Origin: Anaerococcus sp. Marseille-P3625
Lineage (GTDB): Bacteria; Bacillota; Clostridia; Tissierellales; Peptoniphilaceae
Length of the DNA stretch: 64,000 nucleotides
Direction of reading: 5' to 3'
Assembly (NCBI RefSeq): GCF_900232825.1
Contig: NZ_OCTP01000011.1
Location: 397,262-461,261 of the forward strand
Positions within the stretch are counted from its first letter, which is position 1. The number at the start of each line of letters is the position of its first letter. The notes beneath the pieces were generated by a model. It was given only the letters and a program-made list of their open reading frames with translations. It was not told the origin of the DNA and made no database searches. Below, piece by piece: positions 1-64,000 of this stretch. A program made the translations under genes and the position numbers.

Positions 1-3000
1 GCTGTTACTTTTGCTGGAGCTTTTGCTTTTAATGCTTCTGGTAGTTCTTTACCTTCTGTTCCACTTACGTATTCGTATGTTACTTCGTGTTTGTTTGGTG
101 TGAATTTCCATTTTCCTTCGAATGTTACATCTGCTCCGTTTACTTTTGCGTCTACTTCTTTTGTATCTGGATCTTGATCTTTGAAACCTTCGAATTTCCA
201 AACGCCGTCATTTGTTTTGTCTTCTACGTCTTTTGGATCTTTTAATTCTCCTGGGGTTGTTGTTTTGCCATCTTCTGCTGTTTTATCTTCTGGAAGTTGG
301 GCATCTACTGCTGTTTTTACATCAGCTGGCATTTCTTTTATTGGAGAATCTTCGGCAACTTTAAATTCGTGTGTTACTTTAAATTCATCTTTTACGAAAT
401 TAGCTTTAAATGTAAGTGGTTCTGTGATTACTGCTTGTTTTAATTGTTCTTCAGTAATTTTTCCTCCAGCAGGAATTTTTGTTCCATCATTTAATGTGAT
501 TTCTTTATCTGCTGTCCAGTGGCTAAATTTATATCCTTCATTTGCTTTTGTTTCTGTGCCTTTTGGATTTGATTTAAGTTCAACTTCTTCTTTTGTAGAA
601 TCTACAAAATTTTCGCCTTCCTTAACTTGTCCATTGCCATCGGTTGTGTAATTGATGATAGGAGCCCAGATAGCATAGATATAATTATTTTTATCTTGGT
701 CTAGTTGGTTGACATTGACCTCTTCGCCTGCTTGGAATTCGGCTTTTGTTGCGTCTTTATCTCTGCTCCAGCCCTTAAAAGCATAACCTTCACGGCTGTA
801 TTTAAGATTTTCGTCTTTATCATTGTCTAGGACTTTATGGAAGTCTTCTACAATTATATTTTCAACTGTATATTGCTTACCAGTGCCACCGTTTGGATCA
901 TAAGTTACTTTGGTAAGTGGCAAATCTGGCATTTCTTTCCATTGAGCGTAAAGAGTTTTATTTTTATCCATTAGGACGGTTTCGCTTGGTTTAATTAGGC
1001 CAGTAGATCCGTCTTTGCTTACACTCCAACCTACGAAAACTTTTTTGCCACCATTTACTTTAACTTCTCCTATATCTTGAGCTTGTGCTTTGGCATCATT
1101 GATATAAGAGTTTGAATCTATTGGAGCAGTTCCTTCAACATTGTCAGTATCTGGCAAGTTCAAATCGTATTTTAATTTTAAATAATCATATTTCCACTTA
1201 GCATATAAGTGAGTATCATTATTTTTAATTTGTTTGCGAAGATTTGCTTTTACATATCTTCCATATTGATTTTTTTCATACCATCCCAAAAATTCTGTTG
1301 CTTTTTCAGGTTGAACTGGTTGAGGGAAATTCTCTTTGCTAGCTTTGGCATCTTTATATTGTCCGTCATATACTGTTTTGCTATCAGGAATATTTGTAAC
1401 TTCTTCTATATATTTATCATCAGAGTAGTCATTTTGGTTTGTGTGGAAGGTTACTTTGTATTCTACTGATTCCCACTTAGCATAAACATTTGTATCATGG
1501 GCTGGCATTGTTTTGATATCTTCTGCTGTGTAAGGAACGCTAAAGCTAGAGTCTTTGTACCAACCCTTAAAAATTTGCTTAGGATTATTTGGATTAGTTG
1601 TTTCTCCAACTTTATAATCAAGACCAAAATCATTTACATCAGCTTCATATTTGTATGACTTACTAGTTATTAATTTATTTCCAGAATAGTAATTAATCTT
1701 GTATGACTTTCTAATATAGAATAAGAAGCCAACATAGTTGCCATCTTCCATATAAGGTGTTCCTGTATAGTTTTGATATCCACCCACATTCTTACCTGCG
1801 GCGAACATATAATCTCTAAAGGCTGGATTATTTACATTTACTGATTGTAAGCCATCTCGAGACATATCACCTTTCTTAGGTTCGAAACCTTTGATATCGT
1901 CTACATGGTCAGTTTTATCTACCCAAGAATATGTGACTTGTTGATAATTATCGTTGTATGGTTCAAAGACTCTATATTTACGTCCATTCCAATTCATGTA
2001 CCACTCTGAGTTTTGGAAGCTTACTCTTTTTCCAATTTCTTTCATGGTACCAAGGGTAGATTGCATTGTTGCAAGATCTGATGAGTTAATACCTGCATTA
2101 AATTTGCTTGGATCCCATTCAACAAAGCGTAGTTGGTATTTTGTACCCTTAGCTAAAACTCTATACATATAAATATCTTTATCACCCATTGCTGGTGCTC
2201 TAGTATAGAAAGATCCTATGCTTTTATCCATGTAATAAATATAATCTTTATTTAGCTTGTCAAACCATGTTTCAGAACTTTGACCGTAACGCAAATCTAC
2301 GTGAATATTTCCATTTTCATCTGTAGCATTAACCCAATTAGCTTGATAATAACCAATTTTATTTGCATTTTTATAGACCCATATAGTATGAACATTTCTA
2401 TCCATATATACAGGTACAACTGTGCTGCCATCAGCTTCTATTGTTTCAAAAGCTTCTTTTGTTTTTTCTTCGTTTAAATGGAAACCAGGATAATCCAGAG
2501 TTTGAGGATTGGTATAGGTGTGATCCATTTTTCCATTTTCATCTTTGCTATTGTAGCCATTGCTAAAGCGTCCATCTTTTTCTGTAAGACTCGTAATATC
2601 TTCTACTATTGGACCTGTTGGCGCTACTTTAGGATCTGGATTTTCACTTCCTTTAAATGGTAGGCTTGTTTTTTCTCCATTTAGGCCTCTTGCTGATATT
2701 ATTTCATGGAAAGTGTAGTCATCATCATTTATATTTTGGACCATAACCTTAAATTTATAGTCAACTACAACTGGTTTCCATACAGCATAGACATCAATAT
2801 CTTTGTCTAACACTAGAGTGTTAAGGTCAACGGGTTCACCATCTTCTTCCAAAGACCAGTGGCTAAATTCATATCCAGGTCTTTCAGGAGTTTTTGGTTG
2901 TTTATCAAGAGTACTTGCAGCACTTGCAAGGATTTGTTCTTGGAAGCTTGCGCCGTCTCCTGTTATAAATGTCGCCTTGTGTTTAAACTCTGTAATAGCA

Positions 3001-3575
3001 TAAAGTTTAATGTCAGTTTTTCCTGCTTCAATATCTTTTTTCAAAGAATTCTCATCATAAAGGCCAGATGAGCCGTCTTTTGATGTTGACCAATTTACGA
3101 AGTATTTATTAGCATCATAAATTGTAGGATCTACTGGTAGTTTATAAGAACTAGCATCAGTGATGGTGTCAGTCATATAAACTTTATCATCTACATAATA
3201 GGTTACTACTACTTGATCTTTGAATACCGGGTAAACTTTAATTATATTTTTACTATTAGATTTAATATCTATTGGAGTATCAAATATAATATCGTTACCT
3301 TTTTCATCTTGCCATTTCAACAAAACTTTATCTTTGTCTTTAAATACATGGCCTGGATCAGAAATTGATTTTCCATCAAGAACGATTTGTTTTTGTATTT
3401 CTTTAGCTGAATCTTTATTTTCTATTGTATCATTATAAAAATGGTACTCATTGATTCCTTGTTTTGGCGATATTATATTGGCATAGCCTAATTTAATACC
3501 AGCTAAAACTACAAAAGCAATAGCAATTAATACAGAAAACAAAATCTTTCTTGGATTTTTATTCTCCCTTCTCAT
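1..3575 (-). CDS. Large repeat-containing surface protein (adhesin-like), 5' part only
   Basis: An open frame of 1191 codons runs from the ATG at 3575 to the left edge with no stop, so the C-terminus and any cell-wall sorting signal lie outside the window. The start follows GAGGAG and gives a basic N-terminus, a hydrophobic segment (about residues 10-30) and a probable signal-peptide cleavage after residue 32. After a unique region (about residues 290-640, rich in Trp and Tyr) come several InlB/Listeria-Bacteroides type B-repeats, each ending in a motif like YAKW or YAVW (coordinates about 2750-2990 and 660-1690). From about residue 1065 the pattern changes to SHIRT-like units (VTHEF..., TYEYVSGTEGKELP), which continue off the edge. 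Proteins of this kind are surface adhesins; the ligand is unknown. Family assignment is by eye. Confidence 0.85.
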   Translation of the reverse strand, partial: MRRENKNPRKILFSVLIAIAFVVLAGIKLGYANIISPKQGINEYHFYNDTIENKDSAKEIQKQIVLDGKSISDPGHVFKDKDKVLLKWQDEKGNDIIFDTPIDIKSNSKNIIKVYPVFKDQVVVTYYVDDKVYMTDTITDASSYKLPVDPTIYDANKYFVNWSTSKDGSSGLYDENSLKKDIEAGKTDIKLYAITEFKHKATFITGDGASFQEQILASAASTLDKQPKTPERPGYEFSHWSLEEDGEPVDLNTLVLDKDIDVYAVWKPVVVDYKFKVMVQNINDDDYTFHEIISARGLNGEKTSLPFKGSENPDPKVAPTGPIVEDITSLTEKDGRFSNGYNSKDENGKMDHTYTNPQTLDYPGFHLNEEKTKEAFETIEADGSTVVPVYMDRNVHTIWVYKNANKIGYYQANWVNATDENGNIHVDLRYGQSSETWFDKLNKDYIYYMDKSIGSFYTRAPAMGDKDIYMYRVLAKGTKYQLRFVEWDPSKFNAGINSSDLATMQSTLGTMKEIGKRVSFQNSEWYMNWNGRKYRVFEPYNDNYQQVTYSWVDKTDHVDDIKGFEPKKGDMSRDGLQSVNVNNPAFRDYMFAAGKNVGGYQNYTGTPYMEDGNYVGFLFYIRKSYKINYYSGNKLITSKSYKYEADVNDFGLDYKVGETTNPNNPKQIFKGWYKDSSFSVPYTAEDIKTMPAHDTNVYAKWESVEYKVTFHTNQNDYSDDKYIEEVTNIPDSKTVYDGQYKDAKASKENFPQPVQPEKATEFLGWYEKNQYGRYVKANLRKQIKNNDTHLYAKWKYDYLKLKYDLNLPDTDNVEGTAPIDSNSYINDAKAQAQDIGEVKVNGGKKVFVGWSVSKDGSTGLIKPSETVLMDKNKTLYAQWKEMPDLPLTKVTYDPNGGTGKQYTVENIIVEDFHKVLDNDKDENLKYSREGYAFKGWSRDKDATKAEFQAGEEVNVNQLDQDKNNYIYAIWAPIINYTTDGNGQVKEGENFVDSTKEEVELKSNPKGTETKANEGYKFSHWTADKEITLNDGTKIPAGGKITEEQLKQAVITEPLTFKANFVKDEFKVTHEFKVAEDSPIKEMPADVKTAVDAQLPEDKTAEDGKTTTPGELKDPKDVEDKTNDGVWKFEGFKDQDPDTKEVDAKVNGADVTFEGKWKFTPNKHEVTYEYVSGTEGKELPEALKAKAPAKVT

Positions 3576-3949
3576 AATTCTCCTCTTTTTCATTAGCATA
3601 AATCACAAATATTAGGGCAAATTTGTGTTTTTCGCTATATTTGTAAACATTTTTAAAACATTTACTACGCAACAGTCCTACAAATATCAAATGAACAGAT
3701 AGCTAAAGCCTATACATTAATCCAATGGCTTTTTAAAACAATTTTATTAGCTTGTAAAAAATTATTATATTTTGTCCATTTACAAAATTATATCATATTT
3801 TGAAATTTTTTTATACTAGATAATTAATATATTAAATTATTTTTTTACTTATATTATTATTTTTAATAAATTTAAAACAATTGTAAATAATGAGCTTTAA
3901 ATTTCAAAAGCATTTTTTTGTGAGCAAAAAATTATAAATTAAATTTTGA
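3576..3949. other. AT-rich intergenic region upstream of the surface protein
   Basis: About 370 bp of very AT-rich DNA separate the surface-protein start from the groEL terminator. It must hold the surface-protein promoter, but no convincing -35/-10 pair was singled out. Two imperfect hairpins are visible, one at 3604-3627 (CACAAAT...ATTTGTG) and one at 3706-3733 (AAAGCC...GGCTTT). No gene was seen. Confidence 0.5.
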
Positions 3950-3991
3950 AAATAAAAAACTCTTGCAAAACAATAAATTGTCTTGCAAGAG
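3950..3991 (-). terminator. Intrinsic terminator of groESL
   Basis: A 9-bp stem (CTCTTGCAA at 3960-3968 with TTGCAAGAG at 3983-3991) is followed on the minus strand by a T-rich tract (complement of 3950-3959). It sits 10 bases past the groEL stop. Confidence 0.85.
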
Positions 3992-4001
3992 CTTATTATA
4001 A

Positions 4002-5618
<1,617 letters not shown>

Positions 5619-5633
5619 TTAAAATTCCTTTCC

Positions 5634-5915
5634 TTATCTTACAACTGCCAAAATATCGATATATTTTACAACCATATACTCAACATCATCAAGCTTTACA
5701 CTTGTTCCTGCATATTGAGAATAAATAACCTTATCTCCAACACTTAGAGAATCTTTCTTCTTATCATCATTTAAAATATCTTCACTAATTGCAATAATTT
5801 CTGCATATTGTGGTTTTTCTTGAGCAGATTCTGGCAAAACTATACCAGATTGAGTTGTCTTTTCTGCTTCAGCTTTTTTTATAACTACTCTATCTCCAAT
5901 AGGTTTTAATTGCAT
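5634..5915 (-). CDS. groS: Co-chaperonin GroES (10 kDa)
   Basis: This 93-residue protein is the heptameric lid of the GroEL chamber. It begins MQLKPIGDRVVIKK and contains the mobile-loop region around TTQSGIVLPESAQEKP and the SVGDKVIYSQYAG segment typical of the family. It is the first gene of the groES-groEL operon; the start is preceded by a GGAG-type site and lies about 20 bp from the CIRCE operator, so HrcA repression is expected. No hrcA gene is in the window. Confidence 0.97.
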   Translation of the reverse strand: MQLKPIGDRVVIKKAEAEKTTQSGIVLPESAQEKPQYAEIIAISEDILNDDKKKDSLSVGDKVIYSQYAGTSVKLDDVEYMVVKYIDILAVVR

Positions 5916-5936
5916 TTTAATCTCCTTAACTAATAT

Positions 5937-5963
5937 TTAGCACTCTGAGGTGCCAATTGCTAA
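5937..5963 (-). promoter_or_regulatory. CIRCE operator (HrcA site) upstream of groES
   Basis: On the plus strand TTAGCACTC is followed by a 9-bp spacer and AATTGCTAA. The left arm is a perfect match to the CIRCE consensus TTAGCACTC-N9-GAGTGCTAA, and the right arm has two mismatches. Spacing and position between promoter and groES fit HrcA-controlled heat-shock regulation. Confidence 0.9.
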
Positions 5964-5973
5964 TCACATTTAT

Positions 5974-6001
5974 AGTGTACTATCGATAAAATTAAAGTCA
6001 A
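5974..6001 (-). promoter_or_regulatory. Promoter of groESL
   Basis: On the minus strand TTGACT (5996-6001) and TACACT (5974-5979) are separated by 16 bp. The start point would fall just upstream of the CIRCE element, so bound HrcA would block the initially transcribed region. The -10 is a 4/6 match. Confidence 0.6.
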
Positions 6002-6050
6002 ATATTTTCTCAAAAAAAGAAGTACAATAAATAAAAGCAAAGGAGAAAAA

Positions 6051-6491
6051 ATGTACAAAAAACCAATTGATGAATATTTAAGAGAAAATTTAAGCGAATT
6101 ATCCTATGAAGTAACACAAAATTCAAAAACCGAAAGGCCATTTTCATCAAGCTATGACGATTTTTATGAAGATGGAATTTATGTTGATATAGTTTCTGGC
6201 GAGCCACTTTTTTCTAGCCTTGATAAATTTAACGCAGGTTGTGGTTGGCCAAGTTTTGCCAAGGTAATCGAAGGTAGCGAACTAGAAGAAAATTTAGACC
6301 TAAGCCATGGCATGAGAAGAACCGAAGTAAAAAGTAAGCTCGCCAAAAGCCACTTAGGTCATGTTTTCCCAGATGGGCCAAAAGAATTGGGAGGCCTACG
6401 CTATTGCATAAACGGAGCTTCCATAAGATTTATCCCAAAAGAAGACTTGGAAAAAGAAGGATACGGAGAGTATTTATATTTGTTTAAATAA
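6051..6491 (+). CDS. msrB: Peptide-methionine (R)-S-oxide reductase MsrB
   Basis: This enzyme reduces methionine-R-sulfoxide in oxidised proteins. The 146-residue protein has the family core: GCGWPSF (about 63-69), RTEV...[11 protein letters not shown] (about 90-110) and the catalytic cysteine in [11 protein letters not shown] (Cys119). Cys64 is a candidate resolving cysteine. The CxxC pairs that bind zinc in many MsrBs are absent. There is no fused MsrA domain. The gene is monocistronic, has an AAAGGAG ribosome site and ends at its own terminator. It is divergent from groESL, with 135 bp between the starts. Confidence 0.96.
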
Positions 6492-6498
6492 AGAAATA

Positions 6499-6530
6499 GT
6501 GGTTGGCAAAATTAGCTAACCACCTTTTTG
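6499..6530 (+). terminator. Terminator of msrB
   Basis: A stem of GTGGTTGGC (6499-6507) with GCTAACCAC (6515-6523) and one mismatch is followed by CTTTTTG. It lies between converging genes and may also help end the minus-strand transporter operon. Confidence 0.8.
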
Positions 6531-6542
6531 AATGTTCATTTA

Positions 6543-7307
6543 TTAATCTGCAGTCCATCTTAGCAGATGTTTTTTTATTCCTTCAAAAACTTGCATTACA
6601 ACTACCAAAACTACAACCATGAACAAAAATCCTGCCCAAGTGTAGTCGTATAAGCCAAATTCAGCGTATTTTTTTACAAAAAATCCCATTCCATATTTTG
6701 ATCCATACATTTCTGCATAAACCAACATTACAAAAGTAGATCTTAAAGAATTTATAAATCCTGCAATTATTGAAGGGCTTGCTGCTGGAAGAATTACCTT
6801 TGTAAGCTTCTTAAATCCTTTAAGTTGCAATGTTTCTGCCTTATCCAAATATCTTTTGTCAATTGTCATAATCCCTGTTATGGTTGCAAATAAAGTTGAC
6901 CACATGGTTCCATATACTATCAAAAACAAAGATGCTGACCAAAATGTCGGCGCTAATAATAGGGCAAATGGAGATAGTAAGATAGATGGAATTACACTAA
7001 AGGTGTAAATAACTGGATGAAGGGCATCTCTTAATTTCTCATTCATACCCATTATTGTTCCAATTCCAATAGCTATTACTAAAGATAAGATAACTGAAGG
7101 TATCATTAGCTTAAAAGATGAAAGCATATTAAAAAACATCAGCTTTTTGTTATCTTCAAAGGCCTTTGCAATCTCATGAATTTCTGGGAAAAGATAGGAA
7201 TTTGCTCTACCAGATGAGGTCATAAAAATGTATAAACTTATAATTGCTAAATAAATTAAAATAGTCGGCCAATATTTTTTAAAGAAATTTTTGATTTTGC
7301 TAGTCAC
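6543..7307 (-). CDS. ABC transporter permease, SsuC/TauC-like
   Basis: The 254-residue inner-membrane protein has about six hydrophobic segments. The coupling (EAA) loop reads like KAETLQLKGFKKLTKVILPAASPSIIAG at about 155-185, as in permeases of the nitrate/sulfonate/taurine importer group. It is the last gene of the order ATPase, binding protein, permease. The start is GTG, preceded by a strong GGGGG site. A stable hairpin separates it from the binding-protein gene, so it is probably made at a lower level. The substrate cannot be read from sequence; sulfonates, taurine, nitrate-like ions or thiamine precursors are all possible for this family. Confidence 0.9.
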   Translation of the reverse strand: MTSKIKNFFKKYWPTILIYLAIISLYIFMTSSGRANSYLFPEIHEIAKAFEDNKKLMFFNMLSSFKLMIPSVILSLVIAIGIGTIMGMNEKLRDALHPVIYTFSVIPSILLSPFALLLAPTFWSASLFLIVYGTMWSTLFATITGIMTIDKRYLDKAETLQLKGFKKLTKVILPAASPSIIAGFINSLRSTFVMLVYAEMYGSKYGMGFFVKKYAEFGLYDYTWAGFLFMVVVLVVVMQVFEGIKKHLLRWTAD

Positions 7308-7332
7308 TGCAAATCCCCCTTTTTAAAAATAT

Positions 7333-7354
7333 AGCAGCTGGAAGGCCAGCTGCT
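7333..7354 (-). promoter_or_regulatory. Intercistronic hairpin between binding protein and permease
   Basis: AGCAGCTGG and CCAGCTGCT form a perfect 9-bp stem with a 4-base loop, only 9 bp past the binding-protein stop. The following minus-strand tract (ATATTTTTAAAAAGG) is a weak U-run, so a partial terminator or an mRNA-stabilising structure is likely. Confidence 0.65.
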
Positions 7355-7363
7355 TTTGTGTCA

Positions 7364-8569
7364 TTAGTCATTTTCTGAATAGAATTGCTCTAAGCTTTCG
7401 TAGAAGTCTTTAGATTCAGCACCATATTTTTCTTTTGCTTCTTTTAAAGCTTCTTGATATAAGTCTGTATTTACATGATCATCAATATTGATATCTTTAG
7501 CTTTTTCTTTTAAGAATCCTGTTTTATCAAGAATTCCCCAAGCTCTTTCAACTGATTTTCTAAGTGGGTCAACGTGAACTTTGTAGTGATCATCAAGCAT
7601 ATAAGCTGCTACATAATCTTCTTTTGCGTTGATTTTTGCAGCGTGTATTTTTAATGCTTCTTCTTTATTGTGTTCATAGAAATCTTGAGCTCTTATTAAA
7701 GCTATAAGAATATTTTTAATTGTGTTTGGATTATTTTTTACAAAATCGCTTTGAGCAACCATTCTACAGCAAGAGTAATTTGGCATTACTTCACCATGCC
7801 ATGTTACTATGTCTATGTCATCCATGTTTTTAACTGTGTAGCATTGACCTGTTCCCATAAGAGCATAATCAACTTCTCCACGAGTTACTGCTGCTAGTGC
7901 GTCATTGTAATCAGTGTATGTTTCCCAAGAAACTTCATTTAGTGGATCTTCTACTCCAGCATCCATAAGTGCTCCTGTAAAAGCAAAGTAGCTTGGGTTA
8001 CAAGCAAATTTCTTACCAACTAAATCTTTGATTCCGTTCCATTTAGTTCCTTTTTTAGCTACAACTGGCATAGCACCTTGAACCATGTGTCCACCAAATA
8101 TTGTTAAGTCAATACCAGCTGAAATTTGTTGAAGTGGATTTGATGTACCAGCATTTGATACAACATCAACTTTTCCTGTTGAAAGCATTGTCATTGCATC
8201 AGCATTTGCATCTGCAGGAACATTTTCAATTTCTAGTCCTTGATCTTTGAAATATCCCTTTTCTTCAGCTATTGTTACAAGTACGTTTCCGCTTGTACCG
8301 CTGTTCCATCTAACCTTGCTTACTTCTGGCTTGCCAGCTTCTTCTGTATTTTCTGCTGTTTCATCAGCTTTTTCAGCGTCATCTGTATTTTCTTCAGTTT
8401 TTTCGCTATTTTCTGCTTTTTCGTCAGTTTTTTCAGCAGATTCTGTGCTTTCTACTTGTTTGTCAGCATCTTTGCTGGCATCTTTGTCTGTATTATTTCC
8501 ACAAGCTGCAAATGAAATTGCCATTGCAAGTGTTAATAATGCTGTCATAAATTTTTTGGAACTTTCCAC
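7364..8569 (-). CDS. ABC transporter substrate-binding lipoprotein, SsuA/NMT1-like
   Basis: This is the extracellular solute receptor of the importer. A lipoprotein signal ends in FAAC (Cys at about 23). It is followed by an unusual 60-residue Asp/Glu/Lys/Ala-rich low-complexity linker (about 28-85) and then a two-lobed NMT1-type domain beginning KVRWNSGTSGNVLVTIAEEKGYF. The 401-residue length exceeds the usual 320-340 because of the linker, which may lift the domain through the thick wall. It lies between the ATPase and permease genes. The ligand is unknown. Confidence 0.9.
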   Translation of the reverse strand: MESSKKFMTALLTLAMAISFAACGNNTDKDASKDADKQVESTESAEKTDEKAENSEKTEENTDDAEKADETAENTEEAGKPEVSKVRWNSGTSGNVLVTIAEEKGYFKDQGLEIENVPADANADAMTMLSTGKVDVVSNAGTSNPLQQISAGIDLTIFGGHMVQGAMPVVAKKGTKWNGIKDLVGKKFACNPSYFAFTGALMDAGVEDPLNEVSWETYTDYNDALAAVTRGEVDYALMGTGQCYTVKNMDDIDIVTWHGEVMPNYSCCRMVAQSDFVKNNPNTIKNILIALIRAQDFYEHNKEEALKIHAAKINAKEDYVAAYMLDDHYKVHVDPLRKSVERAWGILDKTGFLKEKAKDINIDDHVNTDLYQEALKEAKEKYGAESKDFYESLEQFYSEND

Positions 8570-8616
8570 ATTCTCCTCCTTGTTATATTTATGTTAGTTT
8601 CCTTTTCTAGTTCATA

Positions 8617-9402
8617 TTACTTTATCTTTGATTTAACATCAAGGTTAATTTGTTTTATTAACTCATTTCTTAATTTTAAAGCTTCAACATCGTCAAATTG
8701 ATTATCACGACTTAGCTCCCAATCCTTTTTTGCCTTGTAATCAAAAATTATATGGCTTGGAGATTGACCTAAAACAAGTATCCTATTTCCTAGTAAAATC
8801 GCCTCGTCAACATCGTGAGTTACAAAAAATACGGTCTTTTTTTCTTCTTCCTTATCCCAAAGATCCTTAATCAAATCTTGAAGCCTTGCTCTTGTTACAG
8901 CATCGAGAGCGCCAAATGGTTCATCCATCAACAATATCGGAGGATTTGTGCTTAGAGATTGGGCTATTGCACATCTTTGCTGCATACCACCAGATAATTC
9001 TTTGGGAAATTTATCATAAACTTCACTTTCTAGACCAACTGCATCTATCATATCCAAGGCTTTTTCTTTTAATTTATTTTTATCTTCAGATGGAAAACAC
9101 TGCTTTAGGGCAAGCATTATATTTTCTCCAGCACTCATCCAAGGATATAAGCCGTAATCTTGAAATACAACTCCTCTTTTTAGGCTAGTTCCTTTGATTT
9201 CTTCACCATCTATGGTAATTTTCCCTCCAGTTGGCATTTCAAGTCCTGCTAAAAGTCTAAGCAAGGTACTTTTACCACATCCAGATTGTCCCAAAATACA
9301 GACAAATTCTCCAGAATTAATTTCTGTTGTAATATCATTAAGAATAAGTTTACCGCCTTCTTCATAAGCAAAAGATAAATTTTTTATACTTATATCACTC
9401 AT
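8617..9402 (-). CDS. ABC transporter ATPase, SsuB/TauB-like
   Basis: This cytoplasmic ATPase drives the importer encoded downstream. The 261-residue protein has Walker A GQSGCGKST (about 38-46), signature LSGGMQQR, Walker B ILLMDEPF and the switch histidine in VFFVTHDVDEA. The order of motifs and the short C-terminus match the nitrate/sulfonate/taurine ATPase group. It is the first gene of the three-gene operon. The upstream 110 bp are AT-rich and must hold the promoter. Confidence 0.94.
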   Translation of the reverse strand: MSDISIKNLSFAYEEGGKLILNDITTEINSGEFVCILGQSGCGKSTLLRLLAGLEMPTGGKITIDGEEIKGTSLKRGVVFQDYGLYPWMSAGENIMLALKQCFPSEDKNKLKEKALDMIDAVGLESEVYDKFPKELSGGMQQRCAIAQSLSTNPPILLMDEPFGALDAVTRARLQDLIKDLWDKEEEKKTVFFVTHDVDEAILLGNRILVLGQSPSHIIFDYKAKKDWELSRDNQFDDVEALKLRNELIKQINLDVKSKIK

Positions 9403-9462
9403 TATCTCTCCAATCTTATTTACTGCTAAAAATTTTACTAATATATAATATAATACACTTTA

Positions 9463-9504
9463 TAAAATATAAAAAAAGAAATCCCCAAAAAATTGAGAAT
9501 TTCT
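9463..9504 (-). terminator. Terminator of the ECF operon
   Basis: AGAAAT (9477-9482) pairs with ATTTCT (9499-9504), with an inner CAA/TTG helix. On the minus strand it is followed by a long T-rich stretch (complement of 9462-9476). It lies 9 bp past the ecfT stop. Confidence 0.75.
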
Positions 9505-9512
9505 CTTTATCT

Positions 9513-10343
9513 TTAAATAAATGGATTATAAAATCTTCCTTTGTTTACTACAAATAATGCGATTCCAATTGCAAATATAATTATAGTAAAAATAATTGCA
9601 ACAACATCTATTCTTTTAAAAGGTCTGTAGGATATCCATGTTCTGGTTTTTTCTTTGCCAAATCTTCTTAGTTCCATTGCCTGGCTTATGGTTTCTATCC
9701 TCGCTAGACTGTCAAATATCAAAGGCAAGATTATGTTTGATGAGGCTTTTATTCTATCTATGAGATTAGCTTTTTTGCTCATTTCTATTCCTCTAGCTTG
9801 ACTTGCTAGTCTTATGTCGTTGTATGAATTTTGTATGTCTGGTATATACCTTAAGGCCAAGGCCACTGCGTAGCTTATCTTATAGGAAATGCCAATTTTA
9901 TTTAATGAGCTTGCAAATTCGCTTGGATTTGTCGTAAAGATAAATATTAGGGCAAGAGGTATGGTTACAAAATATTTTATCAAAACATTTAGCTCATAAA
10001 AAACTTGCTCATAGGTTAGGCTATATCTACCAAAACCTTCTCTAATTACTGTTCTTGACCCATAAAGGCCTACCCCATATTCTGGCTCAAATATATAAAT
10101 TGCTAAGATATTTAGGATTGAAAATATCAGCACAAATTTTAATACAAGAGATATGCTTTCGTAGGGGATTTTTGCAATGCTAAAGCAAATTATCGATAAA
10201 ATAGTTAGCAAAAGCAAAAATCTTATATCGTAGGACATCATGGAAATTATCGAAAGAAGCAAAAAAGAAATTAACTTTGTAGTTCCCGAAAGTCTATGGA
10301 TTATGGTGTCTTTATCAATATATCCTAGTATTTTATCGTTCAT
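9513..10343 (-). CDS. ecfT: ECF transporter transmembrane component EcfT
   Basis: This CbiQ-family membrane scaffold couples the ATPases to the substrate-binding S component. It has 276 residues, several hydrophobic segments and the two short Arg motifs that contact the ATPases: ARG in SQARGIEM and the related MELRRFG further on. The start overlaps the end of the double-ATPase gene by 11 bp, which suggests translational coupling. It is the last gene of the operon and is followed by a terminator. Confidence 0.93.
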   Translation of the reverse strand: MNDKILGYIDKDTIIHRLSGTTKLISFLLLSIISMMSYDIRFLLLLTILSIICFSIAKIPYESISLVLKFVLIFSILNILAIYIFEPEYGVGLYGSRTVIREGFGRYSLTYEQVFYELNVLIKYFVTIPLALIFIFTTNPSEFASSLNKIGISYKISYAVALALRYIPDIQNSYNDIRLASQARGIEMSKKANLIDRIKASSNIILPLIFDSLARIETISQAMELRRFGKEKTRTWISYRPFKRIDVVAIIFTIIIFAIGIALFVVNKGRFYNPFI

Positions 10344-12045
10344 AGTTTCCTCTTTCGTAGCTTATAAATTTCTCTATAAATTCCTGTGGATTATAGGAAA
10401 TCTTTTTTGCCAACTTGTAAAGGCTTGTTTCTGTAAGAGAAGCTTTTTCTAAAAGCTCGGAATTTGCAAAAAGTTCCTTGGCAGATGTATCCGCCAAAAG
10501 CTTGCCATTGGCAATTACTAAAGTCCTATCAGTATATTCTTGGATCAGGTGCATATCGTGAGAAATCATTAATATTGTCAAATTTAATTTTTTATTTAAG
10601 CTTTTGATAAATTCCATAATTTCTGTGTAATGCTTATAATCCTGGCCTGCAGTTGGTTCATCAAGGATTAGAATTTGTGGATCCAAAATCAAAATTGATG
10701 CAATAGTTACTCTTCTTTTTTGTCCATAAGAAAGTGCTGCAATTGGCCAATTTCTAAATGGGTAAAGCCCACAAATTTCCAGGATTTTTTTTGTTTTTTC
10801 CTTGATTTCTTCTTCTTTTACATTTCTAAGTTTTAGGCCAAAGGAAACTTCTTCTATAACACTTGTCTTAGAAATCATTGCATTTGGATTTTGCAAGCAA
10901 AAACCGATTTTTTCGGCGATTTCTTTTATGGATTGATTTTTAATGTCCTTGTTAGCTAGGATAATTTCTCCACTTGTTGGTCGAATAAAACCACAAAGTA
11001 ATTTTGCTAGAGTTGATTTACCAGCTCCGTTTGGTCCAACAAGACTTACTATATCGCCCTTATTTATGGTAAAGGATAAATCTTCTAAGGTCTTTTTGTT
11101 TTTTCCATAAGAAAAGCAAAGATTTTTAATCTGTAAAATAGGATTTTTTTTACTTAAATCTTCCTGAACTTTTACTGAATCTGCCCAATTTTTTATTTTA
11201 CTTAGGTCATTTCCCAAAATATTTGTATCTTCAAAATTTGACAAACTATCATATTTCCCAACATCCACTTTGCTATAATCTAATGCCTTGATATAAAGAG
11301 GTTTTCTAACTCCAATTTCATCCAAAAGATTCCTCTTTAATAGATCGCTTGTTTTTCCATCAAAAATAAGTTTGCCATCATCTATTATCAATATCCTATC
11401 AGGCTTCATATTTAGAGCTTCTTCAAGCCTATGCTCGATTACTATAATACTGCAACCATAGTTTTGATTAAGTTTATCGACAAGTTTCATTGTTGATAGT
11501 CCGCTTGCTGGATCAAGATTTGCCAAAGGCTCATCAAGTAAAAGTATAGGCGTATGAGAAACCAAAACTCCAGCTAAAGAAACTCTTTGCTTTTGTCCAC
11601 CAGATAATTCTCCTGGTTTTTGTCCTAGTAAATCTTTTATAGCCAAAACTTCCGCCCATGAATTTACTTCTTTAAGCATCTCATCTTTTTTAACGTTGTC
11701 ATTTTCAAGAGAAAAAGCTATATCTTCAGCAACAGTCAAGCCTACAAATTGTCCATCTGTATCTTGCAAAACAGTTCCAACTTTAAGTGATAGGTCAAAA
11801 ATCGAAGATTCTTTTATATCTTTATCACAAATTTTGACATCACCTTTTATATCCCCATCGTAAGTATTGGGAATCTGAGCATTTATAGCTTTTGCTATTG
11901 TTGATTTGCCCGAGCCACTAGGGCCAATTATTAGGATTTTTTCTCCTTCTTTTATGGTAAAATCAATGTCTATGAGAGTTGGACTTTTTTGTGACTTGTA
12001 TTTAAATGTAAAATTAGTAAAATTTATTTCTCTATTATTGGTCAA
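10333..12045 (-). CDS. ECF transporter ATPase with two fused ATP-binding domains
   Basis: The 570-residue protein carries two complete ABC ATPase domains in tandem, replacing separate EcfA1 and EcfA2 subunits. Domain 1 has Walker A GPSGSGKST, signature LSGGQKQR and Walker B LLLDEPLANLD. Domain 2 (from about residue 300) has GPNGAGKST, a variant signature LSYGQKRR, and LILDEPTAGQD. It lies 2 bp downstream of the S-component gene and overlaps ecfT. It energises uptake of the ligand bound by the S component. Confidence 0.94.
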   Translation of the reverse strand: MTNNREINFTNFTFKYKSQKSPTLIDIDFTIKEGEKILIIGPSGSGKSTIAKAINAQIPNTYDGDIKGDVKICDKDIKESSIFDLSLKVGTVLQDTDGQFVGLTVAEDIAFSLENDNVKKDEMLKEVNSWAEVLAIKDLLGQKPGELSGGQKQRVSLAGVLVSHTPILLLDEPLANLDPASGLSTMKLVDKLNQNYGCSIIVIEHRLEEALNMKPDRILIIDDGKLIFDGKTSDLLKRNLLDEIGVRKPLYIKALDYSKVDVGKYDSLSNFEDTNILGNDLSKIKNWADSVKVQEDLSKKNPILQIKNLCFSYGKNKKTLEDLSFTINKGDIVSLVGPNGAGKSTLAKLLCGFIRPTSGEIILANKDIKNQSIKEIAEKIGFCLQNPNAMISKTSVIEEVSFGLKLRNVKEEEIKEKTKKILEICGLYPFRNWPIAALSYGQKRRVTIASILILDPQILILDEPTAGQDYKHYTEIMEFIKSLNKKLNLTILMISHDMHLIQEYTDRTLVIANGKLLADTSAKELFANSELLEKASLTETSLYKLAKKISYNPQEFIEKFISYERGNYER

Positions 12046-12047
12046 AT

Positions 12048-12602
12048 TTAATCTCTTTGTAAACTATTATCTGGTGTTTGTGTTTTTGTAAAGGCAATAA
12101 TTAAAATTGTTCCCAAGATTGCAACAGCTAGTGAATTCATCAATGCTGCAACAATTCCTTGCAAAAATACTTTATTAGCTGGTTCTTGGTAAATTAATAT
12201 ATCCAAAGTTGGAGCTACAAGTGCCCAAGCGATAAGATTTGTAATTAATTGTCCAATATTAAACTTAATAATGTCAGATTTGGTAAAAATTCCCTTGGCA
12301 ACATTTAAGCTCTTGCCAACTAATCCATAACCAACTCCTGTAATTCCAGAAGAAATTACCCAGCTAATCCACAAACCATAAGTTAATAAATCCTTAATTC
12401 CATGTCCTATTAAACCAATTAATCCACCTACAACTGGTCCAAAAATTACTGACATTAAAGCCAAAAATGGATATGTTGTTTCAAGTGATGTATTTGGTAT
12501 GCCAACTGGAATTGATAAGAAACGTCCTAAAATGAAAAATACTGCGGCACCAATGCCTATTGCTACGATTTTTGTAATTGTTGATTGATTTTTAAAATTC
12601 AT
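12048..12602 (-). CDS. ECF transporter S component, UPF0397 family
   Basis: This 184-residue integral membrane protein resembles the UPF0397 group of ECF substrate-binding subunits: GIGAAVFFILGRF near the start, PFLALMSVIFGPVVGGLIGLIGH at about 45-67, and an aromatic stretch around LLTYGLWISWV. Members are sometimes labelled riboflavin transporters by automatic pipelines, but the true ligand is not established. The gene sits between a SAM-hydrolase-family gene and the ECF ATPase, which points to a ligand linked to SAM, adenosine or methionine metabolism. That is inference from context only. Confidence 0.85.
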   Translation of the reverse strand: MNFKNQSTITKIVAIGIGAAVFFILGRFLSIPVGIPNTSLETTYPFLALMSVIFGPVVGGLIGLIGHGIKDLLTYGLWISWVISSGITGVGYGLVGKSLNVAKGIFTKSDIIKFNIGQLITNLIAWALVAPTLDILIYQEPANKVFLQGIVAALMNSLAVAILGTILIIAFTKTQTPDNSLQRD

Positions 12603-12610
12603 AATAACTC

Positions 12611-13450
12611 CTAAATAATTTTTTCTACTTCAATTGTCCAATCTGAACCAGTTCCAATGTTATAAGTTTTTGAAAAATTGCTTTGATTTATGGCAATTCC
12701 AAGATTTATAAGGGAATTTATATAAGCTACAACTTCTCCTTCTTTCACATCAGAAAAACTATGGCCAAATTGTATGTGATTTTCGTATTTTTTCGTATCT
12801 TTGTAATAAATTCTAATTTTTAAACTATCTCCGGTGTGAATATTATTTTCACTTAGCAAATCAGCTGGAATATTTGTCCACAAAGATCCAAATCTTATAT
12901 CGAGAATATCAACTGTGCCTTTGATTAAGCCATTATTAGCTCTTGCTTCATTGATATCAAAACTTACGATTTTTTCCTTGTCATAATCTTGCAAAGTCTC
13001 ATAATAAGACGGATTTGATGCTATTTTTGCAGCATTATAAGTATAAACATCACGACCGTGGAAGGTGTGAGATTTCTCAGAAAAAGGCAACCTATTGTTG
13101 TTTTCGTCAATAAGCTTACAAGATTTTATCCCAATATATTTTTTGATATGAGATAAGGTTCCATTATCTGGACTTACTATATAATGATCTGTCATAGTTT
13201 TTACTGCAATTGACTTACGGTTTGAACCAACTCCAGGATCCACAACAGAAACAAAGACTGTTTCTTTTGGCCAATATTTTATTGTTTGAATAAGCCTATA
13301 ACTAGCCTCAAAAATATTATATGGCATAATTTCATGGGTCAAATCATCAACTTTAATTTCAGAATCGACCATATTAGCCACTCCATGCATTGCAGATACG
13401 GCTCCATCTCCCAGACCAAAATCCGATTGAATAACTAATAACTTACTCAT
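12611..13450 (-). CDS. SAM hydrolase / SAM hydroxide adenosyltransferase family (DUF62)
   Basis: The 279-residue protein belongs to the chlorinase/fluorinase-like fold whose common bacterial members split S-adenosylmethionine with water to adenosine and methionine. Visible family motifs are QSDFGLGDGAVSAMHG near the N-terminus, VDPGVGSNRKSIAV (about 72-85) and FHGRDVYTYNAAKIA (about 127-141). It is the first gene of an operon with the ECF transporter, 8 bp before the S-component gene, and has a strong AAAGGAGG ribosome site. The biological reason for the pairing is not known. Confidence 0.9.
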   Translation of the reverse strand: MSKLLVIQSDFGLGDGAVSAMHGVANMVDSEIKVDDLTHEIMPYNIFEASYRLIQTIKYWPKETVFVSVVDPGVGSNRKSIAVKTMTDHYIVSPDNGTLSHIKKYIGIKSCKLIDENNNRLPFSEKSHTFHGRDVYTYNAAKIASNPSYYETLQDYDKEKIVSFDINEARANNGLIKGTVDILDIRFGSLWTNIPADLLSENNIHTGDSLKIRIYYKDTKKYENHIQFGHSFSDVKEGEVVAYINSLINLGIAINQSNFSKTYNIGTGSDWTIEVEKII

Positions 13451-13540
13451 AAAACCTCCTTTATAATAATATATTATAATTGATTTTTATTAATTTTAAA
13501 ATATTCGTTGAATTTTTATTTTTTTTTATTAATTAGAATT

Positions 13541-13573
13541 TTGACAAAAAAAGAAAAGCTAGCAACTAGCTTT
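13541..13573 (-). terminator. Terminator of the retropepsin-like gene
   Basis: AAAGCTAG (13555-13562) pairs with CTAGCTTT (13566-13573) around a 3-base loop, followed on the minus strand by CTTTTTTTG. The 3' arm overlaps the stop codon of the gene it ends. Confidence 0.8.
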
Positions 13574-14342
13574 ATCTTTTTACTCTTATATATCTCATTG
13601 GATTATACATTGCCCAGGTAGAATTTGTCAATAAATCTACTCCAAAAATTATATTTACGTCATTTTCTTTGATGTTTGGATTAACTTCTACCTTTGATAA
13701 GAAAATTTCATCTTGATCTATTTTTACTTTCAAAGGAGTTCTTAAGGTTAAATTTTCATTTCCCAGATCTAGCATATCGAGCGTTTTATCTTTTTCATCT
13801 TTTGAGATTAATTTATCAAATATTTCTTTTTTAACACAAGTAATAGGTCTTGATGTATCAAGGCTTGCAAGCATTCTTTCTCCTTCAAATTCAACATTTA
13901 TAACTAGAGAATTTGGCTTATCTTTGGCCTTAGTTTCTCTAAAATCGTCAATTTGAACTTGAAAATCTCCTATTCTAAGATCTCCCCTAAAGCAAAGCTG
14001 GCTTATTATATTCCAACCCAAAATCATATCAGCTGGAAATTTATTGCCCAAAGGATCTGCCATTAAATCAAAACTCTCATCGCTTGCTACAATTACTGGA
14101 GCTGACCCAATTTCAAGGCCTCCAAGTTTTAAATTTACCCTTGCTCTTCTCCATTTTCTTTTTTCGTCTATATATTTTTCATCGATATATTTGACATCAA
14201 TAGTATCTGCGATTGACTGTTTTAGAAGGCTATTGCCTCTTGTATCAAACATAGTAGTTACTTCTTTGCCAGAAACCAAAGTTTCTAAAAAAATGTAATT
14301 TAGGTATTTTTTGTCAGATAGTGGTATTTTGGTAAATTTCAT
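13572..14342 (-). CDS. Two-lobed retropepsin-like aspartyl protease homologue
   Basis: This 256-residue protein appears to contain two copies of a retropepsin-like fold. Lobe 1 has FDTRG (Asp33) and ends with ADMILGWNII (105-112). Lobe 2 has LDTSRP (Asp162) and ends with NIIFGVDLL (230-238). The DT(G/S)-then-ILG pattern is that of aspartyl proteases, but the Gly after DT is replaced by Arg or Ser. Catalysis is therefore uncertain and a binding-only role is possible. No signal peptide or membrane segment is seen, so it is likely cytosolic. It is monocistronic, with its own terminator. The family call is by pattern recognition. Confidence 0.6.
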   Translation of the reverse strand: MKFTKIPLSDKKYLNYIFLETLVSGKEVTTMFDTRGNSLLKQSIADTIDVKYIDEKYIDEKRKWRRARVNLKLGGLEIGSAPVIVASDESFDLMADPLGNKFPADMILGWNIISQLCFRGDLRIGDFQVQIDDFRETKAKDKPNSLVINVEFEGERMLASLDTSRPITCVKKEIFDKLISKDEKDKTLDMLDLGNENLTLRTPLKVKIDQDEIFLSKVEVNPNIKENDVNIIFGVDLLTNSTWAMYNPMRYIRVKR

Positions 14343-14624
14343 TAATTCTCCTTTTAATTATCTCTTTCTTAATCAAATAATTTCTCTTATATTTCTAACT
14401 TTCAAAATTTAAAAACTTTTGTAAAGAAAAATTTTCCCATAAATTCTTATCTTTTTATTATTATACCAAATATATATTTTGGGGTATATGATTTATAGAT
14501 AGTTTGCAAAAAAACAGCTAAAATTACAATAATGCAACTGGCAGTTGACAAATTTCCTAATCAAATTGGTGGAATGACAGGGCATTTTTTCATAGAATAT
14601 AGATGAGAAATTAAGGAGGATTTT

Positions 14625-15527
14625 ATGATTTTAGCAGATAAAATTATTAATTTAAGAAAAAAAGAATCAATGACCCAAGAAGATTTGGCAGCAAAAATAG
14701 GAGTTAGTCGTCAATCTGTTTCTAAGTGGGAATCCACTATGGCCATGCCTGATTTGGATAAGATAGTGAAGCTTTCTCAAATTTTTGGAGTTAGCACGGA
14801 TTTTCTATTAAATGACAAATTAGGAATGGAGGCTATTATAGTAGAAGATAGTGTAAGTGAAAGTAATGTCAAAACGATTGATAGTGAAATGTTAAACGAC
14901 TATCTTAAAATCTATGATAAGATTGCTGTTAATGTAGGATTAGCTATTTCTCTTTTGGTATCATCACCTATCCCAAGCACTTTGTTAAATAATCCAATAG
15001 GAAGTATTTTAACTCTAAGTTTTGTCGCTTTAGCAGTCGGACTTTTCCTTATTTCGGGGTTTAGCTCACAAAAATATGACTTTATAGAAAAAGAACCTTA
15101 TGATTTTTCCTATGGAATTGAAGGAGTGATTAACAAAAATATGGATGAATATAAGCCCATTGTTAGTAGAAATGTAATAATTTCAATAGCAATCTTTATT
15201 CTTTCTCCACTAATAATAATGATTTTTGAAAATAAAATTAATGATGATATATTGACAAGTATTTTTCTTTTCATAATAAGCCTAGGAGCTTATATAATAA
15301 GTCATACTATGGTCAAAAACTCAGCTTTTCAAGATCTATTAAAATACAGAAATCCAAAAGAGCAAATAAAGGATAATAGATTGGCAAAAGCGTCAGGAAT
15401 TCTTTGGGTTTTAGCAATTGGACTTGTTATAATACTTGGCTATCAAACAGGCAATTGGGAAAAAAGTTGGATTCCAATTATCGCAGCTATAGTTATACAA
15501 ATATCCATGGTTATATTTTTTGATTAA
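14625..15527 (+). CDS. XRE-family regulator with C-terminal membrane domain
   Basis: Residues 1-65 form a Cro/C1-type helix-turn-helix (MTQEDLAAKIGVSRQSVSKWE). After a linker, about residues 100-300 hold two pairs of hydrophobic helices separated by a polar loop around 145-185. Such fusions are presumed membrane-tethered DNA-binding sensors. The start has a very good AAGGAGG site. It is a single gene; the 280 bp upstream are AT-rich, with a TTGACA at about 14547 but no clear matching -10. It shares a terminator with the converging exporter operon. The signal and target are unknown. Confidence 0.8.
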   Translation: MILADKIINLRKKESMTQEDLAAKIGVSRQSVSKWESTMAMPDLDKIVKLSQIFGVSTDFLLNDKLGMEAIIVEDSVSESNVKTIDSEMLNDYLKIYDKIAVNVGLAISLLVSSPIPSTLLNNPIGSILTLSFVALAVGLFLISGFSSQKYDFIEKEPYDFSYGIEGVINKNMDEYKPIVSRNVIISIAIFILSPLIIMIFENKINDDILTSIFLFIISLGAYIISHTMVKNSAFQDLLKYRNPKEQIKDNRLAKASGILWVLAIGLVIILGYQTGNWEKSWIPIIAAIVIQISMVIFFD

Positions 15528-15542
15528 TATAGAAAGCAATAA

Positions 15543-15574
15543 AATTCCCTCAATTTAAAAAAATTGGGGGAATT
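15543..15574. terminator. Bidirectional terminator between converging genes
   Basis: AATTCCCTCAATTT (15543-15556) and AAATTGGGGGAATT (15561-15574) form a 14-bp stem with one G-U type pair. T-rich tracts follow on both strands, so it can end the plus-strand regulator and the minus-strand ABC exporter operon. Confidence 0.85.
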
Positions 15575-15584
15575 ACTTTTAATA

Positions 15585-16760
15585 TTATTTTTTCTTTTTG
15601 AAGAAAAATCCTTCAGTTGAATAGTTTAGGATATTTTTCTTGTAAACTTTCTCTCCAAATTTATAGAATAAAAAGATGGCTACAAGAAGTATTGCTATGG
15701 CAATTATTCCTGAAAGTAAATTTGCATAACCATTTAAAAGCCTTAATGGCATAAAGAATGTCGATGCAAATGGAAGATATGAGAGGATCTTTGAAATGAT
15801 CACATCTCCCTTGTTCATCAAAGTCATTGCTAAGAAAAACATTATGACAATGCCCATTGTTAAAGGCATGCCCATCTTTCCAGCATCTTCAATTTTTGTT
15901 GCAAATGAGCCTAGCATTCCAGCGACAACTAAAAATAAGAAGATTCCTAGCAAAAACAATACTATAATCTCAGCAAAAATGGCAAGAGAATTTGCATTTA
16001 CAGAAAAATCTAAAGGCAGACCATCAAGTATACCATAAGCTTTTGCTATGTTGAATCCTATAGTTCCCATTATTATATAAATTGCAATTTGTACAAGAAC
16101 TGCCCCGAAATTCCCAAGAATTTTGCCTTCAAAATAATCTCCAGGTCTAACTGATGAGAAAATAAATTCTATCATCTTTGTACCCTTTTCTGTAGCTGTT
16201 TCTGTTAATATAACATTGATAAAGGTTAGAGTTATCATATACATCAGTATCAAAAATACAAAATAAATCGCCATTCCTAAGAATTTATTGTCCTGATTTT
16301 TATCTGCAATTTGGTTAATTACAGGACTTTTTGCCAAAGATTTAACTTGATCTTCTTTTAGATTTGCATTTTTCATATTAATGCCATTTTGAATTTGACC
16401 TAAAGTGCTTTGTAGGATGACTTTCTCGCTCATAGAAGCCTTGCCCTCAAAATAATCTGCCACAACAATTCCATCTTCTTCTCTTACCTTTGCATAAGAA
16501 GATACTTCCTTATCGTCCAATAATTTCTTTAGCTCTTCTTCGCTTGTAATTTTAAAGTCATAGTTAGGATTATCTTCAAAATATGCTTTAAGATTATCAT
16601 CAGTAACTATTGCCATGTTCCCAGCCGAAGAACCTGTAAAATAGCCAATCAAAAGAGAAATTGCCATCATTATTATTGGAAATAAAACCATAAACCAAAA
16701 AGCTCCCGATTTTATTTGTCTAAGGAAAGTCTCTCTTGCAACAATTTTCATTCTATTCAT
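15585..16760 (-). CDS. ABC-2 type exporter permease
   Basis: About 391 residues from the start chosen here. One N-terminal membrane helix is followed by a large extracytoplasmic loop (about 40-160) and a cluster of five or six helices, the layout of NatB/YhaP-like export permeases. The motif ETATEKGTKMIEFIFSSVRPGDYFEGKILG (about 195-225) is typical of this group. The ATG at 16760 is preferred over upstream in-frame starts because a GGTGG/GGAAAG site lies just before it; it overlaps the ATPase gene by 8 bp. Substrate unknown. Confidence 0.88.
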   Translation of the reverse strand: MNRMKIVARETFLRQIKSGAFWFMVLFPIIMMAISLLIGYFTGSSAGNMAIVTDDNLKAYFEDNPNYDFKITSEEELKKLLDDKEVSSYAKVREEDGIVVADYFEGKASMSEKVILQSTLGQIQNGINMKNANLKEDQVKSLAKSPVINQIADKNQDNKFLGMAIYFVFLILMYMITLTFINVILTETATEKGTKMIEFIFSSVRPGDYFEGKILGNFGAVLVQIAIYIIMGTIGFNIAKAYGILDGLPLDFSVNANSLAIFAEIIVLFLLGIFLFLVVAGMLGSFATKIEDAGKMGMPLTMGIVIMFFLAMTLMNKGDVIISKILSYLPFASTFFMPLRLLNGYANLLSGIIAIAILLVAIFLFYKFGEKVYKKNILNYSTEGFFFKKKK

Positions 16761-17643
16761 AGCTTTCCACCACCTTTGCAAAAATTTCGTTTAAACTTGG
16801 TGCTTGTTGGTTAAATTGATAAACAAAGCCACATTTTTCAGAAATTTCTTTAAATAAATCTTTGGAATCTTCTTCATCAAATAATTCTATTTGCCAAATA
16901 TTTCCTATTTTTTTGTAGGCTTTGACCTTTCCTTCAATTATTGGGGAAATATCCTTATCAGTTTCTATGATGACTTTTTCTCTGGCAAAAGAATTTCTTA
17001 CCTCATTTGGACTTCCATTTAAAACCACCTTGCCATTTTTAAGCATCACAAGTTTGTTGCATAAGCTTTCGATATTTTCCATATTGTGAGATGAAAATAA
17101 AATGGTCATTCCCATGGCATTTAATTCTTTAATGATATCTTCTAAAAGTCTGATATTGTAAGGGTCAAGTCCTGATAATGGTTCATCAAGGATTACAAAT
17201 TCAGGCTTATAGATAATTGCTGCTAGAAGTTGAGTTTTTTGTTGGTTACCTTTTGATAGAGATTTGATTTTATCAGTAAGTTTTCCCTTAATTTCAAATC
17301 TATCAAACCATCTTTGAAGCTCGTCCTTGTCCAAATTTTTCATTTGGTTAAGTCTTGCAAAATATCTTATTTCTTCTTCTATGGTCTTTTTTGGTGAAAG
17401 TGATCTTTCTTCTGGCAAAAATCCGATTTTTTCTAGGGGAATTTTTGCTATTGGCTCATTATCGTATAAAATTTCGCCCTCATAATCGTCAAAAAAGTTC
17501 ATCATGCACCTAAAAAGCGTAGATTTTCCTGCCCCATTTTGACCAATCAAGCCGAAGACATCACCTTTTTCAACTGTAAAAGAGACATTATCCAAGGCTT
17601 GAACTTTGCCAAAAGATTTAGATATGTTGATTATCTCAATCAT
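16753..17643 (-). CDS. ABC exporter ATPase
   Basis: The 296-residue ATPase has Walker A GQNGAGKST (about 36-44), signature LSKGNQQK, Walker B FVILDEPLSGLD and a C-terminal extension of about 80 residues, as in YhaQ/NatA-type exporter ATPases. It pairs with the ABC-2 permease that overlaps its 3' end. Upstream, in the same direction, lie a small XRE regulator and a small membrane protein, so the exporter is likely controlled by that regulator. Substrate unknown. Confidence 0.92.
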   Translation of the reverse strand: MIEIINISKSFGKVQALDNVSFTVEKGDVFGLIGQNGAGKSTLFRCMMNFFDDYEGEILYDNEPIAKIPLEKIGFLPEERSLSPKKTIEEEIRYFARLNQMKNLDKDELQRWFDRFEIKGKLTDKIKSLSKGNQQKTQLLAAIIYKPEFVILDEPLSGLDPYNIRLLEDIIKELNAMGMTILFSSHNMENIESLCNKLVMLKNGKVVLNGSPNEVRNSFAREKVIIETDKDISPIIEGKVKAYKKIGNIWQIELFDEEDSKDLFKEISEKCGFVYQFNQQAPSLNEIFAKVVESYE

Positions 17644-17737
17644 AGCTTTACTCCTTTATAATATATTGTTAATAATTTTTAATGAATAATTAATATTTTC
17701 TAATAATTTTACTTTCATTTGTCAGTGCTTGACATTG

Positions 17738-17944
17738 CTAAAAATAAAATAAATCCTCAAATTTTTCATCCAAGGCTATACACAAAATCAATGCCAGCTT
17801 GGCAGTTGGGTTAAACTGACCAGTTTCAATTGAACTAATAGTGTTTCTAGAAACTCCTACTTCATCGGCTAACTTTTGTTGGGAATAACCCTTGGCTTTC
17901 CTTACTTCTTTTAGCCTATTTTTTAGTATCAATTCTTCATTCAT
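17738..17944 (-). CDS. Small XRE-family transcriptional regulator
   Basis: The 68-residue protein is almost entirely one helix-turn-helix domain (GYSQQKLADEVGVSRNTISSIE at about 19-40), of the short stand-alone XRE type often paired with small membrane proteins and ABC exporters. It lies 13 bp downstream of the small membrane protein gene, behind a consensus promoter flanked by two palindromic sites. Autorepression through those sites is the simplest model. The ABC exporter genes follow after 94 bp. Confidence 0.9.
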   Translation of the reverse strand: MNEELILKNRLKEVRKAKGYSQQKLADEVGVSRNTISSIETGQFNPTAKLALILCIALDEKFEDLFYF

Positions 17945-17957
17945 AGGTGAACCTTTA

Positions 17958-18275
17958 TTAGTTAAAACTCATAAAATGAGCGATAAGACTTAGTATTGCA
18001 CCAAGGGAGAATATTATTCCCAAAACTAGGTTATTCTTTTCTTTGATATATTTATATCTAACTATGTTCATAGTTCCCATAATAGCAAAGTATATGGCTT
18101 GAGCACCAAAATTATAAGTATTGAAAAAAAATTGATCTCCAGCTACTATTACAGCAGTCACAAATAGTCCTACTTGACTTGAAATCTTGCCTGCTTTTGT
18201 CAATGCATCTAATAGATATTCATCATTTTTCTCATAATCCTTTCTGCTTTTTGCCAGTATCTCTTCTCTGTCCAC
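17958..18275 (-). CDS. Small three-helix membrane protein (DUF6442-like)
   Basis: The chosen GTG start at 18275 is preceded by AAGGAG at 6 bp and yields 105 residues: a charged N-terminus (VDREEILAKSRKDYEKNDEY) and about three hydrophobic segments. The open frame extends upstream through the promoter and operator region, so the longer version is not credible. Proteins like this often sit beside short XRE regulators. No function is known. It is the first gene of the probable operon with the regulator and exporter. Confidence 0.75.
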   Translation of the reverse strand: MDREEILAKSRKDYEKNDEYLLDALTKAGKISSQVGLFVTAVIVAGDQFFFNTYNFGAQAIYFAIMGTMNIVRYKYIKEKNNLVLGIIFSLGAILSLIAHFMSFN

Positions 18276-18288
18276 ATTTTTCTCCTTA

Positions 18289-18305
18289 TTGACAAGTATA
18301 CTTGG
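18289..18305. promoter_or_regulatory. Proximal operator, palindrome CAAGTATACTTG
   Basis: A perfect 12-bp palindrome (18293-18304) lies within TTGACAAGTATACTTGG. It sits just downstream of the -10 on the minus strand, over the expected transcription start. A near-identical inverted copy lies 36 bp away. Likely bound by the XRE regulator of the operon. Confidence 0.7.
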
Positions 18306-18312
18306 TAATTTA

Positions 18313-18341
18313 ATTATACATATGCCAAGTGTACTTGTCAA
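18313..18341 (-). promoter_or_regulatory. Consensus sigma-A promoter of the XRE/ABC operon
   Basis: TTGACA (18336-18341) and TATAAT (18313-18318) on the minus strand are both perfect consensus boxes with an optimal 17-bp spacer. The -35 overlaps the distal operator, as expected for a strong promoter kept off by a repressor. Confidence 0.9.
18325..18341. promoter_or_regulatory. Distal operator, palindrome CAAGTGTACTTG
   Basis: A 12-bp palindrome (18326-18337) lies within CCAAGTGTACTTGTCAA, overlapping the -35 box. It mirrors the site at 18289-18305 over 17 bp with one difference. Confidence 0.7.
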
Positions 18342-18354
18342 CAAGAAATTTTTA

Positions 18355-18386
18355 AGACAAAAAAGAGACGAGCATATGTTCGTCTC
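18355..18386 (-). terminator. Terminator of the uvrBA operon
   Basis: GAGACGA (18365-18371) pairs with TCGTCTC (18380-18386); on the minus strand TTTTTTG follows. It lies just past the stop of the 90-residue protein. Confidence 0.85.
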
Positions 18387-18392
18387 CTAGAT

Positions 18393-18665
18393 TTATTTCT
18401 CAATATCGTCTAAGTTTAATTTGCTTATGTCGTCAATTCCCACAGATTTTAGTAAGTCGTCAATTTCTTTTGAATTTGCATTTATTTTTGCAATTAGATC
18501 TTTGGCTTTATCTTCTGTTAGATTGTCTAAGTTTATATCTTTTAGTCCTGGAATTTCATTTGGTAAATCAATCAATAAATCATTGCCATCTCCAAAAGAA
18601 AAGCTTACTGGTCTGCCATTTTTGCTTGTATCAATTTTATTATCTCTTTTATCTTCTAATCCCAT
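18393..18665 (-). CDS. Small acidic protein of unknown function downstream of uvrA
   Basis: The 90-residue protein is soluble and acidic. It has a central FSFGDGNDLLIDLPNEIPG stretch and a C-terminal helical part rich in Lys, Asp and Leu (LTEDKAKDLIAKINANSKEIDDLLKS). I do not recognise a family. It lies 9 bp after uvrA, has a GGAG ribosome site and precedes the operon terminator, so it is co-transcribed with the repair genes. Confidence 0.7.
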   Translation of the reverse strand: MGLEDKRDNKIDTSKNGRPVSFSFGDGNDLLIDLPNEIPGLKDINLDNLTEDKAKDLIAKINANSKEIDDLLKSVGIDDISKLNLDDIEK

Positions 18666-18674
18666 ATTTTTCTC

Positions 18675-21494
18675 CTATTTTTTTAATATTTTCTTTAAAT
18701 ATTTGCCTGTATATGAATTTTTGTTCTTGGATACCTCTTCAGGAGTGCCAGATGCTACTAAATTGCCCCCACCATCTCCTCCTTCAGGTCCAAGGTCGAT
18801 TATATAATCAGAAACTTTTATAACATCAAGATTATGCTCAATTACAACGACTGTGTTATTTTGATCGACCAAACGATTTAAAACATCGATTAGTTTGTGG
18901 ACATCTGCCATATGAAGGCCTGTGGTTGGCTCATCTAATATATAAAGTGTTTGTCCTGTGCCGACTTTGGAAAGTTCTGTTGCAAGTTTTACCCTTTGAG
19001 CTTCTCCTCCAGATAATTCGGTTGACGGTTGGCCAATTTTAATATAACCAAGTCCAACATCGTATAGACTTTGCAATTTTCTAACTATTGGCGGATGATT
19101 TTCAAAAAATTCTAAGCCTTCTTCGACAGTCATATCCAAAACTTCAGAAATATCCTTGCCCTTATATTTTACCTCAAGAGTTTCTCTGTTGTAACGCTTG
19201 CCATGGCAAACTTCGCATGGCACATATACATCTGGCAAAAACATCATATCTACCTTGATTGTACCATCACCAGAGCAAGCTTCACAACGACCGCCCTTGA
19301 CATTAAAGGAAAATCTGCCTTTGGCATAGCCACGCATTTTTGCTTCGTTGGTCATGGCAAAAACATCTCTAATATGGTCAAAAACTTTGGTGTAAGTTGC
19401 AGGATTTGACCTTGGAGTTCTGCCTATTGGCGATTGGTCAATAGCTATTATTTTGTCGATTTTTTCAAGGCCTAAGATCTCATCGTGTTTTCCTGGTCTT
19501 ATTTTTGTTTTGTTTAATTTTTTGGTTACGGTTTTATATAAGATTTCATTAATAAGTGAGGATTTGCCAGATCCAGAAACTCCCGTTACAGATGTTAGGA
19601 CTCCAAGAGGAATTTTTACATCGATTCCTTTTAGATTATTTTCTCTAGCTCCCTTGATCTCTATAAAATCATTGCTTGTTCGTCTTTTTTGAGGTAGGGC
19701 AATTTTTTTCCTGCCGGATAAATAATCTCCAGTTATGGAATTTTTGCAATTTATTAAATCATCAACACTTCCCTTTGCCACAATTTCACCGCCGTGGATG
19801 CCTGCCAAAGGTCCAATATCTACCAAATAATCGGCAGCTCTTATGGTATCTTCGTCATGCTCTACTATTATTAGAGTATTTCCAATATCGGTTAGATTTC
19901 TCAAAGATTTGATCAATTTGTCATTATCTCTTTGGTGAAGGCCAATTGACGGTTCATCAAGGACGTAGCAAACTCCCACAAGACCTGAGCCTATTTGTGT
20001 AGCAAGCCTTATTCTTTGACTTTCTCCGCCTGATAAGGTTGAGGCCTTACGATTTAATGACAGATAGGAAAGTCCAACATCATTTAAAAATTTAAGCCTT
20101 GCCTTGATTTCATTTACAATAAGCTCGGCAATTTGAGCTTTCATTGGCGAAAGTTTTAGATTTTCAAAAAATTCTAAGGATTTTTCTACAGATAAGCTTG
20201 TAAGTTCGGAAATATTGGTATCGGCAATTTTTATAGCCAAAACTTCTGGCTTTAGCCTATCGCCATGGCAAGTTTGACATTCTTCCTCGCTCATATATAA
20301 TCTAAATTTTTTCCTTACATCTTCTGAATTGCTTCTTTGGTATCTGTCGTGGAGATTTTTTAAAACTCCCTCAAATTTGGCAGTGTATCTTTTTCTGCCG
20401 GAAAAATGACTGTCAAAGACAAAGGTAATTTCTTTTTTTGTCCCATAAAGAATCTCATCGATCATCTTTTTCGGCGCATTTTTTATCGGTTCATCAAGTG
20501 AAAAATCGTAAGTTTTTGCTATGGCATTTATAACTTCATTGTAGTATGTTCCTTTGCCTGCAGAAGCATAAGGTTCTATTGCTCCTTGGTTGATGGATAA
20601 ATTTTTATCTGGGATTATCAAATCTTTGTCGATTTGTAGATGAAAACCAAGTCCATTACAATCTGGACACATACCCAAAGGTGCGTTAAAAGAAAACATA
20701 TTTGGGCTTATTTCTGGCAAAGACATATGGCCATCAGGGCAGGCAAGTTTGCTGCTCATTAGGATTTCTCCACCGTCTATTATATCGATTATTACAAGTC
20801 CATCGGAAAGATTTAGGGCAGTTTCTATGGAATCTGAAAGTCTAGTGTTGATATTTTCTTTTACTACGATTCTATCGACAATTATTGAAATGTCGTGCTT
20901 TTTTGTTTTGGAAAGCTCTATTTCATCTTCCAAATTATGAATTTCTCCATCTACAAGAACTCTTACAAAGCCTTGTTTTTGAATATTTGCCAAAGCTTTT
21001 TTGTGTGTTCCTTTTTTCTCACGAATTACTGGAGAAAGTATTTGTATTCTTGTTTTTTCAGGTAATTCCAAAACCCTATCGACCATTTGGTCTATGGATT
21101 GAGCCTCGATTTTTTTGCCACAAACTGGACAATAAGCATCTCCAATTCTTGCAAAGAGAAGCCTATAATAATCGTAAATTTCTGTAACTGTCGCCACAGT
21201 TGACCTTGGGTTTCTGTTGGTTGTTTTTTGATCGATTGAAATGGAAGGAGAAAGCCCTTCTATAGAATCACAATCTGCCTTATCAAGATTTCCTAAAAAT
21301 TGTCTGGCATAGGATGATAAGCTTTCCACATAGCGCCTTTGTCCTTCTGCATAAATTGTATCAAAGGCTAAAGTGGACTTCCCACTTCCGGAAAGTCCTG
21401 TAAAAACAATCATTTTATCCCTTGGCAATCTTAGGTCGATATTTTTTAGGTTGTTGGTTCTTGCACCTTTTATAACTATATCATGTTCTGTCAA
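18675..21494 (-). CDS. uvrA: Excinuclease ABC subunit A
   Basis: UvrA is the DNA-damage sensor of nucleotide excision repair, a dimeric ATPase that loads UvrB. The 939-residue protein is full length, with two ABC ATPase halves (Walker [10 protein letters not shown] near 31 and GVSGSGKSS near 635), two LSGGE signatures, an N-terminal zinc site beginning CPVCGKK, and the C-terminal zinc-finger CEAC...CEVC. Its start lies 1 bp after the uvrB stop, so the two are tightly coupled. Confidence 0.98.
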
Positions 21495-21495
21495 T

Positions 21496-23463
21496 TTATA
21501 CTCCTGGGAAATTTTCTTTCATTTTCTTTATCTGATCGCGAATATTGGCAGCTCTTTCAAAGTCCAATTCCTCAGCCGCCTTATACATTTGCGCCTCAAG
21601 ATTAATAATTATTGTATCTATATCATCAGCTGTAAATTCTTCAATGTCATTATCTTCCAATTTCTTTGTAACTTGAATCATCTGACCGATATTTTTTCTA
21701 ATTGTAGTTGGGGTAATCTTGTGTTTTTTGTTAAATTCCGTCTGAATTTCACGTCTGCGTTTCGTTTCATCCATTGCAACTTTCATAGAGCCTGTAATGC
21801 TATCTCCATAAAGAATTACGTGTCCCTCGGAATTTCTGGCAGCTCTTCCTATGGTTTGGATTAGGGATCTTTCACTTCGCAAAAATCCTTCCTTATCTGC
21901 ATCTAGAATTGCAATAAAACTTACTTCTGGTATGTCAAGACCCTCACGTAAGAGGTTGATTCCAACTAATACATCAAATTCTCCAAGTCTAAGCTCTCTT
22001 ATAATTTCACTTCTTTCGATGGTTTTTATATCAGAGTGTAAATATTTTACCTTGATGCCATTTTGGGTAAGATAAGTTGTCAAATCCTCTGCCATTTTCT
22101 TAGTAAGTGTTGTAACAAGGGTCCTATCGCCTTTTTCGGTCGTCTTATAAATTTCATTCATCAGATCGTCAATTTGATTTTCTGTTGGACGAACTTCAAC
22201 TTTTGGATCCAAAAGTCCAGTTGGTCGTATGATTTGATCGACCATTTGACCCTTGGTTTTTTCCATTTCGTAAGGTCCTGGTGTTGCTGAAACGTAAATT
22301 GCTTGATTGATTAAACTTTCAAATTCGGCAAATTTTAATGGTCTATTATCAAGAGCTGAAGGAAGTCTAAAACCATAATCAACCAAATTTTGCTTACGAC
22401 TCCTATCTCCCTCATACATTCCACCAACTTGTGGAATTGAAACATGGCTTTCATCGACCATTAGCAAAAAATCTTTTGGAAAATAATCTATAAGTGTGTA
22501 AGGTCTGGAACCTGGTGCTCTTTGGCTAAGGTGTCTTGAATAATTTTCAATTCCAGAGCAAAATCCAATTTCCTTTAGCATTTCTATATCATAACGAGTT
22601 CTTTGCTCAAGTCTTTGAGCTTCGAGAAGTTTATTCTCCCTATTTAATTCATCTAAGCGCTCAGCAAGTTCTTCTTCTATGGTTATAATAGCTTTTTCGG
22701 TTTTTTCGCTAGTTGTGGCATAATGACTTGCCGGATAAATATAAGCATGGCTTAGTTTTGCCGTAACTTTGCCAGTTAATGAGTCAAATTCAGAAATTTC
22801 TTCTATTTCATCGCCAAAAAACTCAATTCTTATAGCTTTTTGGTCAAAGCCTGCTGGGAAAATATCCAAAATATCTCCACGCCTTCTAAAAGTTCCACGA
22901 TCAAAGTCGATATCATTTCGCACATATTGAACGTCGATTAGCTTTCTCATAACTTCTTCTGGAGCAATTTCCTGGTTAGGACGAAGGCTTACCACAAGTT
23001 TTTTGTAATCAATCGGATCTCCCAAACCATAAATACAAGAAACACTTGCCACAATAATTACATCTTTTCTTTCAAAAAGCGCCATGGTTGCAGAATGTCG
23101 CATCTTATCAATCTCATCGTTGATTGAAGAATCCTTGGCAATATAAGTATCAGTTGCGGCAACATAAGCTTCTGGTTGGTAATAATCGTAATAGGAAACA
23201 AAATATTCCACAGCATTATCTGGGAAAAATTCCTTAAATTCTGTAAATAATTGGTAGGCCAAAGTCTTGTTATGAGCCAAAATAAGGGTCGGCCTTTGAA
23301 CTTTTTCAATAACATTTGCCATAGTAAAAGTCTTACCAGAGCCTGTAACTCCTCGCAAAATTTGGTGTTTTTTGCCGGAAATTAGCCCTTGGGATAATTT
23401 TTCAATAGCCTCTGGCTGATCGCCTTTAGGCTTATAGCTAGAATTTATTTTAAATTTCTGCAA
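21496..23463 (-). CDS. uvrB: Excinuclease ABC subunit B
   Basis: UvrB is the damage-verifying helicase-like subunit that UvrC joins for incision. The 655-residue protein shows Walker [10 protein letters not shown], the beta-hairpin region [11 protein letters not shown], helicase motifs including [18 protein letters not shown], and a C-terminal UVR domain ([20 protein letters not shown]). The start is TTG at 23463, 8 bp after AAAGG. A hairpin with a T-run lies 40 bp upstream in the leader. It is the first gene of uvrB-uvrA-small protein. Confidence 0.97.
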
Positions 23464-23489
23464 AAAATTTTCCTTTCTTAATTTTTAAA

Positions 23490-23520
23490 ATATATAAAAA
23501 ACTCAGGATAAAAATCCTGA
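23490..23520 (-). terminator. Terminator-like hairpin in the uvrB leader
   Basis: TCAGGAT (23503-23509) and ATCCTGA (23514-23520) form a 7-bp stem with loop AAAA. On the minus strand it is followed at once by GTTTTTTATATATTTT. It points toward uvrB, only 40 bp from the TTG start, with no minus-strand gene upstream to terminate. It could attenuate uvrBA or block stray transcription. Confidence 0.6.
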
Positions 23521-23662
23521 CTAATAATTTTCAAAGTTCAAGTAAAATATACTATTTTACTAGGTTTTTTCAATTATCATAAATTATTAGAAAAAGATTT
23601 TTTGGGTATATATCTATCAGAGGAATCGGAAAATTTAAGAAAGGATTAGAAAGGTAGAAAAT

Positions 23663-24640
23663 ATGAAAAAATTAATCAACAATCCGCAAAATATCGTAGA
23701 TGAAATGCTAGATGGACTTGTAAAGGCAAATCCTAAGGAAATTGTAAGACTTGAAAACACCAACGTTATCGCAAGAATTGATGCGCCAGTTGCTGGCAAA
23801 GTTGGTCTTATCTCTGGTGGTGGCTCAGGTCATGAACCAGCTCACGCAGGTTATGTTGGTAAAGGTATGCTAGATTGTGCTGTAGCAGGTGATATCTTTA
23901 CATCTCCAACTCCAGATCAAGTTTTAGAAGCTATCAAAAAAGCAAATTCAGGCAAGGGCGTATTTATGGTAATCAAAAACTACCAAGGCGACGTTATGAA
24001 CTTTGAAATGGCTGGAGAAATGGCTCAAATGGAAGGCATTGACGTTGATTATGTCATTGTTAACGACGATATAGTTGTTGAGAAAAAAGAAGATAGACGT
24101 GGCGTTTGTGGTACACTATTTGTTCACAAAACTCTTGGTGCAATGGCAGAAAATGGTGCAAGCCTAGCTGAAATCAAAGAAATGGCAGAAAAAATCGTAA
24201 AAGATATCAAATCTATCGGCATGGCAACAAAACCTTGCATAAATCCAGCAGATGGCAAAGAAAGCTTTACTTTAGCAGATAACGAAATAGAAATGGGTAT
24301 CGGTATCCACGGCGAAGAAGGTATCCAAAAAGAAGAAATGAAAACTGCTGATGAAATCGTAAAGGAAATGGTTGACAGACTCCTAGTAGAAATAGAAGAT
24401 AAAGATAGCGAATATGCAGTATTTGTAAACGGCATGGGCGCAACACCAGAAATGGAACTTTATATAATAAACAATTCCCTAGCAGATTATCTAAAAGAAA
24501 AAGGCATCAAAGTTGCTAGAACTTATATAGGAAACTTCATGACCAGTATGGATATGGCAGGATTTTCAATCACCCTTTATAGAGTTGACGAAGAAAGACT
24601 AAAATTATTAGATCAAGAAGTTCACGTAGTGAGGAAATAA
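23663..24640 (+). CDS. dhaK: PTS-dependent dihydroxyacetone kinase, DhaK subunit
   Basis: DhaK binds dihydroxyacetone covalently and hands it to DhaL for phosphorylation. The 325-residue protein has the SGGGSGHEPAHAG loop (51-63) and the substrate-linking histidine His216 in MGIGIHGEEG. It is the first gene of dhaK-dhaL-dhaM and has a GAAAGG site. Its stop overlaps the dhaL start (TAATG). The pathway feeds dihydroxyacetone into glycolysis as DHAP. No glycerol dehydrogenase or DhaS/DhaR regulator lies next to it. Confidence 0.96.
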   Translation: MKKLINNPQNIVDEMLDGLVKANPKEIVRLENTNVIARIDAPVAGKVGLISGGGSGHEPAHAGYVGKGMLDCAVAGDIFTSPTPDQVLEAIKKANSGKGVFMVIKNYQGDVMNFEMAGEMAQMEGIDVDYVIVNDDIVVEKKEDRRGVCGTLFVHKTLGAMAENGASLAEIKEMAEKIVKDIKSIGMATKPCINPADGKESFTLADNEIEMGIGIHGEEGIQKEEMKTADEIVKEMVDRLLVEIEDKDSEYAVFVNGMGATPEMELYIINNSLADYLKEKGIKVARTYIGNFMTSMDMAGFSITLYRVDEERLKLLDQEVHVVRK

Positions 24641-25239
24641 TGGAAATAAAAAAAGTACAAGAAATTTTAAACAAAGTTTCAGATGAGATTATAGCAAACA
24701 AAGATTATCTAACAGACCTTGATAGATCAATAGGCGATGCTGACCACGGAGTAAATATGGCAAAGGGTTTTGGTTTTGCCAAAGAAGCTATTGAGGGCGA
24801 ATTTTCCGATTACAAATCTTTGTTTATGAAAATTTCTATGACCCTAATTTCCAAAGTTGGTGGAGCAAGTGGCCCACTTTATGGAACATTTTTCATGAAA
24901 TTTGCTCAAGAATTAAATAATATAGAAGATTTAAACCGCGAAGTTTTAAACAAAGCTTTCCAAAGTGGAGTTGAGGGTGTTAAACAAAGGGGCAAGGCAA
25001 ATCTTTTGGATAAAACCATGGTCGATGTCCTAGAACCAGTTGCCGATGCACTTAACGAAGGCAAATCTTATAAAGAAATTATAGAGCTTGCCAAAGAAAA
25101 AATGGAAAAAACCAGCGAATACAAGGCAAACAAGGGACGTGCTTCCTATGTTGGAGAAAGATCAATTGGTCATATAGACCCAGGTGCAGCAAGCTCTTAT
25201 TTGATGATAAAAACTGCTTTTGGAGAATTAAATGATTAA
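24640..25239 (+). CDS. dhaL: Dihydroxyacetone kinase, ADP-binding DhaL subunit
   Basis: DhaL carries a tightly bound ADP that DhaM rephosphorylates, and transfers the phosphate to dihydroxyacetone on DhaK. The 199-residue protein has the Mg-ADP binding acidic motif DRSIGDADHGVNMAKGF (about 28-44), the GGASGPLYGT loop (about 77-86) and the DPGAASS region near the C-terminus. It starts within the dhaK stop and overlaps dhaM by 8 bp, so the three proteins are likely made in fixed proportion. Confidence 0.96.
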   Translation: MEIKKVQEILNKVSDEIIANKDYLTDLDRSIGDADHGVNMAKGFGFAKEAIEGEFSDYKSLFMKISMTLISKVGGASGPLYGTFFMKFAQELNNIEDLNREVLNKAFQSGVEGVKQRGKANLLDKTMVDVLEPVADALNEGKSYKEIIELAKEKMEKTSEYKANKGRASYVGERSIGHIDPGAASSYLMIKTAFGELND

Positions 25240-25618
25240 TATTCTAATAACAAGTCATAGCAATAAGCTTGCCCAAGGCCTTACAGAACTAATTTCGCAA
25301 ATGGCAGCAAATGTGAGAATAGAATATTCTGGTGGCACAGAAGATGGAGAACTTGGCTCAAACTTTGAAGAAATAAACCAAAAAATGACAGAACTTGCCG
25401 AAGATGGTCTAGTAGTATTCTTTGACCTAGGTTCATCAATGATGAATTGCCAAATGGCTTATGATATGCTAGATGAAAATCTCAAGGAAAAAGTCATAAT
25501 AGCAGGCTCTCCTCTTGTAGAATCTGCCTTTGAAATAGCAATAGACATTAATGAAGATACAAAATTAGAAGAAATAAAAGAAAAAATAGCTTCTTATCAT
25601 ATGAATAAGCTAGCATAA
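25232..25618 (+). CDS. dhaM: Dihydroxyacetone kinase phosphotransfer subunit DhaM (EIIA domain only)
   Basis: DhaM receives phosphate from HPr of the PTS and rephosphorylates ADP on DhaL. This 128-residue form holds only the EIIA-mannose-like domain, with the phosphorylated histidine in ITSHSNKLAQGL (His9) and a conserved LVVFFDLGSSMMN. It lacks the HPr and enzyme I-like domains found in E. coli DhaM, as usual for Firmicutes. It is the last gene of the operon. Confidence 0.95.
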   Translation: MINILITSHSNKLAQGLTELISQMAANVRIEYSGGTEDGELGSNFEEINQKMTELAEDGLVVFFDLGSSMMNCQMAYDMLDENLKEKVIIAGSPLVESAFEIAIDINEDTKLEEIKEKIASYHMNKLA

Positions 25619-25627
25619 AAACAAAAA

Positions 25628-25659
25628 AATCGACTAGGGAAAGCCTAGTCGATTTTTTT
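25628..25659 (+). terminator. Terminator of dhaKLM
   Basis: AATCGACTAGG (25628-25638) pairs perfectly with CCTAGTCGATT (25644-25654) around GAAAG, followed by a run of T to 25659. A-rich sequence before the stem would also allow function on the minus strand. Confidence 0.93.
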
Positions 25660-25740
25660 AATAGAAATTTTTAAGCTAATTTTTTTATTAATCACGATAT
25701 ATGATATATGTCTTATATTTCTATATTAATTTAATTTCTC

Positions 25741-25883
25741 GCCTCCGTCCTTGGAGGGCGGCTTTAAGGGACTTTCGATTGTCCCTCCAAAGCCCCCTCC
25801 AAACCACCCAGCAAACGACACCCTATAAACGACCATTGCATGGAGCAATAAATGTAGGAATTGCTTCGCAATGTCCTATTTGA
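25741..25883 (+). repeat. GC-rich repeat module A, solo copy
   Basis: This is a 143-bp copy of the left module of the MITE-like element. It opens with the terminal sequence GCCTCCGTCCTTGGAGGGCGG, contains a long imperfect hairpin (GGAGGGCGGCTTT... pairing with ...AAAGCCCCCTCC) and two small ones with ATTGC/GCAAT stems. The 50 bp to its left match, in inverse orientation, the AT flank found at 34371-34425. The linker and module B are missing here. Confidence 0.85.
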
Positions 25884-25889
25884 AAACCT

Positions 25890-25940
25890 AGAACCACCTG
25901 GCATGTTGAGCGAGCGAAGCGAGTCGAAACATCTCCTTGG
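25890..25940 (-). repeat. TCGACT-type palindromic repeat, ATGTT/AACAT stem
   Basis: Read on the minus strand: ATGTT, then TCGACTCGCTTCGCTCGCTC, then AACAT followed by GCCAGGTGG. It shares flanks and core with copies at 34462, 35770 and 36321, but has a shorter inner hairpin (CGCTTCGCTCG). Confidence 0.75.
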
Positions 25941-25969
25941 AATTGGAAAATATTTATAAAAAAACACTC

Positions 25970-26090
25970 CCAAGATCCTTCGACTCCAGTTTGCAAAAGC
26001 AAACTTCCGCTCAGGATGCCAGCTGAGTATAAGTGTTTTAGGAAAATAGAAAAATTTGGTGTCTTTTAATTTATCATAATTTTAATGATA
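25970..26090 (+). repeat. TCGACT-type palindromic repeat (ATCCT/AGGAT stem) with AT-rich tail, copy 1
   Basis: CCCAAG leads into ATCCT, TCGACT, an inner hairpin AGTTTGC-AAAA-GCAAACT, CGCTC, AGGAT and GCCAG, followed by about 70 bp of AT-rich sequence. The whole block recurs nearly unchanged at 31160-31282, again directly before a module-A end. Confidence 0.85.
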
Positions 26091-26216
26091 GCCTTCGTCC
26101 TTGGAGGGCGGCTTTAAGATTGAGTTATAAAAAATAAAAATAAAAGTATATACATATTTTTTTATTGATTATATAATAATTTAATATCTTTTATGTTTTC
26201 TTTTTTTTAATAAATT
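26091..26216 (+). repeat. Solo end fragment of the MITE-like element
   Basis: The terminal 28 bp (GCCTTCGTCCTTGGAGGGCG...) are followed by an AT-rich spacer ending ATCTTTTATGTTTTC..., the same arrangement as the distal end of the complete minus-strand copy at 33894-34021. It abuts the full element at 26217. Confidence 0.8.
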
Positions 26217-26879
26217 GCCTTCGTTTTTGGAGGGCGGCTTTAAGGGACTTTCGATTGTCCCTCCAAAGCCCCCTCCAAACCACCCAGCAAACCTCACCCT
26301 ATAAACGACCATTGCATGGAGCAATAAATGTAGGAATTGCTTCGCAATGTCCTATTTGAAATTATCATCACAAATTCGAGACAAAAAACTGACTGATTTT
26401 TCAAACTTTTTAAAACTATTTTTCAAAAAAAGAATTCGCGGAGCGAACTTCTTCTGCTCATTGCTCCACGCAGTGGCGGCGGGAGATAAAAGCCCATTGA
26501 TTTTGGGCTTTTATCCCGAAAACAGAGTGCGGTAGCACGTAGGAGCTTCGAAGAAGCGAGTTTTCGTAGAACAAGGGTAAGGGGGTTTGGGGGAGATAAA
26601 CACCCATTGATTTTGGGTGTTTATCCCGAAAACAGAGTGCGGTAGCACGGAAGAGCTTCGAAGAAGCGGGTTTTCGTGGGACGTAGGGGTCTGTCCTCCA
26701 GAAGCCGGACGGGCTAGTAACCCCTCGTCCCTACGCCCCAAAAACGAAGCAATTTTTTTAAATAATAGAATAATAAAAGAAATCTAATTATTATTAAATT
26801 CACAATAAAAAAATATTTCTATGTTTTTATTTTGATTTTTTTAAACCCAATCTTAAAGCCGCCCTCCAAGGACGAAGGC
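26217..26879 (+). mobile_element. MITE-like repeat element, copy 1 (enlarged)
   Basis: Layout: module A (26217-26360), AT-rich linker containing ACTGACTGAT, module B (26431-26752), AT-rich spacer, then an inverted terminal sequence (26852-26879). The ends are inverted repeats of GCCTTCGTYYTTGGAGGGCGG. It is about 180 bp longer than the 480-bp standard because module B holds a tandem 110-bp structured unit and a larger terminal hairpin loop (around 26690-26718). No protein is credibly encoded, so movement would need a transposase from elsewhere. Confidence 0.8.
26480..26699 (+). repeat. Tandem pair of 110-bp structured units inside module B
   Basis: Two units, exactly 110 bp apart. Each has a 12-bp hairpin around loop TTGATTT (arms 26485-26496/26504-26515 and 26595-26606/26614-26625). 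A predicted three-way junction follows: CGAAAAC...GTTTTCG enclosing GTGC-GGTA-GCAC and GCTTC-GAA-GAAGC. The hairpin arms differ between units at two base pairs, and in both cases the partner base has changed too, so pairing is kept. Confidence 0.8.
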
Positions 26880-26962
26880 ATATTATTAAAAAGATTGAAT
26901 CATAAAAGAAATTAAATAACTAAATAATCTAAAAATAAAAAATATTCCCTCTACCAAAAAAT
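26880..26962. other. AT-rich DNA after the repeat element
   Basis: Low-complexity AT-rich sequence between the repeat end and the small membrane protein gene. No feature recognised. Confidence 0.5.
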
Positions 26963-27124
26963 TCACATTGACATATAATTCTCACCTTTTTTTGACCTTA
27001 TAAATAAAATCAAGCCTATTAGCAAGAAGAAAAATCCAACTCCGCCTTGTTTTTTAAAAAATAGTACAACTGATGCAATGATTGCTATTATCGCTCCTAT
27101 TTGTTTTAATTTTTTATCATCCAT
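26963..27124 (-). CDS. Small two-helix membrane protein, 53 residues
   Basis: From ATG at 27124 (AGGA ribosome site 7 bp upstream) a frame of 53 codons reads MDDKKLKQIGAIIAIIASVV and continues through a short KKQGG turn to a second hydrophobic segment (GFFFLLIGLILFI) and a basic tail ending at TGA 26963-26965. Two short transmembrane helices with positive ends are clear. No family is recognised. It is divergent from the metal-efflux operon, with 53 bp between its start and the operon's -35 box. Confidence 0.6.
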   Translation of the reverse strand: MDDKKLKQIGAIIAIIASVVLFFKKQGGVGFFFLLIGLILFIRSKKGENYMSM

Positions 27125-27177
27125 ATTATTCCTCGCTTTTCTTTTTAATACTTATACCCAAAATCAAAAATTTTTTC

Positions 27178-27205
27178 TTGACAAAATAAATATATGAGTT
27201 ACAAT
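27178..27205 (+). promoter_or_regulatory. Promoter of the metal-efflux operon
   Basis: TTGACA (27178-27183) and TACAAT (27200-27205) are separated by 16 bp, immediately before the ArsR-type operator. Confidence 0.8.
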
Positions 27206-27214
27206 AAATATGAA

Positions 27215-27228
27215 CATATGATCATATG
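27215..27228. promoter_or_regulatory. ArsR/SmtB-family operator
   Basis: CATATGATCATATG is a perfect 14-bp palindrome inside the longer imperfect dyad ATATGAACATATG...CATATGAATA. Its form and its position over the start region match operators of CzrA/CadC-type metal sensors. The regulator is encoded directly downstream, so autorepression relieved by Zn or Cd is expected. Confidence 0.75.
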
Positions 27229-27241
27229 AATAGAGGTGTAT

Positions 27242-27538
27242 ATGAAAACTTTAACTGACGAAGAAATAATTTTCGATCTGGCAGATTTATTTAAGCTTTT
27301 TGGAGATTCGACAAGACTTAGGATTTTAAATGAGCTTTTTAATGGCCCAATGAGCGTTGGTGACATAGCCGAAGACTTGGAAATGAGCCAATCAGCCATA
27401 AGTCACCAGCTGAAAAGTTTAAAGGATAATAATTTAGTTGCTTCAAAAAGAGATGGCAAGTCCATATTTTATTCACTTGCCGATGACCATGTTAAAACAA
27501 TTTTTAAAAGTGGATTAGAACACATAAAGGAGAAATAA
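27242..27538 (+). CDS. ArsR/SmtB-family metal-sensing repressor
   Basis: A winged-helix repressor of about 98 residues (recognition region MSVGDIAEDLEMSQSAISHQLKSL). Its last helix reads DDHVKTIFKSGLEHIKEK, which keeps the D-x-H...H-x-x-[HE] spacing of the alpha-5 zinc site in CzrA/SmtB, with Glu as the final ligand. An N-terminal CadC-type cysteine site is absent. Zn, Co or Cd sensing is therefore likely. ATG at 27242 is preferred over a GTG two codons earlier because AGAGGTG then acts as ribosome site. First gene of the efflux operon. Confidence 0.9.
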   Translation: MKTLTDEEIIFDLADLFKLFGDSTRLRILNELFNGPMSVGDIAEDLEMSQSAISHQLKSLKDNNLVASKRDGKSIFYSLADDHVKTIFKSGLEHIKEK

Positions 27539-27766
27539 ATGAAATACAAATACAATATAGAAAGCGAAAATTTATGCCCACATTGCGCTACAAAAATCGA
27601 AGATGCTATGAAAAAAATTGATGGCGTTATAGATGTCAATCTTTCAGCTCTTACAAGAAAATTAAAGCTAGAAACAACTGACGATGCTGATATAGAAAAT
27701 ATCATGGAAGAAGCAAATCGCCTTGCAGAAAAATACGAACCAGGAACAAATTTTGTCAAAAAGTAG
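27539..27766 (+). CDS. Stand-alone heavy-metal-associated (HMA) domain protein
   Basis: A 75-residue ferredoxin-like metal-binding domain with the motif ENLCPHCATKIEDAM (CxxC at about 13-16). It resembles the N-terminal metal-binding domain normally fused to Zn/Cd P-type ATPases. Here the ATPase encoded next lacks that domain, so this protein probably works as its metal chaperone or detached regulatory domain. It starts directly after the repressor stop and ends 6 bp before the ATPase gene. Confidence 0.9.
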   Translation: MKYKYNIESENLCPHCATKIEDAMKKIDGVIDVNLSALTRKLKLETTDDADIENIMEEANRLAEKYEPGTNFVKK

Positions 27767-27772
27767 GCTATT

Positions 27773-29620
27773 ATGTTTAAGCAGATAACAGAAAATCACA
27801 GAAAAACACTCACAAAACTAATTTTTCTTGGGATTTTTACCTTATTTTCATATCTACTTTCTAGAAATATTTCAAATAAAACTTTGATGATGATAATTTT
27901 TTTAGCCATTTATTTATTGGCTGGCTGGGAAATAATCACAAAAGGTATTAAGGGAGTCATTAACGGCCAAGCGCTCGATGAGAATTTTCTTATGTCCATA
28001 GCTTCCCTTGCGGCTTTTGCCCTTGGAGAATATGTAGAGGCCATAGCGGTTATGCTTTTTTATAGCTTTGGAGAATTATTTGAGGAAATTGCATCTTACA
28101 GATCTAGAAAAAATATCGAAAATTTGATAAATTTGGTTCCAGATATTGCAAATATAGTAAATGAAAATGGTGAAATTTCCCAAGTTGACCTTGACGATAT
28201 AAAAGTTGGCGATATACTTTTGATTCGTGATGGGGAAAAAGTTGGAGTTGATGGCGTAGTTGTCGAAGGAGAAGGACTGATCGATACTTCTTCTGTAACT
28301 GGTGAATCTATGCCGGTTGAAGTTTCTATCGGCTCAGAAATAATTTCATCTTCAATTATGAAAGAAGGAATTATAAAAATTCGTGCAGAAAAAGAATTTG
28401 AAGATTCACTTGCGGCAAAGATTATGGAGCTAATTGAAGATTCCGCTTCAAGCAAATCACAAAGCGAAAAAACCGTAAGCAGATTTGCCAAAGTTTATAC
28501 GCCAATAGTTGTTGGTATTGCCTTGTTAGTGGCAATAGTTCCCCCAGTATTTTTTAACAAAAATCTCTACGATTATATCTTTAGGGCGGCAACCTTTTTG
28601 GTAATATCTTGTCCTTGCGCCTTGGTCCTATCCGTTCCACTAACATTTATGTCAGGCCTTGGCCTTTCTAGCAAAAATGGAATATTGATTAAGGGTAGCC
28701 AATGTTTTGAAGCCTTGGATAAGTCCAAAGTCCTACTTTCAGATAAAACTGGAACTCTAACAACTGGCGAATTTGAACTAAAAGATATTATTTATTATGG
28801 AGAAGAAGATAAGGAAAAAATTCTCGACTACATCTACAATATAGAGCTAATGTCAACTCATCCCATAGCCCAAGCGGTTGTAAAATCCCTAGATAGAGAA
28901 GAAAAACCTCAATTATTTAAAGAAATTTCAAACGAAAAAGGTCTTGGCGTAAAAGCGGAAACCAATGATGGTAGATTAATAAAACTTGGATCTAAAAAAT
29001 TTGTAGAATTTGACCAAGAAGAAAACCAAAGAGCAATTTATCTATCAATTGATGGTAAAATTTGTGCGAAAATAATAATTGAAGATCAAATAAAAGCAAA
29101 TTCCAAAAAAACCTTACAAAGACTAAAAAAACATTTCACAGACATTGCAATTGTCTCTGGCGATTCTGAAATACCAGTTAAGGAAACTTCAAAGGCCTTG
29201 GGTCTTGACAAATACTATGCAGAAGTAATGCCTGATGAAAAACTAAAGATTATGGAAAATTATCAACAATCTGGTCAAAAAGTAGTATTTGTTGGCGATG
29301 GCATCAACGATGCACCAGTTTTGACCAAGGCAGATCTTGGAATTTCTATGGGCGAGGGAGCAAGCGATTTGGCTATAGAATCTTCCGACATACTAATTGT
29401 AAATGGCGAATTTGAGCAAATGGGTAAGCTAATGGACATAGCTGATGTCACCAACAAAACTGTCAAAAATAATATTATTTTTATACTTTCAATAAAAATT
29501 GCCATCTTGATTTTGGGCCTACTAGGCTTTGCCAATATGTGGCTAGCAATCTTTGGAGATGTTGGAGTATCAATAATAGCAGTCCTTTATTCAATGAGAA
29601 TACTAAAAATCAACATATAA
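27773..29620 (+). CDS. P1B-type Zn/Cd/Pb-exporting ATPase without N-terminal HMA domain
   Basis: A 615-residue metal pump. It has about eight membrane helices, SCPCALVLSVP (CPC metal site, about 280), the phosphorylation motif DKTGTLT, the HP locus STHPIAQ and the hinge GDGINDAP. The last helices carry the Lys (SIKIAILIL) and Asp (FGDVGVS) that mark the P1B-2 Zn/Cd/Pb group. The usual N-terminal CxxC domain is missing; a separate HMA protein is encoded upstream. Regulation is by the ArsR-type repressor of the same operon. Confidence 0.95.
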   Translation: MFKQITENHRKTLTKLIFLGIFTLFSYLLSRNISNKTLMMIIFLAIYLLAGWEIITKGIKGVINGQALDENFLMSIASLAAFALGEYVEAIAVMLFYSFGELFEEIASYRSRKNIENLINLVPDIANIVNENGEISQVDLDDIKVGDILLIRDGEKVGVDGVVVEGEGLIDTSSVTGESMPVEVSIGSEIISSSIMKEGIIKIRAEKEFEDSLAAKIMELIEDSASSKSQSEKTVSRFAKVYTPIVVGIALLVAIVPPVFFNKNLYDYIFRAATFLVISCPCALVLSVPLTFMSGLGLSSKNGILIKGSQCFEALDKSKVLLSDKTGTLTTGEFELKDIIYYGEEDKEKILDYIYNIELMSTHPIAQAVVKSLDREEKPQLFKEISNEKGLGVKAETNDGRLIKLGSKKFVEFDQEENQRAIYLSIDGKICAKIIIEDQIKANSKKTLQRLKKHFTDIAIVSGDSEIPVKETSKALGLDKYYAEVMPDEKLKIMENYQQSGQKVVFVGDGINDAPVLTKADLGISMGEGASDLAIESSDILIVNGEFEQMGKLMDIADVTNKTVKNNIIFILSIKIAILILGLLGFANMWLAIFGDVGVSIIAVLYSMRILKINI

Positions 29621-29625
29621 AAAAC

Positions 29626-29705
29626 AGACCTAGGGTTAAAATCATAAACTAATTTGCTCTTTATTGGATCAGATTAGTTGATTTTAACCAAGGTCTTTTT
29701 CTTTA
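29626..29705 (+). terminator. Terminator of the metal-efflux operon
   Basis: A very long hairpin: AGACCT (29626-29631) with AGGTCT (29691-29696), plus inner helices GGTTAAAATCA/TGATTTTAACC and AACTAA/TTAGTT, followed by TCTTTTTC. It overlaps the end of the minus-strand pseudogene by 3 bp. Confidence 0.9.
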
Positions 29706-29905
29706 TATTTTTTCATACATCTCTAAAAATTTTTCTAAACTCAAATAAAGAAATTTCAATTTTTGAGGAGATAAGGTAAAAGCATTGATGCCTTCTTCTT
29801 GTAAATACCCCTCGAATTCGAGGGGGTTAAAGTTTGGATTGTTTAATCGATAATCCTTTAGCGGAAATTTCTTCTTTTTTTATTTTTGACAATTTTCTCC
29901 TCCAT
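29703..29905 (-). pseudogene. Small gene with a frameshift at an A7 tract
   Basis: ATG at 29905 opens MEEKIVKNKK, then runs out of frame to a stop at 29858. If the minus-strand run of seven A (29875-29881) had eight, the frame would continue as KKFPLKDYRLNNPNFNPLEF and on to EGYLQEEGINAFTLSPQ and a charged helical end, stopping at 29703: about 66 residues in all. The downstream frame has no start of its own. It lies 36 bp after the lipoprotein gene, probably in the same transcript. Family unknown; it could be a decayed gene, a slippage-switched one or a sequencing error. Confidence 0.5.
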
Positions 29906-29941
29906 ATTCTCTTTGAATTTTGCAATAATCAAATAATAATA

Positions 29942-30640
29942 TCACTGATAATGCAATTGGTTAAAAACTTCGTCTTGGTACTTATTCCACAAAATAAAAC
30001 CGTCAGTTTTATCTTCCGTTGAATCTTCTAATTTGTAATTATCTTTTAGCTTTGTTTGCTCTTTTGGCAAAAATTCTTCTGGTGTTTTGGGGATAAATAA
30101 ATAATAATCAGCATCAGCCTTAATTCCCAAGGCAAAATCCACATTAAAATGCGTGCCATCGTGGGCGCCATACTTTGACGTGATGGTAAATTCCTCCATT
30201 TGCATCATTAGCACATAGTCATTAACTTGCTTAACGAGTTTAAATTTCCCCTCAAAAGTTGATTCGTGAATTTCTCCAACCAAATACCAATTTTTGGCAT
30301 ATTGGTCTAGCCCTCCATCAAAACCGTCATTTTTGATTGTCCCAAGATATGAACCATGGAAATTTCCATCTTCATCAAAAATAATCTCAGTCCGACCCGT
30401 ATCCTCACCATAATTTCTAATAAGTTTTTGCCCCTTTAGCTTATCAAAAATAAAGGCTGAAAGCTTATTAAGATCGTGAATTTCTTCAGATTTAGCTTCC
30501 AATTTTTCAGTTTTAGGCAAGGATTGTGGTTTTTCGCTTATAGTTCCACAAGAAGTTAAAAAGAAAATGCCAAATATTACGAGAATTGATTTTTTAAGGA
30601 ATTTTATTTTTTTATTGTATTTAGAAAAATTTTTAGTCAT
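29942..30640 (-). CDS. Putative lipoprotein of unknown function
   Basis: A 232-residue protein with a basic N-terminus, a hydrophobic signal and lipobox FFLTSC (Cys about 31), so it is exported and lipid-anchored. The mature part has a conserved-looking core, GRTEIIFDEDGNFHGSYLGTIKNDGFDGG, suggestive of a small beta-rich binding domain, but I recognise no family. It stands alone between repeat arrays, followed by the frameshifted small gene. Confidence 0.8.
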   Translation of the reverse strand: MTKNFSKYNKKIKFLKKSILVIFGIFFLTSCGTISEKPQSLPKTEKLEAKSEEIHDLNKLSAFIFDKLKGQKLIRNYGEDTGRTEIIFDEDGNFHGSYLGTIKNDGFDGGLDQYAKNWYLVGEIHESTFEGKFKLVKQVNDYVLMMQMEEFTITSKYGAHDGTHFNVDFALGIKADADYYLFIPKTPEEFLPKEQTKLKDNYKLEDSTEDKTDGFILWNKYQDEVFNQLHYQ

Positions 30641-30786
30641 AATTGCTCCAGTGGTGGTAAAAGTTTTGGATCTTTTTTATTTTTTTCTAGTCTTTAGGAT
30701 AATTATATACTATATGAGGTGAAGTTAAAAATTTAATATTATTAAATGAATCGATATCTTTTATGTTTTCGGTTTTTTAATAAGTT
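30641..30786. other. AT-rich DNA between lipoprotein gene and repeats
   Basis: Probably holds the lipoprotein promoter. Its right part (ATCTTTTATGTTTTCGG...) matches the flank seen beside other copies of the repeat element. No gene seen. Confidence 0.5.
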
Positions 30787-31137
30787 GTCTTCGCTCTTGG
30801 AGGGCGGCTTTAAGGGACTTTCGATTGTCCCTCCAAAGCCCCCTCCAAACCACCCCGCAAACCTCACCCTTAAACGACCATTGCATGGAGCAACAATGGT
30901 AGGAATTGCTTCGCAATGTCCTATTTGAAAATAAAGTTAGAAAATTGGAATAAAAAACTGACTGATATTCTAAAGTGTTTATAACTCAATTATTTCAAAA
31001 AAAAGAATTCGCGGAGCGAACTTCTTCTGCTCATTGCTCCACGCAGTGGCGGCGGGGGTAACAAGGGTAAGGGGGTTTGGGGGAAGGGACGTAGGGGTCT
31101 CCGTAACCCCTCGTCCCTACGCCCCAAGAACGGAGGC
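30787..31137 (+). mobile_element. MITE-like repeat element, copy 2 (3' truncated)
   Basis: Module A (30787-30929), ACTGACTGAT linker and module B (31007-31137) are intact. The AT-rich spacer and distal inverted end are missing, replaced by the TCGACT-type repeat at 31160. Module B ends in the hairpin GGGACGTAGGGGT...ACCCCTCGTCCC. Confidence 0.8.
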
Positions 31138-31159
31138 AATTTTTAATAAAACAAAACAC

Positions 31160-31282
31160 CCCCAAGATCCTTCGACTCCAGTTTGCAAAAGCAAACTTCC
31201 GCTCAGGATGCCAGCTGAGTATAAATGTTATAGGAAAATAGAAAAATTTGGTGTCTTTTAATTTATCATAATTTTAATAATA
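31160..31282 (+). repeat. TCGACT-type palindromic repeat (ATCCT/AGGAT stem) with AT-rich tail, copy 2
   Basis: Near-identical to 25970-26090: stem ATCCT (31167-31171) with AGGAT (31205-31209), inner hairpin AGTTTGC-AAAA-GCAAACT, then the same AT-rich tail, and it again abuts a module-A start. Confidence 0.85.
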
Positions 31283-31761
31283 GCCTTCGTCCTTGGAGGG
31301 CGGCTTTAAGGGACTTTCGATTGTCCCTCCAAAGCCCCCTCCAAACCACCCCGCAAACCTCACCCTTAAACGACCATTGCATGGAGCAACAAGGGTAGGA
31401 ATTGCTTCGCAATGTCCTATTTGATAATAAAATTAGAAAATTGAAACAATAAACTGACTGATGTTCCAAAGCTTTTTAAAACCAATGATTAAAAAAAGAA
31501 GAATTCGCGGAGCGAACTTCTTCTGCTCATTGCCCCACGCAGTGGCGGCGGGGGTAACAAGGGTAAGGGGGTTTGGGGGAAGGGACGTAGGGGTCTCCGT
31601 AACCCCTCGTCCCTACGCCCCAAGAACGAAGCTAATTGTTAATAAAACAAATAAATAAAAGATATAAAAAGTTTAAAAAATTTGTAATTAAAAAAATATT
31701 TTTATATTTTATTTTGATTTTTTATAATTCAATCTTAAAGCCGCCCTCCAAGGACGGAGCC
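31283..31761 (+). mobile_element. MITE-like repeat element, copy 3 (complete, 479 bp)
   Basis: A complete copy: module A (31283-31424), linker with ACTGACTGAT, module B (31500-31635), AT-rich spacer and inverted terminal sequence (31733-31761). It has the same length as the complete minus-strand copy at 33894-34370 within two bases, which defines the standard element. Short open frames inside it give Pro/Arg-rich nonsense peptides and are not genes. Confidence 0.85.
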
Positions 31762-31812
31762 ATTTAGTAAAATTTACATAAAATTATAAGACACCAAAAC
31801 AGTCAATATAAA

Positions 31813-31854
31813 AAAACCACAAAAAAACACCCACAACATTGTGGGTGGTTTTTT
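31813..31854. terminator. Terminator of the 483-residue surface protein gene
   Basis: CACCCACA (31828-31835) pairs with TGTGGGTG (31840-31847), with T-runs on both strands (minus GTTTTTTTGTGG, plus GGTTTTTTC). It lies about 100 bp past the surface-protein stop. Confidence 0.8.
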
Positions 31855-31860
31855 CAAGTG

Positions 31861-31926
31861 AGTACCGCGCGTTACTTTATATTTATAGAGCCTGTGAGTG
31901 CACTCTTTTGCTGGCTCTTTTTGTTT
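31861..31926 (+). other. Two further hairpins with a plus-strand T-tract
   Basis: AGTACCGCGCGTTACT (31861-31876) is nearly self-complementary. AGAGCC (31887-31892) pairs with GGCTCT (31913-31918) around an inner GAGTGCACTC palindrome, followed by TTTTTGTTTTT on the plus strand. This looks like the end of a small plus-strand transcript, but no start or gene was identified. Confidence 0.35.
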
Positions 31927-31948
31927 TTAATAATTAATCTTAGATAGA

Positions 31949-33400
31949 TTATTTATTTTTTTTGCTTGTAGCGTAAGCTACTGAAGCTGCTGCTAATACG
32001 CCTGCAACTCCTGCTACTCCAGCGATACCTGTTTTAGCGTTGTTACCTGCTCTTTTAGCTGGTTTTTTTGTATCAGCTGGTTTTTTTGTATCAGCTGGTT
32101 TTTCTTCTGGTTTTTTTGTATCAGCTGGTTTTTCTTCTTTACCTTGGTTAGCTTCGTTTTCTTTTAATGTTTTTTCGATTTCAGCTGTGTTTTCGTTTAA
32201 TTTGTCTGTTAATTCTTTAGCTTTTTCTTCAGCTGTTTTTTCATCATCTGCATAAGCTGTAGAAATTAGGCTAAATCCAACTTTTTGACCAAGTAATTCT
32301 TTAGCTGATTTGATAAGTTCTTTTTGTTCAGCAACTATTTTGTCAAGTTTGTCAACAACTTTAGCAATTGTCTTTGGTGTATTTTCTTTTAGGAATTTAA
32401 CAGATTCGATTTTTATTTCAGCGTCTCTGATTGCTGCTTCAAGTTTTGCTCTTGTTTCAGCAGAGATTCCTTTGTCAACTTTACCAGGTTTAACTGTTTC
32501 TGTTGTTGTTGTTTCAGTTGTTTTATTAACAGCTGGTTTTTCTGTTGTTGTTGTAGTTGTCTTTGTGATTATTGTAACATCACCAAGTTTTTCAGCTTCA
32601 AAGATTGCTTTCTTGTCACCACCAGCTTTAACTGCTGCATCTCTAGCTAGATCAAGAGCTGTTTTAGCTGCTGCTAATTTTTCAGCTGCCATTTCTTCTT
32701 TTTCTAGAGCTTCATTGTAAGCTTTGTGTAATTTGTTGATTTTTGTTTCAAGTAATCCTTCTGCTCTGTCATTAATTAGTGCATTAAATGTAGCAATTTC
32801 ACCGTTTAATAATTTTAAATCATTATTAAGTCTTTGGATTGCTCCTTTGATTGTTGCATCAGTAATTTTATTAGATGTAGAAGCATCTCTTGTAAATTCA
32901 TATTCTTTGAAAAGATCATATGCATTAATTGTTTTGTATGATAGGAAGTCATATTCTTTATGATCTTCTTTTAATTTTGGTTCATCTGTTGCAATGCTTT
33001 GTGTGCCTGCTTTAGCAGCAGGAGTTAAAGTAATTTTGTTAGCTTCAAAGAAGTCTTTATATTCTGCTACAGCTACATGATAAGCTGTTTTTACGTTTTC
33101 AAATTGAGCAACGATTTTTGCGTGGCTATCTTTTAATTCAGCTACTGCATCATTGTAAGCTTTTTTAGCTGCATTGAAAGCTGCTAATGCATCATCGTGT
33201 TCTTTAGTTGCTTTTCTCCAAGCGTTGAAAGCATTTACATAAGCTTTACCAGCTTCTGTATATTGCCAAGCTGCTGGGAATTCTGCTTTTGTTGTTCCTG
33301 TTGTTTCTGTTGTTGTTGTTGTGTCAGCGTAAGCTGGAGCTATTGCTGCAAGACCCATAGCTAGTGCTAAAGCGCCTGCTGCGAATTTATTTGTTTTCAT
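31949..33400 (-). CDS. Sortase-anchored coiled-coil surface protein
   Basis: About 483 residues. A signal peptide ends APAYA. The mature part is a helical, Ala/Lys/Glu-rich domain (about 35-270), a Thr-rich stretch, a second helical region, then short EKPADTKKP repeats (wall-spanning) and the sorting signal NAKTG, a hydrophobic stretch and the tail TSKKNK. The motif NAKTG departs from LPxTG, in line with the LVKTG of the pilin in this window. ATG at 33400 is preferred because AAAGGAG lies about 9 bp upstream; the earlier ATG directly abuts it. Function unknown; adhesin or wall-structure roles are likely. Confidence 0.85.
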   Translation of the reverse strand: MKTNKFAAGALALAMGLAAIAPAYADTTTTTETTGTTKAEFPAAWQYTEAGKAYVNAFNAWRKATKEHDDALAAFNAAKKAYNDAVAELKDSHAKIVAQFENVKTAYHVAVAEYKDFFEANKITLTPAAKAGTQSIATDEPKLKEDHKEYDFLSYKTINAYDLFKEYEFTRDASTSNKITDATIKGAIQRLNNDLKLLNGEIATFNALINDRAEGLLETKINKLHKAYNEALEKEEMAAEKLAAAKTALDLARDAAVKAGGDKKAIFEAEKLGDVTIITKTTTTTTEKPAVNKTTETTTTETVKPGKVDKGISAETRAKLEAAIRDAEIKIESVKFLKENTPKTIAKVVDKLDKIVAEQKELIKSAKELLGQKVGFSLISTAYADDEKTAEEKAKELTDKLNENTAEIEKTLKENEANQGKEEKPADTKKPEEKPADTKKPADTKKPAKRAGNNAKTGIAGVAGVAGVLAAASVAYATSKKNK

Positions 33401-33459
33401 TTTAAACATCTCCTTTAAATTTTTACTAATTTTTAATTAGTACTCACTTTTCACTTCTT

Positions 33460-33488
33460 ATAATACACTCTTTGCTACAAAATTGCAA
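33460..33488 (-). promoter_or_regulatory. Promoter of the 483-residue surface protein gene
   Basis: On the minus strand TTGCAA (33483-33488) and TATTAT (33460-33465) are 17 bp apart, about 50 bp upstream of the ribosome site. Confidence 0.7.
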
Positions 33489-33649
33489 CACATTTGAAAA
33501 ATTTGCCAATATTTCTAAAAAATATTCTCTAAAAATACTTCACAATTTCTACACAATGTGTAAATTACTTTGTTTCAAAGCTTAGGTAAAACAAGAAATT
33601 TCTAAGGCTTTTGATCCTCTTTTTCAAATATACATAAAATTTTGATGTT
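33489..33649. other. AT-rich intergenic DNA
   Basis: Contains a hairpin ATACATAAAA (33630-33639) / TTTTATGTAT (33648-33657) with a plus-strand T-run. Nothing else recognised. Confidence 0.4.
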
Positions 33650-33847
33650 TTATGTATTTTTCAAGTAAAAAAACCTTAGCAACTGACAATATTTTGCACT
33701 CATGTTTTGGAAAAAAAACTTAATTTTTTCACTTTCATTTATATAAACATCGCCAGTTATATTAATTTTAACATTTGTTTTGAAAGTGTCAAGAGGTTTG
33801 TTGTTTTTTGTAATAATATTGGTTTTGGGTTTTTTTTGAGTTGGCAT
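33650..33847 (-). CDS. Hypothetical small basic protein, 65 residues
   Basis: ATG at 33847 has AAGGAT 6 bp upstream. The first half is Lys/Thr/Asn-rich (MPTQKKPKTNIITKNNKPLD), followed by VKINITGDVYINESEK. The last part (FFFQNMSAKYCQLLRFF) looks less protein-like. No family recognised. It may be a short real gene or the remnant of a longer one. Confidence 0.35.
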   Translation of the reverse strand: MPTQKKPKTNIITKNNKPLDTFKTNVKINITGDVYINESEKIKFFFQNMSAKYCQLLRFFYLKNT

Positions 33848-33893
33848 AATAATCCTTTTTGTATCTTGTGGATTTTCTTATTATTACAGATCA

Positions 33894-34370
33894 GCTTCGT
33901 TCTTGGAGGGCGGCTATAAGATTGAGTTTAAAAAATTAAGAAAAAACATATAAATATTTTTTATTTTTAGATTATTTAGTTATCTAACTTCTATTATGTT
34001 TTCGTTTTTTTAAAAAATTGCCTTCGTTTTTGGGGCGTAGGGACGAGGGGTTACGGAGACCCCTACGTCCCTTCCCCCAAACCCCCTTACCCTTGTTACC
34101 CCCGCCGCCACTGCGTGGGGCAATGAGTAGTAGAAGTTCGCTTCGCGAATTCTTTTTTTTAATAATTGGCTTTTTAAAAACTTTAGCTCATCAATCAGTT
34201 TATTCTCTCAATTTATTAAAATTCATTTCAAATAGGACATTGCGAAGCAATTCCTACATTTATTGCTCCATGCAATGGTCGTTTATAGGGTGAGGTTTGC
34301 TGGAAGGTTTGGAGGGGGCTTTGGAGGGACAATCGAAAGTCCCTTAAAGCCGCCCTCCAAGAACGGAGGC
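33894..34370 (-). mobile_element. MITE-like repeat element, copy 4 (complete, inverted, 477 bp)
   Basis: In minus orientation: module A (34370-34228), linker, module B (34158-34022), AT-rich spacer and distal end (33894-33921). The ends are inverted repeats of about 28 bp. It is oriented opposite to copies 1-3. Its module-A end begins the 141-bp sequence repeated exactly at 36203. Confidence 0.85.
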
Positions 34371-34483
34371 GAGAAAGTAAATTAATATAAAAATTTAAGA
34401 CATCAAATAAATATTTATAATCAAAATAACTACCATAATAATGATTATAAAAAATATTATTCCCAAGAGATGTTTCGACTACG
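34343..34483 (+). repeat. 141-bp exact direct repeat, left copy
   Basis: Identical over 141 bases to 36203-36343. It covers the end of a MITE-like element, an AT-rich flank, and the start of a TCGACT-type palindrome. The two copies bracket the ComK-like/DinJ/YafQ segment with a period of 1860 bp. Confidence 0.92.
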
Positions 34484-34519
34484 GGAACCTTACGATTCCC
34501 TCCGCTCAACATGCCAGGT
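34462..34519 (+). repeat. TCGACT-type palindromic repeat, ATGTT/AACAT stem
   Basis: CCCAAGAG, ATGTT (34470-34474), TCGACT, inner part GGGAACC...GATTCCC, CGCTC, AACAT (34508-34512), GCCAGG. Same frame of conserved bases as the ATCCT/AGGAT copies. Confidence 0.8.
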
Positions 34520-34539
34520 GGAAAAAATAAAAAAAGATT

Positions 34540-35019
34540 TTAACTAATAACATTTCCATTCAAAAACCTAATGGCATTATTTTCTTCTTGTTGGATTTTT
34601 AGGATTTCTCTTAGTAGCATGATCATGGCGTTGTTTTTGTTTTGGATTAGACTTTCTTGTTTGTTTAGGGTTGCTATCATTTCACCTGTTTTAAGTATTA
34701 TGTAATTATCTTTTATTTCTCTTACAAATGTGACGTTTACAAAACCACGTGATTGTTTGTCGTAGGTGGTTTGCCTAAATTTGAAGGCGAAAAATACTTG
34801 ATTTGAATCGATTGTGTAGGGAATATTTCTTTTTATTTGGGTTAGTTTGGTAAATTTCTTATCCATTTCTTTTTTGCTTTTGCCTTTTTGCTTGTAGAGT
34901 TTTTCAAGCATTAGAGTGGGTGTATTGTAGTCGATGTAGGAGTCATTTTGAGTATAGACACGAGAGCAAATGCCAACTCCTTTTACTTCTTCGGGCAAAA
35001 TTGCAATTATCAAAGCCAT
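34540..35019 (-). CDS. ComK-like protein
   Basis: A 159-residue soluble protein. The pattern NIPYTIDSNQVFFAFKFRQ, then GFVNVTFVREI, then YIILKTGEMIATLNKQESLIQNKNNAM follows the core of ComK-type competence regulators (PIVID...IYFFPT.S...WI..I...G.....Q...). The match is visible but weak, and the N-terminal part is divergent. If correct, it may act as a transcription factor, possibly for DNA uptake genes; none are in this window. AAAGGAGG precedes the start. It is the downstream neighbour of the toxin-antitoxin pair and lies within the direct-repeat-bracketed segment. Confidence 0.5.
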   Translation of the reverse strand: MALIIAILPEEVKGVGICSRVYTQNDSYIDYNTPTLMLEKLYKQKGKSKKEMDKKFTKLTQIKRNIPYTIDSNQVFFAFKFRQTTYDKQSRGFVNVTFVREIKDNYIILKTGEMIATLNKQESLIQNKNNAMIMLLREILKIQQEENNAIRFLNGNVIS

Positions 35020-35166
35020 AAAGCCTCCTTTCTTATGATAATAATTTTATTTCAGTTTAGGACTTTATAAGTCTTTCTTAGACATTAAGTGTATCATAAA
35101 AAAGGATTTTTGTAAATTTGGTGGGATTGCTTTATGGTTAGAATCTAGTAAATTTTTTTATTATAA

Positions 35167-35454
35167 TCAGTTTAATCCAAGATCATCGTGAGATCCTATC
35201 CTTGTAAGTGTTAATGCAAGTTTTTCCTCATCAATTTTATAAATTATTAAAATGTTTTTTTCCAGATGTAATTCTCTATAACCTTTCCAATTTTCAAATA
35301 AAGCATGGTCTTTAAATTTTGTTTTTAATATTTTTTTGTCATCATTTGCCAATAATTCAACGACTTCATAAAACAAGCTAAAATCGTAGTGTTTTTTCTT
35401 GTAATTTTTAATATCTTTTTCACATCTTTTTGTGATTTCAATTGAATATTTCAT
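35167..35454 (-). CDS. yafQ: YafQ/RelE-family toxin
   Basis: A 95-residue mRNA-interferase-type toxin. It contains FKDHALFENWKGYRELHLEKNILIIYKI (about 46-73) and ends LTRIGSHDDLGLN, matching the YafQ pattern in which a C-terminal His-Asp-x-Leu element contributes to ribosome-dependent mRNA cleavage. The gene follows its antitoxin by 2 bp, the normal order for dinJ-yafQ. Confidence 0.92.
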   Translation of the reverse strand: MKYSIEITKRCEKDIKNYKKKHYDFSLFYEVVELLANDDKKILKTKFKDHALFENWKGYRELHLEKNILIIYKIDEEKLALTLTRIGSHDDLGLN

Positions 35455-35456
35455 AT

Positions 35457-35711
35457 TTATAATTTTTCAATATATGATTTTAGTTCTTCTAGGTCTTTGA
35501 ATTTTATTGTATCATTATTTTCTGCTTCAAATCTTGCTTGTTCGTTTGGGTTGTTTAGTGAAGGAGTAAAGGGAATTTCTCTATCTCTAACTACTTGTGC
35601 TAAGTACATTCTAATTGCCGTACTCATATCAATTTCTAGTGAATCAAGGACTTTTTGTGCCTGATCTTTTAAATTTTTGTCTATATTAATATTTAGTTTA
35701 GTATTGGTCAT
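35457..35711 (-). CDS. dinJ: RelB/DinJ-family antitoxin
   Basis: An 84-residue antitoxin. The N-terminal ribbon-helix-helix DNA-binding segment (TKLNINIDKNLKDQAQKVLDSLEIDMSTAIRMYLAQVVRDREIPF, given here by its position 3-48) is typical of RelB/DinJ, and the C-terminal half is the flexible toxin-neutralising part. It should repress its own promoter, which lies directly upstream. Confidence 0.9.
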   Translation of the reverse strand: MTNTKLNINIDKNLKDQAQKVLDSLEIDMSTAIRMYLAQVVRDREIPFTPSLNNPNEQARFEAENNDTIKFKDLEELKSYIEKL

Positions 35712-35731
35712 ATTATCCTCCTATTATTAGT

Positions 35732-35759
35732 ATGATATGATGATTATTAGAAATTTCAA
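35732..35759 (-). promoter_or_regulatory. Promoter of the toxin-antitoxin pair
   Basis: On the minus strand TTGAAA (35754-35759) and TATCAT (35732-35737) are 16 bp apart. The region around the -10 (TAGTATGATATGATGATTA on the plus strand) is repetitive in ATGAT steps and may hold DinJ operators. Confidence 0.6.
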
Positions 35760-35769
35760 GTAAAAAAAG

Positions 35770-35820
35770 AGATGTTTCGACTACAGGAATCTTCGATTCC
35801 CTCCGCTCAACATGCCAGAT
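35770..35820 (+). repeat. TCGACT-type palindromic repeat, ATGTT/AACAT stem
   Basis: ATGTT (35772-35776), TCGACT, inner GGAATC...GATTCC, CGCTC, AACAT (35809-35813), GCCAG. A partial second unit (CGCTCAACAAGCC) follows at about 35831. Confidence 0.8.
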
Positions 35821-35859
35821 GGGAGAAGTAACGCTCAACAAGCCAAGTGGTTTTAGATT

Positions 35860-36230
35860 TAAAAATGGAACATTCCGAAGCAATTCCTTTTTGAAAATAA
35901 AATTAGAAAATTGATACAATATACTGACTGATATTTTCAAATTTTATTAAACATATTTTTAAAAAAGAAGAATTCGCGGAGCGAACTTCTACTACTCATT
36001 GCTCCCTGCAAGGGCGGCGGGGGTAACAAGGGTAAGGGGGTTTGGGGGAAGGGACGTAGGGGTCTCCGTAACCCCTCGTCCCTACGCCCCAAGAACGGAG
36101 GCAATTTTTTATAAAAAACGAAAACATAAAAGAAATAAGATAACTAAATAATCTACAAACAAAAATTATTTATATGTTTTTTCTTAATTTTTTAAACTCA
36201 ATCTTAAAGCCGCCCTCCAAGAACGGAGGC
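35860..36230 (+). mobile_element. MITE-like repeat element, copy 5 (5' truncated)
   Basis: Only a degenerate remnant of module A is left (GAAGCAATTCC at about 35877). The linker with ACTGACTGAT, module B (35968-36105), AT-rich spacer and inverted distal end (36203-36230) are present. Confidence 0.8.
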
Positions 36231-36343
36231 GAGAAAGTAAATTAATATAAAAATTTAAGACATCAAATAAATATTTATAATCAAAATAACTACCATAATA
36301 ATGATTATAAAAAATATTATTCCCAAGAGATGTTTCGACTACG
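36203..36343 (+). repeat. 141-bp exact direct repeat, right copy
   Basis: Identical to 34343-34483 (offset 1860 bp). Confidence 0.92.
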
Positions 36344-36384
36344 TGAATCTTCGATTCCCTCCGCTCAACATGCCAGGGGGGGGG
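36321..36384 (+). repeat. TCGACT-type palindromic repeat followed by a G9 tract
   Basis: ATGTT (36330-36334) and AACAT (36367-36371) flank TCGACT...CGCTC. Where other copies read GCCAGGTGG, this one runs into nine consecutive G (36376-36384) and TGGG. Confidence 0.8.
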
Positions 36385-36430
36385 TGGGAAAGACACTTAA
36401 TTTCCCAAAGATAATAAGTTTTTGGGCATT

Positions 36431-36459
36431 TTAAAAGAGATATTTTTCAATATCTCTCT
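36431..36459 (-). terminator. Terminator of the epimerase-like gene
   Basis: AGAGATAT (36436-36443) pairs with ATATCTCT (36450-36457); the minus-strand tract after it is TTTAAAAT. It lies just past the stop codon. Confidence 0.6.
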
Positions 36460-36462
36460 TTT

Positions 36463-37458
36463 CTAGTTATTTGCAAAGTGTATGGTTTCTTTTATTACTT
36501 GGTCTAGGTCTTCTTCTTTTACTCTTAGGTCTTTGTAGGCTGTTTGGCTGTCGATTTTTAATTCCCTGCAGTTGGCTCTTAGCATATTTATTTGGCGGAT
36601 GCCATGTTCTACGCCTTCGCTATCTGTGAGTTTTTCATCTTCTCTGTAGGCTTCTTCTAGGTCATCAAAGCTCATTACTTGAAGTTTGGTTATATCTTCT
36701 TGTCCTAATTCTTCTATGATTTTTTGGTAGAAGTCCTTGTGGGAAATGTATCCTGTTGCTAGTGGGTAGGCTTTTTTGTCTTCGCCATTTTCTAGGGCAG
36801 ATATTGCCGCTTGACCTACTTGATTTGCTGTTACTATTGACATCCCACCATTTGTTACTGGCATAAATTCCATATCTTTGATCATTTCTACATACATTTT
36901 ACAAACTGGAGTTTTGCCTTCCATGTAGCCAAATATATAAGGAAGTCTTAGAATTGATACTTTCATTGATCCATCGCCTTCATAGATTGCAATTTCTTCT
37001 TGCATGAGTCTTGTTTGCACGTAGGCTTCTTTGTGGTAGTTGTATTTTCTTAGTTCGAAGTCATTTTCTGCAAATTCTGATGTGTAAGAGCCGAATAATA
37101 CAAAGTTTTTAACTCCTGCTAGTTTTGCAAGTCTTGCAAATTTTTGAGTTGGCAAGACGTTTTTCTCGTAGAAAAATTTGCCTGCTGGTTTTTGTGGAAC
37201 AACTCTTTCGTCTACTCCACCAGCGTAGATAAAGCTATCGCAATCTTTTAGGATGTCAATTATTTCTTGATCTGATTTGCTAAATATGTTGTTTATAATA
37301 AATTCTACTTTGTCTTCTGCTTTAAATTTCAAATTTTCTGGCAAATCTACTATATCTACAGTTTTGACTTGGTAGCCTCTGTTTACTGCTTCTTTGATGG
37401 TGTGATAGCCTAGAAAACTTGCTCCACCTAGGATAAAAATTTTGTTGATTTTTTCCAT
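36463..37458 (-). CDS. NAD-dependent epimerase/dehydratase-family protein
   Basis: A 331-residue extended short-chain dehydrogenase/reductase fold. The N-terminal dinucleotide motif is GGASFLG (about 10-16). VLFGSYTSEF precedes the active-site region, where AYVQTRLMQEE places Tyr followed at +4 by Arg where the canonical YxxxK has Lys. Altered catalysis or a binding role is possible. It is co-directional with the DJ-1 gene 11 bp upstream and probably in the same operon. The substrate is unknown. Confidence 0.82.
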   Translation of the reverse strand: MEKINKIFILGGASFLGYHTIKEAVNRGYQVKTVDIVDLPENLKFKAEDKVEFIINNIFSKSDQEIIDILKDCDSFIYAGGVDERVVPQKPAGKFFYEKNVLPTQKFARLAKLAGVKNFVLFGSYTSEFAENDFELRKYNYHKEAYVQTRLMQEEIAIYEGDGSMKVSILRLPYIFGYMEGKTPVCKMYVEMIKDMEFMPVTNGGMSIVTANQVGQAAISALENGEDKKAYPLATGYISHKDFYQKIIEELGQEDITKLQVMSFDDLEEAYREDEKLTDSEGVEHGIRQINMLRANCRELKIDSQTAYKDLRVKEEDLDQVIKETIHFANN

Positions 37459-37469
37459 TTTTTTCTCCT

Positions 37470-38063
37470 TTAGCTTATATAGTCATAGCTGATTTTGTAA
37501 TAGGAATCTATTGCCTCTTGTTGGGTGCCTTTGAAAATTTCTTTTACTTTTTCTTTGCCTTTTAGAATTTCTATTAGTCTAAAAGCTAGGTAATTTGTAA
37601 GGGCAGCTCCTCTACTTGTTGTGATATTGCCATCTGTTACAAGTATTTGATCGTCAATATATTCTCCTATATTATCCAAGTCATCTTTAATTGTTGGAAA
37701 TGATGTGACTTTTTTATTTGCTAAAATTCCAGCCTTGTTTAGGACTATTGGCCCTGCACAAATTGCAGCTATTGTTTTATTTTCCCTATCAAATTCTTTG
37801 ATTATTTCTATTACTTTTTGGCAATCTCTAAGATTTTCTGCTCCCTTTGTGCCTCCTGGTATGTAAAGGCCTTGGTAGGAAGAAGTTTCTAGATCTTCTA
37901 GTTTTTTGTCAGCTTCTATAATAATATTTGACTTACTTGTTACTTTTAAACTATCTTTTATGCTTATTGTATCAACTTCTATCTCTGCTCTTTTTAGGTA
38001 ATCGATTACTGTTAGAGCCTCGACATCTTCAAATCCGTCAGCTAAAAATACCAAAAATTTCAT
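37470..38063 (-). CDS. DJ-1/PfpI family protein
   Basis: A 197-residue cytosolic protein with the DJ-1 fold: FLADGFEDVEALTVIDYLKRA at the N-terminus (active-site Glu in GFED), YIPGGTKGAENL, and the nucleophile elbow AAICAGPIVL (reactive Cys at about 103). Family members act in oxidative or glyoxal stress responses or as class I amidotransferase-like hydrolases; the exact role is open. It lies between the sortase genes and the epimerase-like gene. Confidence 0.9.
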   Translation of the reverse strand: MKFLVFLADGFEDVEALTVIDYLKRAEIEVDTISIKDSLKVTSKSNIIIEADKKLEDLETSSYQGLYIPGGTKGAENLRDCQKVIEIIKEFDRENKTIAAICAGPIVLNKAGILANKKVTSFPTIKDDLDNIGEYIDDQILVTDGNITTSRGAALTNYLAFRLIEILKGKEKVKEIFKGTQQEAIDSYYKISYDYIS

Positions 38064-38115
38064 AATAAATCTTCCTTTCTATTTAGCTTCAATTTACTTT
38101 ATATTTACCCAATAA

Positions 38116-39018
38116 TTAGTGTTTTTTGTATGATATTGTGTTTCTTATCCTATTTATAAATCTAATTAAAATTAGGATAAATAAAATTATCGCTATTATC
38201 GCAAGTATTAGGGTTATAATTCTTGTTGTTGTAACTGTCTTATCTACAGAAGCTTCTTCATTTTGACTTATTGGCAAGTCTTTGGATGGAAGGGTGAATT
38301 CTTCTGCAATTTCCTTTGTTTCTTCATCTCTGATACAATTTACCAAAAGTCTGTTTGGTCTTGGTGGCAAAAATGGACTACAAGTTAGTAGTGTTAGCAT
38401 ATCTTCATCTTCCCTAGGCTTTAGCTTATTCCAATCGTAAGGGCCTATGACTTCTTTGTCAGAAACCACATAGCGCATGGTCCTATCAGCTCTTTGTACA
38501 TAAACATAGTCGCCTGCCTCTAGTTGGTCTAGGTATAAAAATATGGTATCGCCCCAATAACCTCTGTGGCCTGCTATAACTGATCTAGTGTTTGCCCCGC
38601 CAATTGGAATTGATGTTCCATCAACTTGAGCAACGCCAATTGCCAAATGGTGGTTATTTGCATCTAAATAAATTGGCAAGTTTTTGTCAAGTTTTGGGAT
38701 TAGCAGGTAGGCAAAAGGAGTATCGGTGTTTTTGAAATCTACGTAATTTGTTTGATATTCATCGGCTGTAAAAGGATCTATTACCGACAAATCAGAATTT
38801 CTAACTACCTCGTTGTATTTTTCTGCATTTTCATTTTCTGCTTTTATTTGATCAGCTGGTCTTTGTTTTTCTTTTTCTATAAATTCTTGATCAGCTTTAA
38901 AAGCCTTGTAATCATTTATGGATCTTCTGGTCAAAGGAATACTAACAAATAGTAGGCCTATAAGAATTAGCAAGTATCCTATGATGCTAGTTTTTGATAG
39001 AATTAATTTCTTCTTCAA
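38116..39018 (-). CDS. Class C (pilin) sortase 1
   Basis: A 300-residue membrane-bound transpeptidase with N- and C-terminal membrane helices. The catalytic triad is visible as His151 (AGHRG), Cys213 (TLLTCSP) and Arg223. The lid motif Asp81-Pro82-Phe83 marks it as a pilus-polymerising class C enzyme. It is the most divergent of the three: SPFLPPRPNRLLVNC replaces the TPxMINxHRLxVRG of the others. It overlaps the preceding sortase gene by 32 bp. Last gene of the pilus operon. Confidence 0.93.
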   Translation of the reverse strand: MKKKLILSKTSIIGYLLILIGLLFVSIPLTRRSINDYKAFKADQEFIEKEKQRPADQIKAENENAEKYNEVVRNSDLSVIDPFTADEYQTNYVDFKNTDTPFAYLLIPKLDKNLPIYLDANNHHLAIGVAQVDGTSIPIGGANTRSVIAGHRGYWGDTIFLYLDQLEAGDYVYVQRADRTMRYVVSDKEVIGPYDWNKLKPREDEDMLTLLTCSPFLPPRPNRLLVNCIRDEETKEIAEEFTLPSKDLPISQNEEASVDKTVTTTRIITLILAIIAIILFILILIRFINRIRNTISYKKH

Positions 39019-39868
39019 TGATTTCTACCTCCTTTGAAATTTCCTTGGTTTTTTTGCTTTCTCTAATTACAATGATTAGCAAAAATCCTATTAATGGCAA
39101 CATAATCAAAAATAATTGGAAAAAGTCTGGCTTTAGTCTTGGTGTATTTGCAACACCATCATCTATGGCTTGTTGATAATCTATCCTATGACCTCTTACC
39201 AAAAGTCTGTGGGAATTGATCATATAAGGTGTACAAGTTAGTAAAGTTGCGTAATCGTGACCATCTACTACCAAAACCGGATCAAAGTTTGATGGTTCTA
39301 CAACTTGAATTTTATCGATTTTATAGGCAAGAGTTTTTTCTATATTGTGAATATAAAAAATATCTCCTTCTCTAAGATCATCTAGATTTCTAAATAATTT
39401 GGCATTTGGCAAACCTCTGTGGGCGGTGATTACAGCGTGAGTTGAAACTCCACCAATCGGTAAGCTCGTTCCCTCCAAGTGGCCTGCACCTTTTTCCAAA
39501 ACTTCGTCAGTTGTTCCAGCATAAATTGGCAAATCTTGTCTGATTTTTGGAATTTCAACGTGGCCTATCATCTCATTTACTTCAAGCATTCTTGCATATT
39601 CAGCTCTTCCTGCTTTTTCTTCTTCAGTAAAAGGATCTGCAAGTCTTGATGGATCTAGGGTATGGTTATAAGCTCTTGCCAAGGCTATACGTCTTTTGAT
39701 ATCTTCTTTGTCAATTTCGTCAGTTTTTTTGACAAATTCTATAACTTCATTATTTGCTTCTATCTCATAATATTTTTGACTTATCATTGGATAAGAGAAT
39801 ATTCCAAGCCCTAAAAGAAAGACTAGAATGAAGGGCAAGTTTCTCTTGAAGTTATCTAGCCTATTCAT
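38987..39868 (-). CDS. Class C (pilin) sortase 2
   Basis: A 293-residue enzyme with catalytic His150 (TAHRG), Cys212 (TLLTCTP) and Arg221, lid Asp78-Pro79-Phe80 and both terminal membrane anchors. It closely resembles sortase 3 encoded just upstream, pointing to a local duplication. It overlaps its neighbours on both sides (8 and 32 bp), so the three sortases are translationally coupled. It joins pilin subunits by isopeptide bonds or helps attach accessory pilins. Confidence 0.95.
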   Translation of the reverse strand: MNRLDNFKRNLPFILVFLLGLGIFSYPMISQKYYEIEANNEVIEFVKKTDEIDKEDIKRRIALARAYNHTLDPSRLADPFTEEEKAGRAEYARMLEVNEMIGHVEIPKIRQDLPIYAGTTDEVLEKGAGHLEGTSLPIGGVSTHAVITAHRGLPNAKLFRNLDDLREGDIFYIHNIEKTLAYKIDKIQVVEPSNFDPVLVVDGHDYATLLTCTPYMINSHRLLVRGHRIDYQQAIDDGVANTPRLKPDFFQLFLIMLPLIGFLLIIVIRESKKTKEISKEVEIIEEEINSIKN

Positions 39869-40889
39869 CGCTATTTCCTTCTTCGCTTATATTTGGATAA
39901 TAGTTATCGTTAGTATTGCCCATTTGCTCAAAGATATCTACTTTTTTCTTATTTATCCTAAAAGGACTTCCCTTTAGTAAATTTTTGATATTATCCTGTT
40001 CTTTTTTAACTTCTTCAAGTCTTTTATAATAGTCTTTATTTTCTCGTCTTAGTCGTAAAAGTCTAAAAATTAGTAGGAAAATTAATAATAAGGCTACGAA
40101 AAATAATATTCTAAATATCCAGTTAGTCTTGTTGGTCTTGATCAATTCTTCATCAACTGCCGCAACATAAGGCACTCTGTGACCTCTTACTATAAGTCTG
40201 TGAGTGTTAATCATTATCGGTGTACAAGTAAGAAGTGTTACATAATCATGGCCTGGAGCTACCATCAAATCTTTAAAGTTACTTGGCTCAATAACTTTTA
40301 TCTGGTCGACTTGATAGGCTAAAACTCCCTCGATATTGTGTACATAAAATTTATCGCCTATTTCAAGCTCGTTTAGATGGGTAAAAAGTGTCGCTTCTGG
40401 AAGTCCAGAATGGGCTGTCAAAACTGCATGCGTTGAGTTTCCTCCAACTGGCAAACTTGTTCCTTCTAGATGGCCTACTCCTTTTTGCAAAATGTCTTCG
40501 CTTGTTCCTGCATAGATTGGCAAATCTTGGTTAATCTTTGGAACTTCAACGTGGCCAATCATTTCTTCAACTTCAAGCATACGAGCGTATTCTTTTCTGC
40601 CTTCTTCTCTTTTTTTCTTGCTGTAAGGATCATCTGCTATGGCGCCTGTTAGAGAATCGTTGTAGGCACGTGCCAAATCAATTCTTCTTTTGATATCTTC
40701 AGAATCCAAACTATCCGTTCCAGTCTTAAAAGTTGTGACCTGTTCGTTTGATTCGATTCGATAATACATACGGTTTATCAAAGGATAAAGCATTACCAAA
40801 AGTCCTATAAGAAAGACAATTCTCCAAAACCACTTGGATTTTTTGTTATTTTTATTAGATTTTCCTTTTTTATTTTTCTTAAAAGACAT
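39861..40889 (-). CDS. Class C (pilin) sortase 3
   Basis: A 342-residue enzyme with a Lys/Asn-rich cytoplasmic N-terminus, one membrane helix, lid Asp87-Pro88-Tyr89, His160 (TAHSG), Cys222 (TLLTCTP), Arg231, a C-terminal membrane helix and a long charged tail (about 280-342) that the others lack. It is the first sortase after the pilin gene, separated from it by 211 bp that contain a strong hairpin. Confidence 0.95.
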   Translation of the reverse strand: MSFKKNKKGKSNKNNKKSKWFWRIVFLIGLLVMLYPLINRMYYRIESNEQVTTFKTGTDSLDSEDIKRRIDLARAYNDSLTGAIADDPYSKKKREEGRKEYARMLEVEEMIGHVEVPKINQDLPIYAGTSEDILQKGVGHLEGTSLPVGGNSTHAVLTAHSGLPEATLFTHLNELEIGDKFYVHNIEGVLAYQVDQIKVIEPSNFKDLMVAPGHDYVTLLTCTPIMINTHRLIVRGHRVPYVAAVDEELIKTNKTNWIFRILFFVALLLIFLLIFRLLRLRRENKDYYKRLEEVKKEQDNIKNLLKGSPFRINKKKVDIFEQMGNTNDNYYPNISEEGNSDE

Positions 40890-41007
40890 ATTAATCTCAT
40901 TTTCATTAAAAAAAGGTGCTTGCCTAAGTTCTTGCCAAGATATTGGTAATGAACTTTTGGCTCACACTTTTATTAGTTATAAATATATTTATTTTAGTAA
41001 TAAGATG

Positions 41008-41036
41008 GGAGAATAGGAAAGATTTGCCTATTCTCC
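41008..41036 (-). promoter_or_regulatory. Intercistronic hairpin between pilin and sortases
   Basis: GGAGAATAGG (41008-41017) and CCTATTCTCC (41027-41036) form a perfect 10-bp stem with a 9-base loop. The minus-strand tail (CATCTTATTAC) is a poor U-tract, so it may be a partial terminator or a processing/stability element that keeps pilin output above sortase output. The plus-strand tail is T-rich. Confidence 0.65.
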
Positions 41037-41100
41037 TTTTCTTGTTTTTAACTTAACTATCTATAGCTAAAGTAATTTTTAAGTATAAAATTTTTAAATT

Positions 41101-43215
41101 TTATGCTATTATTCTTTGAGCTTTTTCAGATTTTCTTACTAAAAATGTTCCAGAAAGAATCATAGTTATTCCAAGAGCCATAAAGATTACTATTCTGATA
41201 TCTCCAGTTTTTACAAGTGGACCTCTAGGGATTGTTGGAGTGTCAGTTGGAACGTAATATGTTTTCTTTGGCACATTTGGAGTTGTTGTTGTAACAACTG
41301 GTGGAACTATTTGTCTGGTTGATTTTTTATTTTCAATCATTATAGCTGCTTTTTGATAGCTTGTTGATGTAACTAAAAAATCAATTGGTTTTGTATCTAA
41401 GATATAACCTTCTGGAGCAGCTGTTTCACGAAGTCTATATCTGCCAAATGGCAAATCTCTAACTTCAAACTCGCCATTTTCTCCACTTTTTACTGTAACT
41501 CTTACTTTTTTGTCATCTTTTGTTATTTCATAAGGACTTTCTTTGCCATCTTTGTCCAAAACATAGAGATCGAAGATTGCATTTTTAAGTCTATTTTTAT
41601 CTTTGGTGTTATCAACTTTTACAAATCTAAAGCCACCCTTATCTTCTTTTGGTGGATTAGGCTTATCAGGAGTATTTTTTACTATTACTGCTTTTGTTTC
41701 TCTATTTAGTTTATCTGAAGTCTTTCCGTTATTTTCTTCTACTTTTGTATAACCAGTTTTTACTATATTTTCTTTAAAATAATACTCGCCTTCAGGAAGA
41801 TTATTTACATAAATCTTACCCTCTTTGTTGGTGTATAATTGGGATTCTTTGGCGTCTTTTTCGTATTTGTAAGATCCATTTTCACCATTTACCAAAACCA
41901 ATTCGTCTTTTTTTCCATCGGCAGCTTTTCTATATAATTGGAAACCCACCTTATCTATCGGTTTTTGGCTTATGCTATCGATTTTTGTTAGGACTATATT
42001 TAATTTGTCTTTGGAGTTTTTAACTGTTACTGTGTCATTAAGCTTAACTAAAAAATCTTCATCAGTTCTTTTTAAATATCCCTCTAAGGTCTTTACTTCT
42101 TTAAAGACATAGCTTGCATCTTTTGGTAATTCTGGCAAGTTATTGATTATGATTTTACCATTTTCGTCAGTTTTATAATCATAGATAACTTTAGGATCAG
42201 CATTTGTCACTTTGCCATCTTTTAATTCACTTAAAATTATTTGGTCATCTTTGATTCCAACTTTTTGTGTAAGTTTATCGCCTACTTTTGTATATAGGTT
42301 AAATATTACACCAGCAAGACTCTTATTACTATCATCGACTTTGTGAAGACCAATGAAATTTTCCTTAGAGTTTATTACAGTTTGCAAATTAGTTTCTCTG
42401 TAATTGTAAGTAAATTCTTCTTTGTCTTTATCTTTATCAGAAAGTTTATAACCCTCTAAAGTTTGAATTTCTCTAAAGTGATATTTGCCCAAAGGAAGAT
42501 TAATAATTTCTATTAAACCAGCTTTGTCTGTGACAAGCTCAACATTGCCTTTTTCTTGGTCATATTGGTATTTGCCTGAGCTATCTTTGGTGAATTTAAG
42601 AGCTTCGCCTTTTTCATCTATCAAATTAAATTTAACGCTTTCAAGGCTTATTTCTTTGCCATTTTTGTCTTTTTCGGCTGCAATTTTATGAAGTTTTAGA
42701 GATTTTGGCTCATCTAATTTATCTTCTATTGTTGCTATCTCGCTTACATCTTGGTCAGCATACCAAGCTATGGTTATTGCCCTATATTGATGAGCATTAG
42801 AAGATTCTTCTGTTTCTTTGAATATGTAGGTTCCAGTTGGAATGCCTCTTAATTTTATAAGATCATAATCTTTGTCATCTTTTTTTGCTAGCTCAGATTT
42901 TGGAGAAAGTTTTCCCTCTCCTAAATTTTCCTTATCCTTGATATCTTTAAAAGATAATTTGTCAAATTTCTTGTAAGCTTCGATAAGTTCTTGGTCGGAT
43001 AATCTCTTGTCAGATATTTTTATATATCTAAACTGACGAGGCTTTGAGCTTTCTTTGTTATCTTCACCTTTTCTAGGGATCCATATATCGAGGTTACCAA
43101 AAGTATTGCTAGCTGCTTTTTCTTCTGCAAAGGATTTTGGCAAGTTAACAAAACCTAAGATCATAAATAGACTTAGAAAAAGAGTAAAGATTTTTAATTT
43201 ACTTCTCTTTAGCAT
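41101..43215 (-). CDS. SpaA-type isopeptide-forming pilin / surface protein
   Basis: About 704 residues. A signal peptide ends KSFAEE. An N-terminal domain (about 30-170) is followed by four CnaB/SpaA-like domains, each ending in a Glu-containing strand that matches isopeptide-forming Glu sites (FREIQTLEGY, FKEVKTLEGY, FKENIVKTGY, LRETAAPEGY). The C-terminus has a Thr/Pro stretch, sorting signal LVKTG, a hydrophobic helix and a basic tail. ATG at 43215 follows TAGGAG, unlike the GTG five codons upstream. It is the only pilin-like gene beside three class C sortases, so it is probably the main shaft subunit. Confidence 0.92.
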   Translation of the reverse strand: MLKRSKLKIFTLFLSLFMILGFVNLPKSFAEEKAASNTFGNLDIWIPRKGEDNKESSKPRQFRYIKISDKRLSDQELIEAYKKFDKLSFKDIKDKENLGEGKLSPKSELAKKDDKDYDLIKLRGIPTGTYIFKETEESSNAHQYRAITIAWYADQDVSEIATIEDKLDEPKSLKLHKIAAEKDKNGKEISLESVKFNLIDEKGEALKFTKDSSGKYQYDQEKGNVELVTDKAGLIEIINLPLGKYHFREIQTLEGYKLSDKDKDKEEFTYNYRETNLQTVINSKENFIGLHKVDDSNKSLAGVIFNLYTKVGDKLTQKVGIKDDQIILSELKDGKVTNADPKVIYDYKTDENGKIIINNLPELPKDASYVFKEVKTLEGYLKRTDEDFLVKLNDTVTVKNSKDKLNIVLTKIDSISQKPIDKVGFQLYRKAADGKKDELVLVNGENGSYKYEKDAKESQLYTNKEGKIYVNNLPEGEYYFKENIVKTGYTKVEENNGKTSDKLNRETKAVIVKNTPDKPNPPKEDKGGFRFVKVDNTKDKNRLKNAIFDLYVLDKDGKESPYEITKDDKKVRVTVKSGENGEFEVRDLPFGRYRLRETAAPEGYILDTKPIDFLVTSTSYQKAAIMIENKKSTRQIVPPVVTTTTPNVPKKTYYVPTDTPTIPRGPLVKTGDIRIVIFMALGITMILSGTFLVRKSEKAQRIIA

Positions 43216-43378
43216 AATAACTCCTAACACAAAAATATTTTATGAATAAAGTATAGATAAATAGTTATACGTTTTCACTTATATTATATCTTAAAATCAT
43301 AAATGATACAATGAAAACATGGCATTTTTTAGCTTTTTTATCACAAAATGACTAAATATAAAAATTTATTAGATTTTT
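43216..43378. other. Upstream region of the pilin gene
   Basis: AT-rich, presumably with the pilin promoter. No strong -35/-10 pair or repeat stands out. Confidence 0.4.
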
Positions 43379-43891
43379 TTATTTGTTTGAAATTTTATTA
43401 ACTATTCCTACTATGCCGAGGCTTAAGAAAACTCCCAAAGCTAATCTCTTATAAGGAAAATCGCACTTATTGCTCTTATTTTTATAATAATTTTTTATTG
43501 AAAGACTTCTTATTACCATTGTCGCCCTAGGATTTGTTTTTATATTATATTTTTCAACAATAAAAGGAGTGTTTGAATAGAAAATATTTTGTAATTCATA
43601 GTCGGGATTAGTCTTTTTTTGAAAGTTCTTTAAAGTTTGATTCTTGTAAGATTTATTAATATAATGATTTTTTTCAAAAATTTCTTCAAGCTCTTCTTCA
43701 TTGGAAAATTTTTCTTTAGAAATGTTTTTTTCTACGGTGGATTCTGAATTTTTGGAGGTTTTTTTAAGCCTATCTTTTATTTGAGCAATATCGCTTGTTT
43801 GATATTTTTTATTTCCAAAGCCAAAAGATTGGTATAATTCTTCGCCTCTTTTTATTTTTGCACTTGAATTTTTTTTCTTATTATCAGTCAA
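43379..43891 (-). CDS. Hypothetical tail-anchored protein
   Basis: A 170-residue, Lys/Asn-rich protein, hydrophilic for about 145 residues (one stretch of Glu, about 65-75) and ending in a single hydrophobic segment (LALGVFLSLGIVGIV) plus NKISNK. It looks like a cytoplasmic protein held by a C-terminal anchor. I recognise no family. It lies just upstream of the pilin gene on the same strand. The start has AAGGAGG. Confidence 0.65.
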   Translation of the reverse strand: MTDNKKKNSSAKIKRGEELYQSFGFGNKKYQTSDIAQIKDRLKKTSKNSESTVEKNISKEKFSNEEELEEIFEKNHYINKSYKNQTLKNFQKKTNPDYELQNIFYSNTPFIVEKYNIKTNPRATMVIRSLSIKNYYKNKSNKCDFPYKRLALGVFLSLGIVGIVNKISNK

Positions 43892-43940
43892 AACATCCTC
43901 CTTGATTTTATTATTTTATTTATACCCAAAACATGCGATT

Positions 43941-43970
43941 TTTGATAAAAAAAGACCACTTATAGTGGCC
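43941..43970 (-). terminator. Terminator of the alpha/beta hydrolase gene
   Basis: CCACT (43956-43960) pairs with AGTGG (43964-43968); on the minus strand TTTTTTTATC follows. Confidence 0.7.
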
Positions 43971-43973
43971 ACT

Positions 43974-44780
43974 TTAGTTATTTTCAAAAAATTTATACAT
44001 TTTTTCAAATATTATCTGCCTATGATCATAATTGGTAAAGGAATGGTCGGCTCCTTCTATTTGCTCATAGCTAGCATTTGGATAGGCTTCTTTTAGTTTG
44101 ATATTTGCATCGTTAAAGACTAGTTCATCTTTTGTTCCTCTAAGGATTAGAACATTGCCCTCGTATTTACTTGCTTTGGCGTAGATATTTATCGGCAAAA
44201 ATTCCAACCAAAACTTGACAGAAAGTTTTTCTCCGCCTATATCCATCTCTTTATGGTCTTTGATTAATTTGATAATTGATGCATTACTTGTATCTTTGTC
44301 TATTTCAAATACGCTTGCTTTCATCACTTCTAAGAAATCAAGGTTGTTCATATCGCTTGCTGGGGCAAGAAGAGCCATAGCTTTGGGATTTACTTCTGAG
44401 GCTATAAGAGTTGCTATTACTCCACCAAGTGAATGGCCTATTAGATAAATTCTATCATTATCTACATAAGCTCGCGTTTTGGTAAAATTATAAATCATAA
44501 TCGCTTCTTCTTTTTCACGATTTACCGTCATATCGTAAAAATCTCCGTCTGATTCGTTGGTGCCGGAAAAATCAAATCTTACTACCACATAGCCTTTGGA
44601 AGTTAATTGTTTGGCATTTTGGATCCTCATCCAAGTTCTGCCATCTCTATTTCCACCAAAACCATGATACATAATAACTGTTGGATATTTTTTATCGGTA
44701 TCAAAATCATCTGGGGTATTTACAACTCCTCTTAGGATAATTCCATCTTTTTTGCTAATTTGCTTATAATAATATTTCAT
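43974..44780 (-). CDS. Alpha/beta hydrolase (serine esterase-like)
   Basis: A 268-residue cytosolic hydrolase: YHGFGGNRDGRTW (oxyanion region, about 38-50), nucleophile elbow GHSLGG (Ser about 116), an acidic residue in GTKDELVF and the catalytic His in GADHSFTN (about 248). It resembles the BAAT/YqkD-like hydrolases with no signal peptide. It lies 4 bp downstream of the flavoprotein gene and likely shares its transcript. Substrate unknown. Confidence 0.88.
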   Translation of the reverse strand: MKYYYKQISKKDGIILRGVVNTPDDFDTDKKYPTVIMYHGFGGNRDGRTWMRIQNAKQLTSKGYVVVRFDFSGTNESDGDFYDMTVNREKEEAIMIYNFTKTRAYVDNDRIYLIGHSLGGVIATLIASEVNPKAMALLAPASDMNNLDFLEVMKASVFEIDKDTSNASIIKLIKDHKEMDIGGEKLSVKFWLEFLPINIYAKASKYEGNVLILRGTKDELVFNDANIKLKEAYPNASYEQIEGADHSFTNYDHRQIIFEKMYKFFENN

Positions 44781-44784
44781 TTTT

Positions 44785-46161
44785 TTACCTATCTGTTAAA
44801 ATTCTTGCCATTTCTACACCTGAGGCTGATGCTTGAGAAAGTGAATGTGTTACTCCCGAACCATCTCCTAGGCAAAATAGTCCTGGCATAGTAGTTTCAA
44901 ATTTGCTATCTACATCTACAAGAGAATTGTAAAATTTAACTTCTATTCCATATAAAAGCGTATCTTCATTTGCTGTACCTGGAGCGATTTTGTCTAGTTG
45001 ATAAATCATTTCAATAATATCATCTAGCTGTCTTTTTGGCATTACTAAAGATAAATCTCCGGCAGTAGCATTTAGGGTTGGTTTTGTAAAAGATTTTGCC
45101 ATACGTCTTTTTGATGATCTACGTCCTTTTACCAAATCGCCAAATCTTTGCATCAAAACTCCTCCACCAAGCATATTGGAAAGTCTTGCTATAGATTCTC
45201 CATATTCGTTGGAATCTTCAAATGGCTCTGTAAATTTGTTGGTTACTAGCAAAGCAAAGTTGGTGTTTTGGCTTTTTAGAGAATCATCTGTGTAAGAATG
45301 ACCATTTACTGTCAATATTCCATTGGTATTTTCTGTTACTACTTGACCGTAAGGATTCATGCAAAATGTTCTAACAATGTCGTTGTATTGTTTGGTCCTA
45401 TACATTATCTTCGCTTCGTAAACGTCATCAGTAATGTGTTTGAAAATTTCAGCTGGAAGCTCTATTCTTAAGCCAATATCCACACGATTTTTCTTGGTGT
45501 TTACTCCAAATTTTTCACAAATTTCAGAAATCCACTTAGAACCAGAGCGTCCTGATGCAAGGACCAAATTTTTACAAGTATAAGTTTTATTATCATCAGT
45601 TATAAGCTTATAAATTCCATCATCGTATGAAACATCCACAACTTTTGTCATAAATTTAAAATCAATGTCATCTTTGATATAATCATAAATTCTTTGCAAA
45701 ATCACCTTGTTTCTTTCAGTTCCAAAGTGGCGAACTTTGGCATCCAAAAGATGTAGATCGTGTCTTAGGCATTTGGTTTTTAGATCGTTTTTATCTGTGG
45801 AATATAGGGTAAGATCATCTCCACCATCAAAATTCATCAAGACAGAATCCACATATTCCATAAGCTCCATGGCCTTATCTTCGCCAATATATTGGTGCAA
45901 ATCTCCGCCAAAATTTGTGGTTATATTATATTTACCATCAGATAAAGTTCCTGCTCCCCCAAATCCGTACATGATATTGCAAGGCTTACAGCCTATGCAG
46001 TGGTCGACTTTGCCTTCAGTTATTGGACAAGTCCTATTTGAAACAGCTCTTCCCTCATCTATTACTAGTATTTTCTTGTCGGTATTTAATTTTTTAAATT
46101 CGTAAGCCATAAAAGCTCCGGCAGCACCAGCTCCGATGGCTATTACATCATAATCAAACAT
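44785..46161 (-). CDS. FAD-dependent dehydrogenase (COG2509-like)
   Basis: About 458 residues. An N-terminal FAD-binding motif GAGAAGAFMAYEF leads into ITEGKVDHCIGCKPCNIMYGFGGAGTLSDGKYN, given here by its Cys pair CIGCKPC (about 55-61), and a C-terminal GDGSGVTHSLSQASASG FAD contact. This pattern is that of uncharacterised NAD(P)/FAD dehydrogenases of COG2509. ATG at 46161 follows AGAGGA; an upstream TTG in frame would put that site inside the coding region. Reaction unknown. Confidence 0.85.
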   Translation of the reverse strand: MFDYDVIAIGAGAAGAFMAYEFKKLNTDKKILVIDEGRAVSNRTCPITEGKVDHCIGCKPCNIMYGFGGAGTLSDGKYNITTNFGGDLHQYIGEDKAMELMEYVDSVLMNFDGGDDLTLYSTDKNDLKTKCLRHDLHLLDAKVRHFGTERNKVILQRIYDYIKDDIDFKFMTKVVDVSYDDGIYKLITDDNKTYTCKNLVLASGRSGSKWISEICEKFGVNTKKNRVDIGLRIELPAEIFKHITDDVYEAKIMYRTKQYNDIVRTFCMNPYGQVVTENTNGILTVNGHSYTDDSLKSQNTNFALLVTNKFTEPFEDSNEYGESIARLSNMLGGGVLMQRFGDLVKGRRSSKRRMAKSFTKPTLNATAGDLSLVMPKRQLDDIIEMIYQLDKIAPGTANEDTLLYGIEVKFYNSLVDVDSKFETTMPGLFCLGDGSGVTHSLSQASASGVEMARILTDR

Positions 46162-46182
46162 ATTTCCTCTTTTCAATTTTTT

Positions 46183-46210
46183 TAGATAAAAAAAGGTAAG
46201 TTTTGCTTAC
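46183..46210 (-). terminator. Terminator of the srtB-ogg pair
   Basis: GTAAG (46196-46200) pairs with CTTAC (46206-46210); the minus strand then reads CTTTTTTTATC. The hairpin overlaps the glycosylase stop codon. Confidence 0.65.
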
Positions 46211-47109
46211 TTACCAATCTTTTCTTCTCTCCCATAATAAAATAAATATTGTTGGGCATAGCCTGCATTTTTGCCAAAAAATTTCCTGCCATAATCATCT
46301 ACTAGTTTTTTATCTACTTCATAGCCTATAAATAAGGTTTCCATAACTCTTTTTATCCAAACATCTACAGGAAAAGTTTCTCTTCTGTGGTAGGCAAAGA
46401 GCAAAATGCAATCAGCAACCTTTGGCCCAATGCCTGGCATTGCCATCAATTTTTTCTTTAATTCTTCTGTGGATAAGGCCATGTCAGATTCAAAATCCAG
46501 ATAGCCACAAGCTATCATTTGACTAGCCTTAACTATTCTCTCATCCCTAAAGCCAACTCTTGCGAATTCTCTAAGCTCTTTGGGATTAACTTTTGCTAGA
46601 GTCCTAGGATCTGGAAAAGAATAATAGGATTTTTCTTTGTAATTACCCAAAAAAGACCCATAACGTTCGCTAATTATTCTCACCGAATTTTTGATTCTTG
46701 GAATTTGGTTGTTAGCTGAGATTATAAAAGAAATAACCGTTTCAAAAAGTTCTTGGTTAAGTATTCTTATTCCATAGCCGTAATCCTTGGCAAGATTTAG
46801 GGTTTGGTTTTTGGATAATTGCTCTTTTATATCTCCATAATCAACTCCTAGGTCAAAGTAATCGTAGAAAATATCGTAAAAATCATCTAAGCTTACATTT
46901 TTTATCAAAATTCCATCAGCTGTATTTTTTAGATTTATAATCTTATCTAGGAAAACCGCTGTGTACGAACCATCTTCTTCTTTGGTAAAATTAAAGCATT
47001 GACCACATTCAAAGATATGCTCAGGATTAAAGCTATCGTGATTTAATAAGAGATTTCCATCTTCTTCTTTTATATCGAGTTTTTCTTTTATTTGGTTTTG
47101 ATATCTCAT
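46207..47109 (-). CDS. ogg: 8-oxoguanine DNA glycosylase (OGG1-type)
   Basis: A base-excision repair enzyme that removes 8-oxoguanine and nicks the strand. The 300-residue protein has the OGG1 N-terminal domain (FECGQCFNFTKEEDG), ISANNQIPRIK, and the helix-hairpin-helix GPD core LMAMPGIGPKVADCILLFA with catalytic Lys (GPKVADC) and Asp (FPVDVW). It starts right after the class B sortase gene, an odd functional partner, and is followed by a terminator. Confidence 0.95.
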   Translation of the reverse strand: MRYQNQIKEKLDIKEEDGNLLLNHDSFNPEHIFECGQCFNFTKEEDGSYTAVFLDKIINLKNTADGILIKNVSLDDFYDIFYDYFDLGVDYGDIKEQLSKNQTLNLAKDYGYGIRILNQELFETVISFIISANNQIPRIKNSVRIISERYGSFLGNYKEKSYYSFPDPRTLAKVNPKELREFARVGFRDERIVKASQMIACGYLDFESDMALSTEELKKKLMAMPGIGPKVADCILLFAYHRRETFPVDVWIKRVMETLFIGYEVDKKLVDDYGRKFFGKNAGYAQQYLFYYGREEKIGK

Positions 47110-47916
47110 CTATTTTACTCTTACAGCGTGGATTGCTAATCTTTGATCCTTGTAATCGTATTGGCAAGTTGATAGAGTAATTATCTTATCATCTGATTTA
47201 AATGTTGGACTATCAAGTAAAACTTCAGAGTTACTTCTTAATTTGTTAAAAAATGGCACCACATCATCTCTGTCAGTAAAATAAAGTGTTCTATATTGAT
47301 AATTGGATGGAATACCATAAGCTGAGAAAATCTTATATTCTCTAAGCTCTGTAAGGGTTGCCAAATAGATTGTTTGGTGTTTTTCTGCAAATTCTTGTTT
47401 TCTGTATTGGTCAAGTGGAGTAAACATTGATTTTATTTCAAGATGATGGCCGTAAATTACAGTATTATCATCGTTAAAATCAGGCTTGTTGTTCATATCT
47501 ATAAAAATTGAACCAGCTATATCATATTCTCCATTTAGGCCACGATTTAGGTAATAATCGTTGTCTATTCCTTGGACAACTGGATAAGAAATCCCTACAT
47601 CAGGAATATCTATAAAAGCTACAATATCATCATTATTGTATTTTTCTTTAAGAACTGAAATTATTTTTTGATAGTGTTCTTTCTTTTTTTGAAATTCTTC
47701 TTCAGGACTTAGAGGCTTAGTATCTGGTTTTTTGTCAGCATCATCTGTGGTATTATTTGCACTTTCTTTTTCCACCTCTTTTACAACATCTTCTATGGCC
47801 TTGTTGTTTTGCATATTTGTTCTATAATCAAGTAATCTTTTGCCTAATATTGCAAGGCAAGCTAATATTATAATGATTAGAATAAATCTAATCACGCTCA
47901 TTATTTTTGATTTCAT
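47110..47916 (-). CDS. Class B sortase
   Basis: A 268-residue membrane transpeptidase with one N-terminal helix. Catalytic His lies in YGHHLEIKSMF, Cys251 in TLSTCQYDY and Arg in DQRLAIHA near the C-terminus. The IPDVGISYPVVQG and DNTVIYGHH motifs fit class B. It lacks the DPF lid and C-terminal helix of the three pilin sortases in this window. Class B enzymes anchor specific proteins such as haem receptors or, in clostridia, PPKTG-type surface proteins; the client here is unknown. Confidence 0.92.
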   Translation of the reverse strand: MKSKIMSVIRFILIIIILACLAILGKRLLDYRTNMQNNKAIEDVVKEVEKESANNTTDDADKKPDTKPLSPEEEFQKKKEHYQKIISVLKEKYNNDDIVAFIDIPDVGISYPVVQGIDNDYYLNRGLNGEYDIAGSIFIDMNNKPDFNDDNTVIYGHHLEIKSMFTPLDQYRKQEFAEKHQTIYLATLTELREYKIFSAYGIPSNYQYRTLYFTDRDDVVPFFNKLRSNSEVLLDSPTFKSDDKIITLSTCQYDYKDQRLAIHAVRVK

Positions 47917-48030
47917 TGTACCGCCTTTAAAAAATTAGTTACTATTAGTATAATATACCATAATGAATTAATTATGAAAATAACATATTAATTTATTTTT
48001 AGAAAAAAATAATAAAGTTAGGAGTCCAAT

Positions 48031-48270
48031 ATGAAAGATTATATACTATATGTAGGTACGGTTTGTCCTTTTTGTAAAAAAGTTGAAAATTTCTTAAATG
48101 AAGAAAATATTGAATTGGAAATAGTAAATATAGAAAAAGATCGCGATGCAATGCAAAAATTAATAGAAGAAGGCGGCAAAAGACAAGTTCCATGCCTATA
48201 TCATGATGGAGAATATTTATACGAATCAGACGATATTATAGAATTTTTAAAAGCAAATAAAGAAAATTAA
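48031..48270 (+). CDS. Glutaredoxin-like thiol oxidoreductase
   Basis: A 79-residue thioredoxin-fold protein with active site CPFC (about 12-15, TVCPFCKKVENF) and the cis-Pro motif RQVPCLYHDG. Like other small glutaredoxins it should reduce disulfides using glutathione or another low-molecular-weight thiol. It is followed 22 bp later by a HAD phosphatase gene on the same strand. The start has AGGAG. Confidence 0.9.
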   Translation: MKDYILYVGTVCPFCKKVENFLNEENIELEIVNIEKDRDAMQKLIEEGGKRQVPCLYHDGEYLYESDDIIEFLKANKEN

Positions 48271-48292
48271 AACTATTAGCAAAGGTCATTTT

Positions 48293-49111
48293 ATGATTAA
48301 AATTATTACATCTGATATAGATGAAACCTTAGTTGATAATAATAAAAAAGTTCCCCAAAGAAATATAGACAAAATTAAAAAAGCCAAAGAAATGGGTCTT
48401 ATAGTGATGCTTGCAACTGGTCGCGGTCCTTACGAGCTACACGATATCCCAAAAGAAGCTGGCGTAATTGATAAAGATAGATTTATAATTTGCTGCAATG
48501 GTGCAGTAATTGTAAGAGCAGATGACAGAAAAATTGTCGATTCTCAAACTTTAGATTTTAAATATGTAAAAAAAATATTTGATTTTTGCTATGAGAAAAA
48601 ATTAGAATTTTTCATATACACAGTAGATAAGAAATACGGTGTAAATCTTGATAATAATGAAAAAGTAAGATCCTATACCAACGATTCATATGTAGTTGAA
48701 ATCAAAGATTCTAATATCAATTTTCTAAAAGATGAATTAATCCTTAAAGCTCTTATCAAAAATACCGATATGGCTTATCTAAACAGCCTAGAAATAGATA
48801 TAGCAGAAATTACCGATTATTCCCTTGAAATAGCATATTCTTCTAATATGTTTATGGAAATAAATGCCAAGGGAGTAGATAAGGGCATTGCCCTAAAAAA
48901 AGTTTGTGATTATTATGGTATTGATATAAGCGAAGCACTGGCAATTGGCGATAATTACAACGATGTTGCCATGATAGAAACTGCAGGCATTGGAGTAGCT
49001 GTTAGAAATGCCCATCTTCAAGTAAAAGAAAGAGCAGATTATGTAACGAAAGCAACTAATGAAGAGGGAGCAGTTGGGGAAGCTATAGAAAAATTTATAT
49101 TAAATAAATAA
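48293..49111 (+). CDS. Cof-type HAD-family phosphatase
   Basis: A 272-residue cytosolic phosphatase. Motif I is DIDETLVDNN (nucleophile Asp8), motif II LATGRG, and motif IV GDNYNDVAMIETAGIGVAVRNA, with a large type-IIB cap (about 85-185). Such enzymes hydrolyse sugar phosphates, FMN, pyridoxal phosphate or similar; the substrate cannot be assigned. It is probably in one transcript with the glutaredoxin gene. Confidence 0.93.
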   Translation: MIKIITSDIDETLVDNNKKVPQRNIDKIKKAKEMGLIVMLATGRGPYELHDIPKEAGVIDKDRFIICCNGAVIVRADDRKIVDSQTLDFKYVKKIFDFCYEKKLEFFIYTVDKKYGVNLDNNEKVRSYTNDSYVVEIKDSNINFLKDELILKALIKNTDMAYLNSLEIDIAEITDYSLEIAYSSNMFMEINAKGVDKGIALKKVCDYYGIDISEALAIGDNYNDVAMIETAGIGVAVRNAHLQVKERADYVTKATNEEGAVGEAIEKFILNK

Positions 49112-49117
49112 AAAAAT

Positions 49118-49164
49118 AAATCTTGCAAATCCACTAATGATTTAGTAATTTGCAAGATTTTTTT
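49118..49164. terminator. Bidirectional terminator between converging genes
   Basis: AAATCTTGCAAAT (49118-49130) and ATTTGCAAGATTT (49148-49160) form a perfect 13-bp stem with T-runs on both strands. It overlaps the last codon of the minus-strand gene. Confidence 0.9.
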
Positions 49165-49435
49165 AATTGTACCAAAATTTTTCTTTGCCTGTAACTTTGT
49201 TATAGATGAAATATCCTACTCCTCCTGCTAATAAAAAAGGTAAAAGTTGAACTATTAAGCCTATACCAAGACCTATAATTATTATTGGAAGAAGAACGAT
49301 ACCTCCAATAATTAAAATAGGTAGCAATATTGCACCACCAATAATCTTAAAAATTATAGCAAATAGGCCAACTATTAATTTTATTACAAAGGCAAAAACC
49401 ACTATAGTCATTATAGCTGTTAACAATGTAATCAT
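49163..49435 (-). CDS. Small hydrophobic membrane protein
   Basis: About 90 residues, nearly all hydrophobic: three or four helices rich in Ile, Leu and Gly (GGAILLPILIIGGIVLLPIIIIG), then a short polar tail. The ATG at 49435 has GGGAGGA upstream; the open frame extends 10 codons further without such a site. No family recognised. Confidence 0.7.
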   Translation of the reverse strand: MITLLTAIMTIVVFAFVIKLIVGLFAIIFKIIGGAILLPILIIGGIVLLPIIIIGLGIGLIVQLLPFLLAGGVGYFIYNKVTGKEKFWYN

Positions 49436-49560
49436 AAATTCCTCCCAAATTAATCTTGTGATCAATTATCTTAATATTATTATACCATAAATTTAATATT
49501 TGCAAGCAAAATTAAAATAATCTATATTTTTATTTTAACATTCTTGCAAAATTTTTAAAT

Positions 49561-49597
49561 TATAAGACCACCATCTAAAAAAATGGTGGCCTTATAA
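49561..49597 (-). terminator. Hairpin downstream of ferritin
   Basis: TATAAGACCACCAT (49561-49574) pairs with ATGGTGGCCTTATA (49583-49596) with one mismatch. It lies 20 bp past the ferritin stop. The downstream U-tract is moderate. Confidence 0.7.
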
Positions 49598-49617
49598 TGA
49601 GAAAGAGTTGACTATAA

Positions 49618-50124
49618 TTATTGAATTTGTGGCTCTACTGCTGGTCCTCTTTGACCTAATTCTTGATCTAGCATATAGATATGATGCCAATCATCACCTA
49701 TTCTTTCAAGTCTAGTAATTATTTTTGAGAAGTTTTCTTCTTCTTCAACTTGTTCGTCAATATACCATTGAATAAAAGAGAAAACTCTTGGATCTTCATC
49801 TTTTGCTGCATTTGAAATATTGATAATTCTTTTTGTAACTTCTTTTTCGTGAGCTAGAGCAGTTTTCATAACATCAAGAACATCCTTGTAATCTCCCTTT
49901 GGTGCTGCAATAGCTGTGTAGTGAGGTTTATATCCACAAGATTGTAGGAATTTTCTCATTCCTTCACCATGAAATACTTCTTCGTCAACTTGTGTATCTA
50001 GCCAACTTGTAAAACCATCTAGGTCAAGATCATCTGTAAAAGCACTCATAGCCTTGTAGATATATGCTGATTCGAATTCAAAATTCATTTGTTCATTTAG
50101 TAAATCTAATACTTTTTCACTCAT
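49618..50124 (-). CDS. ftnA: Non-haem ferritin
   Basis: A 168-residue iron-storage subunit of a 24-mer. The ferroxidase ligands of E. coli FtnA are kept: Glu in LNEQMNFEFES (Glu16), EExxH in DEEVFHGE, Glu in AHEKEVTKR, and Gln and Glu in QWYIDEQVEEE. It overlaps by 8 bp the upstream hypothetical gene and so is co-translated with it. It oxidises and stores Fe(II), limiting oxidative damage. Confidence 0.95.
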   Translation of the reverse strand: MSEKVLDLLNEQMNFEFESAYIYKAMSAFTDDLDLDGFTSWLDTQVDEEVFHGEGMRKFLQSCGYKPHYTAIAAPKGDYKDVLDVMKTALAHEKEVTKRIINISNAAKDEDPRVFSFIQWYIDEQVEEEENFSKIITRLERIGDDWHHIYMLDQELGQRGPAVEPQIQ

Positions 50125-50428
50125 TTTCTTCTCCTTTTTCCATTTCTAAAAAATTATCGTAAAGCACATAAACTCCAAAAAACGGTAGTTCATTAGCAAG
50201 CAAAATACTTGTAATCTTTGGAATATTGTCCAAAAGAATTTGGATAGTAAAAGAATCATTTTTTAAAATAAATAAATCTTTACATAGTAAATCCTCATCT
50301 TTAATCAAAGTATAGGCTTTTTTTATCCCTTCTCTTGAAAAATCACTGCCCAAATTAAAAGTTACCGGATAGGATTCTAAAGAATTGGGATGGTATTTAA
50401 TTTTTTTAATTAAAGATACATCTTCCAT
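50117..50428 (-). CDS. Hypothetical protein upstream of ferritin
   Basis: About 103 residues from the ATG at 50428 (AAGGTG upstream); the open frame extends 20 codons further but with no ribosome site. Soluble, mixed alpha/beta composition (VSLIKKIKYHPNSLESYPVTFNLGSDFS is the N-terminal part, residues 4-31). No motif recognised. Overlap with ferritin suggests a coupled role in iron handling, but that is only context. Confidence 0.65.
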   Translation of the reverse strand: MEDVSLIKKIKYHPNSLESYPVTFNLGSDFSREGIKKAYTLIKDEDLLCKDLFILKNDSFTIQILLDNIPKITSILLANELPFFGVYVLYDNFLEMEKGEENE

Positions 50429-50489
50429 ACTATCACCTTCATCTTTTGCTATTATACAAATACCCATTATTAAAGAAAAAACACACAAA

Positions 50490-51140
50490 TTATATTTTTG
50501 TGTGCAAATTTTCTTTATTTGTATTTAATTCTTGCATTTCCTTATAGGAAAATATACAGCCACAGTAGGATTGTCTATAAAGTTTGTATTTTTTTGAAAG
50601 CTCTATTGACATTTTGTAGCCATTTTTCTTCTTAAAATCTGAATATAAATATTTGACCCCATAATTTTCTTCCAAATTTTTGCCAATTTCATTTAGGTAA
50701 GTGGAGTTTTTGTAGGGAGATATGGATAAGGTCGTTGAAAAATAGTCATAAGAATTTTCTTTTGCATAAATACAAGTTTTTTCAAGCCTAAGTTTATAAC
50801 ACTGATAGCAAGCAAGGCCTCCCTCTTTTAAATCTTTCCTTAACTTTGCAATTTCAGAAAAATCTCTAATATCATTATCAGGGACGATAATTTCACCAGA
50901 AAAATCCATAGAGTCCTTGAGTGTTCTTACTTGGTCAATTCTCTTATCAAGCTCATTTGCTGGAAATATCATTGGATTATAATAATATAAGTCTATATCA
51001 AAATCATCCTTAATCCTAGCTAAAACAGCACTAGAGCAAGGCCCGCAACAAACTTGTAGCAAAAGCTTTGGTCTTAAGCCTTTTTTCCTATTTTCGTTAA
51101 TAATTTTTTCCATTTCAAGGTTGTAATTAATTTTGTTCAT
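50490..51140 (-). CDS. queH: Epoxyqueuosine reductase QueH
   Basis: QueH reduces epoxyqueuosine to queuosine in tRNA wobble positions, the non-cobalamin alternative to QueG. The 216-residue protein has the defining Cys sites: VCCGPCSSAVL (about 31-41), ACYQCYKLRLEKT (about 118-130) and QSYCGCIFS (about 197-205), which bind an iron-sulfur cluster and a second metal. Other queuosine genes are not in the window. Confidence 0.95.
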   Translation of the reverse strand: MNKINYNLEMEKIINENRKKGLRPKLLLQVCCGPCSSAVLARIKDDFDIDLYYYNPMIFPANELDKRIDQVRTLKDSMDFSGEIIVPDNDIRDFSEIAKLRKDLKEGGLACYQCYKLRLEKTCIYAKENSYDYFSTTLSISPYKNSTYLNEIGKNLEENYGVKYLYSDFKKKNGYKMSIELSKKYKLYRQSYCGCIFSYKEMQELNTNKENLHTKI

Positions 51141-51164
51141 AAAATGACTATACCTTTAATAATT

Positions 51165-51197
51165 TTAAATAAAAAAAGCACATACAAATGTATGCGC
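51165..51197 (-). terminator. Terminator of rplM-rpsI
   Basis: GCACATAC (51178-51185) pairs with GTATGCGC (51190-51197), with one G-U pair in the RNA, followed on the minus strand by TTTTTTTATTT. Confidence 0.88.
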
Positions 51198-51209
51198 TTG
51201 TAATTTTTC

Positions 51210-51602
51210 TTATCTCTTTGAGAATTGTGAAGATTTTCTTGCCTTTTTTTGACCTGGTTTGTATCTTTCTTTTTTACGTGGGTCACGGGTAAGAAATCCT
51301 GCTCTTTTTAGAGCTTGTCTATAATCAGGATTTACATCAAGTAATGCTCTTGCTATTGCATGTCTGATTGCTCCTGCTTGTCCAGTAAATCCTCCACCAT
51401 TTACATTAACTTTGATGTCAAAGCTATGTTCATTTTCTGTAAGTGTTAGTGGTGATTTTACAAGGATTTTAAGTGTTTCATAATCAAAGTAGTTGTCTAA
51501 ATCTCTACCATTTACAACAATATTTCCGCTGCCTGGTTTCATTGTAACTCTAGCAACAGAAGATTTTCTACGTCCGGTTGATTGAATAATTGTATCTGCC
51601 AT
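51210..51602 (-). CDS. rpsI: 30S ribosomal protein S9
   Basis: A 130-residue ribosomal protein whose C-terminal tail reaches the P-site tRNA. It has [11 protein letters not shown] at the N-terminus, [19 protein letters not shown] in the middle and the invariant basic end [12 protein letters not shown]. It follows rplM by 10 bp, the usual pair, and is followed by a terminator. Confidence 0.98.
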
Positions 51603-51612
51603 TTAAATCTCC

Positions 51613-52053
51613 TTACTTTAATTCCAATTTTTCAGGCATTTGAGCTTCATGTTTGTGGTCAGGGCCTACTACAACTCTAAGTTTTTTAGCCATTTGGCGA
51701 CCTAATCTGTTGTGTGGAAGCATACCTACTACAGCATGTTCTACTATTCTTTCTGGGTGTTTAGCCATCATATCTTTGAAAGATGTGATTTTTAATCCAC
51801 CTGTATAGCCCGAATATCTCTTGTATTCTTTTTGTTCGGTTTTGTTACCTGTAAGTTTAACTTTTTCAGCATTTACAATAATTACATAATCTCCAGTATC
51901 GATGTTTGGAGTAAATGTAGCCTTGTGTTTGCCCCTTAATATTGCTGCAACTTGGCTTGCTAGACGACCTAGAACCATGCCTTCTGCATCAACAACATAC
52001 CATTTTCTTTCGATAGCTGGTGCGCTTGGGGTGTAAGTTTTTTGATACTTCAT
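51613..52053 (-). CDS. rplM: 50S ribosomal protein L13
   Basis: About 146 residues. It begins [25 protein letters not shown] and contains [17 protein letters not shown] and [17 protein letters not shown], all typical of L13. The ATG at 52053 has GGAGG upstream, inside what would otherwise be an N-terminal extension of 11 codons. It is the first gene of rplM-rpsI, behind a structured leader. Confidence 0.97.
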
Positions 52054-52204
52054 CAATGTTCCTCCTATAAAATTTTTGCCTATCACATTTAGACACCGCT
52101 TCTGATAGGTGGCGGCTGTACTCGTCCTGACATTTGTTTTTAAAATCGCTTACAGGAAGCGCGATTTAATCAAAAAGTTTCATAAAAGAAACTTAATAAT
52201 CGAC
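52054..52204 (-). promoter_or_regulatory. Structured rplM leader (probable L13 autoregulatory element)
   Basis: The minus-strand leader of about 150 nt folds into several hairpins: AAGTTTC/GAAACTT followed by TTTTTG close to the start (about 52171-52193); AAATCGC/GCGATTT (about 52124-52149); and CCTATCA...TGATAGG nearest the gene (about 52079-52110). L13 leaders that bind L13 are known in low-GC Gram-positives; the match here is by position and structure, not a confirmed consensus. Confidence 0.5.
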
Positions 52205-52210
52205 TAATTT

Positions 52211-52239
52211 ATATTACTATATATTACTCTTATTGTCAA
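52211..52239 (-). promoter_or_regulatory. Promoter of rplM-rpsI
   Basis: TTGACA (52234-52239) and TAATAT (52211-52216) on the minus strand with a 17-bp spacer, immediately downstream of the potC stop. Confidence 0.85.
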
Positions 52240-52240
52240 G

Positions 52241-53035
52241 TTATTGTGGCATAAATGTGTTTGTTTCACCCTTGCCAAAGATTGCTTTTCTATTTGACAA
52301 GAACAAAAATACAAAGACAGCTACAAATATTATTGTTGATAGAGCATTTATGGATGGATTTATCCCACGTCTTGCCATTGAGTAAATGGTCATTGAAAGA
52401 TTGCTTACTCCGTTGCCACTTGTAAAATATGATATGGCAAAATCATCTATTGATAGGGTAAATGATATCAAAGCTCCCGAAAATATGGCGTTTTTTATGT
52501 TGGGCAAAACAACTTTTCTAATGGTATAAGATGGAGTTGCCCCAAGATCAAGAGCTGCTTCCACTATGTTTTTATCCATGGTTTCTACAGCTGGAAGCAC
52601 TGATAAAACTACATAAGGTATGCAAAACATAATGTGGGATAAAATCATTGTCGTATAGCCTAATTCCATTTTCAAAAATCCGTATAGGCCCATTAGCGAA
52701 ATGGCCGTTATGATATCTGGATTTAAGACTGGTAGATAGTTTATATTTAAAATTACCGATCTTTTTCTTCCTCTAAGCTCAGAAATTCCAATTGCTGAGA
52801 CAGTTCCGATGGCTGTTGCTATTATTGTTGAAACAACTCCTACTATTAAAGTTGTCCTTACTGCTGCTATTATTTCTGGATTTTGAAATAATTCTACATA
52901 CCAATTTGTCGTAAAACCAACCCATTTTCCTCTTAATTTGCTATCGTTAAAGGAAAAAACCATCATAACGACAATTGGCGCGTAAAGAAAGATAAATATT
53001 AAAGCTGTATAGATTTTTGATAAAGCTTTTCTCAT
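52241..53035 (-). CDS. potC: Spermidine/putrescine ABC transporter permease PotC
   Basis: A 264-residue inner-membrane permease with six helices. The coupling loop is ALDLGATPSYTIRKVVLPNIKNAI (about 160-183). It follows potB with a 4-bp overlap and is the last gene of the order potD-potA-potB-potC. Together with PotB it forms the channel for polyamine uptake. Confidence 0.93.
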   Translation of the reverse strand: MRKALSKIYTALIFIFLYAPIVVMMVFSFNDSKLRGKWVGFTTNWYVELFQNPEIIAAVRTTLIVGVVSTIIATAIGTVSAIGISELRGRKRSVILNINYLPVLNPDIITAISLMGLYGFLKMELGYTTMILSHIMFCIPYVVLSVLPAVETMDKNIVEAALDLGATPSYTIRKVVLPNIKNAIFSGALISFTLSIDDFAISYFTSGNGVSNLSMTIYSMARRGINPSINALSTIIFVAVFVFLFLSNRKAIFGKGETNTFMPQ

Positions 53036-53856
53036 ATTATATCTCCTTGTAATTCTCTACCGAATTTTCTTTGAATGCCAAGGGCAATAAATAATATCAA
53101 AATCAAAATTATGGCTGTTGCAGATCCAAAACCCCAATTGCCTGTAAAGGTAAATTGTTGGTCAATTAAGTTTCCTATCATGTAAACTTTTTGTCCACCC
53201 AAAAGATTTGAAATTACAAATGTTGAGATGGCAGGGATAAATACCATAATTATTCCCGTATAAACTCCCGGCAAAGACAAAGGGAAGATTACTTTTTTGA
53301 AGATTTCTTTTTTATTTGCTCCAAGATCAAGAGCTGCTTCAATTAGATTTGGATCGACTTTTTTTAGAGCATTATAAATTTGAATTACCATAAAAGGCAA
53401 AAATTCGTAAACCATGCCGACAATTACAGCTGTTAGGGTATACATCATATTTAAAGGTCCTAGGTTAAAAATCGCCAAAAATCTATTGAGCATACCATTT
53501 CTACCAAGAAGGCTTATCCAGCCGTAGGTTCTTAGCAAAAGATTTATCCACATTGGCATTATAAAAATAAAGAGGAAAATCTGCGCAGTTTTTTCATCTT
53601 TTTTAGAAATTATATAGGCTATTGGATAAGCCAAGAAAAGGCAGATTATCGTAGTTAGCATTGCAATTAGAATACTTATGGCAAACATCTTTAGGTAAAG
53701 CGGGGTGAAAAATCTCCTATAATTATTTAAAGAAAAGCTAAAGTTTTCAAAAGCTATGGATCCTGAACCGTTAAAAGAATAAAGAAAAATCAATATCAAG
53801 GGTAGGATTATAAATACAAAAGCCCAAGCTAGATACATTTTAGTGTATTTCTTCAT
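53032..53856 (-). CDS. potB: Spermidine/putrescine ABC transporter permease PotB
   Basis: A 274-residue permease with six membrane helices. LLRTYGWISLLGRNGMLNRFL and the coupling loop ALDLGANKKEIFKKVIFPLSLPG match the PotB group. It overlaps potA by 17 bp and potC by 4 bp, so the three are tightly coupled. Confidence 0.93.
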   Translation of the reverse strand: MKKYTKMYLAWAFVFIILPLILIFLYSFNGSGSIAFENFSFSLNNYRRFFTPLYLKMFAISILIAMLTTIICLFLAYPIAYIISKKDEKTAQIFLFIFIMPMWINLLLRTYGWISLLGRNGMLNRFLAIFNLGPLNMMYTLTAVIVGMVYEFLPFMVIQIYNALKKVDPNLIEAALDLGANKKEIFKKVIFPLSLPGVYTGIIMVFIPAISTFVISNLLGGQKVYMIGNLIDQQFTFTGNWGFGSATAIILILILFIALGIQRKFGRELQGDII

Positions 53857-54904
53857 TTGCTTCTCCTAAAGTTTTTCGAGTTTTATTTTCCATAACGTGA
53901 ATTGCATCAGGCTCTATATCTACGCCAACATTACTTCCTATTTCTATAAATTCCGGATGGTAAACGTGAATAGAAAAATTATCTCCAGCAACTGTAATAT
54001 CGTAATAATTTCCCTTAAACATGGTATTTGTTACCTTGCCCTTGAGTTTGGCATCATCTGTTATATAAAGATATTCTGGTCTAAGCATGAGGTCGACTTC
54101 TTTACCTGGAAGAACCTTATCCACGCAAGAAAAATTTATGCCCAAGAAATTTACAAGTCTATTTGCTACCATTTTGCCCGGGAAAATATTAGAATCTCCC
54201 AAGAAATTTGCCACGAAAGCATTTACTGGTTCTTCGTAAATATGTTGAGGAGTTCCAAATTGTTCGATAACTCCCTTATTCATTACGGCGATTTTATCAG
54301 ACATGGAAAGGGCTTCTTCTTGATCGTGAGTTACATAAATAAAGGTAATTCCAACTTCTTTTTGGATGTTTTTTAGCTCAAATTGCATTCTTTTTCTTAG
54401 TTTTAGATCCAAAGCTCCTAGAGGTTCGTCAAATAAGATGATTTCTGGTTCATTAACCAAAGCACGAGCTATGGCAACTCTTTGTTTTTGCCCACCAGAA
54501 AGGCGAGAAATTGCCCTTTGGTCGTAATTTTCCAAGTCGACAAGAGCCAAAGACTCCTTAACTTTCTTTTTTATTATTTCTTCTTTTACCTTTTTTATCC
54601 TAAGGCCAAAAGCCACATTATCGTAAACATTTAGGTGAGGAAAAAGTGCGTAATTTTGAAAAACTGTGTTTATATTTCTTTCGTTTGGTGGAATTTGTGA
54701 TATTTCCTTGCCATCAAAAATTAGCTCTCCCTCATCCGGGTTTTCAAAGCCCGCTATTATTCTAAGAGTTGTAGTTTTGCCACAGCCTGAAGGGCCGATT
54801 AGGGTTAAGAATTCGCCTTTTATTACATCTAGGTCAATGTTTTTTAGTATTTGCTTGCCTTCATAAAATTTGCTAACATTTTTTAAATTTAATACTTGAT
54901 CCAT
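53840..54904 (-). CDS. potA: Spermidine/putrescine ABC transporter ATPase PotA
   Basis: A 354-residue ATPase: Walker A GPSGCGKTT (about 37-45), signature LSGGQKQR, Walker B IILFDEPLGALD, switch His in YVTHDQEEA, and a C-terminal TOBE regulatory domain (about 270-345) as in PotA. It lies 9 bp downstream of potD. Confidence 0.95.
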   Translation of the reverse strand: MDQVLNLKNVSKFYEGKQILKNIDLDVIKGEFLTLIGPSGCGKTTTLRIIAGFENPDEGELIFDGKEISQIPPNERNINTVFQNYALFPHLNVYDNVAFGLRIKKVKEEIIKKKVKESLALVDLENYDQRAISRLSGGQKQRVAIARALVNEPEIILFDEPLGALDLKLRKRMQFELKNIQKEVGITFIYVTHDQEEALSMSDKIAVMNKGVIEQFGTPQHIYEEPVNAFVANFLGDSNIFPGKMVANRLVNFLGINFSCVDKVLPGKEVDLMLRPEYLYITDDAKLKGKVTNTMFKGNYYDITVAGDNFSIHVYHPEFIEIGSNVGVDIEPDAIHVMENKTRKTLGEANEEIH

Positions 54905-54913
54905 AAAATCTCC

Positions 54914-55942
54914 TTAGTATGATGCTAATACCTTAACCCAGGCATTGTTGTAAACTTCCATATAATCCTCTAAATCCTTAAACATTTCTATTTTTGGAAG
55001 CGTTTTTTCATCTGGATAGGCTTCGTTGGAATTTTTGATATAATCTGGTAACATTTCCCTTACTCCCTTAAGTGGAGAGGTAAAGCCTTCCATCCACTCG
55101 GCATTGGCTGCAGAAATTTTTGGATTTGTAAAATAATTTATAAATATTTCTGCGTTTTTTTTGTTTTTTGCTTTTTTGGGAATCGCTAGGCTATCTACCT
55201 GACGGTTGCCGCCTTCTTTTGGTATGACATATTTAAGATTAGGATTTTCCTTACTCATAAGCAAGGCATCGCCAGAATACATTACTGTCATTGCCGCATC
55301 GCCTTGAATTATTACATCGCGTGCCTCATCTGTAAGATAAGCATAAACTAGAGGTTTTTGCTTGATTAATTCTTCAGTTGCTTGGTTAATTTCTTTCATA
55401 TCTGTGGTATTTATGGAATAACCTAATTTTTGCAAGGCAACAGATATTGAAAGTCGAGGAAGATCATACATAATAATCTCACCCTTATATTTTGGATCCC
55501 ACAAGTCAGCCCAAGAATCTATGGGCTTATCGACCATATCCTTGTTATAAACTATGCCAAAAGATGAAGTGAAATACGGCACTGTGTATTTGCCTTCTGG
55601 ATCAAAGGGTAGGTTTTTGTATTGGTCCATAATATATTTGGCATTTGGTACATTTGAAAAATCAATCGGCGCTAGCATATCATATTTTAAAAGCTTTTCT
55701 ACCATATAATCCATTGGGACTACAACATCGTAATTGTTGGCAGATTGTGTTAATTTTACAAACATTTCTTCATCTGATTGAAAAGTTTGATATATAACTT
55801 CAATACCAGTATCTTTTTCAAATTGTTTTATCAAATCCATATCCATGTACTCGCCAGCGTTAAAAACAACGACTTGCTCCTTATTTTTGCTGGCACAAGA
55901 AGTGACAAACAAAAGCAAAAAAATCATAAATATCTTTTTCAT
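54914..55942 (-). CDS. potD: Spermidine/putrescine-binding lipoprotein PotD
   Basis: A 342-residue polyamine receptor with lipobox LFVTSC (Cys about 16). The mature part has VVFNAGEYMDMDLIKQFEKDTGIEV, YDVVVPMDYMVEKLL, YFTSSFGIVYNKDMV and the aromatic and acidic positions typical of PotD. It is unusual in being the first gene of the operon (potDABC, not potABCD). AAAGGGGGAGG precedes the start, and a long leader with a terminator lies upstream. Confidence 0.94.
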   Translation of the reverse strand: MKKIFMIFLLLFVTSCASKNKEQVVVFNAGEYMDMDLIKQFEKDTGIEVIYQTFQSDEEMFVKLTQSANNYDVVVPMDYMVEKLLKYDMLAPIDFSNVPNAKYIMDQYKNLPFDPEGKYTVPYFTSSFGIVYNKDMVDKPIDSWADLWDPKYKGEIIMYDLPRLSISVALQKLGYSINTTDMKEINQATEELIKQKPLVYAYLTDEARDVIIQGDAAMTVMYSGDALLMSKENPNLKYVIPKEGGNRQVDSLAIPKKAKNKKNAEIFINYFTNPKISAANAEWMEGFTSPLKGVREMLPDYIKNSNEAYPDEKTLPKIEMFKDLEDYMEVYNNAWVKVLASY

Positions 55943-56213
55943 TTAAACCTCCCCCTTTAATTTAAAATCTAAAAAAAGACAAAAAAAGTCCTTGCACATT
56001 ATTTTGAACAAGGATTTTATGGTCATATCTACTTACTCATTGTTTAAATCCTATAGATATGAATTTATTATTCGGATTTGGCAATTTGCCCCCTGTGGTT
56101 GTGAGTTTTAACCATATAAATGAGTAAAAACAATGGCTAAATGTGAGTTTGTCCCACCAGTTCTTACCCCACAAGTGTTCTTAATGTTTTCTAGATTTTA
56201 TTATATTGTAACT
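55943..56213 (-). promoter_or_regulatory. Long structured leader of potDABC (candidate riboswitch or attenuator)
   Basis: Between the promoter and potD lie about 270 nt able to form: P1 CTTGTGG (56175-56169) with CCACAGG (56098-56092); P2 GTGGG/CTCAC; P3 AGCCAT/ATGGTT; and AAATCC (56079-56074) with GGATTT (56051-56046). The P3 loop sequence TTACTCATT (56127-56119) is complementary to AATGAGTAA (56041-56033). GGATTT can instead pair with AAATCC in the terminator 5' arm (56017-56012), which would be an antiterminator. I recognise no known riboswitch class. Confidence 0.65.
55981..56018 (-). terminator. Leader terminator upstream of potD
   Basis: TCCTTG (minus 56014-56009) pairs with CAAGGA (minus 55994-55989), extended by A-U and G-U pairs, then TTTTTTTGTCTTTTTTT. 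It ends the leader 39 bp before the potD start, so read-through must be regulated. Confidence 0.85.
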
Positions 56214-56219
56214 AAGCTA

Positions 56220-56247
56220 ATTATAATATAAAAACTGCAAAAGTCAA
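56220..56247 (-). promoter_or_regulatory. Promoter of potDABC
   Basis: On the minus strand TTGACT (56242-56247) and perfect TATAAT (56220-56225) with a 16-bp spacer. It directly follows the trkH stop at 56248. Confidence 0.8.
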
Positions 56248-57708
56248 TTATTTATTTCTAAGCTTTTTATATGATCTTGGGGAAAATAGCAAAATCATTG
56301 GATATAATTCAAGCCTACCAAAAAGCATAGCAAAAGATAGGACAAATTTTGATAAATTGCCGATATTTTCAAAAGAAGTAATCGGTCCAAATTGACCAAG
56401 ACCTGGGCCTACGTTATTAAATGTTGTTGCCACAGCTGTAAAAGCTGTTTCAAGATCATTGGTATCAAGTGTTACTGCAAACATGAAAATTATAAATAGT
56501 AAAATATAAACTATCAAATATTTGTTTACATAATGTTCTATATCCTTATCGACTTTTTTGCCATCAAGTTTGTTTACTGTAATTCTCATAGGATTTATGG
56601 CTTGTTTTACCCTATTGATTCCAGTTTTTACAAGCATAGTTATTCTTGAAACCTTAATGCCACCAGCAGTTGAACCAGCACATCCCCCAATAAACATCAG
56701 TAAAATCAAAATATTTCTTGAAAATAATGGCCACTTGCTATAATCTAGTGATACATAGCCTGTAGTTGTAATTGTCGATGTTACCGTAAAAAACGAGCTT
56801 ACACCACTATGAAAAACATCTTGGCTTTGTGGAAGAATATTTATAAAAATCAATAGCGTTGCTGCAAGAATTATTATCAAATACCATTTTAATTCCTCTG
56901 ATTTAAAGCTATCTTTGGCAGATCTATAAATTGCATAATAATAAAGGTTAAAATTTACTCCAAATAAAAGCATAGCAATACTTAAAATAATTTCTATGGC
57001 TCTTGAATCGTAAAATCCAATTGAAAGTCCGCGGTTGCCAAAACCACCAGTTCCTGCAGTTCCCATGGCATAAATTATGGAATCAAATACGTTCATGCCG
57101 GCAATTTTTAAAGCAAGTGCAGTTATTGCAGTAAGAGATAGATAAAGAATATAAAGAGCTCTTGCTGTATGTACAAGCTTTGGGGTAATCTTGCCAAAAG
57201 TTGGTCCTGGAACTTCCGCCTGCATGAGATTGGCAGATTCTTTGTGTTGTTTAGGCAAAATCGCCAAAGTGAAAACCAAAATTCCCATACCTCCTATAAG
57301 GTGGGAAAAAGATCTCCAAAAAATTATTGAATTTGGCAAAGTTTCAACATTATTTGCAACAGATGCCCCACAAGTTGTAAAACCACTTGCCATTTCAAAA
57401 AATGCATCCAAAAAAGTTGGATAGTTGCTTGGAGTTAAGAATAAAGGAATTGCTCCAATAGCTGAATATAAAACCCAGCAAAAAGCTGTTGTAAACATAC
57501 CTTCTCTATTGTATATATGGCCGTTATCATTGGAAAATTTTACTAGTAAAGTTCCAACTATCAGACAAAGTGCTATGGGAATTACAAAATACATTTTGTC
57601 AGCTAAGGATTCTCTGTAAATAAAAGAAACCAAAAGTGGCACAGACATGAGAATTGCAAGCACTTGCAAAAGCTTACCTATTGAATTGTTAATTACCTTT
57701 AAATTCAT
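56248..57708 (-). CDS. trkH: Potassium uptake channel subunit TrkH
   Basis: A 486-residue K+ (or K+/Na+) transporter with four membrane-pore-membrane repeats. Selectivity-filter loops are visible as SGFTTCGAS, GTAGTGGFGN, TITTTGYVS and TTFNNVGPGLG. It works with the cytosolic gating subunit TrkA, encoded 2 bp upstream on the same strand. A role in osmotic and pH balance is expected. Confidence 0.95.
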   Translation of the reverse strand: MNLKVINNSIGKLLQVLAILMSVPLLVSFIYRESLADKMYFVIPIALCLIVGTLLVKFSNDNGHIYNREGMFTTAFCWVLYSAIGAIPLFLTPSNYPTFLDAFFEMASGFTTCGASVANNVETLPNSIIFWRSFSHLIGGMGILVFTLAILPKQHKESANLMQAEVPGPTFGKITPKLVHTARALYILYLSLTAITALALKIAGMNVFDSIIYAMGTAGTGGFGNRGLSIGFYDSRAIEIILSIAMLLFGVNFNLYYYAIYRSAKDSFKSEELKWYLIIILAATLLIFINILPQSQDVFHSGVSSFFTVTSTITTTGYVSLDYSKWPLFSRNILILLMFIGGCAGSTAGGIKVSRITMLVKTGINRVKQAINPMRITVNKLDGKKVDKDIEHYVNKYLIVYILLFIIFMFAVTLDTNDLETAFTAVATTFNNVGPGLGQFGPITSFENIGNLSKFVLSFAMLFGRLELYPMILLFSPRSYKKLRNK

Positions 57709-57710
57709 TT

Positions 57711-59081
57711 CTACTCCAAAATATCATCTATTTTGCTAATATTTCTAGTTTTTGTAATTACCAAAACCCTATCGCCTAAGTCTATTACAGAATTACCAGT
57801 AGCAACTTCGATTTGACCATTTAGCTCGCTATGTTCGATAATTGCAACAAGGGTATCGTCTTTTAAATTTACTTCTCTTAGGGCTTTATCAAATATCAGA
57901 GAATTTTCGCTTACTTCAAATTCCAAAACTTCAACCTCATCGCTTTCAAGCCTGTATAGTTTGTTTAGGGTTGATATATCGCTTGCCTCATATTTTGACC
58001 TTATAAGTCTGTTTATATAATTTGATGCTGCTGATTTTGGAGTGAAAGTTGCATCAATATCCAAAATACCAGTTAGTTTTAGTAAGTTTGTCCTATTTAC
58101 CTTAGCTATGATTTTCTCTATGCCATATCTTTGAGCAATTAGCGAAATTAAAATATTTTCTTCATCAATTCCAGTTAGTGAAATTACTGAATCGTATGTA
58201 TCAATTCTCGCTTCTTCTAGAATATCAGGATCTGAACCATCAGCATTTATTACAACTGCATCTGTGAAATTTTCTTGTATATCGATGGCCTTTTCTCTGC
58301 TAATTTCAATAATTGTTACATTGAAATTTCTTTCTAAGAGTAATCTTGTCAAATGGTGGCTAACAGGGCCTGCACCTATAATTAAGATATCTTGCATTCT
58401 TATATTTTCAGGAATTTCGGCCTTATAAAATAAGTCTACGTCTTCTTTGGTTCCCAAAATATATATTTTTTGTCCTGCTTCTAAGAGGAAATTACCATTT
58501 GGTATTGTGATTTTCCCATTATCATTTACAATGCCAATCAAAATATCAAAATCATCCAAATATGAGGTGGTTTCGCTAAGTCTTTTTCCTACCAATCTAG
58601 AATTTTCGCCTATGACAATTTCCATCATAAGTACCCTATCTTCCATAAAAGTTTGCACATTTCTTGCGTGAGAATATTTTATGGAACGTTGGATTTCTTT
58701 GGCAGCCAAATATTCTGGATTTATCACCAGATTTGATCCAGTTAATTTCTTTATCCTATCGACATTGTTGACATATTTAGAATCGCGAAGCCTTATAATA
58801 ATTTCTCCTGCTCCCAAAGAATTGGCAAGAGCTGCAGAAATTATATTTGTATCGTCATTTCTTGTAAGGGCAATGAAAATATCACAACTACTAACATCTG
58901 CTTCTTTTAGAATCTCAATATCGCATCCATCGCCTTCTAAGGCCATAACATCATTTTGTTCTAACAATCTATTTAAAACATCCTTATCTTTGTCAATAAC
59001 TAATATGTCGTGATCTTGTAAAGACAATTCATTTGTAAGATAAGAGCCAACCTTGCCTGCTCCTAAAATTATAATATTCAT
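57711..59081 (-). CDS. trkA: Trk potassium uptake regulatory subunit TrkA
   Basis: A 456-residue cytosolic protein with two RCK units in tandem. NAD-binding motifs are GAGKVGSYLTNEL at residue 6 and GAGPVSHHLTRLL at about 236, each followed by a TrkA-C domain. It gates TrkH in response to nucleotides. It is the first gene of trkA-trkH; the upstream 190 bp are AT-rich. Confidence 0.95.
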   Translation of the reverse strand: MNIIILGAGKVGSYLTNELSLQDHDILVIDKDKDVLNRLLEQNDVMALEGDGCDIEILKEADVSSCDIFIALTRNDDTNIISAALANSLGAGEIIIRLRDSKYVNNVDRIKKLTGSNLVINPEYLAAKEIQRSIKYSHARNVQTFMEDRVLMMEIVIGENSRLVGKRLSETTSYLDDFDILIGIVNDNGKITIPNGNFLLEAGQKIYILGTKEDVDLFYKAEIPENIRMQDILIIGAGPVSHHLTRLLLERNFNVTIIEISREKAIDIQENFTDAVVINADGSDPDILEEARIDTYDSVISLTGIDEENILISLIAQRYGIEKIIAKVNRTNLLKLTGILDIDATFTPKSAASNYINRLIRSKYEASDISTLNKLYRLESDEVEVLEFEVSENSLIFDKALREVNLKDDTLVAIIEHSELNGQIEVATGNSVIDLGDRVLVITKTRNISKIDDILE

Positions 59082-59221
59082 CTTAGCCCCCTAAGTCTAT
59101 TTAGTATAGCACTTATATAATTAAATACAAGTATTAATCATAAATATTATTTTAAAATCTTATTTCTAAGTAAATCTTCTATCAAACTATAATATATCTT
59201 ATTTTATTTTCTAAATTTTTC

Positions 59222-59255
59222 CACAAAAAAAGAGCTTGCGATTATTTTCGCAAAC
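59222..59255 (-). terminator. Terminator of the 264-residue membrane protein gene
   Basis: TTGCGA (59236-59241) pairs with TCGCAA (59248-59253); on the minus strand GCTCTTTTTTTG follows. Confidence 0.8.
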
Positions 59256-59275
59256 CCTAATTATTTTATTGTTTT

Positions 59276-60070
59276 CTAATTTTCTTCAATGCTTGCTTCA
59301 ATCTCTGGTATATCCCTTATATAATCTAGATAAAAATTTGATAGTTTTGCTTGTAAAATTGCTGTAGCTACAAATATATATATTGAAAAAGCCAAAGATA
59401 AGACTAATATAAAGGCAATAGCTCCCATAGGAGCATCCATAGCCGGATTAAGGACATAATGAGTCATTTGTGATCTTACTGTTGCTACAAGTATTACAAT
59501 GTAAATTATTGCAGGAAGAATTATTAATTTTATATAGGTTGGAAGAGTTTTTTTGAAAAGATCTTTTCCTACTACAAAAACTTCCTTAAATAATGCTCCA
59601 AAGCTTAGCTGGTCTTTATCAGCTGCCACAAAAAATTTATAGGCTGTAAAAATATCATAAATTGCTCCAAAAATTGTAAGTATTGCTAAAGCAATAATAT
59701 AATTTATTGGCAGATAACTACCTTTTTCTAATGAATTTACAGTTAAATTTTTAATTGGAGTTAATAAAAAGCTCAATAAACCAGCTGATGAAATCAAACT
59801 TATTACAAAAACCAAGGCGAAAACTTTAAAATTTAAAAAGTTCACATTATCCAAATATTCGCCAAGGCTTCCCATTCTATTTTTCAAAAGCCCTCTAGCT
59901 ATGGCAAAACCTGCAATGGTTGTTATAATAAGTGAAAGCAAACTTGCAATAATATAAGTAATTGTATTTTGGTTATTATCAGCTCCAAGAATTTTTGAAA
60001 TAATGGCACTAATAAAAGCTGCTATTAGATTAATTATAATAATTGATGATAATTTATAATCTCTTTTCAT
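59276..60070 (-). CDS. Multi-pass membrane protein of unknown function
   Basis: A 264-residue protein with about six hydrophobic segments. The amphipathic stretch GALFKEVFVVGKDLFKKTLPTYIKL recalls YciC/DUF4013-like families of small membrane proteins, but the match is vague. It stands alone between trkA and the reductase locus and has its own terminator. No function assigned. Confidence 0.75.
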   Translation of the reverse strand: MKRDYKLSSIIIINLIAAFISAIISKILGADNNQNTITYIIASLLSLIITTIAGFAIARGLLKNRMGSLGEYLDNVNFLNFKVFALVFVISLISSAGLLSFLLTPIKNLTVNSLEKGSYLPINYIIALAILTIFGAIYDIFTAYKFFVAADKDQLSFGALFKEVFVVGKDLFKKTLPTYIKLIILPAIIYIVILVATVRSQMTHYVLNPAMDAPMGAIAFILVLSLAFSIYIFVATAILQAKLSNFYLDYIRDIPEIEASIEEN

Positions 60071-60133
60071 AATTTCTCCTTTCTACAAACAATTTACCCC
60101 CAATTTTTTCCTAAACAAGCTGTTTATTCTTTA

Positions 60134-60180
60134 AAAACAAGGAGTCTAATTACTGGAAATTCCAACAACTAAACTCCTCT
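60134..60180 (-). terminator. Terminator of the double-cubane reductase operon
   Basis: AGGAGT and ACTCCT arms (about 60139-60177) with an inner TGGAA/TTCCA helix form a long hairpin, followed on the minus strand by TGTTTTTAAAG. It lies just past the DUF3343 gene. Confidence 0.75.
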
Positions 60181-60188
60181 TACAAATT

Positions 60189-60458
60189 TTATAAAAATTT
60201 CATCCTATTTGGGTCAATATCTCTTTCAATTTCGTGAAAGCCTTTGATTTCTATATTGTTTTCTTTGATAATTTCTTCAATCTTTGGCTTATCCTCAATA
60301 TTATCATAAAGAATTGATATACCACAACAAATATCCAAAATTCTTGGAGTTGGTGCTATCGTTGCTTTTATGGAATTATTTTTTATCAAATCGTAAAGCT
60401 TTTTGCCATTTTCTACATCTTTAAATAAGATGTAGTTCATTTTATTTTTCATTTTCAA
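60189..60458 (-). CDS. DUF3343 protein (putative Se/S carrier-like)
   Basis: An 89-residue protein with the pattern ILFKDVENGKKLYDLIKNN...TPRILDICCGISILYD, matching DUF3343 proteins, where the CCG motif (about 49-51) is proposed to carry selenium or sulfur. It overlaps by 17 bp the double-cubane reductase gene; this pairing is common for the family and suggests a role in cluster or cofactor supply. The precise function is not established. Confidence 0.85.
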   Translation of the reverse strand: MKMKNKMNYILFKDVENGKKLYDLIKNNSIKATIAPTPRILDICCGISILYDNIEDKPKIEEIIKENNIEIKGFHEIERDIDPNRMKFL

Positions 60459-61725
60459 TCATTTCAACGAAAGCTTCAATTCTTGTTTTTAATTGTTCGC
60501 TATCTTCGTCTGTGTAGTCAGTTTCAATTCCTAATACTGGAATGCCTTGTTTTTTAAGTTCTGCTTCTACTAGGTGACCTTCTGTATCGTAGATGTTGCA
60601 GAATTTTAAGTTTACATCGATTACGCCATCAACATTATATTCTTTGGCAAGTCTAATGATATCGTCAGTTCTTTCAGTATTTGGTGTGTAGCATGCACAG
60701 TTGATACCTTTCATGTATCTATCTGTTAGTTTATCAACCATTTCATCCATTGTTTTTCCTGATTCATCAACTGTTAGTTCGAAATATCTAGATCCTGTAC
60801 ACATTTCTTCACAAACAATTGCTGCTCCTGAAGATTCGATTATGTGGTGTAGTTTCCAGTTTGGAATTGATAGTGGAGTTCCTGTAAGCATAAGTCTTGT
60901 TGCACCTTTTTTGTAGACACTTACATTTTCTTCTTTTCTCTTGTCTAATTCGTCGCACAATTCATTAACTTTTTGGGCAAATCTTGCTGGGTCATCGTAA
61001 AATGCAATTTGAGAAATTAATAGGCAATCTTTTCCGCTTATTGGAACATTGTCTAATTTACGGAATTCCCAAAGTCTTTGCATTGCACGTCTTTTGTTGT
61101 TGATTAGAACTATTGCATCGTGTAGAGATTCTTCTGTTAGTTTGTTTCCTGTTAATTCTTCTATTCTATCTATGTATCTGTAAACTTCGTCTTTGAAGAA
61201 TTCTACATCCTTATCTCTTTTCATTTGTGGAAGGTCAAATATGTACATTGGTGCATCTTTTGCCATGATTTCCCAAGCTTTTTTCTTGCCATCGCAAGTT
61301 GTTTCTCCTACAAATAAATCTGCTAATCTAAAGAATGGACAAGTTCTTTCAAATCTTGCTCCAAGGGATGCTTTAATTAGTGGACAAGTTGCTGTTGGTA
61401 GATGTTCTTCTCCACCTGGTACCCAAAATTGTGATCCTGAGCATAGACCTGTATTTATTGCTCCACAACCAAATACTACTTCATCAGGAACGTGGATACA
61501 AAATGTTCCAACTACTTTGCCACCTTTTTTTTGAAAATCGATTAGCTCAGCTGGTCTAATTCCGTGAATTTCTGCAACTACCATGTTAAAATAGTCCATT
61601 TTTTCTGGTCTGTTTTCTTGTGATAAGTAAACATCACCAAATGCTTGTGGCAACACTTCGCAAAGAACGTCGTGTTTTTCAACATCCATGTCAAGATCTT
61701 CCCACATTTTTCTGTAATCTGCCAT
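60442..61725 (-). CDS. Double-cubane-cluster-type anaerobic reductase (HgdB/YjiM-like)
   Basis: About 427 residues of the 2-hydroxyacyl-CoA dehydratase D-like superfamily. The N-terminus (MADYRKMWEDLDMDVEKHDV) and the cysteine set (Cys76, 87, 95, 114, 129, 144, 305, 309, 343, 345, 376) fit the double-cubane cluster protein group, whose members hold an [8Fe-9S] cluster and receive electrons in an ATP-dependent way from a BcrA/HgdC-type activator. The physiological substrate is unknown. ATG at 61725 has AGGAGG upstream; the longer frame lacks one. Confidence 0.82.
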   Translation of the reverse strand: MADYRKMWEDLDMDVEKHDVLCEVLPQAFGDVYLSQENRPEKMDYFNMVVAEIHGIRPAELIDFQKKGGKVVGTFCIHVPDEVVFGCGAINTGLCSGSQFWVPGGEEHLPTATCPLIKASLGARFERTCPFFRLADLFVGETTCDGKKKAWEIMAKDAPMYIFDLPQMKRDKDVEFFKDEVYRYIDRIEELTGNKLTEESLHDAIVLINNKRRAMQRLWEFRKLDNVPISGKDCLLISQIAFYDDPARFAQKVNELCDELDKRKEENVSVYKKGATRLMLTGTPLSIPNWKLHHIIESSGAAIVCEEMCTGSRYFELTVDESGKTMDEMVDKLTDRYMKGINCACYTPNTERTDDIIRLAKEYNVDGVIDVNLKFCNIYDTEGHLVEAELKKQGIPVLGIETDYTDEDSEQLKTRIEAFVEMIENEK

Positions 61726-61735
61726 ACCAAACCTC

Positions 61736-62530
61736 CTAATAGGCAATTTCTTTATTTTCAATTTCAATTTGGCTGCAATTGTGAATGATGTAATCAGCCT
61801 CCAGATCAAATTTCCCGTATTTTTCTTTTATAAAATCAAAAGAATTTGTCGTATAAATTTTCTGATATTCTCCCTCACAAAAATAGCCTTCATTGATTAA
61901 TTGACCAATTTTTTTATATATTCCTGCCCCTGCCTGAACTTTTGCTATAGATTTTTCTTCTTTCGAATCATCTATGTGTTTTTTTATAAATTCTATTTTC
62001 TTATCCATATCAAATATGAATTTTGAAAAATATTCAACTTCATAAATCCTTTGATTAGGAATTTTACAAGATCTTAAAGCTACTATAAGTTTTGAAATTT
62101 CCTTGGATTTATTAACTAGCTCTTCAAACTTTACTTTATTGAATTTTGTTTTTGATTTTTCTTCTAAATAATTTATCAAAGATTTGTAGTCGTTATTTTT
62201 GTAAATATAAACTTCTTTGTCGGTTTTTTTTCTTAAATTTTCATATCGACTTTTACAATAATCATCTACTATAAAAAACGATGAAGCGTACATAAATGGG
62301 CATTTTTTAAGCTCTAAATAGGCAAATGAAGAATTTAGCATATCGCAATAATTGTTATCTTCATAACCTTTGGTAACTTCTTTATCGATCCCATAAGAAT
62401 ATACGCTTTGGTAGGAAAAGCTTTCCACTATCTCCCAAGGAACCCTTCCCCAAAGTGACACTACTGTTTTTTTGCTAGAAATTTCTAAAATATCTATATA
62501 AGCGTTTTTTCTAATTTCTAAATAATCCAT
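61736..62530 (-). CDS. Second, shortened HgdB-like subunit
   Basis: A 264-residue protein lying between the activator (1-bp overlap) and the reductase gene (10 bp). SLWGRVPWEIVESF, ELKKCPFMYASSFFIVDDYCKSRYENLRKK and VALRSCKIPNQRIYEVEYF recall the N-terminal half of dehydratase subunits. It is much shorter than usual and has few Cys (a CPF...C pair). It may be a partner subunit or a degenerate paralogue. The assignment rests on pattern and context. Confidence 0.65.
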   Translation of the reverse strand: MDYLEIRKNAYIDILEISSKKTVVSLWGRVPWEIVESFSYQSVYSYGIDKEVTKGYEDNNYCDMLNSSFAYLELKKCPFMYASSFFIVDDYCKSRYENLRKKTDKEVYIYKNNDYKSLINYLEEKSKTKFNKVKFEELVNKSKEISKLIVALRSCKIPNQRIYEVEYFSKFIFDMDKKIEFIKKHIDDSKEEKSIAKVQAGAGIYKKIGQLINEGYFCEGEYQKIYTTNSFDFIKEKYGKFDLEADYIIHNCSQIEIENKEIAY

Positions 62531-63285
62531 TATTTTGCCAAAACAGCAGCACCAATAGCTCCTGCATATCTTCCATCGTGATTTGTTCCTACTTCTGCTC
62601 CAAGTATTTCTGATAAATGAGCTACCATATAGTCATTGCCAGAAAATCCACCTGTTAAGAAATAATAATCTGATTTTGGAAGTCTGTTAACCAAGGTTTT
62701 AACCTTGTTTATGATAGAATGAATTACTCCACAAGCTATATCTTCTTTTGGAGTTCCTTTGCCGATTAATGAAATAATTTCACTTTCTGCAAATACCGTA
62801 CACATGGATGAAATTTTCACATCTTTGCCAACTTTTGCAAGTTCAAACATCTGGTTTAAGTCTACACCGAGTCTATTTGCCATAACTTCCAAAAATTTGC
62901 CAGTTCCAGCTGAGCATTTATCATTCATCAAAAAATCATCGACCATGCTATTTACAAGTCTAATGGCCTTGGTATCTTGACCACCTATATCTATGATAGT
63001 CATATCTCTATTTTCAAAAAAATGTGCGCCTTTGGCATGGCAGGTAATTTCTGTTACGACCTTATCAGAAAAAGGAACAGCTACTCTTCCATAACCTGTG
63101 GCAACAACCTTGCTATTATCTCCGTTGATATCGTTTTCTTCTAGCCATTGTTTAATGGTTCCACTTGTTTCAACTGAAGACCAGCCTGTTGGCATAACTT
63201 TTTTTAAAAGAATTTTTTCTTTTGATTGGTCAAGAACAACTACTTTAGAAGCAGTCGAGCCTATATCGATTCCTACATTATACAT
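62530..63285 (-). CDS. ATP-dependent activator (BadF/BcrA/HgdC family)
   Basis: About 251 residues with an ASKHA ATPase fold: VGIDIGSTASKVVV (phosphate 1), DIGGQDTKAIRL and GGFSGNDYMV. The two Cys that bind the bridging 4Fe-4S cluster of the homodimer are in KCSAGTGKFLEVM and SSMCTVFAESE. It transfers low-potential electrons to the neighbouring reductase with ATP hydrolysis. ATG at 63285 follows GGGTGAT. First gene of the locus. Confidence 0.93.
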   Translation of the reverse strand: MYNVGIDIGSTASKVVVLDQSKEKILLKKVMPTGWSSVETSGTIKQWLEENDINGDNSKVVATGYGRVAVPFSDKVVTEITCHAKGAHFFENRDMTIIDIGGQDTKAIRLVNSMVDDFLMNDKCSAGTGKFLEVMANRLGVDLNQMFELAKVGKDVKISSMCTVFAESEIISLIGKGTPKEDIACGVIHSIINKVKTLVNRLPKSDYYFLTGGFSGNDYMVAHLSEILGAEVGTNHDGRYAGAIGAAVLAK

Positions 63286-63386
63286 TTTTATCACCCTTTT
63301 TATTATATCATAAATCATTAGATAAAGATAAATTTATCAGAATAATTTATCGCAAATTTGGGGTAAATATTAAAAGAGGTGAGTAT

Positions 63387-63668
63387 ATGCAAATAAAACT
63401 TGAAAAAGATAGAAAGAAGGCTTTAGCCTATGACAATGATTTGGAAATTGCTTATTGTCAGTATGAAGTAAAAGATGAAAATTTGTGGGAAATTACCCAC
63501 ACAGTGGTTGATAAAAATTATGGTGGTCAAGGTCTAGCAGGAAAATTGCTCGATGAAGTCTGCGAAAATGCTCGCAAAGAAAAAGTAAAAATAATCCCAA
63601 CTTGCTCTTATGCAGCAAAAAAATTTGACGAAAATAAGGAAAAATATCAAGATCTTGACGCAAGATGA
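63387..63668 (+). CDS. GNAT-family acetyltransferase-like protein (YjdJ/NATD1 type)
   Basis: A 93-residue minimal GNAT fold with the acetyl-CoA loop GGQGLAGKLLDEVCENARKE (about 47-66) and the end IPTCSYAAKKFDEN typical of the short YjdJ/NATD1 group. The acceptor is unknown. Divergent from the activator gene; AGAGGTGAG precedes the start. Confidence 0.9.
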   Translation: MQIKLEKDRKKALAYDNDLEIAYCQYEVKDENLWEITHTVVDKNYGGQGLAGKLLDEVCENARKEKVKIIPTCSYAAKKFDENKEKYQDLDAR

Positions 63669-63674
63669 TTTTTT

Positions 63675-63731
63675 AGGCTTTAATATGGAAATTTTTCCTC
63701 CATATAAGAGCCTATCTTTTTATTACATTAA
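63675..63731 (+). terminator. Terminator of the GNAT gene
   Basis: AGGCT (63675-63679) with AGCCT (63719-63723) and inner ATATGGA/TCCATAT form a long hairpin, followed by ATCTTTTTATT. Confidence 0.82.
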
Positions 63732-63741
63732 TGTGCTATTG

Positions 63742-63770
63742 TTTACCTTTTTTCTCTGATTTGTTATTAT
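63742..63770 (+). promoter_or_regulatory. Probable promoter of the MFS gene
   Basis: TTTACC (63742-63747) and TATTAT (63765-63770) with a 17-bp spacer, 22 bp before the start codon. Confidence 0.5.
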
Positions 63771-63791
63771 AGGTCTATGAAAAGAGGAATT

Positions 63792-64000
63792 ATGGTGAAA
63801 AATAATTTGAAATTAAAAATTGCTATCCTTGCCCTATCTATTTATGTTGCAAGTAATAGTGTAATTTCTGGAACTTTGGTCTTTATGCAAAAAGATCTGG
63901 GCTTATCAATTACAAATGCAGAGATGATGATAACTTTATCGTCAATCACTTCAATAATAGCAATTTTATTAAATGAAAAGATTACTCAAAAAATAGGCAT
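63792..64000 (+). CDS. MFS transporter, 5' end only
   Basis: From ATG at 63792 (AGAGGA upstream) the frame stays open to the window edge, giving 69 full codons: a basic N-terminus (MVKNNLKLK), a first hydrophobic helix (IAILALSIYVASNSVISG), a loop with MQKDLGLSITNAEMM, and a second helix followed by NEKITQKIG. This is the N-terminal layout of major facilitator superfamily exporters. Substrate unknown. Confidence 0.75.
   Translation, partial: MVKNNLKLKIAILALSIYVASNSVISGTLVFMQKDLGLSITNAEMMITLSSITSIIAILLNEKITQKIG

Follow-up and report, generated by a model that had tools for sequence, protein, structure and literature searches.

What controls the pot operon of Anaerococcus sp. Marseille-P3625, and to which signal would such control respond? 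The operon lies within the 64,000-nt stretch of DNA that we analyzed (hereafter, the window), on its reverse strand, which also carries every leader feature described below. Its first gene encodes a potD-like, solute-binding lipoprotein (positions 55942 to 54914) whose relatives in Pfam, PDB, and NCBIfam are extracellular solute-binding proteins and PotD/PotF. It is followed by potA (54904 to 53840), an ATPase gene with ABC_tran and TOBE_2 domains that in NCBIfam scores best with models of polyamine ATPases, and by the permease genes potB (53856 to 53032) and potC (53035 to 52241), whose best matches are the PotB and PotC models, respectively; all of these NCBIfam matches fall below cut-off. 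A first-pass annotation had read the DNA in front of potD as a transcription-termination switch and had named a polyamine as its natural signal.

Promoter, leader, and terminator upstream of potD

The first-pass annotation described a consensus-like promoter ahead of the leader and a strong terminator just before potD, and both were recovered. The promoter is of the sigma-70 type (56247 to 56220), with a -35 element TTGACT (56247 to 56242), a 16-nt spacer, and a -10 element TATAAT (56225 to 56220), for a total of 11 of 12 consensus matches; TTGAC and TATAAT were retained in all nine aligned genomes. The intrinsic terminator (56014 to 55981) pairs TCCTTG (56014 to 56009) with CAAGGA (55994 to 55989) and continues into a U7 tract (55987 to 55981) that ends 38 nt from the potD start at 55942. 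This spacing, measured from the U-tract to the potD ATG, is 24 to 38 nt in the six genomes where it is short. A simple scan for terminators missed the element; its hairpin appears in the folds, with a pair probability of 0.94 to 0.98 in full-length RNA. The stem is invariant in all nine genomes and so offers no covariation. We withdrew the idea of a functional 14-nt terminator loop, given that the folds contain an inner CA/UG extension and that unrelated terminators have the same loop. Overall, the stretch from 56215 to 55943 folds at -59.2 kcal/mol, a value that none of 200 dinucleotide shuffles equaled (z = -3.15).

Distribution and conservation of the leader RNA

The conserved core of the leader is 210 nt long (56187 to 55978), scores 245.6 bits here with a covariance model, and measures 208 to 212 nt across nine genomes after trimming to the conserved part. 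In a DNA search of 130 genomes of the family, 55 gave a match at E up to 0.01, only nine of them long (83 to 100% identity, 223 to 551 bits) and all of these from Anaerococcus; pieces scoring 35.6 to 42.8 bits were dropped. The RNA is thereby found in 9 of 31 Anaerococcus genomes. From the nine copies we built a covariance model, which at E up to 0.01 picked out the same nine among the 130 genomes and no others. With this model, 391 genomes of the class yielded two Anaerococcus and three weak matches (L071 to L073, 28 to 31 bits), and 398 genomes of the phylum yielded G000 and one further match (L182, 32.7 bits). The three weak matches were rejected as distant copies because their similarity is mainly to the terminator. 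No comparable RNA was found outside Anaerococcus in the family, class, and phylum searches, which pre-filter candidates (for each listed genome, 18 were scored in the 130-genome search and 6 in the other two) and could therefore miss diverged copies. Plasmids yielded no copy of the RNA, viral contigs had no match to its core pattern, and the best covariance-model hit among 50 other potD loci had an E value of 0.2.

Within the nine genomes, mean pairwise identity of the RNA was 90.6%, compared with 91.4%, 81.0%, and 55.3% at second, first, and third codon positions of potD and with 62.8 to 65.0% in the DNA directly upstream of the RNA. Because identity of the RNA far exceeds that of potD third positions and of the upstream DNA, we conclude that the RNA is under strong purifying selection. 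The first-pass annotation would have counted its reading as refuted had the leader not been conserved before the pot genes of related bacteria; it is conserved within this nine-genome subset of Anaerococcus and not outside it.

Covarying helices and two pseudoknots

Aligning the leaders of the nine genomes, a check that the annotation had proposed, bore out its internal hairpins and defined a compact fold. Helix P2 (56175 to 56169 with 56098 to 56092) closes a three-way junction around P3 and P4; its seven pairs are formed in 100% of cells, and one shows a two-sided change. P3 (56157 to 56153 with 56147 to 56143) has five pairs, one with a two-sided change from GC to AU in a single sequence. 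The ten pairs of P4 (56141 to 56132 with 56116 to 56107) are formed in 96.7% of cells and include four with two-sided changes; the probability of this helix was 0.38 to 0.46 in single-sequence folds of G000, G024, and G032, which ignore pseudoknots. Downstream, a GGCA/TGCC mini-hairpin, P5 (56090 to 56080), is present in all nine genomes if a 4-nt loop is allowed in G019; on the MAFFT alignment, 94.4% of its cells are paired, with no two-sided change. Finally, P6 (56062 to 56054 with 56031 to 56023) has nine pairs formed in 100% of cells, two of them with two-sided changes, and a probability of 0.49 in the G019 single-sequence fold and 0.91 to 0.99 in the other eight.

The 22-nt loop of P6 holds the 3' strands of two predicted pseudoknots. 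In the first, PK1, the P4 loop strand ACTCATT (56125 to 56119) pairs with AATGAGT (56041 to 56035). The first-pass annotation had pointed to a 9-nt complementarity at this place (TTACTCATT/AATGAGTAA), which is present; 7 bp of it are kept in all nine genomes, with one varying pair (UA to UG) and no two-sided change. In the second, PK2, AAATCC (56079 to 56074) pairs with GGATTT (56051 to 56046). All six pairs can form in all nine genomes after a one-base shift in G019 (AAACCT with GGGTTT), and 96.3% of cells are paired on the MAFFT alignment. PK2 has no two-sided change in the formal sense; one of its pairs, which is U-A, U-G, or C-G depending on the genome, is supportive.

Taken together, helices P2 to P6, the terminator, PK1, and PK2 had standard pairs in 98.6% of 486 cells, which represent fewer independent events than their number since the nine copies include near-duplicates (G016/G031 and G024/G032/G034). 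When partners were slid by one to three columns as a control, 33.5 to 44.2% of cells were paired. Two-sided changes occurred in eight pairs, spread over P2, P3, P4, and P6, compared with 2.5 in shuffled alignments, none of 500 of which reached as many, and the covariation score exceeded that of all shuffles. One of the five measures, the number of further pair types, was unexceptional (20 versus 18.1 in shuffles, with 58 of 500 as high).

A covarying leader could also be read by a protein (an antiterminator or repressor), by a tRNA, or by a ribosome translating a very short frame in the leader. Structured leaders of such size also serve proteins, and a three-codon frame, ATG-RGT-AAR-TAG, is kept in the P6 loop of all nine genomes. 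A pair of pseudoknots in a span of 150 nt has more the look of an aptamer, however, and the RNA has no T-box match, either in the window at the gathering score or, with E values up to 5, in three of its copies. A 14- to 16-codon ATG frame at alignment column 74 lacks its ATG in G019. We regard an attenuator of this kind as quite unlikely. The three-codon frame itself (56040 to 56029) may owe its conservation to its overlap with PK1 and P6. A leader peptide was also considered and rejected, as no frame of useful length retains its start in all nine genomes.

Competing pairings at the terminator

A second AAATCC (56017 to 56012) lies at the 5' arm of the terminator, where it provides an alternative partner for the GGATTT of PK2 and thus a candidate antiterminator. 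As the annotation had suggested, the segment has two possible partners, and this holds throughout: judged from sequence only, GGRTTT can form all six pairs in each of the nine genomes, either with the terminator arm or, upstream, with AAAYCC/AAACCT. The AAATCC of the terminator arm is invariant, so the GGRTTT/terminator-arm pairing has no two-sided change.

A further candidate antiterminator, which we call P1 (56187 to 55996), would join the 5' end of the RNA to the terminator. Its 5' strand, ACATT-aa-GAACA (56187 to 56176), can pair with a 3' side, TGTTC...AATGT (56010 to 55996), that lies within the terminator hairpin: ACATT (56187 to 56183) with AATGT (56000 to 55996), and GAACA (56180 to 56176) with TGTTC (56010 to 56006). 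In transcripts ending before the 3' arm of the terminator, the mean pair probability of each half-helix was 0.80 to 0.94 (ViennaRNA). The duplex has an energy of -6.5 to -7.0 kcal/mol; for four of the nine sequences the 5' end was shuffled, and 1.7 to 2.9% of the shuffles did as well. The duplex is invariant and hence without covariation. Once the RNA is full-length, the terminator is favored by 1.5 to 4.2 kcal/mol in all nine genomes, with pseudoknots left out of the energies. Energies that favor candidate P1 before the 3' arm of the terminator is made, and the terminator afterwards, are consistent with a cis-acting attenuator. Since the terminator wins thermodynamically in every genome, transcription of the leader would simply stop there unless kinetics or a ligand intervened. 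As for the sign of the switch, the two candidate antiterminators point in opposite directions.

The closed P1 proposed by the first-pass annotation, in which AAAATCTAGAAAAC pairs with the T-rich segment that follows the terminator, is a different helix and did not hold up. It is AT-rich and not conserved across the nine genomes; the duplex exists in the Marseille-P3625 genome (-10.5 kcal/mol), and in the nine genomes the 5' and 3' flanks averaged -4.39 kcal/mol when paired with their own partners versus -4.51 kcal/mol when swapped, on which grounds we rejected it. What stands of the proposed termination switch is a structured leader that covaries, whose alternative pairings at the terminator exclude each other, and that has potD as the next gene in nine of nine genomes; the outer P1 falls away.

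Genomic neighborhood

In all nine genomes, the RNA is followed by potD, potA, potB, and potC, and then by genes that we read by eye as rpL13 and rpS9. The upstream neighbors of the RNA differ: TrkH (labeled by eye) in four genomes, and in five thiD, which stands alone in G016 and G031 and is accompanied by a second gene in G019, G020 (cytX), and G021 (tenA). The second gene of G019 is a cytX-sized frame, judged by size only. The thiD genes next to the RNA lie, for instance, at 7539 to 9507 of locus L124 (with cytX), 4319 to 5122 of L125, and 6154 to 7625 of L131 (with tenA). We considered a link to TPP or HMP and rejected it. G000, G024, G032, and G034 have no thiD match and all keep the RNA and the operon, so HMP salvage is not required.

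In three genomes (G024, G032, and G034), 675 to 786 nt separate the RNA from potD. Most of this DNA is a high-copy repeat (L127, 5252 to 5984; L128, 6156 to 6941; L129, 5127 to 5801), with 32 to 39 matching pieces per genome and a core that is inverted in G034; the RNA is intact in each case. On the pot strand, the repeat contains promoter-like sites (L127, 5942 to 5969, 9 of 12 consensus matches; L129, 5529 to 5558, 10 of 12), which could serve as potD promoters in G024 and G034, the two genomes scanned. The repeat region of L129 also has two terminator-like sites. Pieces of the same repeat family, with 74 to 85% identity to part of the G024 insert, occur in the window at 26425 to 26483, 30994 to 31128, 31489 to 31624, 34032 to 34162, and 35959 to 36093.

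These insertions bear on whether the RNA acts on potDABC at all. It could instead be a stand-alone, trans-acting small RNA, with the operon behind it by descent and dependent on some other promoter or on basal read-through. Such an RNA would have its own promoter and invariant terminator, as this one does, and it could stay intact when a repeat parts it from potD, as in three of the nine genomes. Weak promoter-like sites in the intervening DNA of the two loci scanned would fit as well, although the counts of such sites in these regions, 5 versus 3.0 (standard deviation, 2.1) and 6 versus 2.9 (standard deviation, 1.9) in shuffles, are higher by only about one standard deviation. Yet potD is the next gene in all nine genomes even though the upstream neighbors change, the 24 to 38 nt left between the U-tract and the potD ATG in six of them offer little room for a second promoter, and two AAATCC-type strands vying for one partner are typical of a switch acting in cis. 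On balance, we consider a stand-alone RNA unlikely.

The other 22 Anaerococcus genomes carry a different PotD, with 33 to 38% identity, and none of the 31 genomes has both; a scan of genome contigs with PotD gave two loci. In the ten of these 22 loci that we inspected, the gene order is potABCD, -10-like boxes lie near potA in the preceding 260 nt, and no comparable long leader was seen by eye before the operon. Rfam models gave no match at the gathering score in those ten loci or in two from other genera. Among ten pot loci fetched from other genera, potA is preceded in the four that were scanned by an HTH_3 gene that also matches cupin (below cut-off in one), in two more by a frame of that size, and in four by neither. 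We rejected the idea that the RNA replaced such a PotR regulator, since no close copy of the HTH-cupin protein was found in the 31 Anaerococcus genomes; HTH matches there, in genomes with or without the RNA, were general ones and a few weak full-length matches with 26 to 28% identity.

The binding site of the RNA-linked PotD

If the leader senses the compound that the operon imports, the binding protein should hint at its identity. The potD product is a PotD/PotF homolog (4eqb, E = 2.5e-73; 1pot, E = 7.3e-60) that scores below the NCBIfam equivalog cut-offs. According to one report on E. coli PotD, E36, D168, E171, and D257 contact the amines of the substrate and W34, Y37, W229, and W255 its chain (PMC11414716); according to another, the distal site consists of S83, Y85, D168, E171, and Q327 (PMC8666671). 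The nine RNA-linked proteins retain E36, Y37, Y85, and D257, and all nine have A34, L168, L171, Y229, Q255, and F293, such that the acidic and aromatic spermidine site is not found intact in them. We compared these proteins with 43 usable relatives, of which 41 are distinct (L086/L120 and L099/L121 are identical) and three partial; L085 was dropped. Position 171 is D or E in 43 of 43 relatives; W occupies position 34 in 39 of the 41 with a residue there and position 255 in 39 of 43. Positions 168 and 229 are less telling because residue 168 is mostly S or G in the relatives and Y229 is common there. The PotD proteins of the ten inspected operons of the other Anaerococcus type retain W34, E171, and W255. 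In the permeases, one stretch was compared for each: PotC has K or R after YxxA/V/S, as in relatives, and PotB has GGQ in the nine RNA-linked loci versus GGN in others.

The natural signal named by the first-pass annotation was a polyamine. A riboswitch for spermidine or putrescine, in which binding favors termination and shuts off the polyamine's own importer, would suit an operon that resembles Pot systems, a PotD that keeps E36 and D257, and a PotC stretch like that of conventional relatives. The mutual exclusion of the two Pot types among the 31 genomes is also compatible with both doing the same job, and the same substrate could be imported despite the changed site. Against this, the substitutions at positions 34, 168, 171, 255, and 293 are shared by all nine RNA-linked proteins, and the published spermidine riboswitch is a variant of SAM-I (PMC10853860), a family with no match at E up to 5 in the three copies searched. 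The polyamine signal is weakened because the RNA-linked PotD has replaced spermidine-site residues that relatives keep in a largely polyamine-compatible form. We find a polyamine riboswitch quite unlikely. With the proximal acids kept, the transported ligand probably has one primary amine and a nonpolar distal part, rather than being spermidine.

A proposed mechanism

Compared across the nine genomes by sequence, the leader has the general makeup of a riboswitch, namely, a conserved and covarying structured 5' domain and an expression platform with mutually exclusive pairings, and potD is the next gene; from this we infer regulated termination with a ligand as the signal. We consider it fairly probable that the leader is a cis-acting, riboswitch-type transcription attenuator governing potDABC. 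The transcript from the promoter at 56247 to 56220 would fold into a compact domain, consisting of the P2/P3/P4 three-way junction, P5, and P6, with both pseudoknots docking into the P6 loop. In the off state, GGRTTT would be held by the upstream AAAYCC in PK2, leaving the terminator free to form. In the on state, GGRTTT, the 5' end of the transcript, or both would pair with the 5' half of the terminator, and polymerase would read through. The likeliest trigger would be a small molecule or ion that stabilizes the pseudoknotted fold. By the logic of feedback, the transported compound would be the first candidate, with the ligand turning expression off as PK2 formation frees the terminator. The sign would be the opposite if candidate P1 were part of the fold that binds the ligand.

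More tentatively, the leader may contain a double-pseudoknot aptamer of a new riboswitch class that senses a primary amine other than a polyamine and controls a Pot-type importer re-tooled for the same compound, a specific proposal that we hold as possible but doubtful. If it is true, sensor and transporter changed their specificity together in a subset of Anaerococcus. As an orphan riboswitch candidate, the leader comes with a good structural model, a credible expression platform, and a single operon downstream, which makes the question of its ligand directly testable. The substrate of the Pot-type transporter is itself doubtful, so that whatever is learned of the ligand of either the RNA or the transporter narrows the choice for the other. 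The locus also carries a warning that a "Pot" annotation in Anaerococcus is no proof of polyamine uptake.

Comparison with known RNAs

An Rfam scan, another of the checks proposed at the outset, matched no known class: the families of Rfam 15 gave no match at the gathering score anywhere in the 64-kb window or in the loci of the other eight copies, and a permissive search (E up to 5) of the copies in G000, G016, and G021 gave only chance-level matches. The leader did not match 6S RNA (RF00013); the only 6S-like match in this genome lies elsewhere (C11, 525793 to 525960; 30.2 bits, below cut-off). The top sub-threshold match was the PyrG leader (RF02371), at 22.5 bits here and 21.1 and 23.3 bits in two other copies (gathering score, 65; E = 0.4 to 1.2). 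Its one stem aligns to the terminator of this RNA, and the downstream gene here is potD rather than pyrG. TPP-like sequences (RF00059), below cut-off, precede the neighboring thiD in G016, G019, and G020 and do not fall within this RNA.

Among polyamine-related leaders, the spermidine riboswitch is described as having the four-stem architecture of SAM-I and as preceding speE, speB, and ldcC (PMC10853860). The two RNAs are alike in being terminator-controlling leaders linked to polyamine-related genes. However, the covarying fold of the potD leader does not have the four stems of SAM-I, and instead of biosynthesis genes it precedes a potDABC operon with a changed binding site. Fragments of Borrelia potB are reported to respond to spermidine (PMC10319736). 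Another parallel, by description, is the "ABC-leader" of potABCD in the gammaproteobacteria Haemophilus somnus and Pasteurella multocida, which likewise places a premature terminator before a pot operon; that account leaves open whether an aptamer or a protein factor is involved (PMC2965389). Among the papers listed by searches of the open-licence PMC literature on riboswitches, Anaerococcus, and pot operons, no earlier description of this RNA was evident.

In adenine-type switches such as pbuE, the 3' strand of P1 overlaps the terminator. The potD leader differs from these in having no Rfam purine match and a P1 that lacks covariation support. Nevertheless, its candidate P1, which pairs the 5' end with the 5' half of the terminator, would likewise give read-through when formed.
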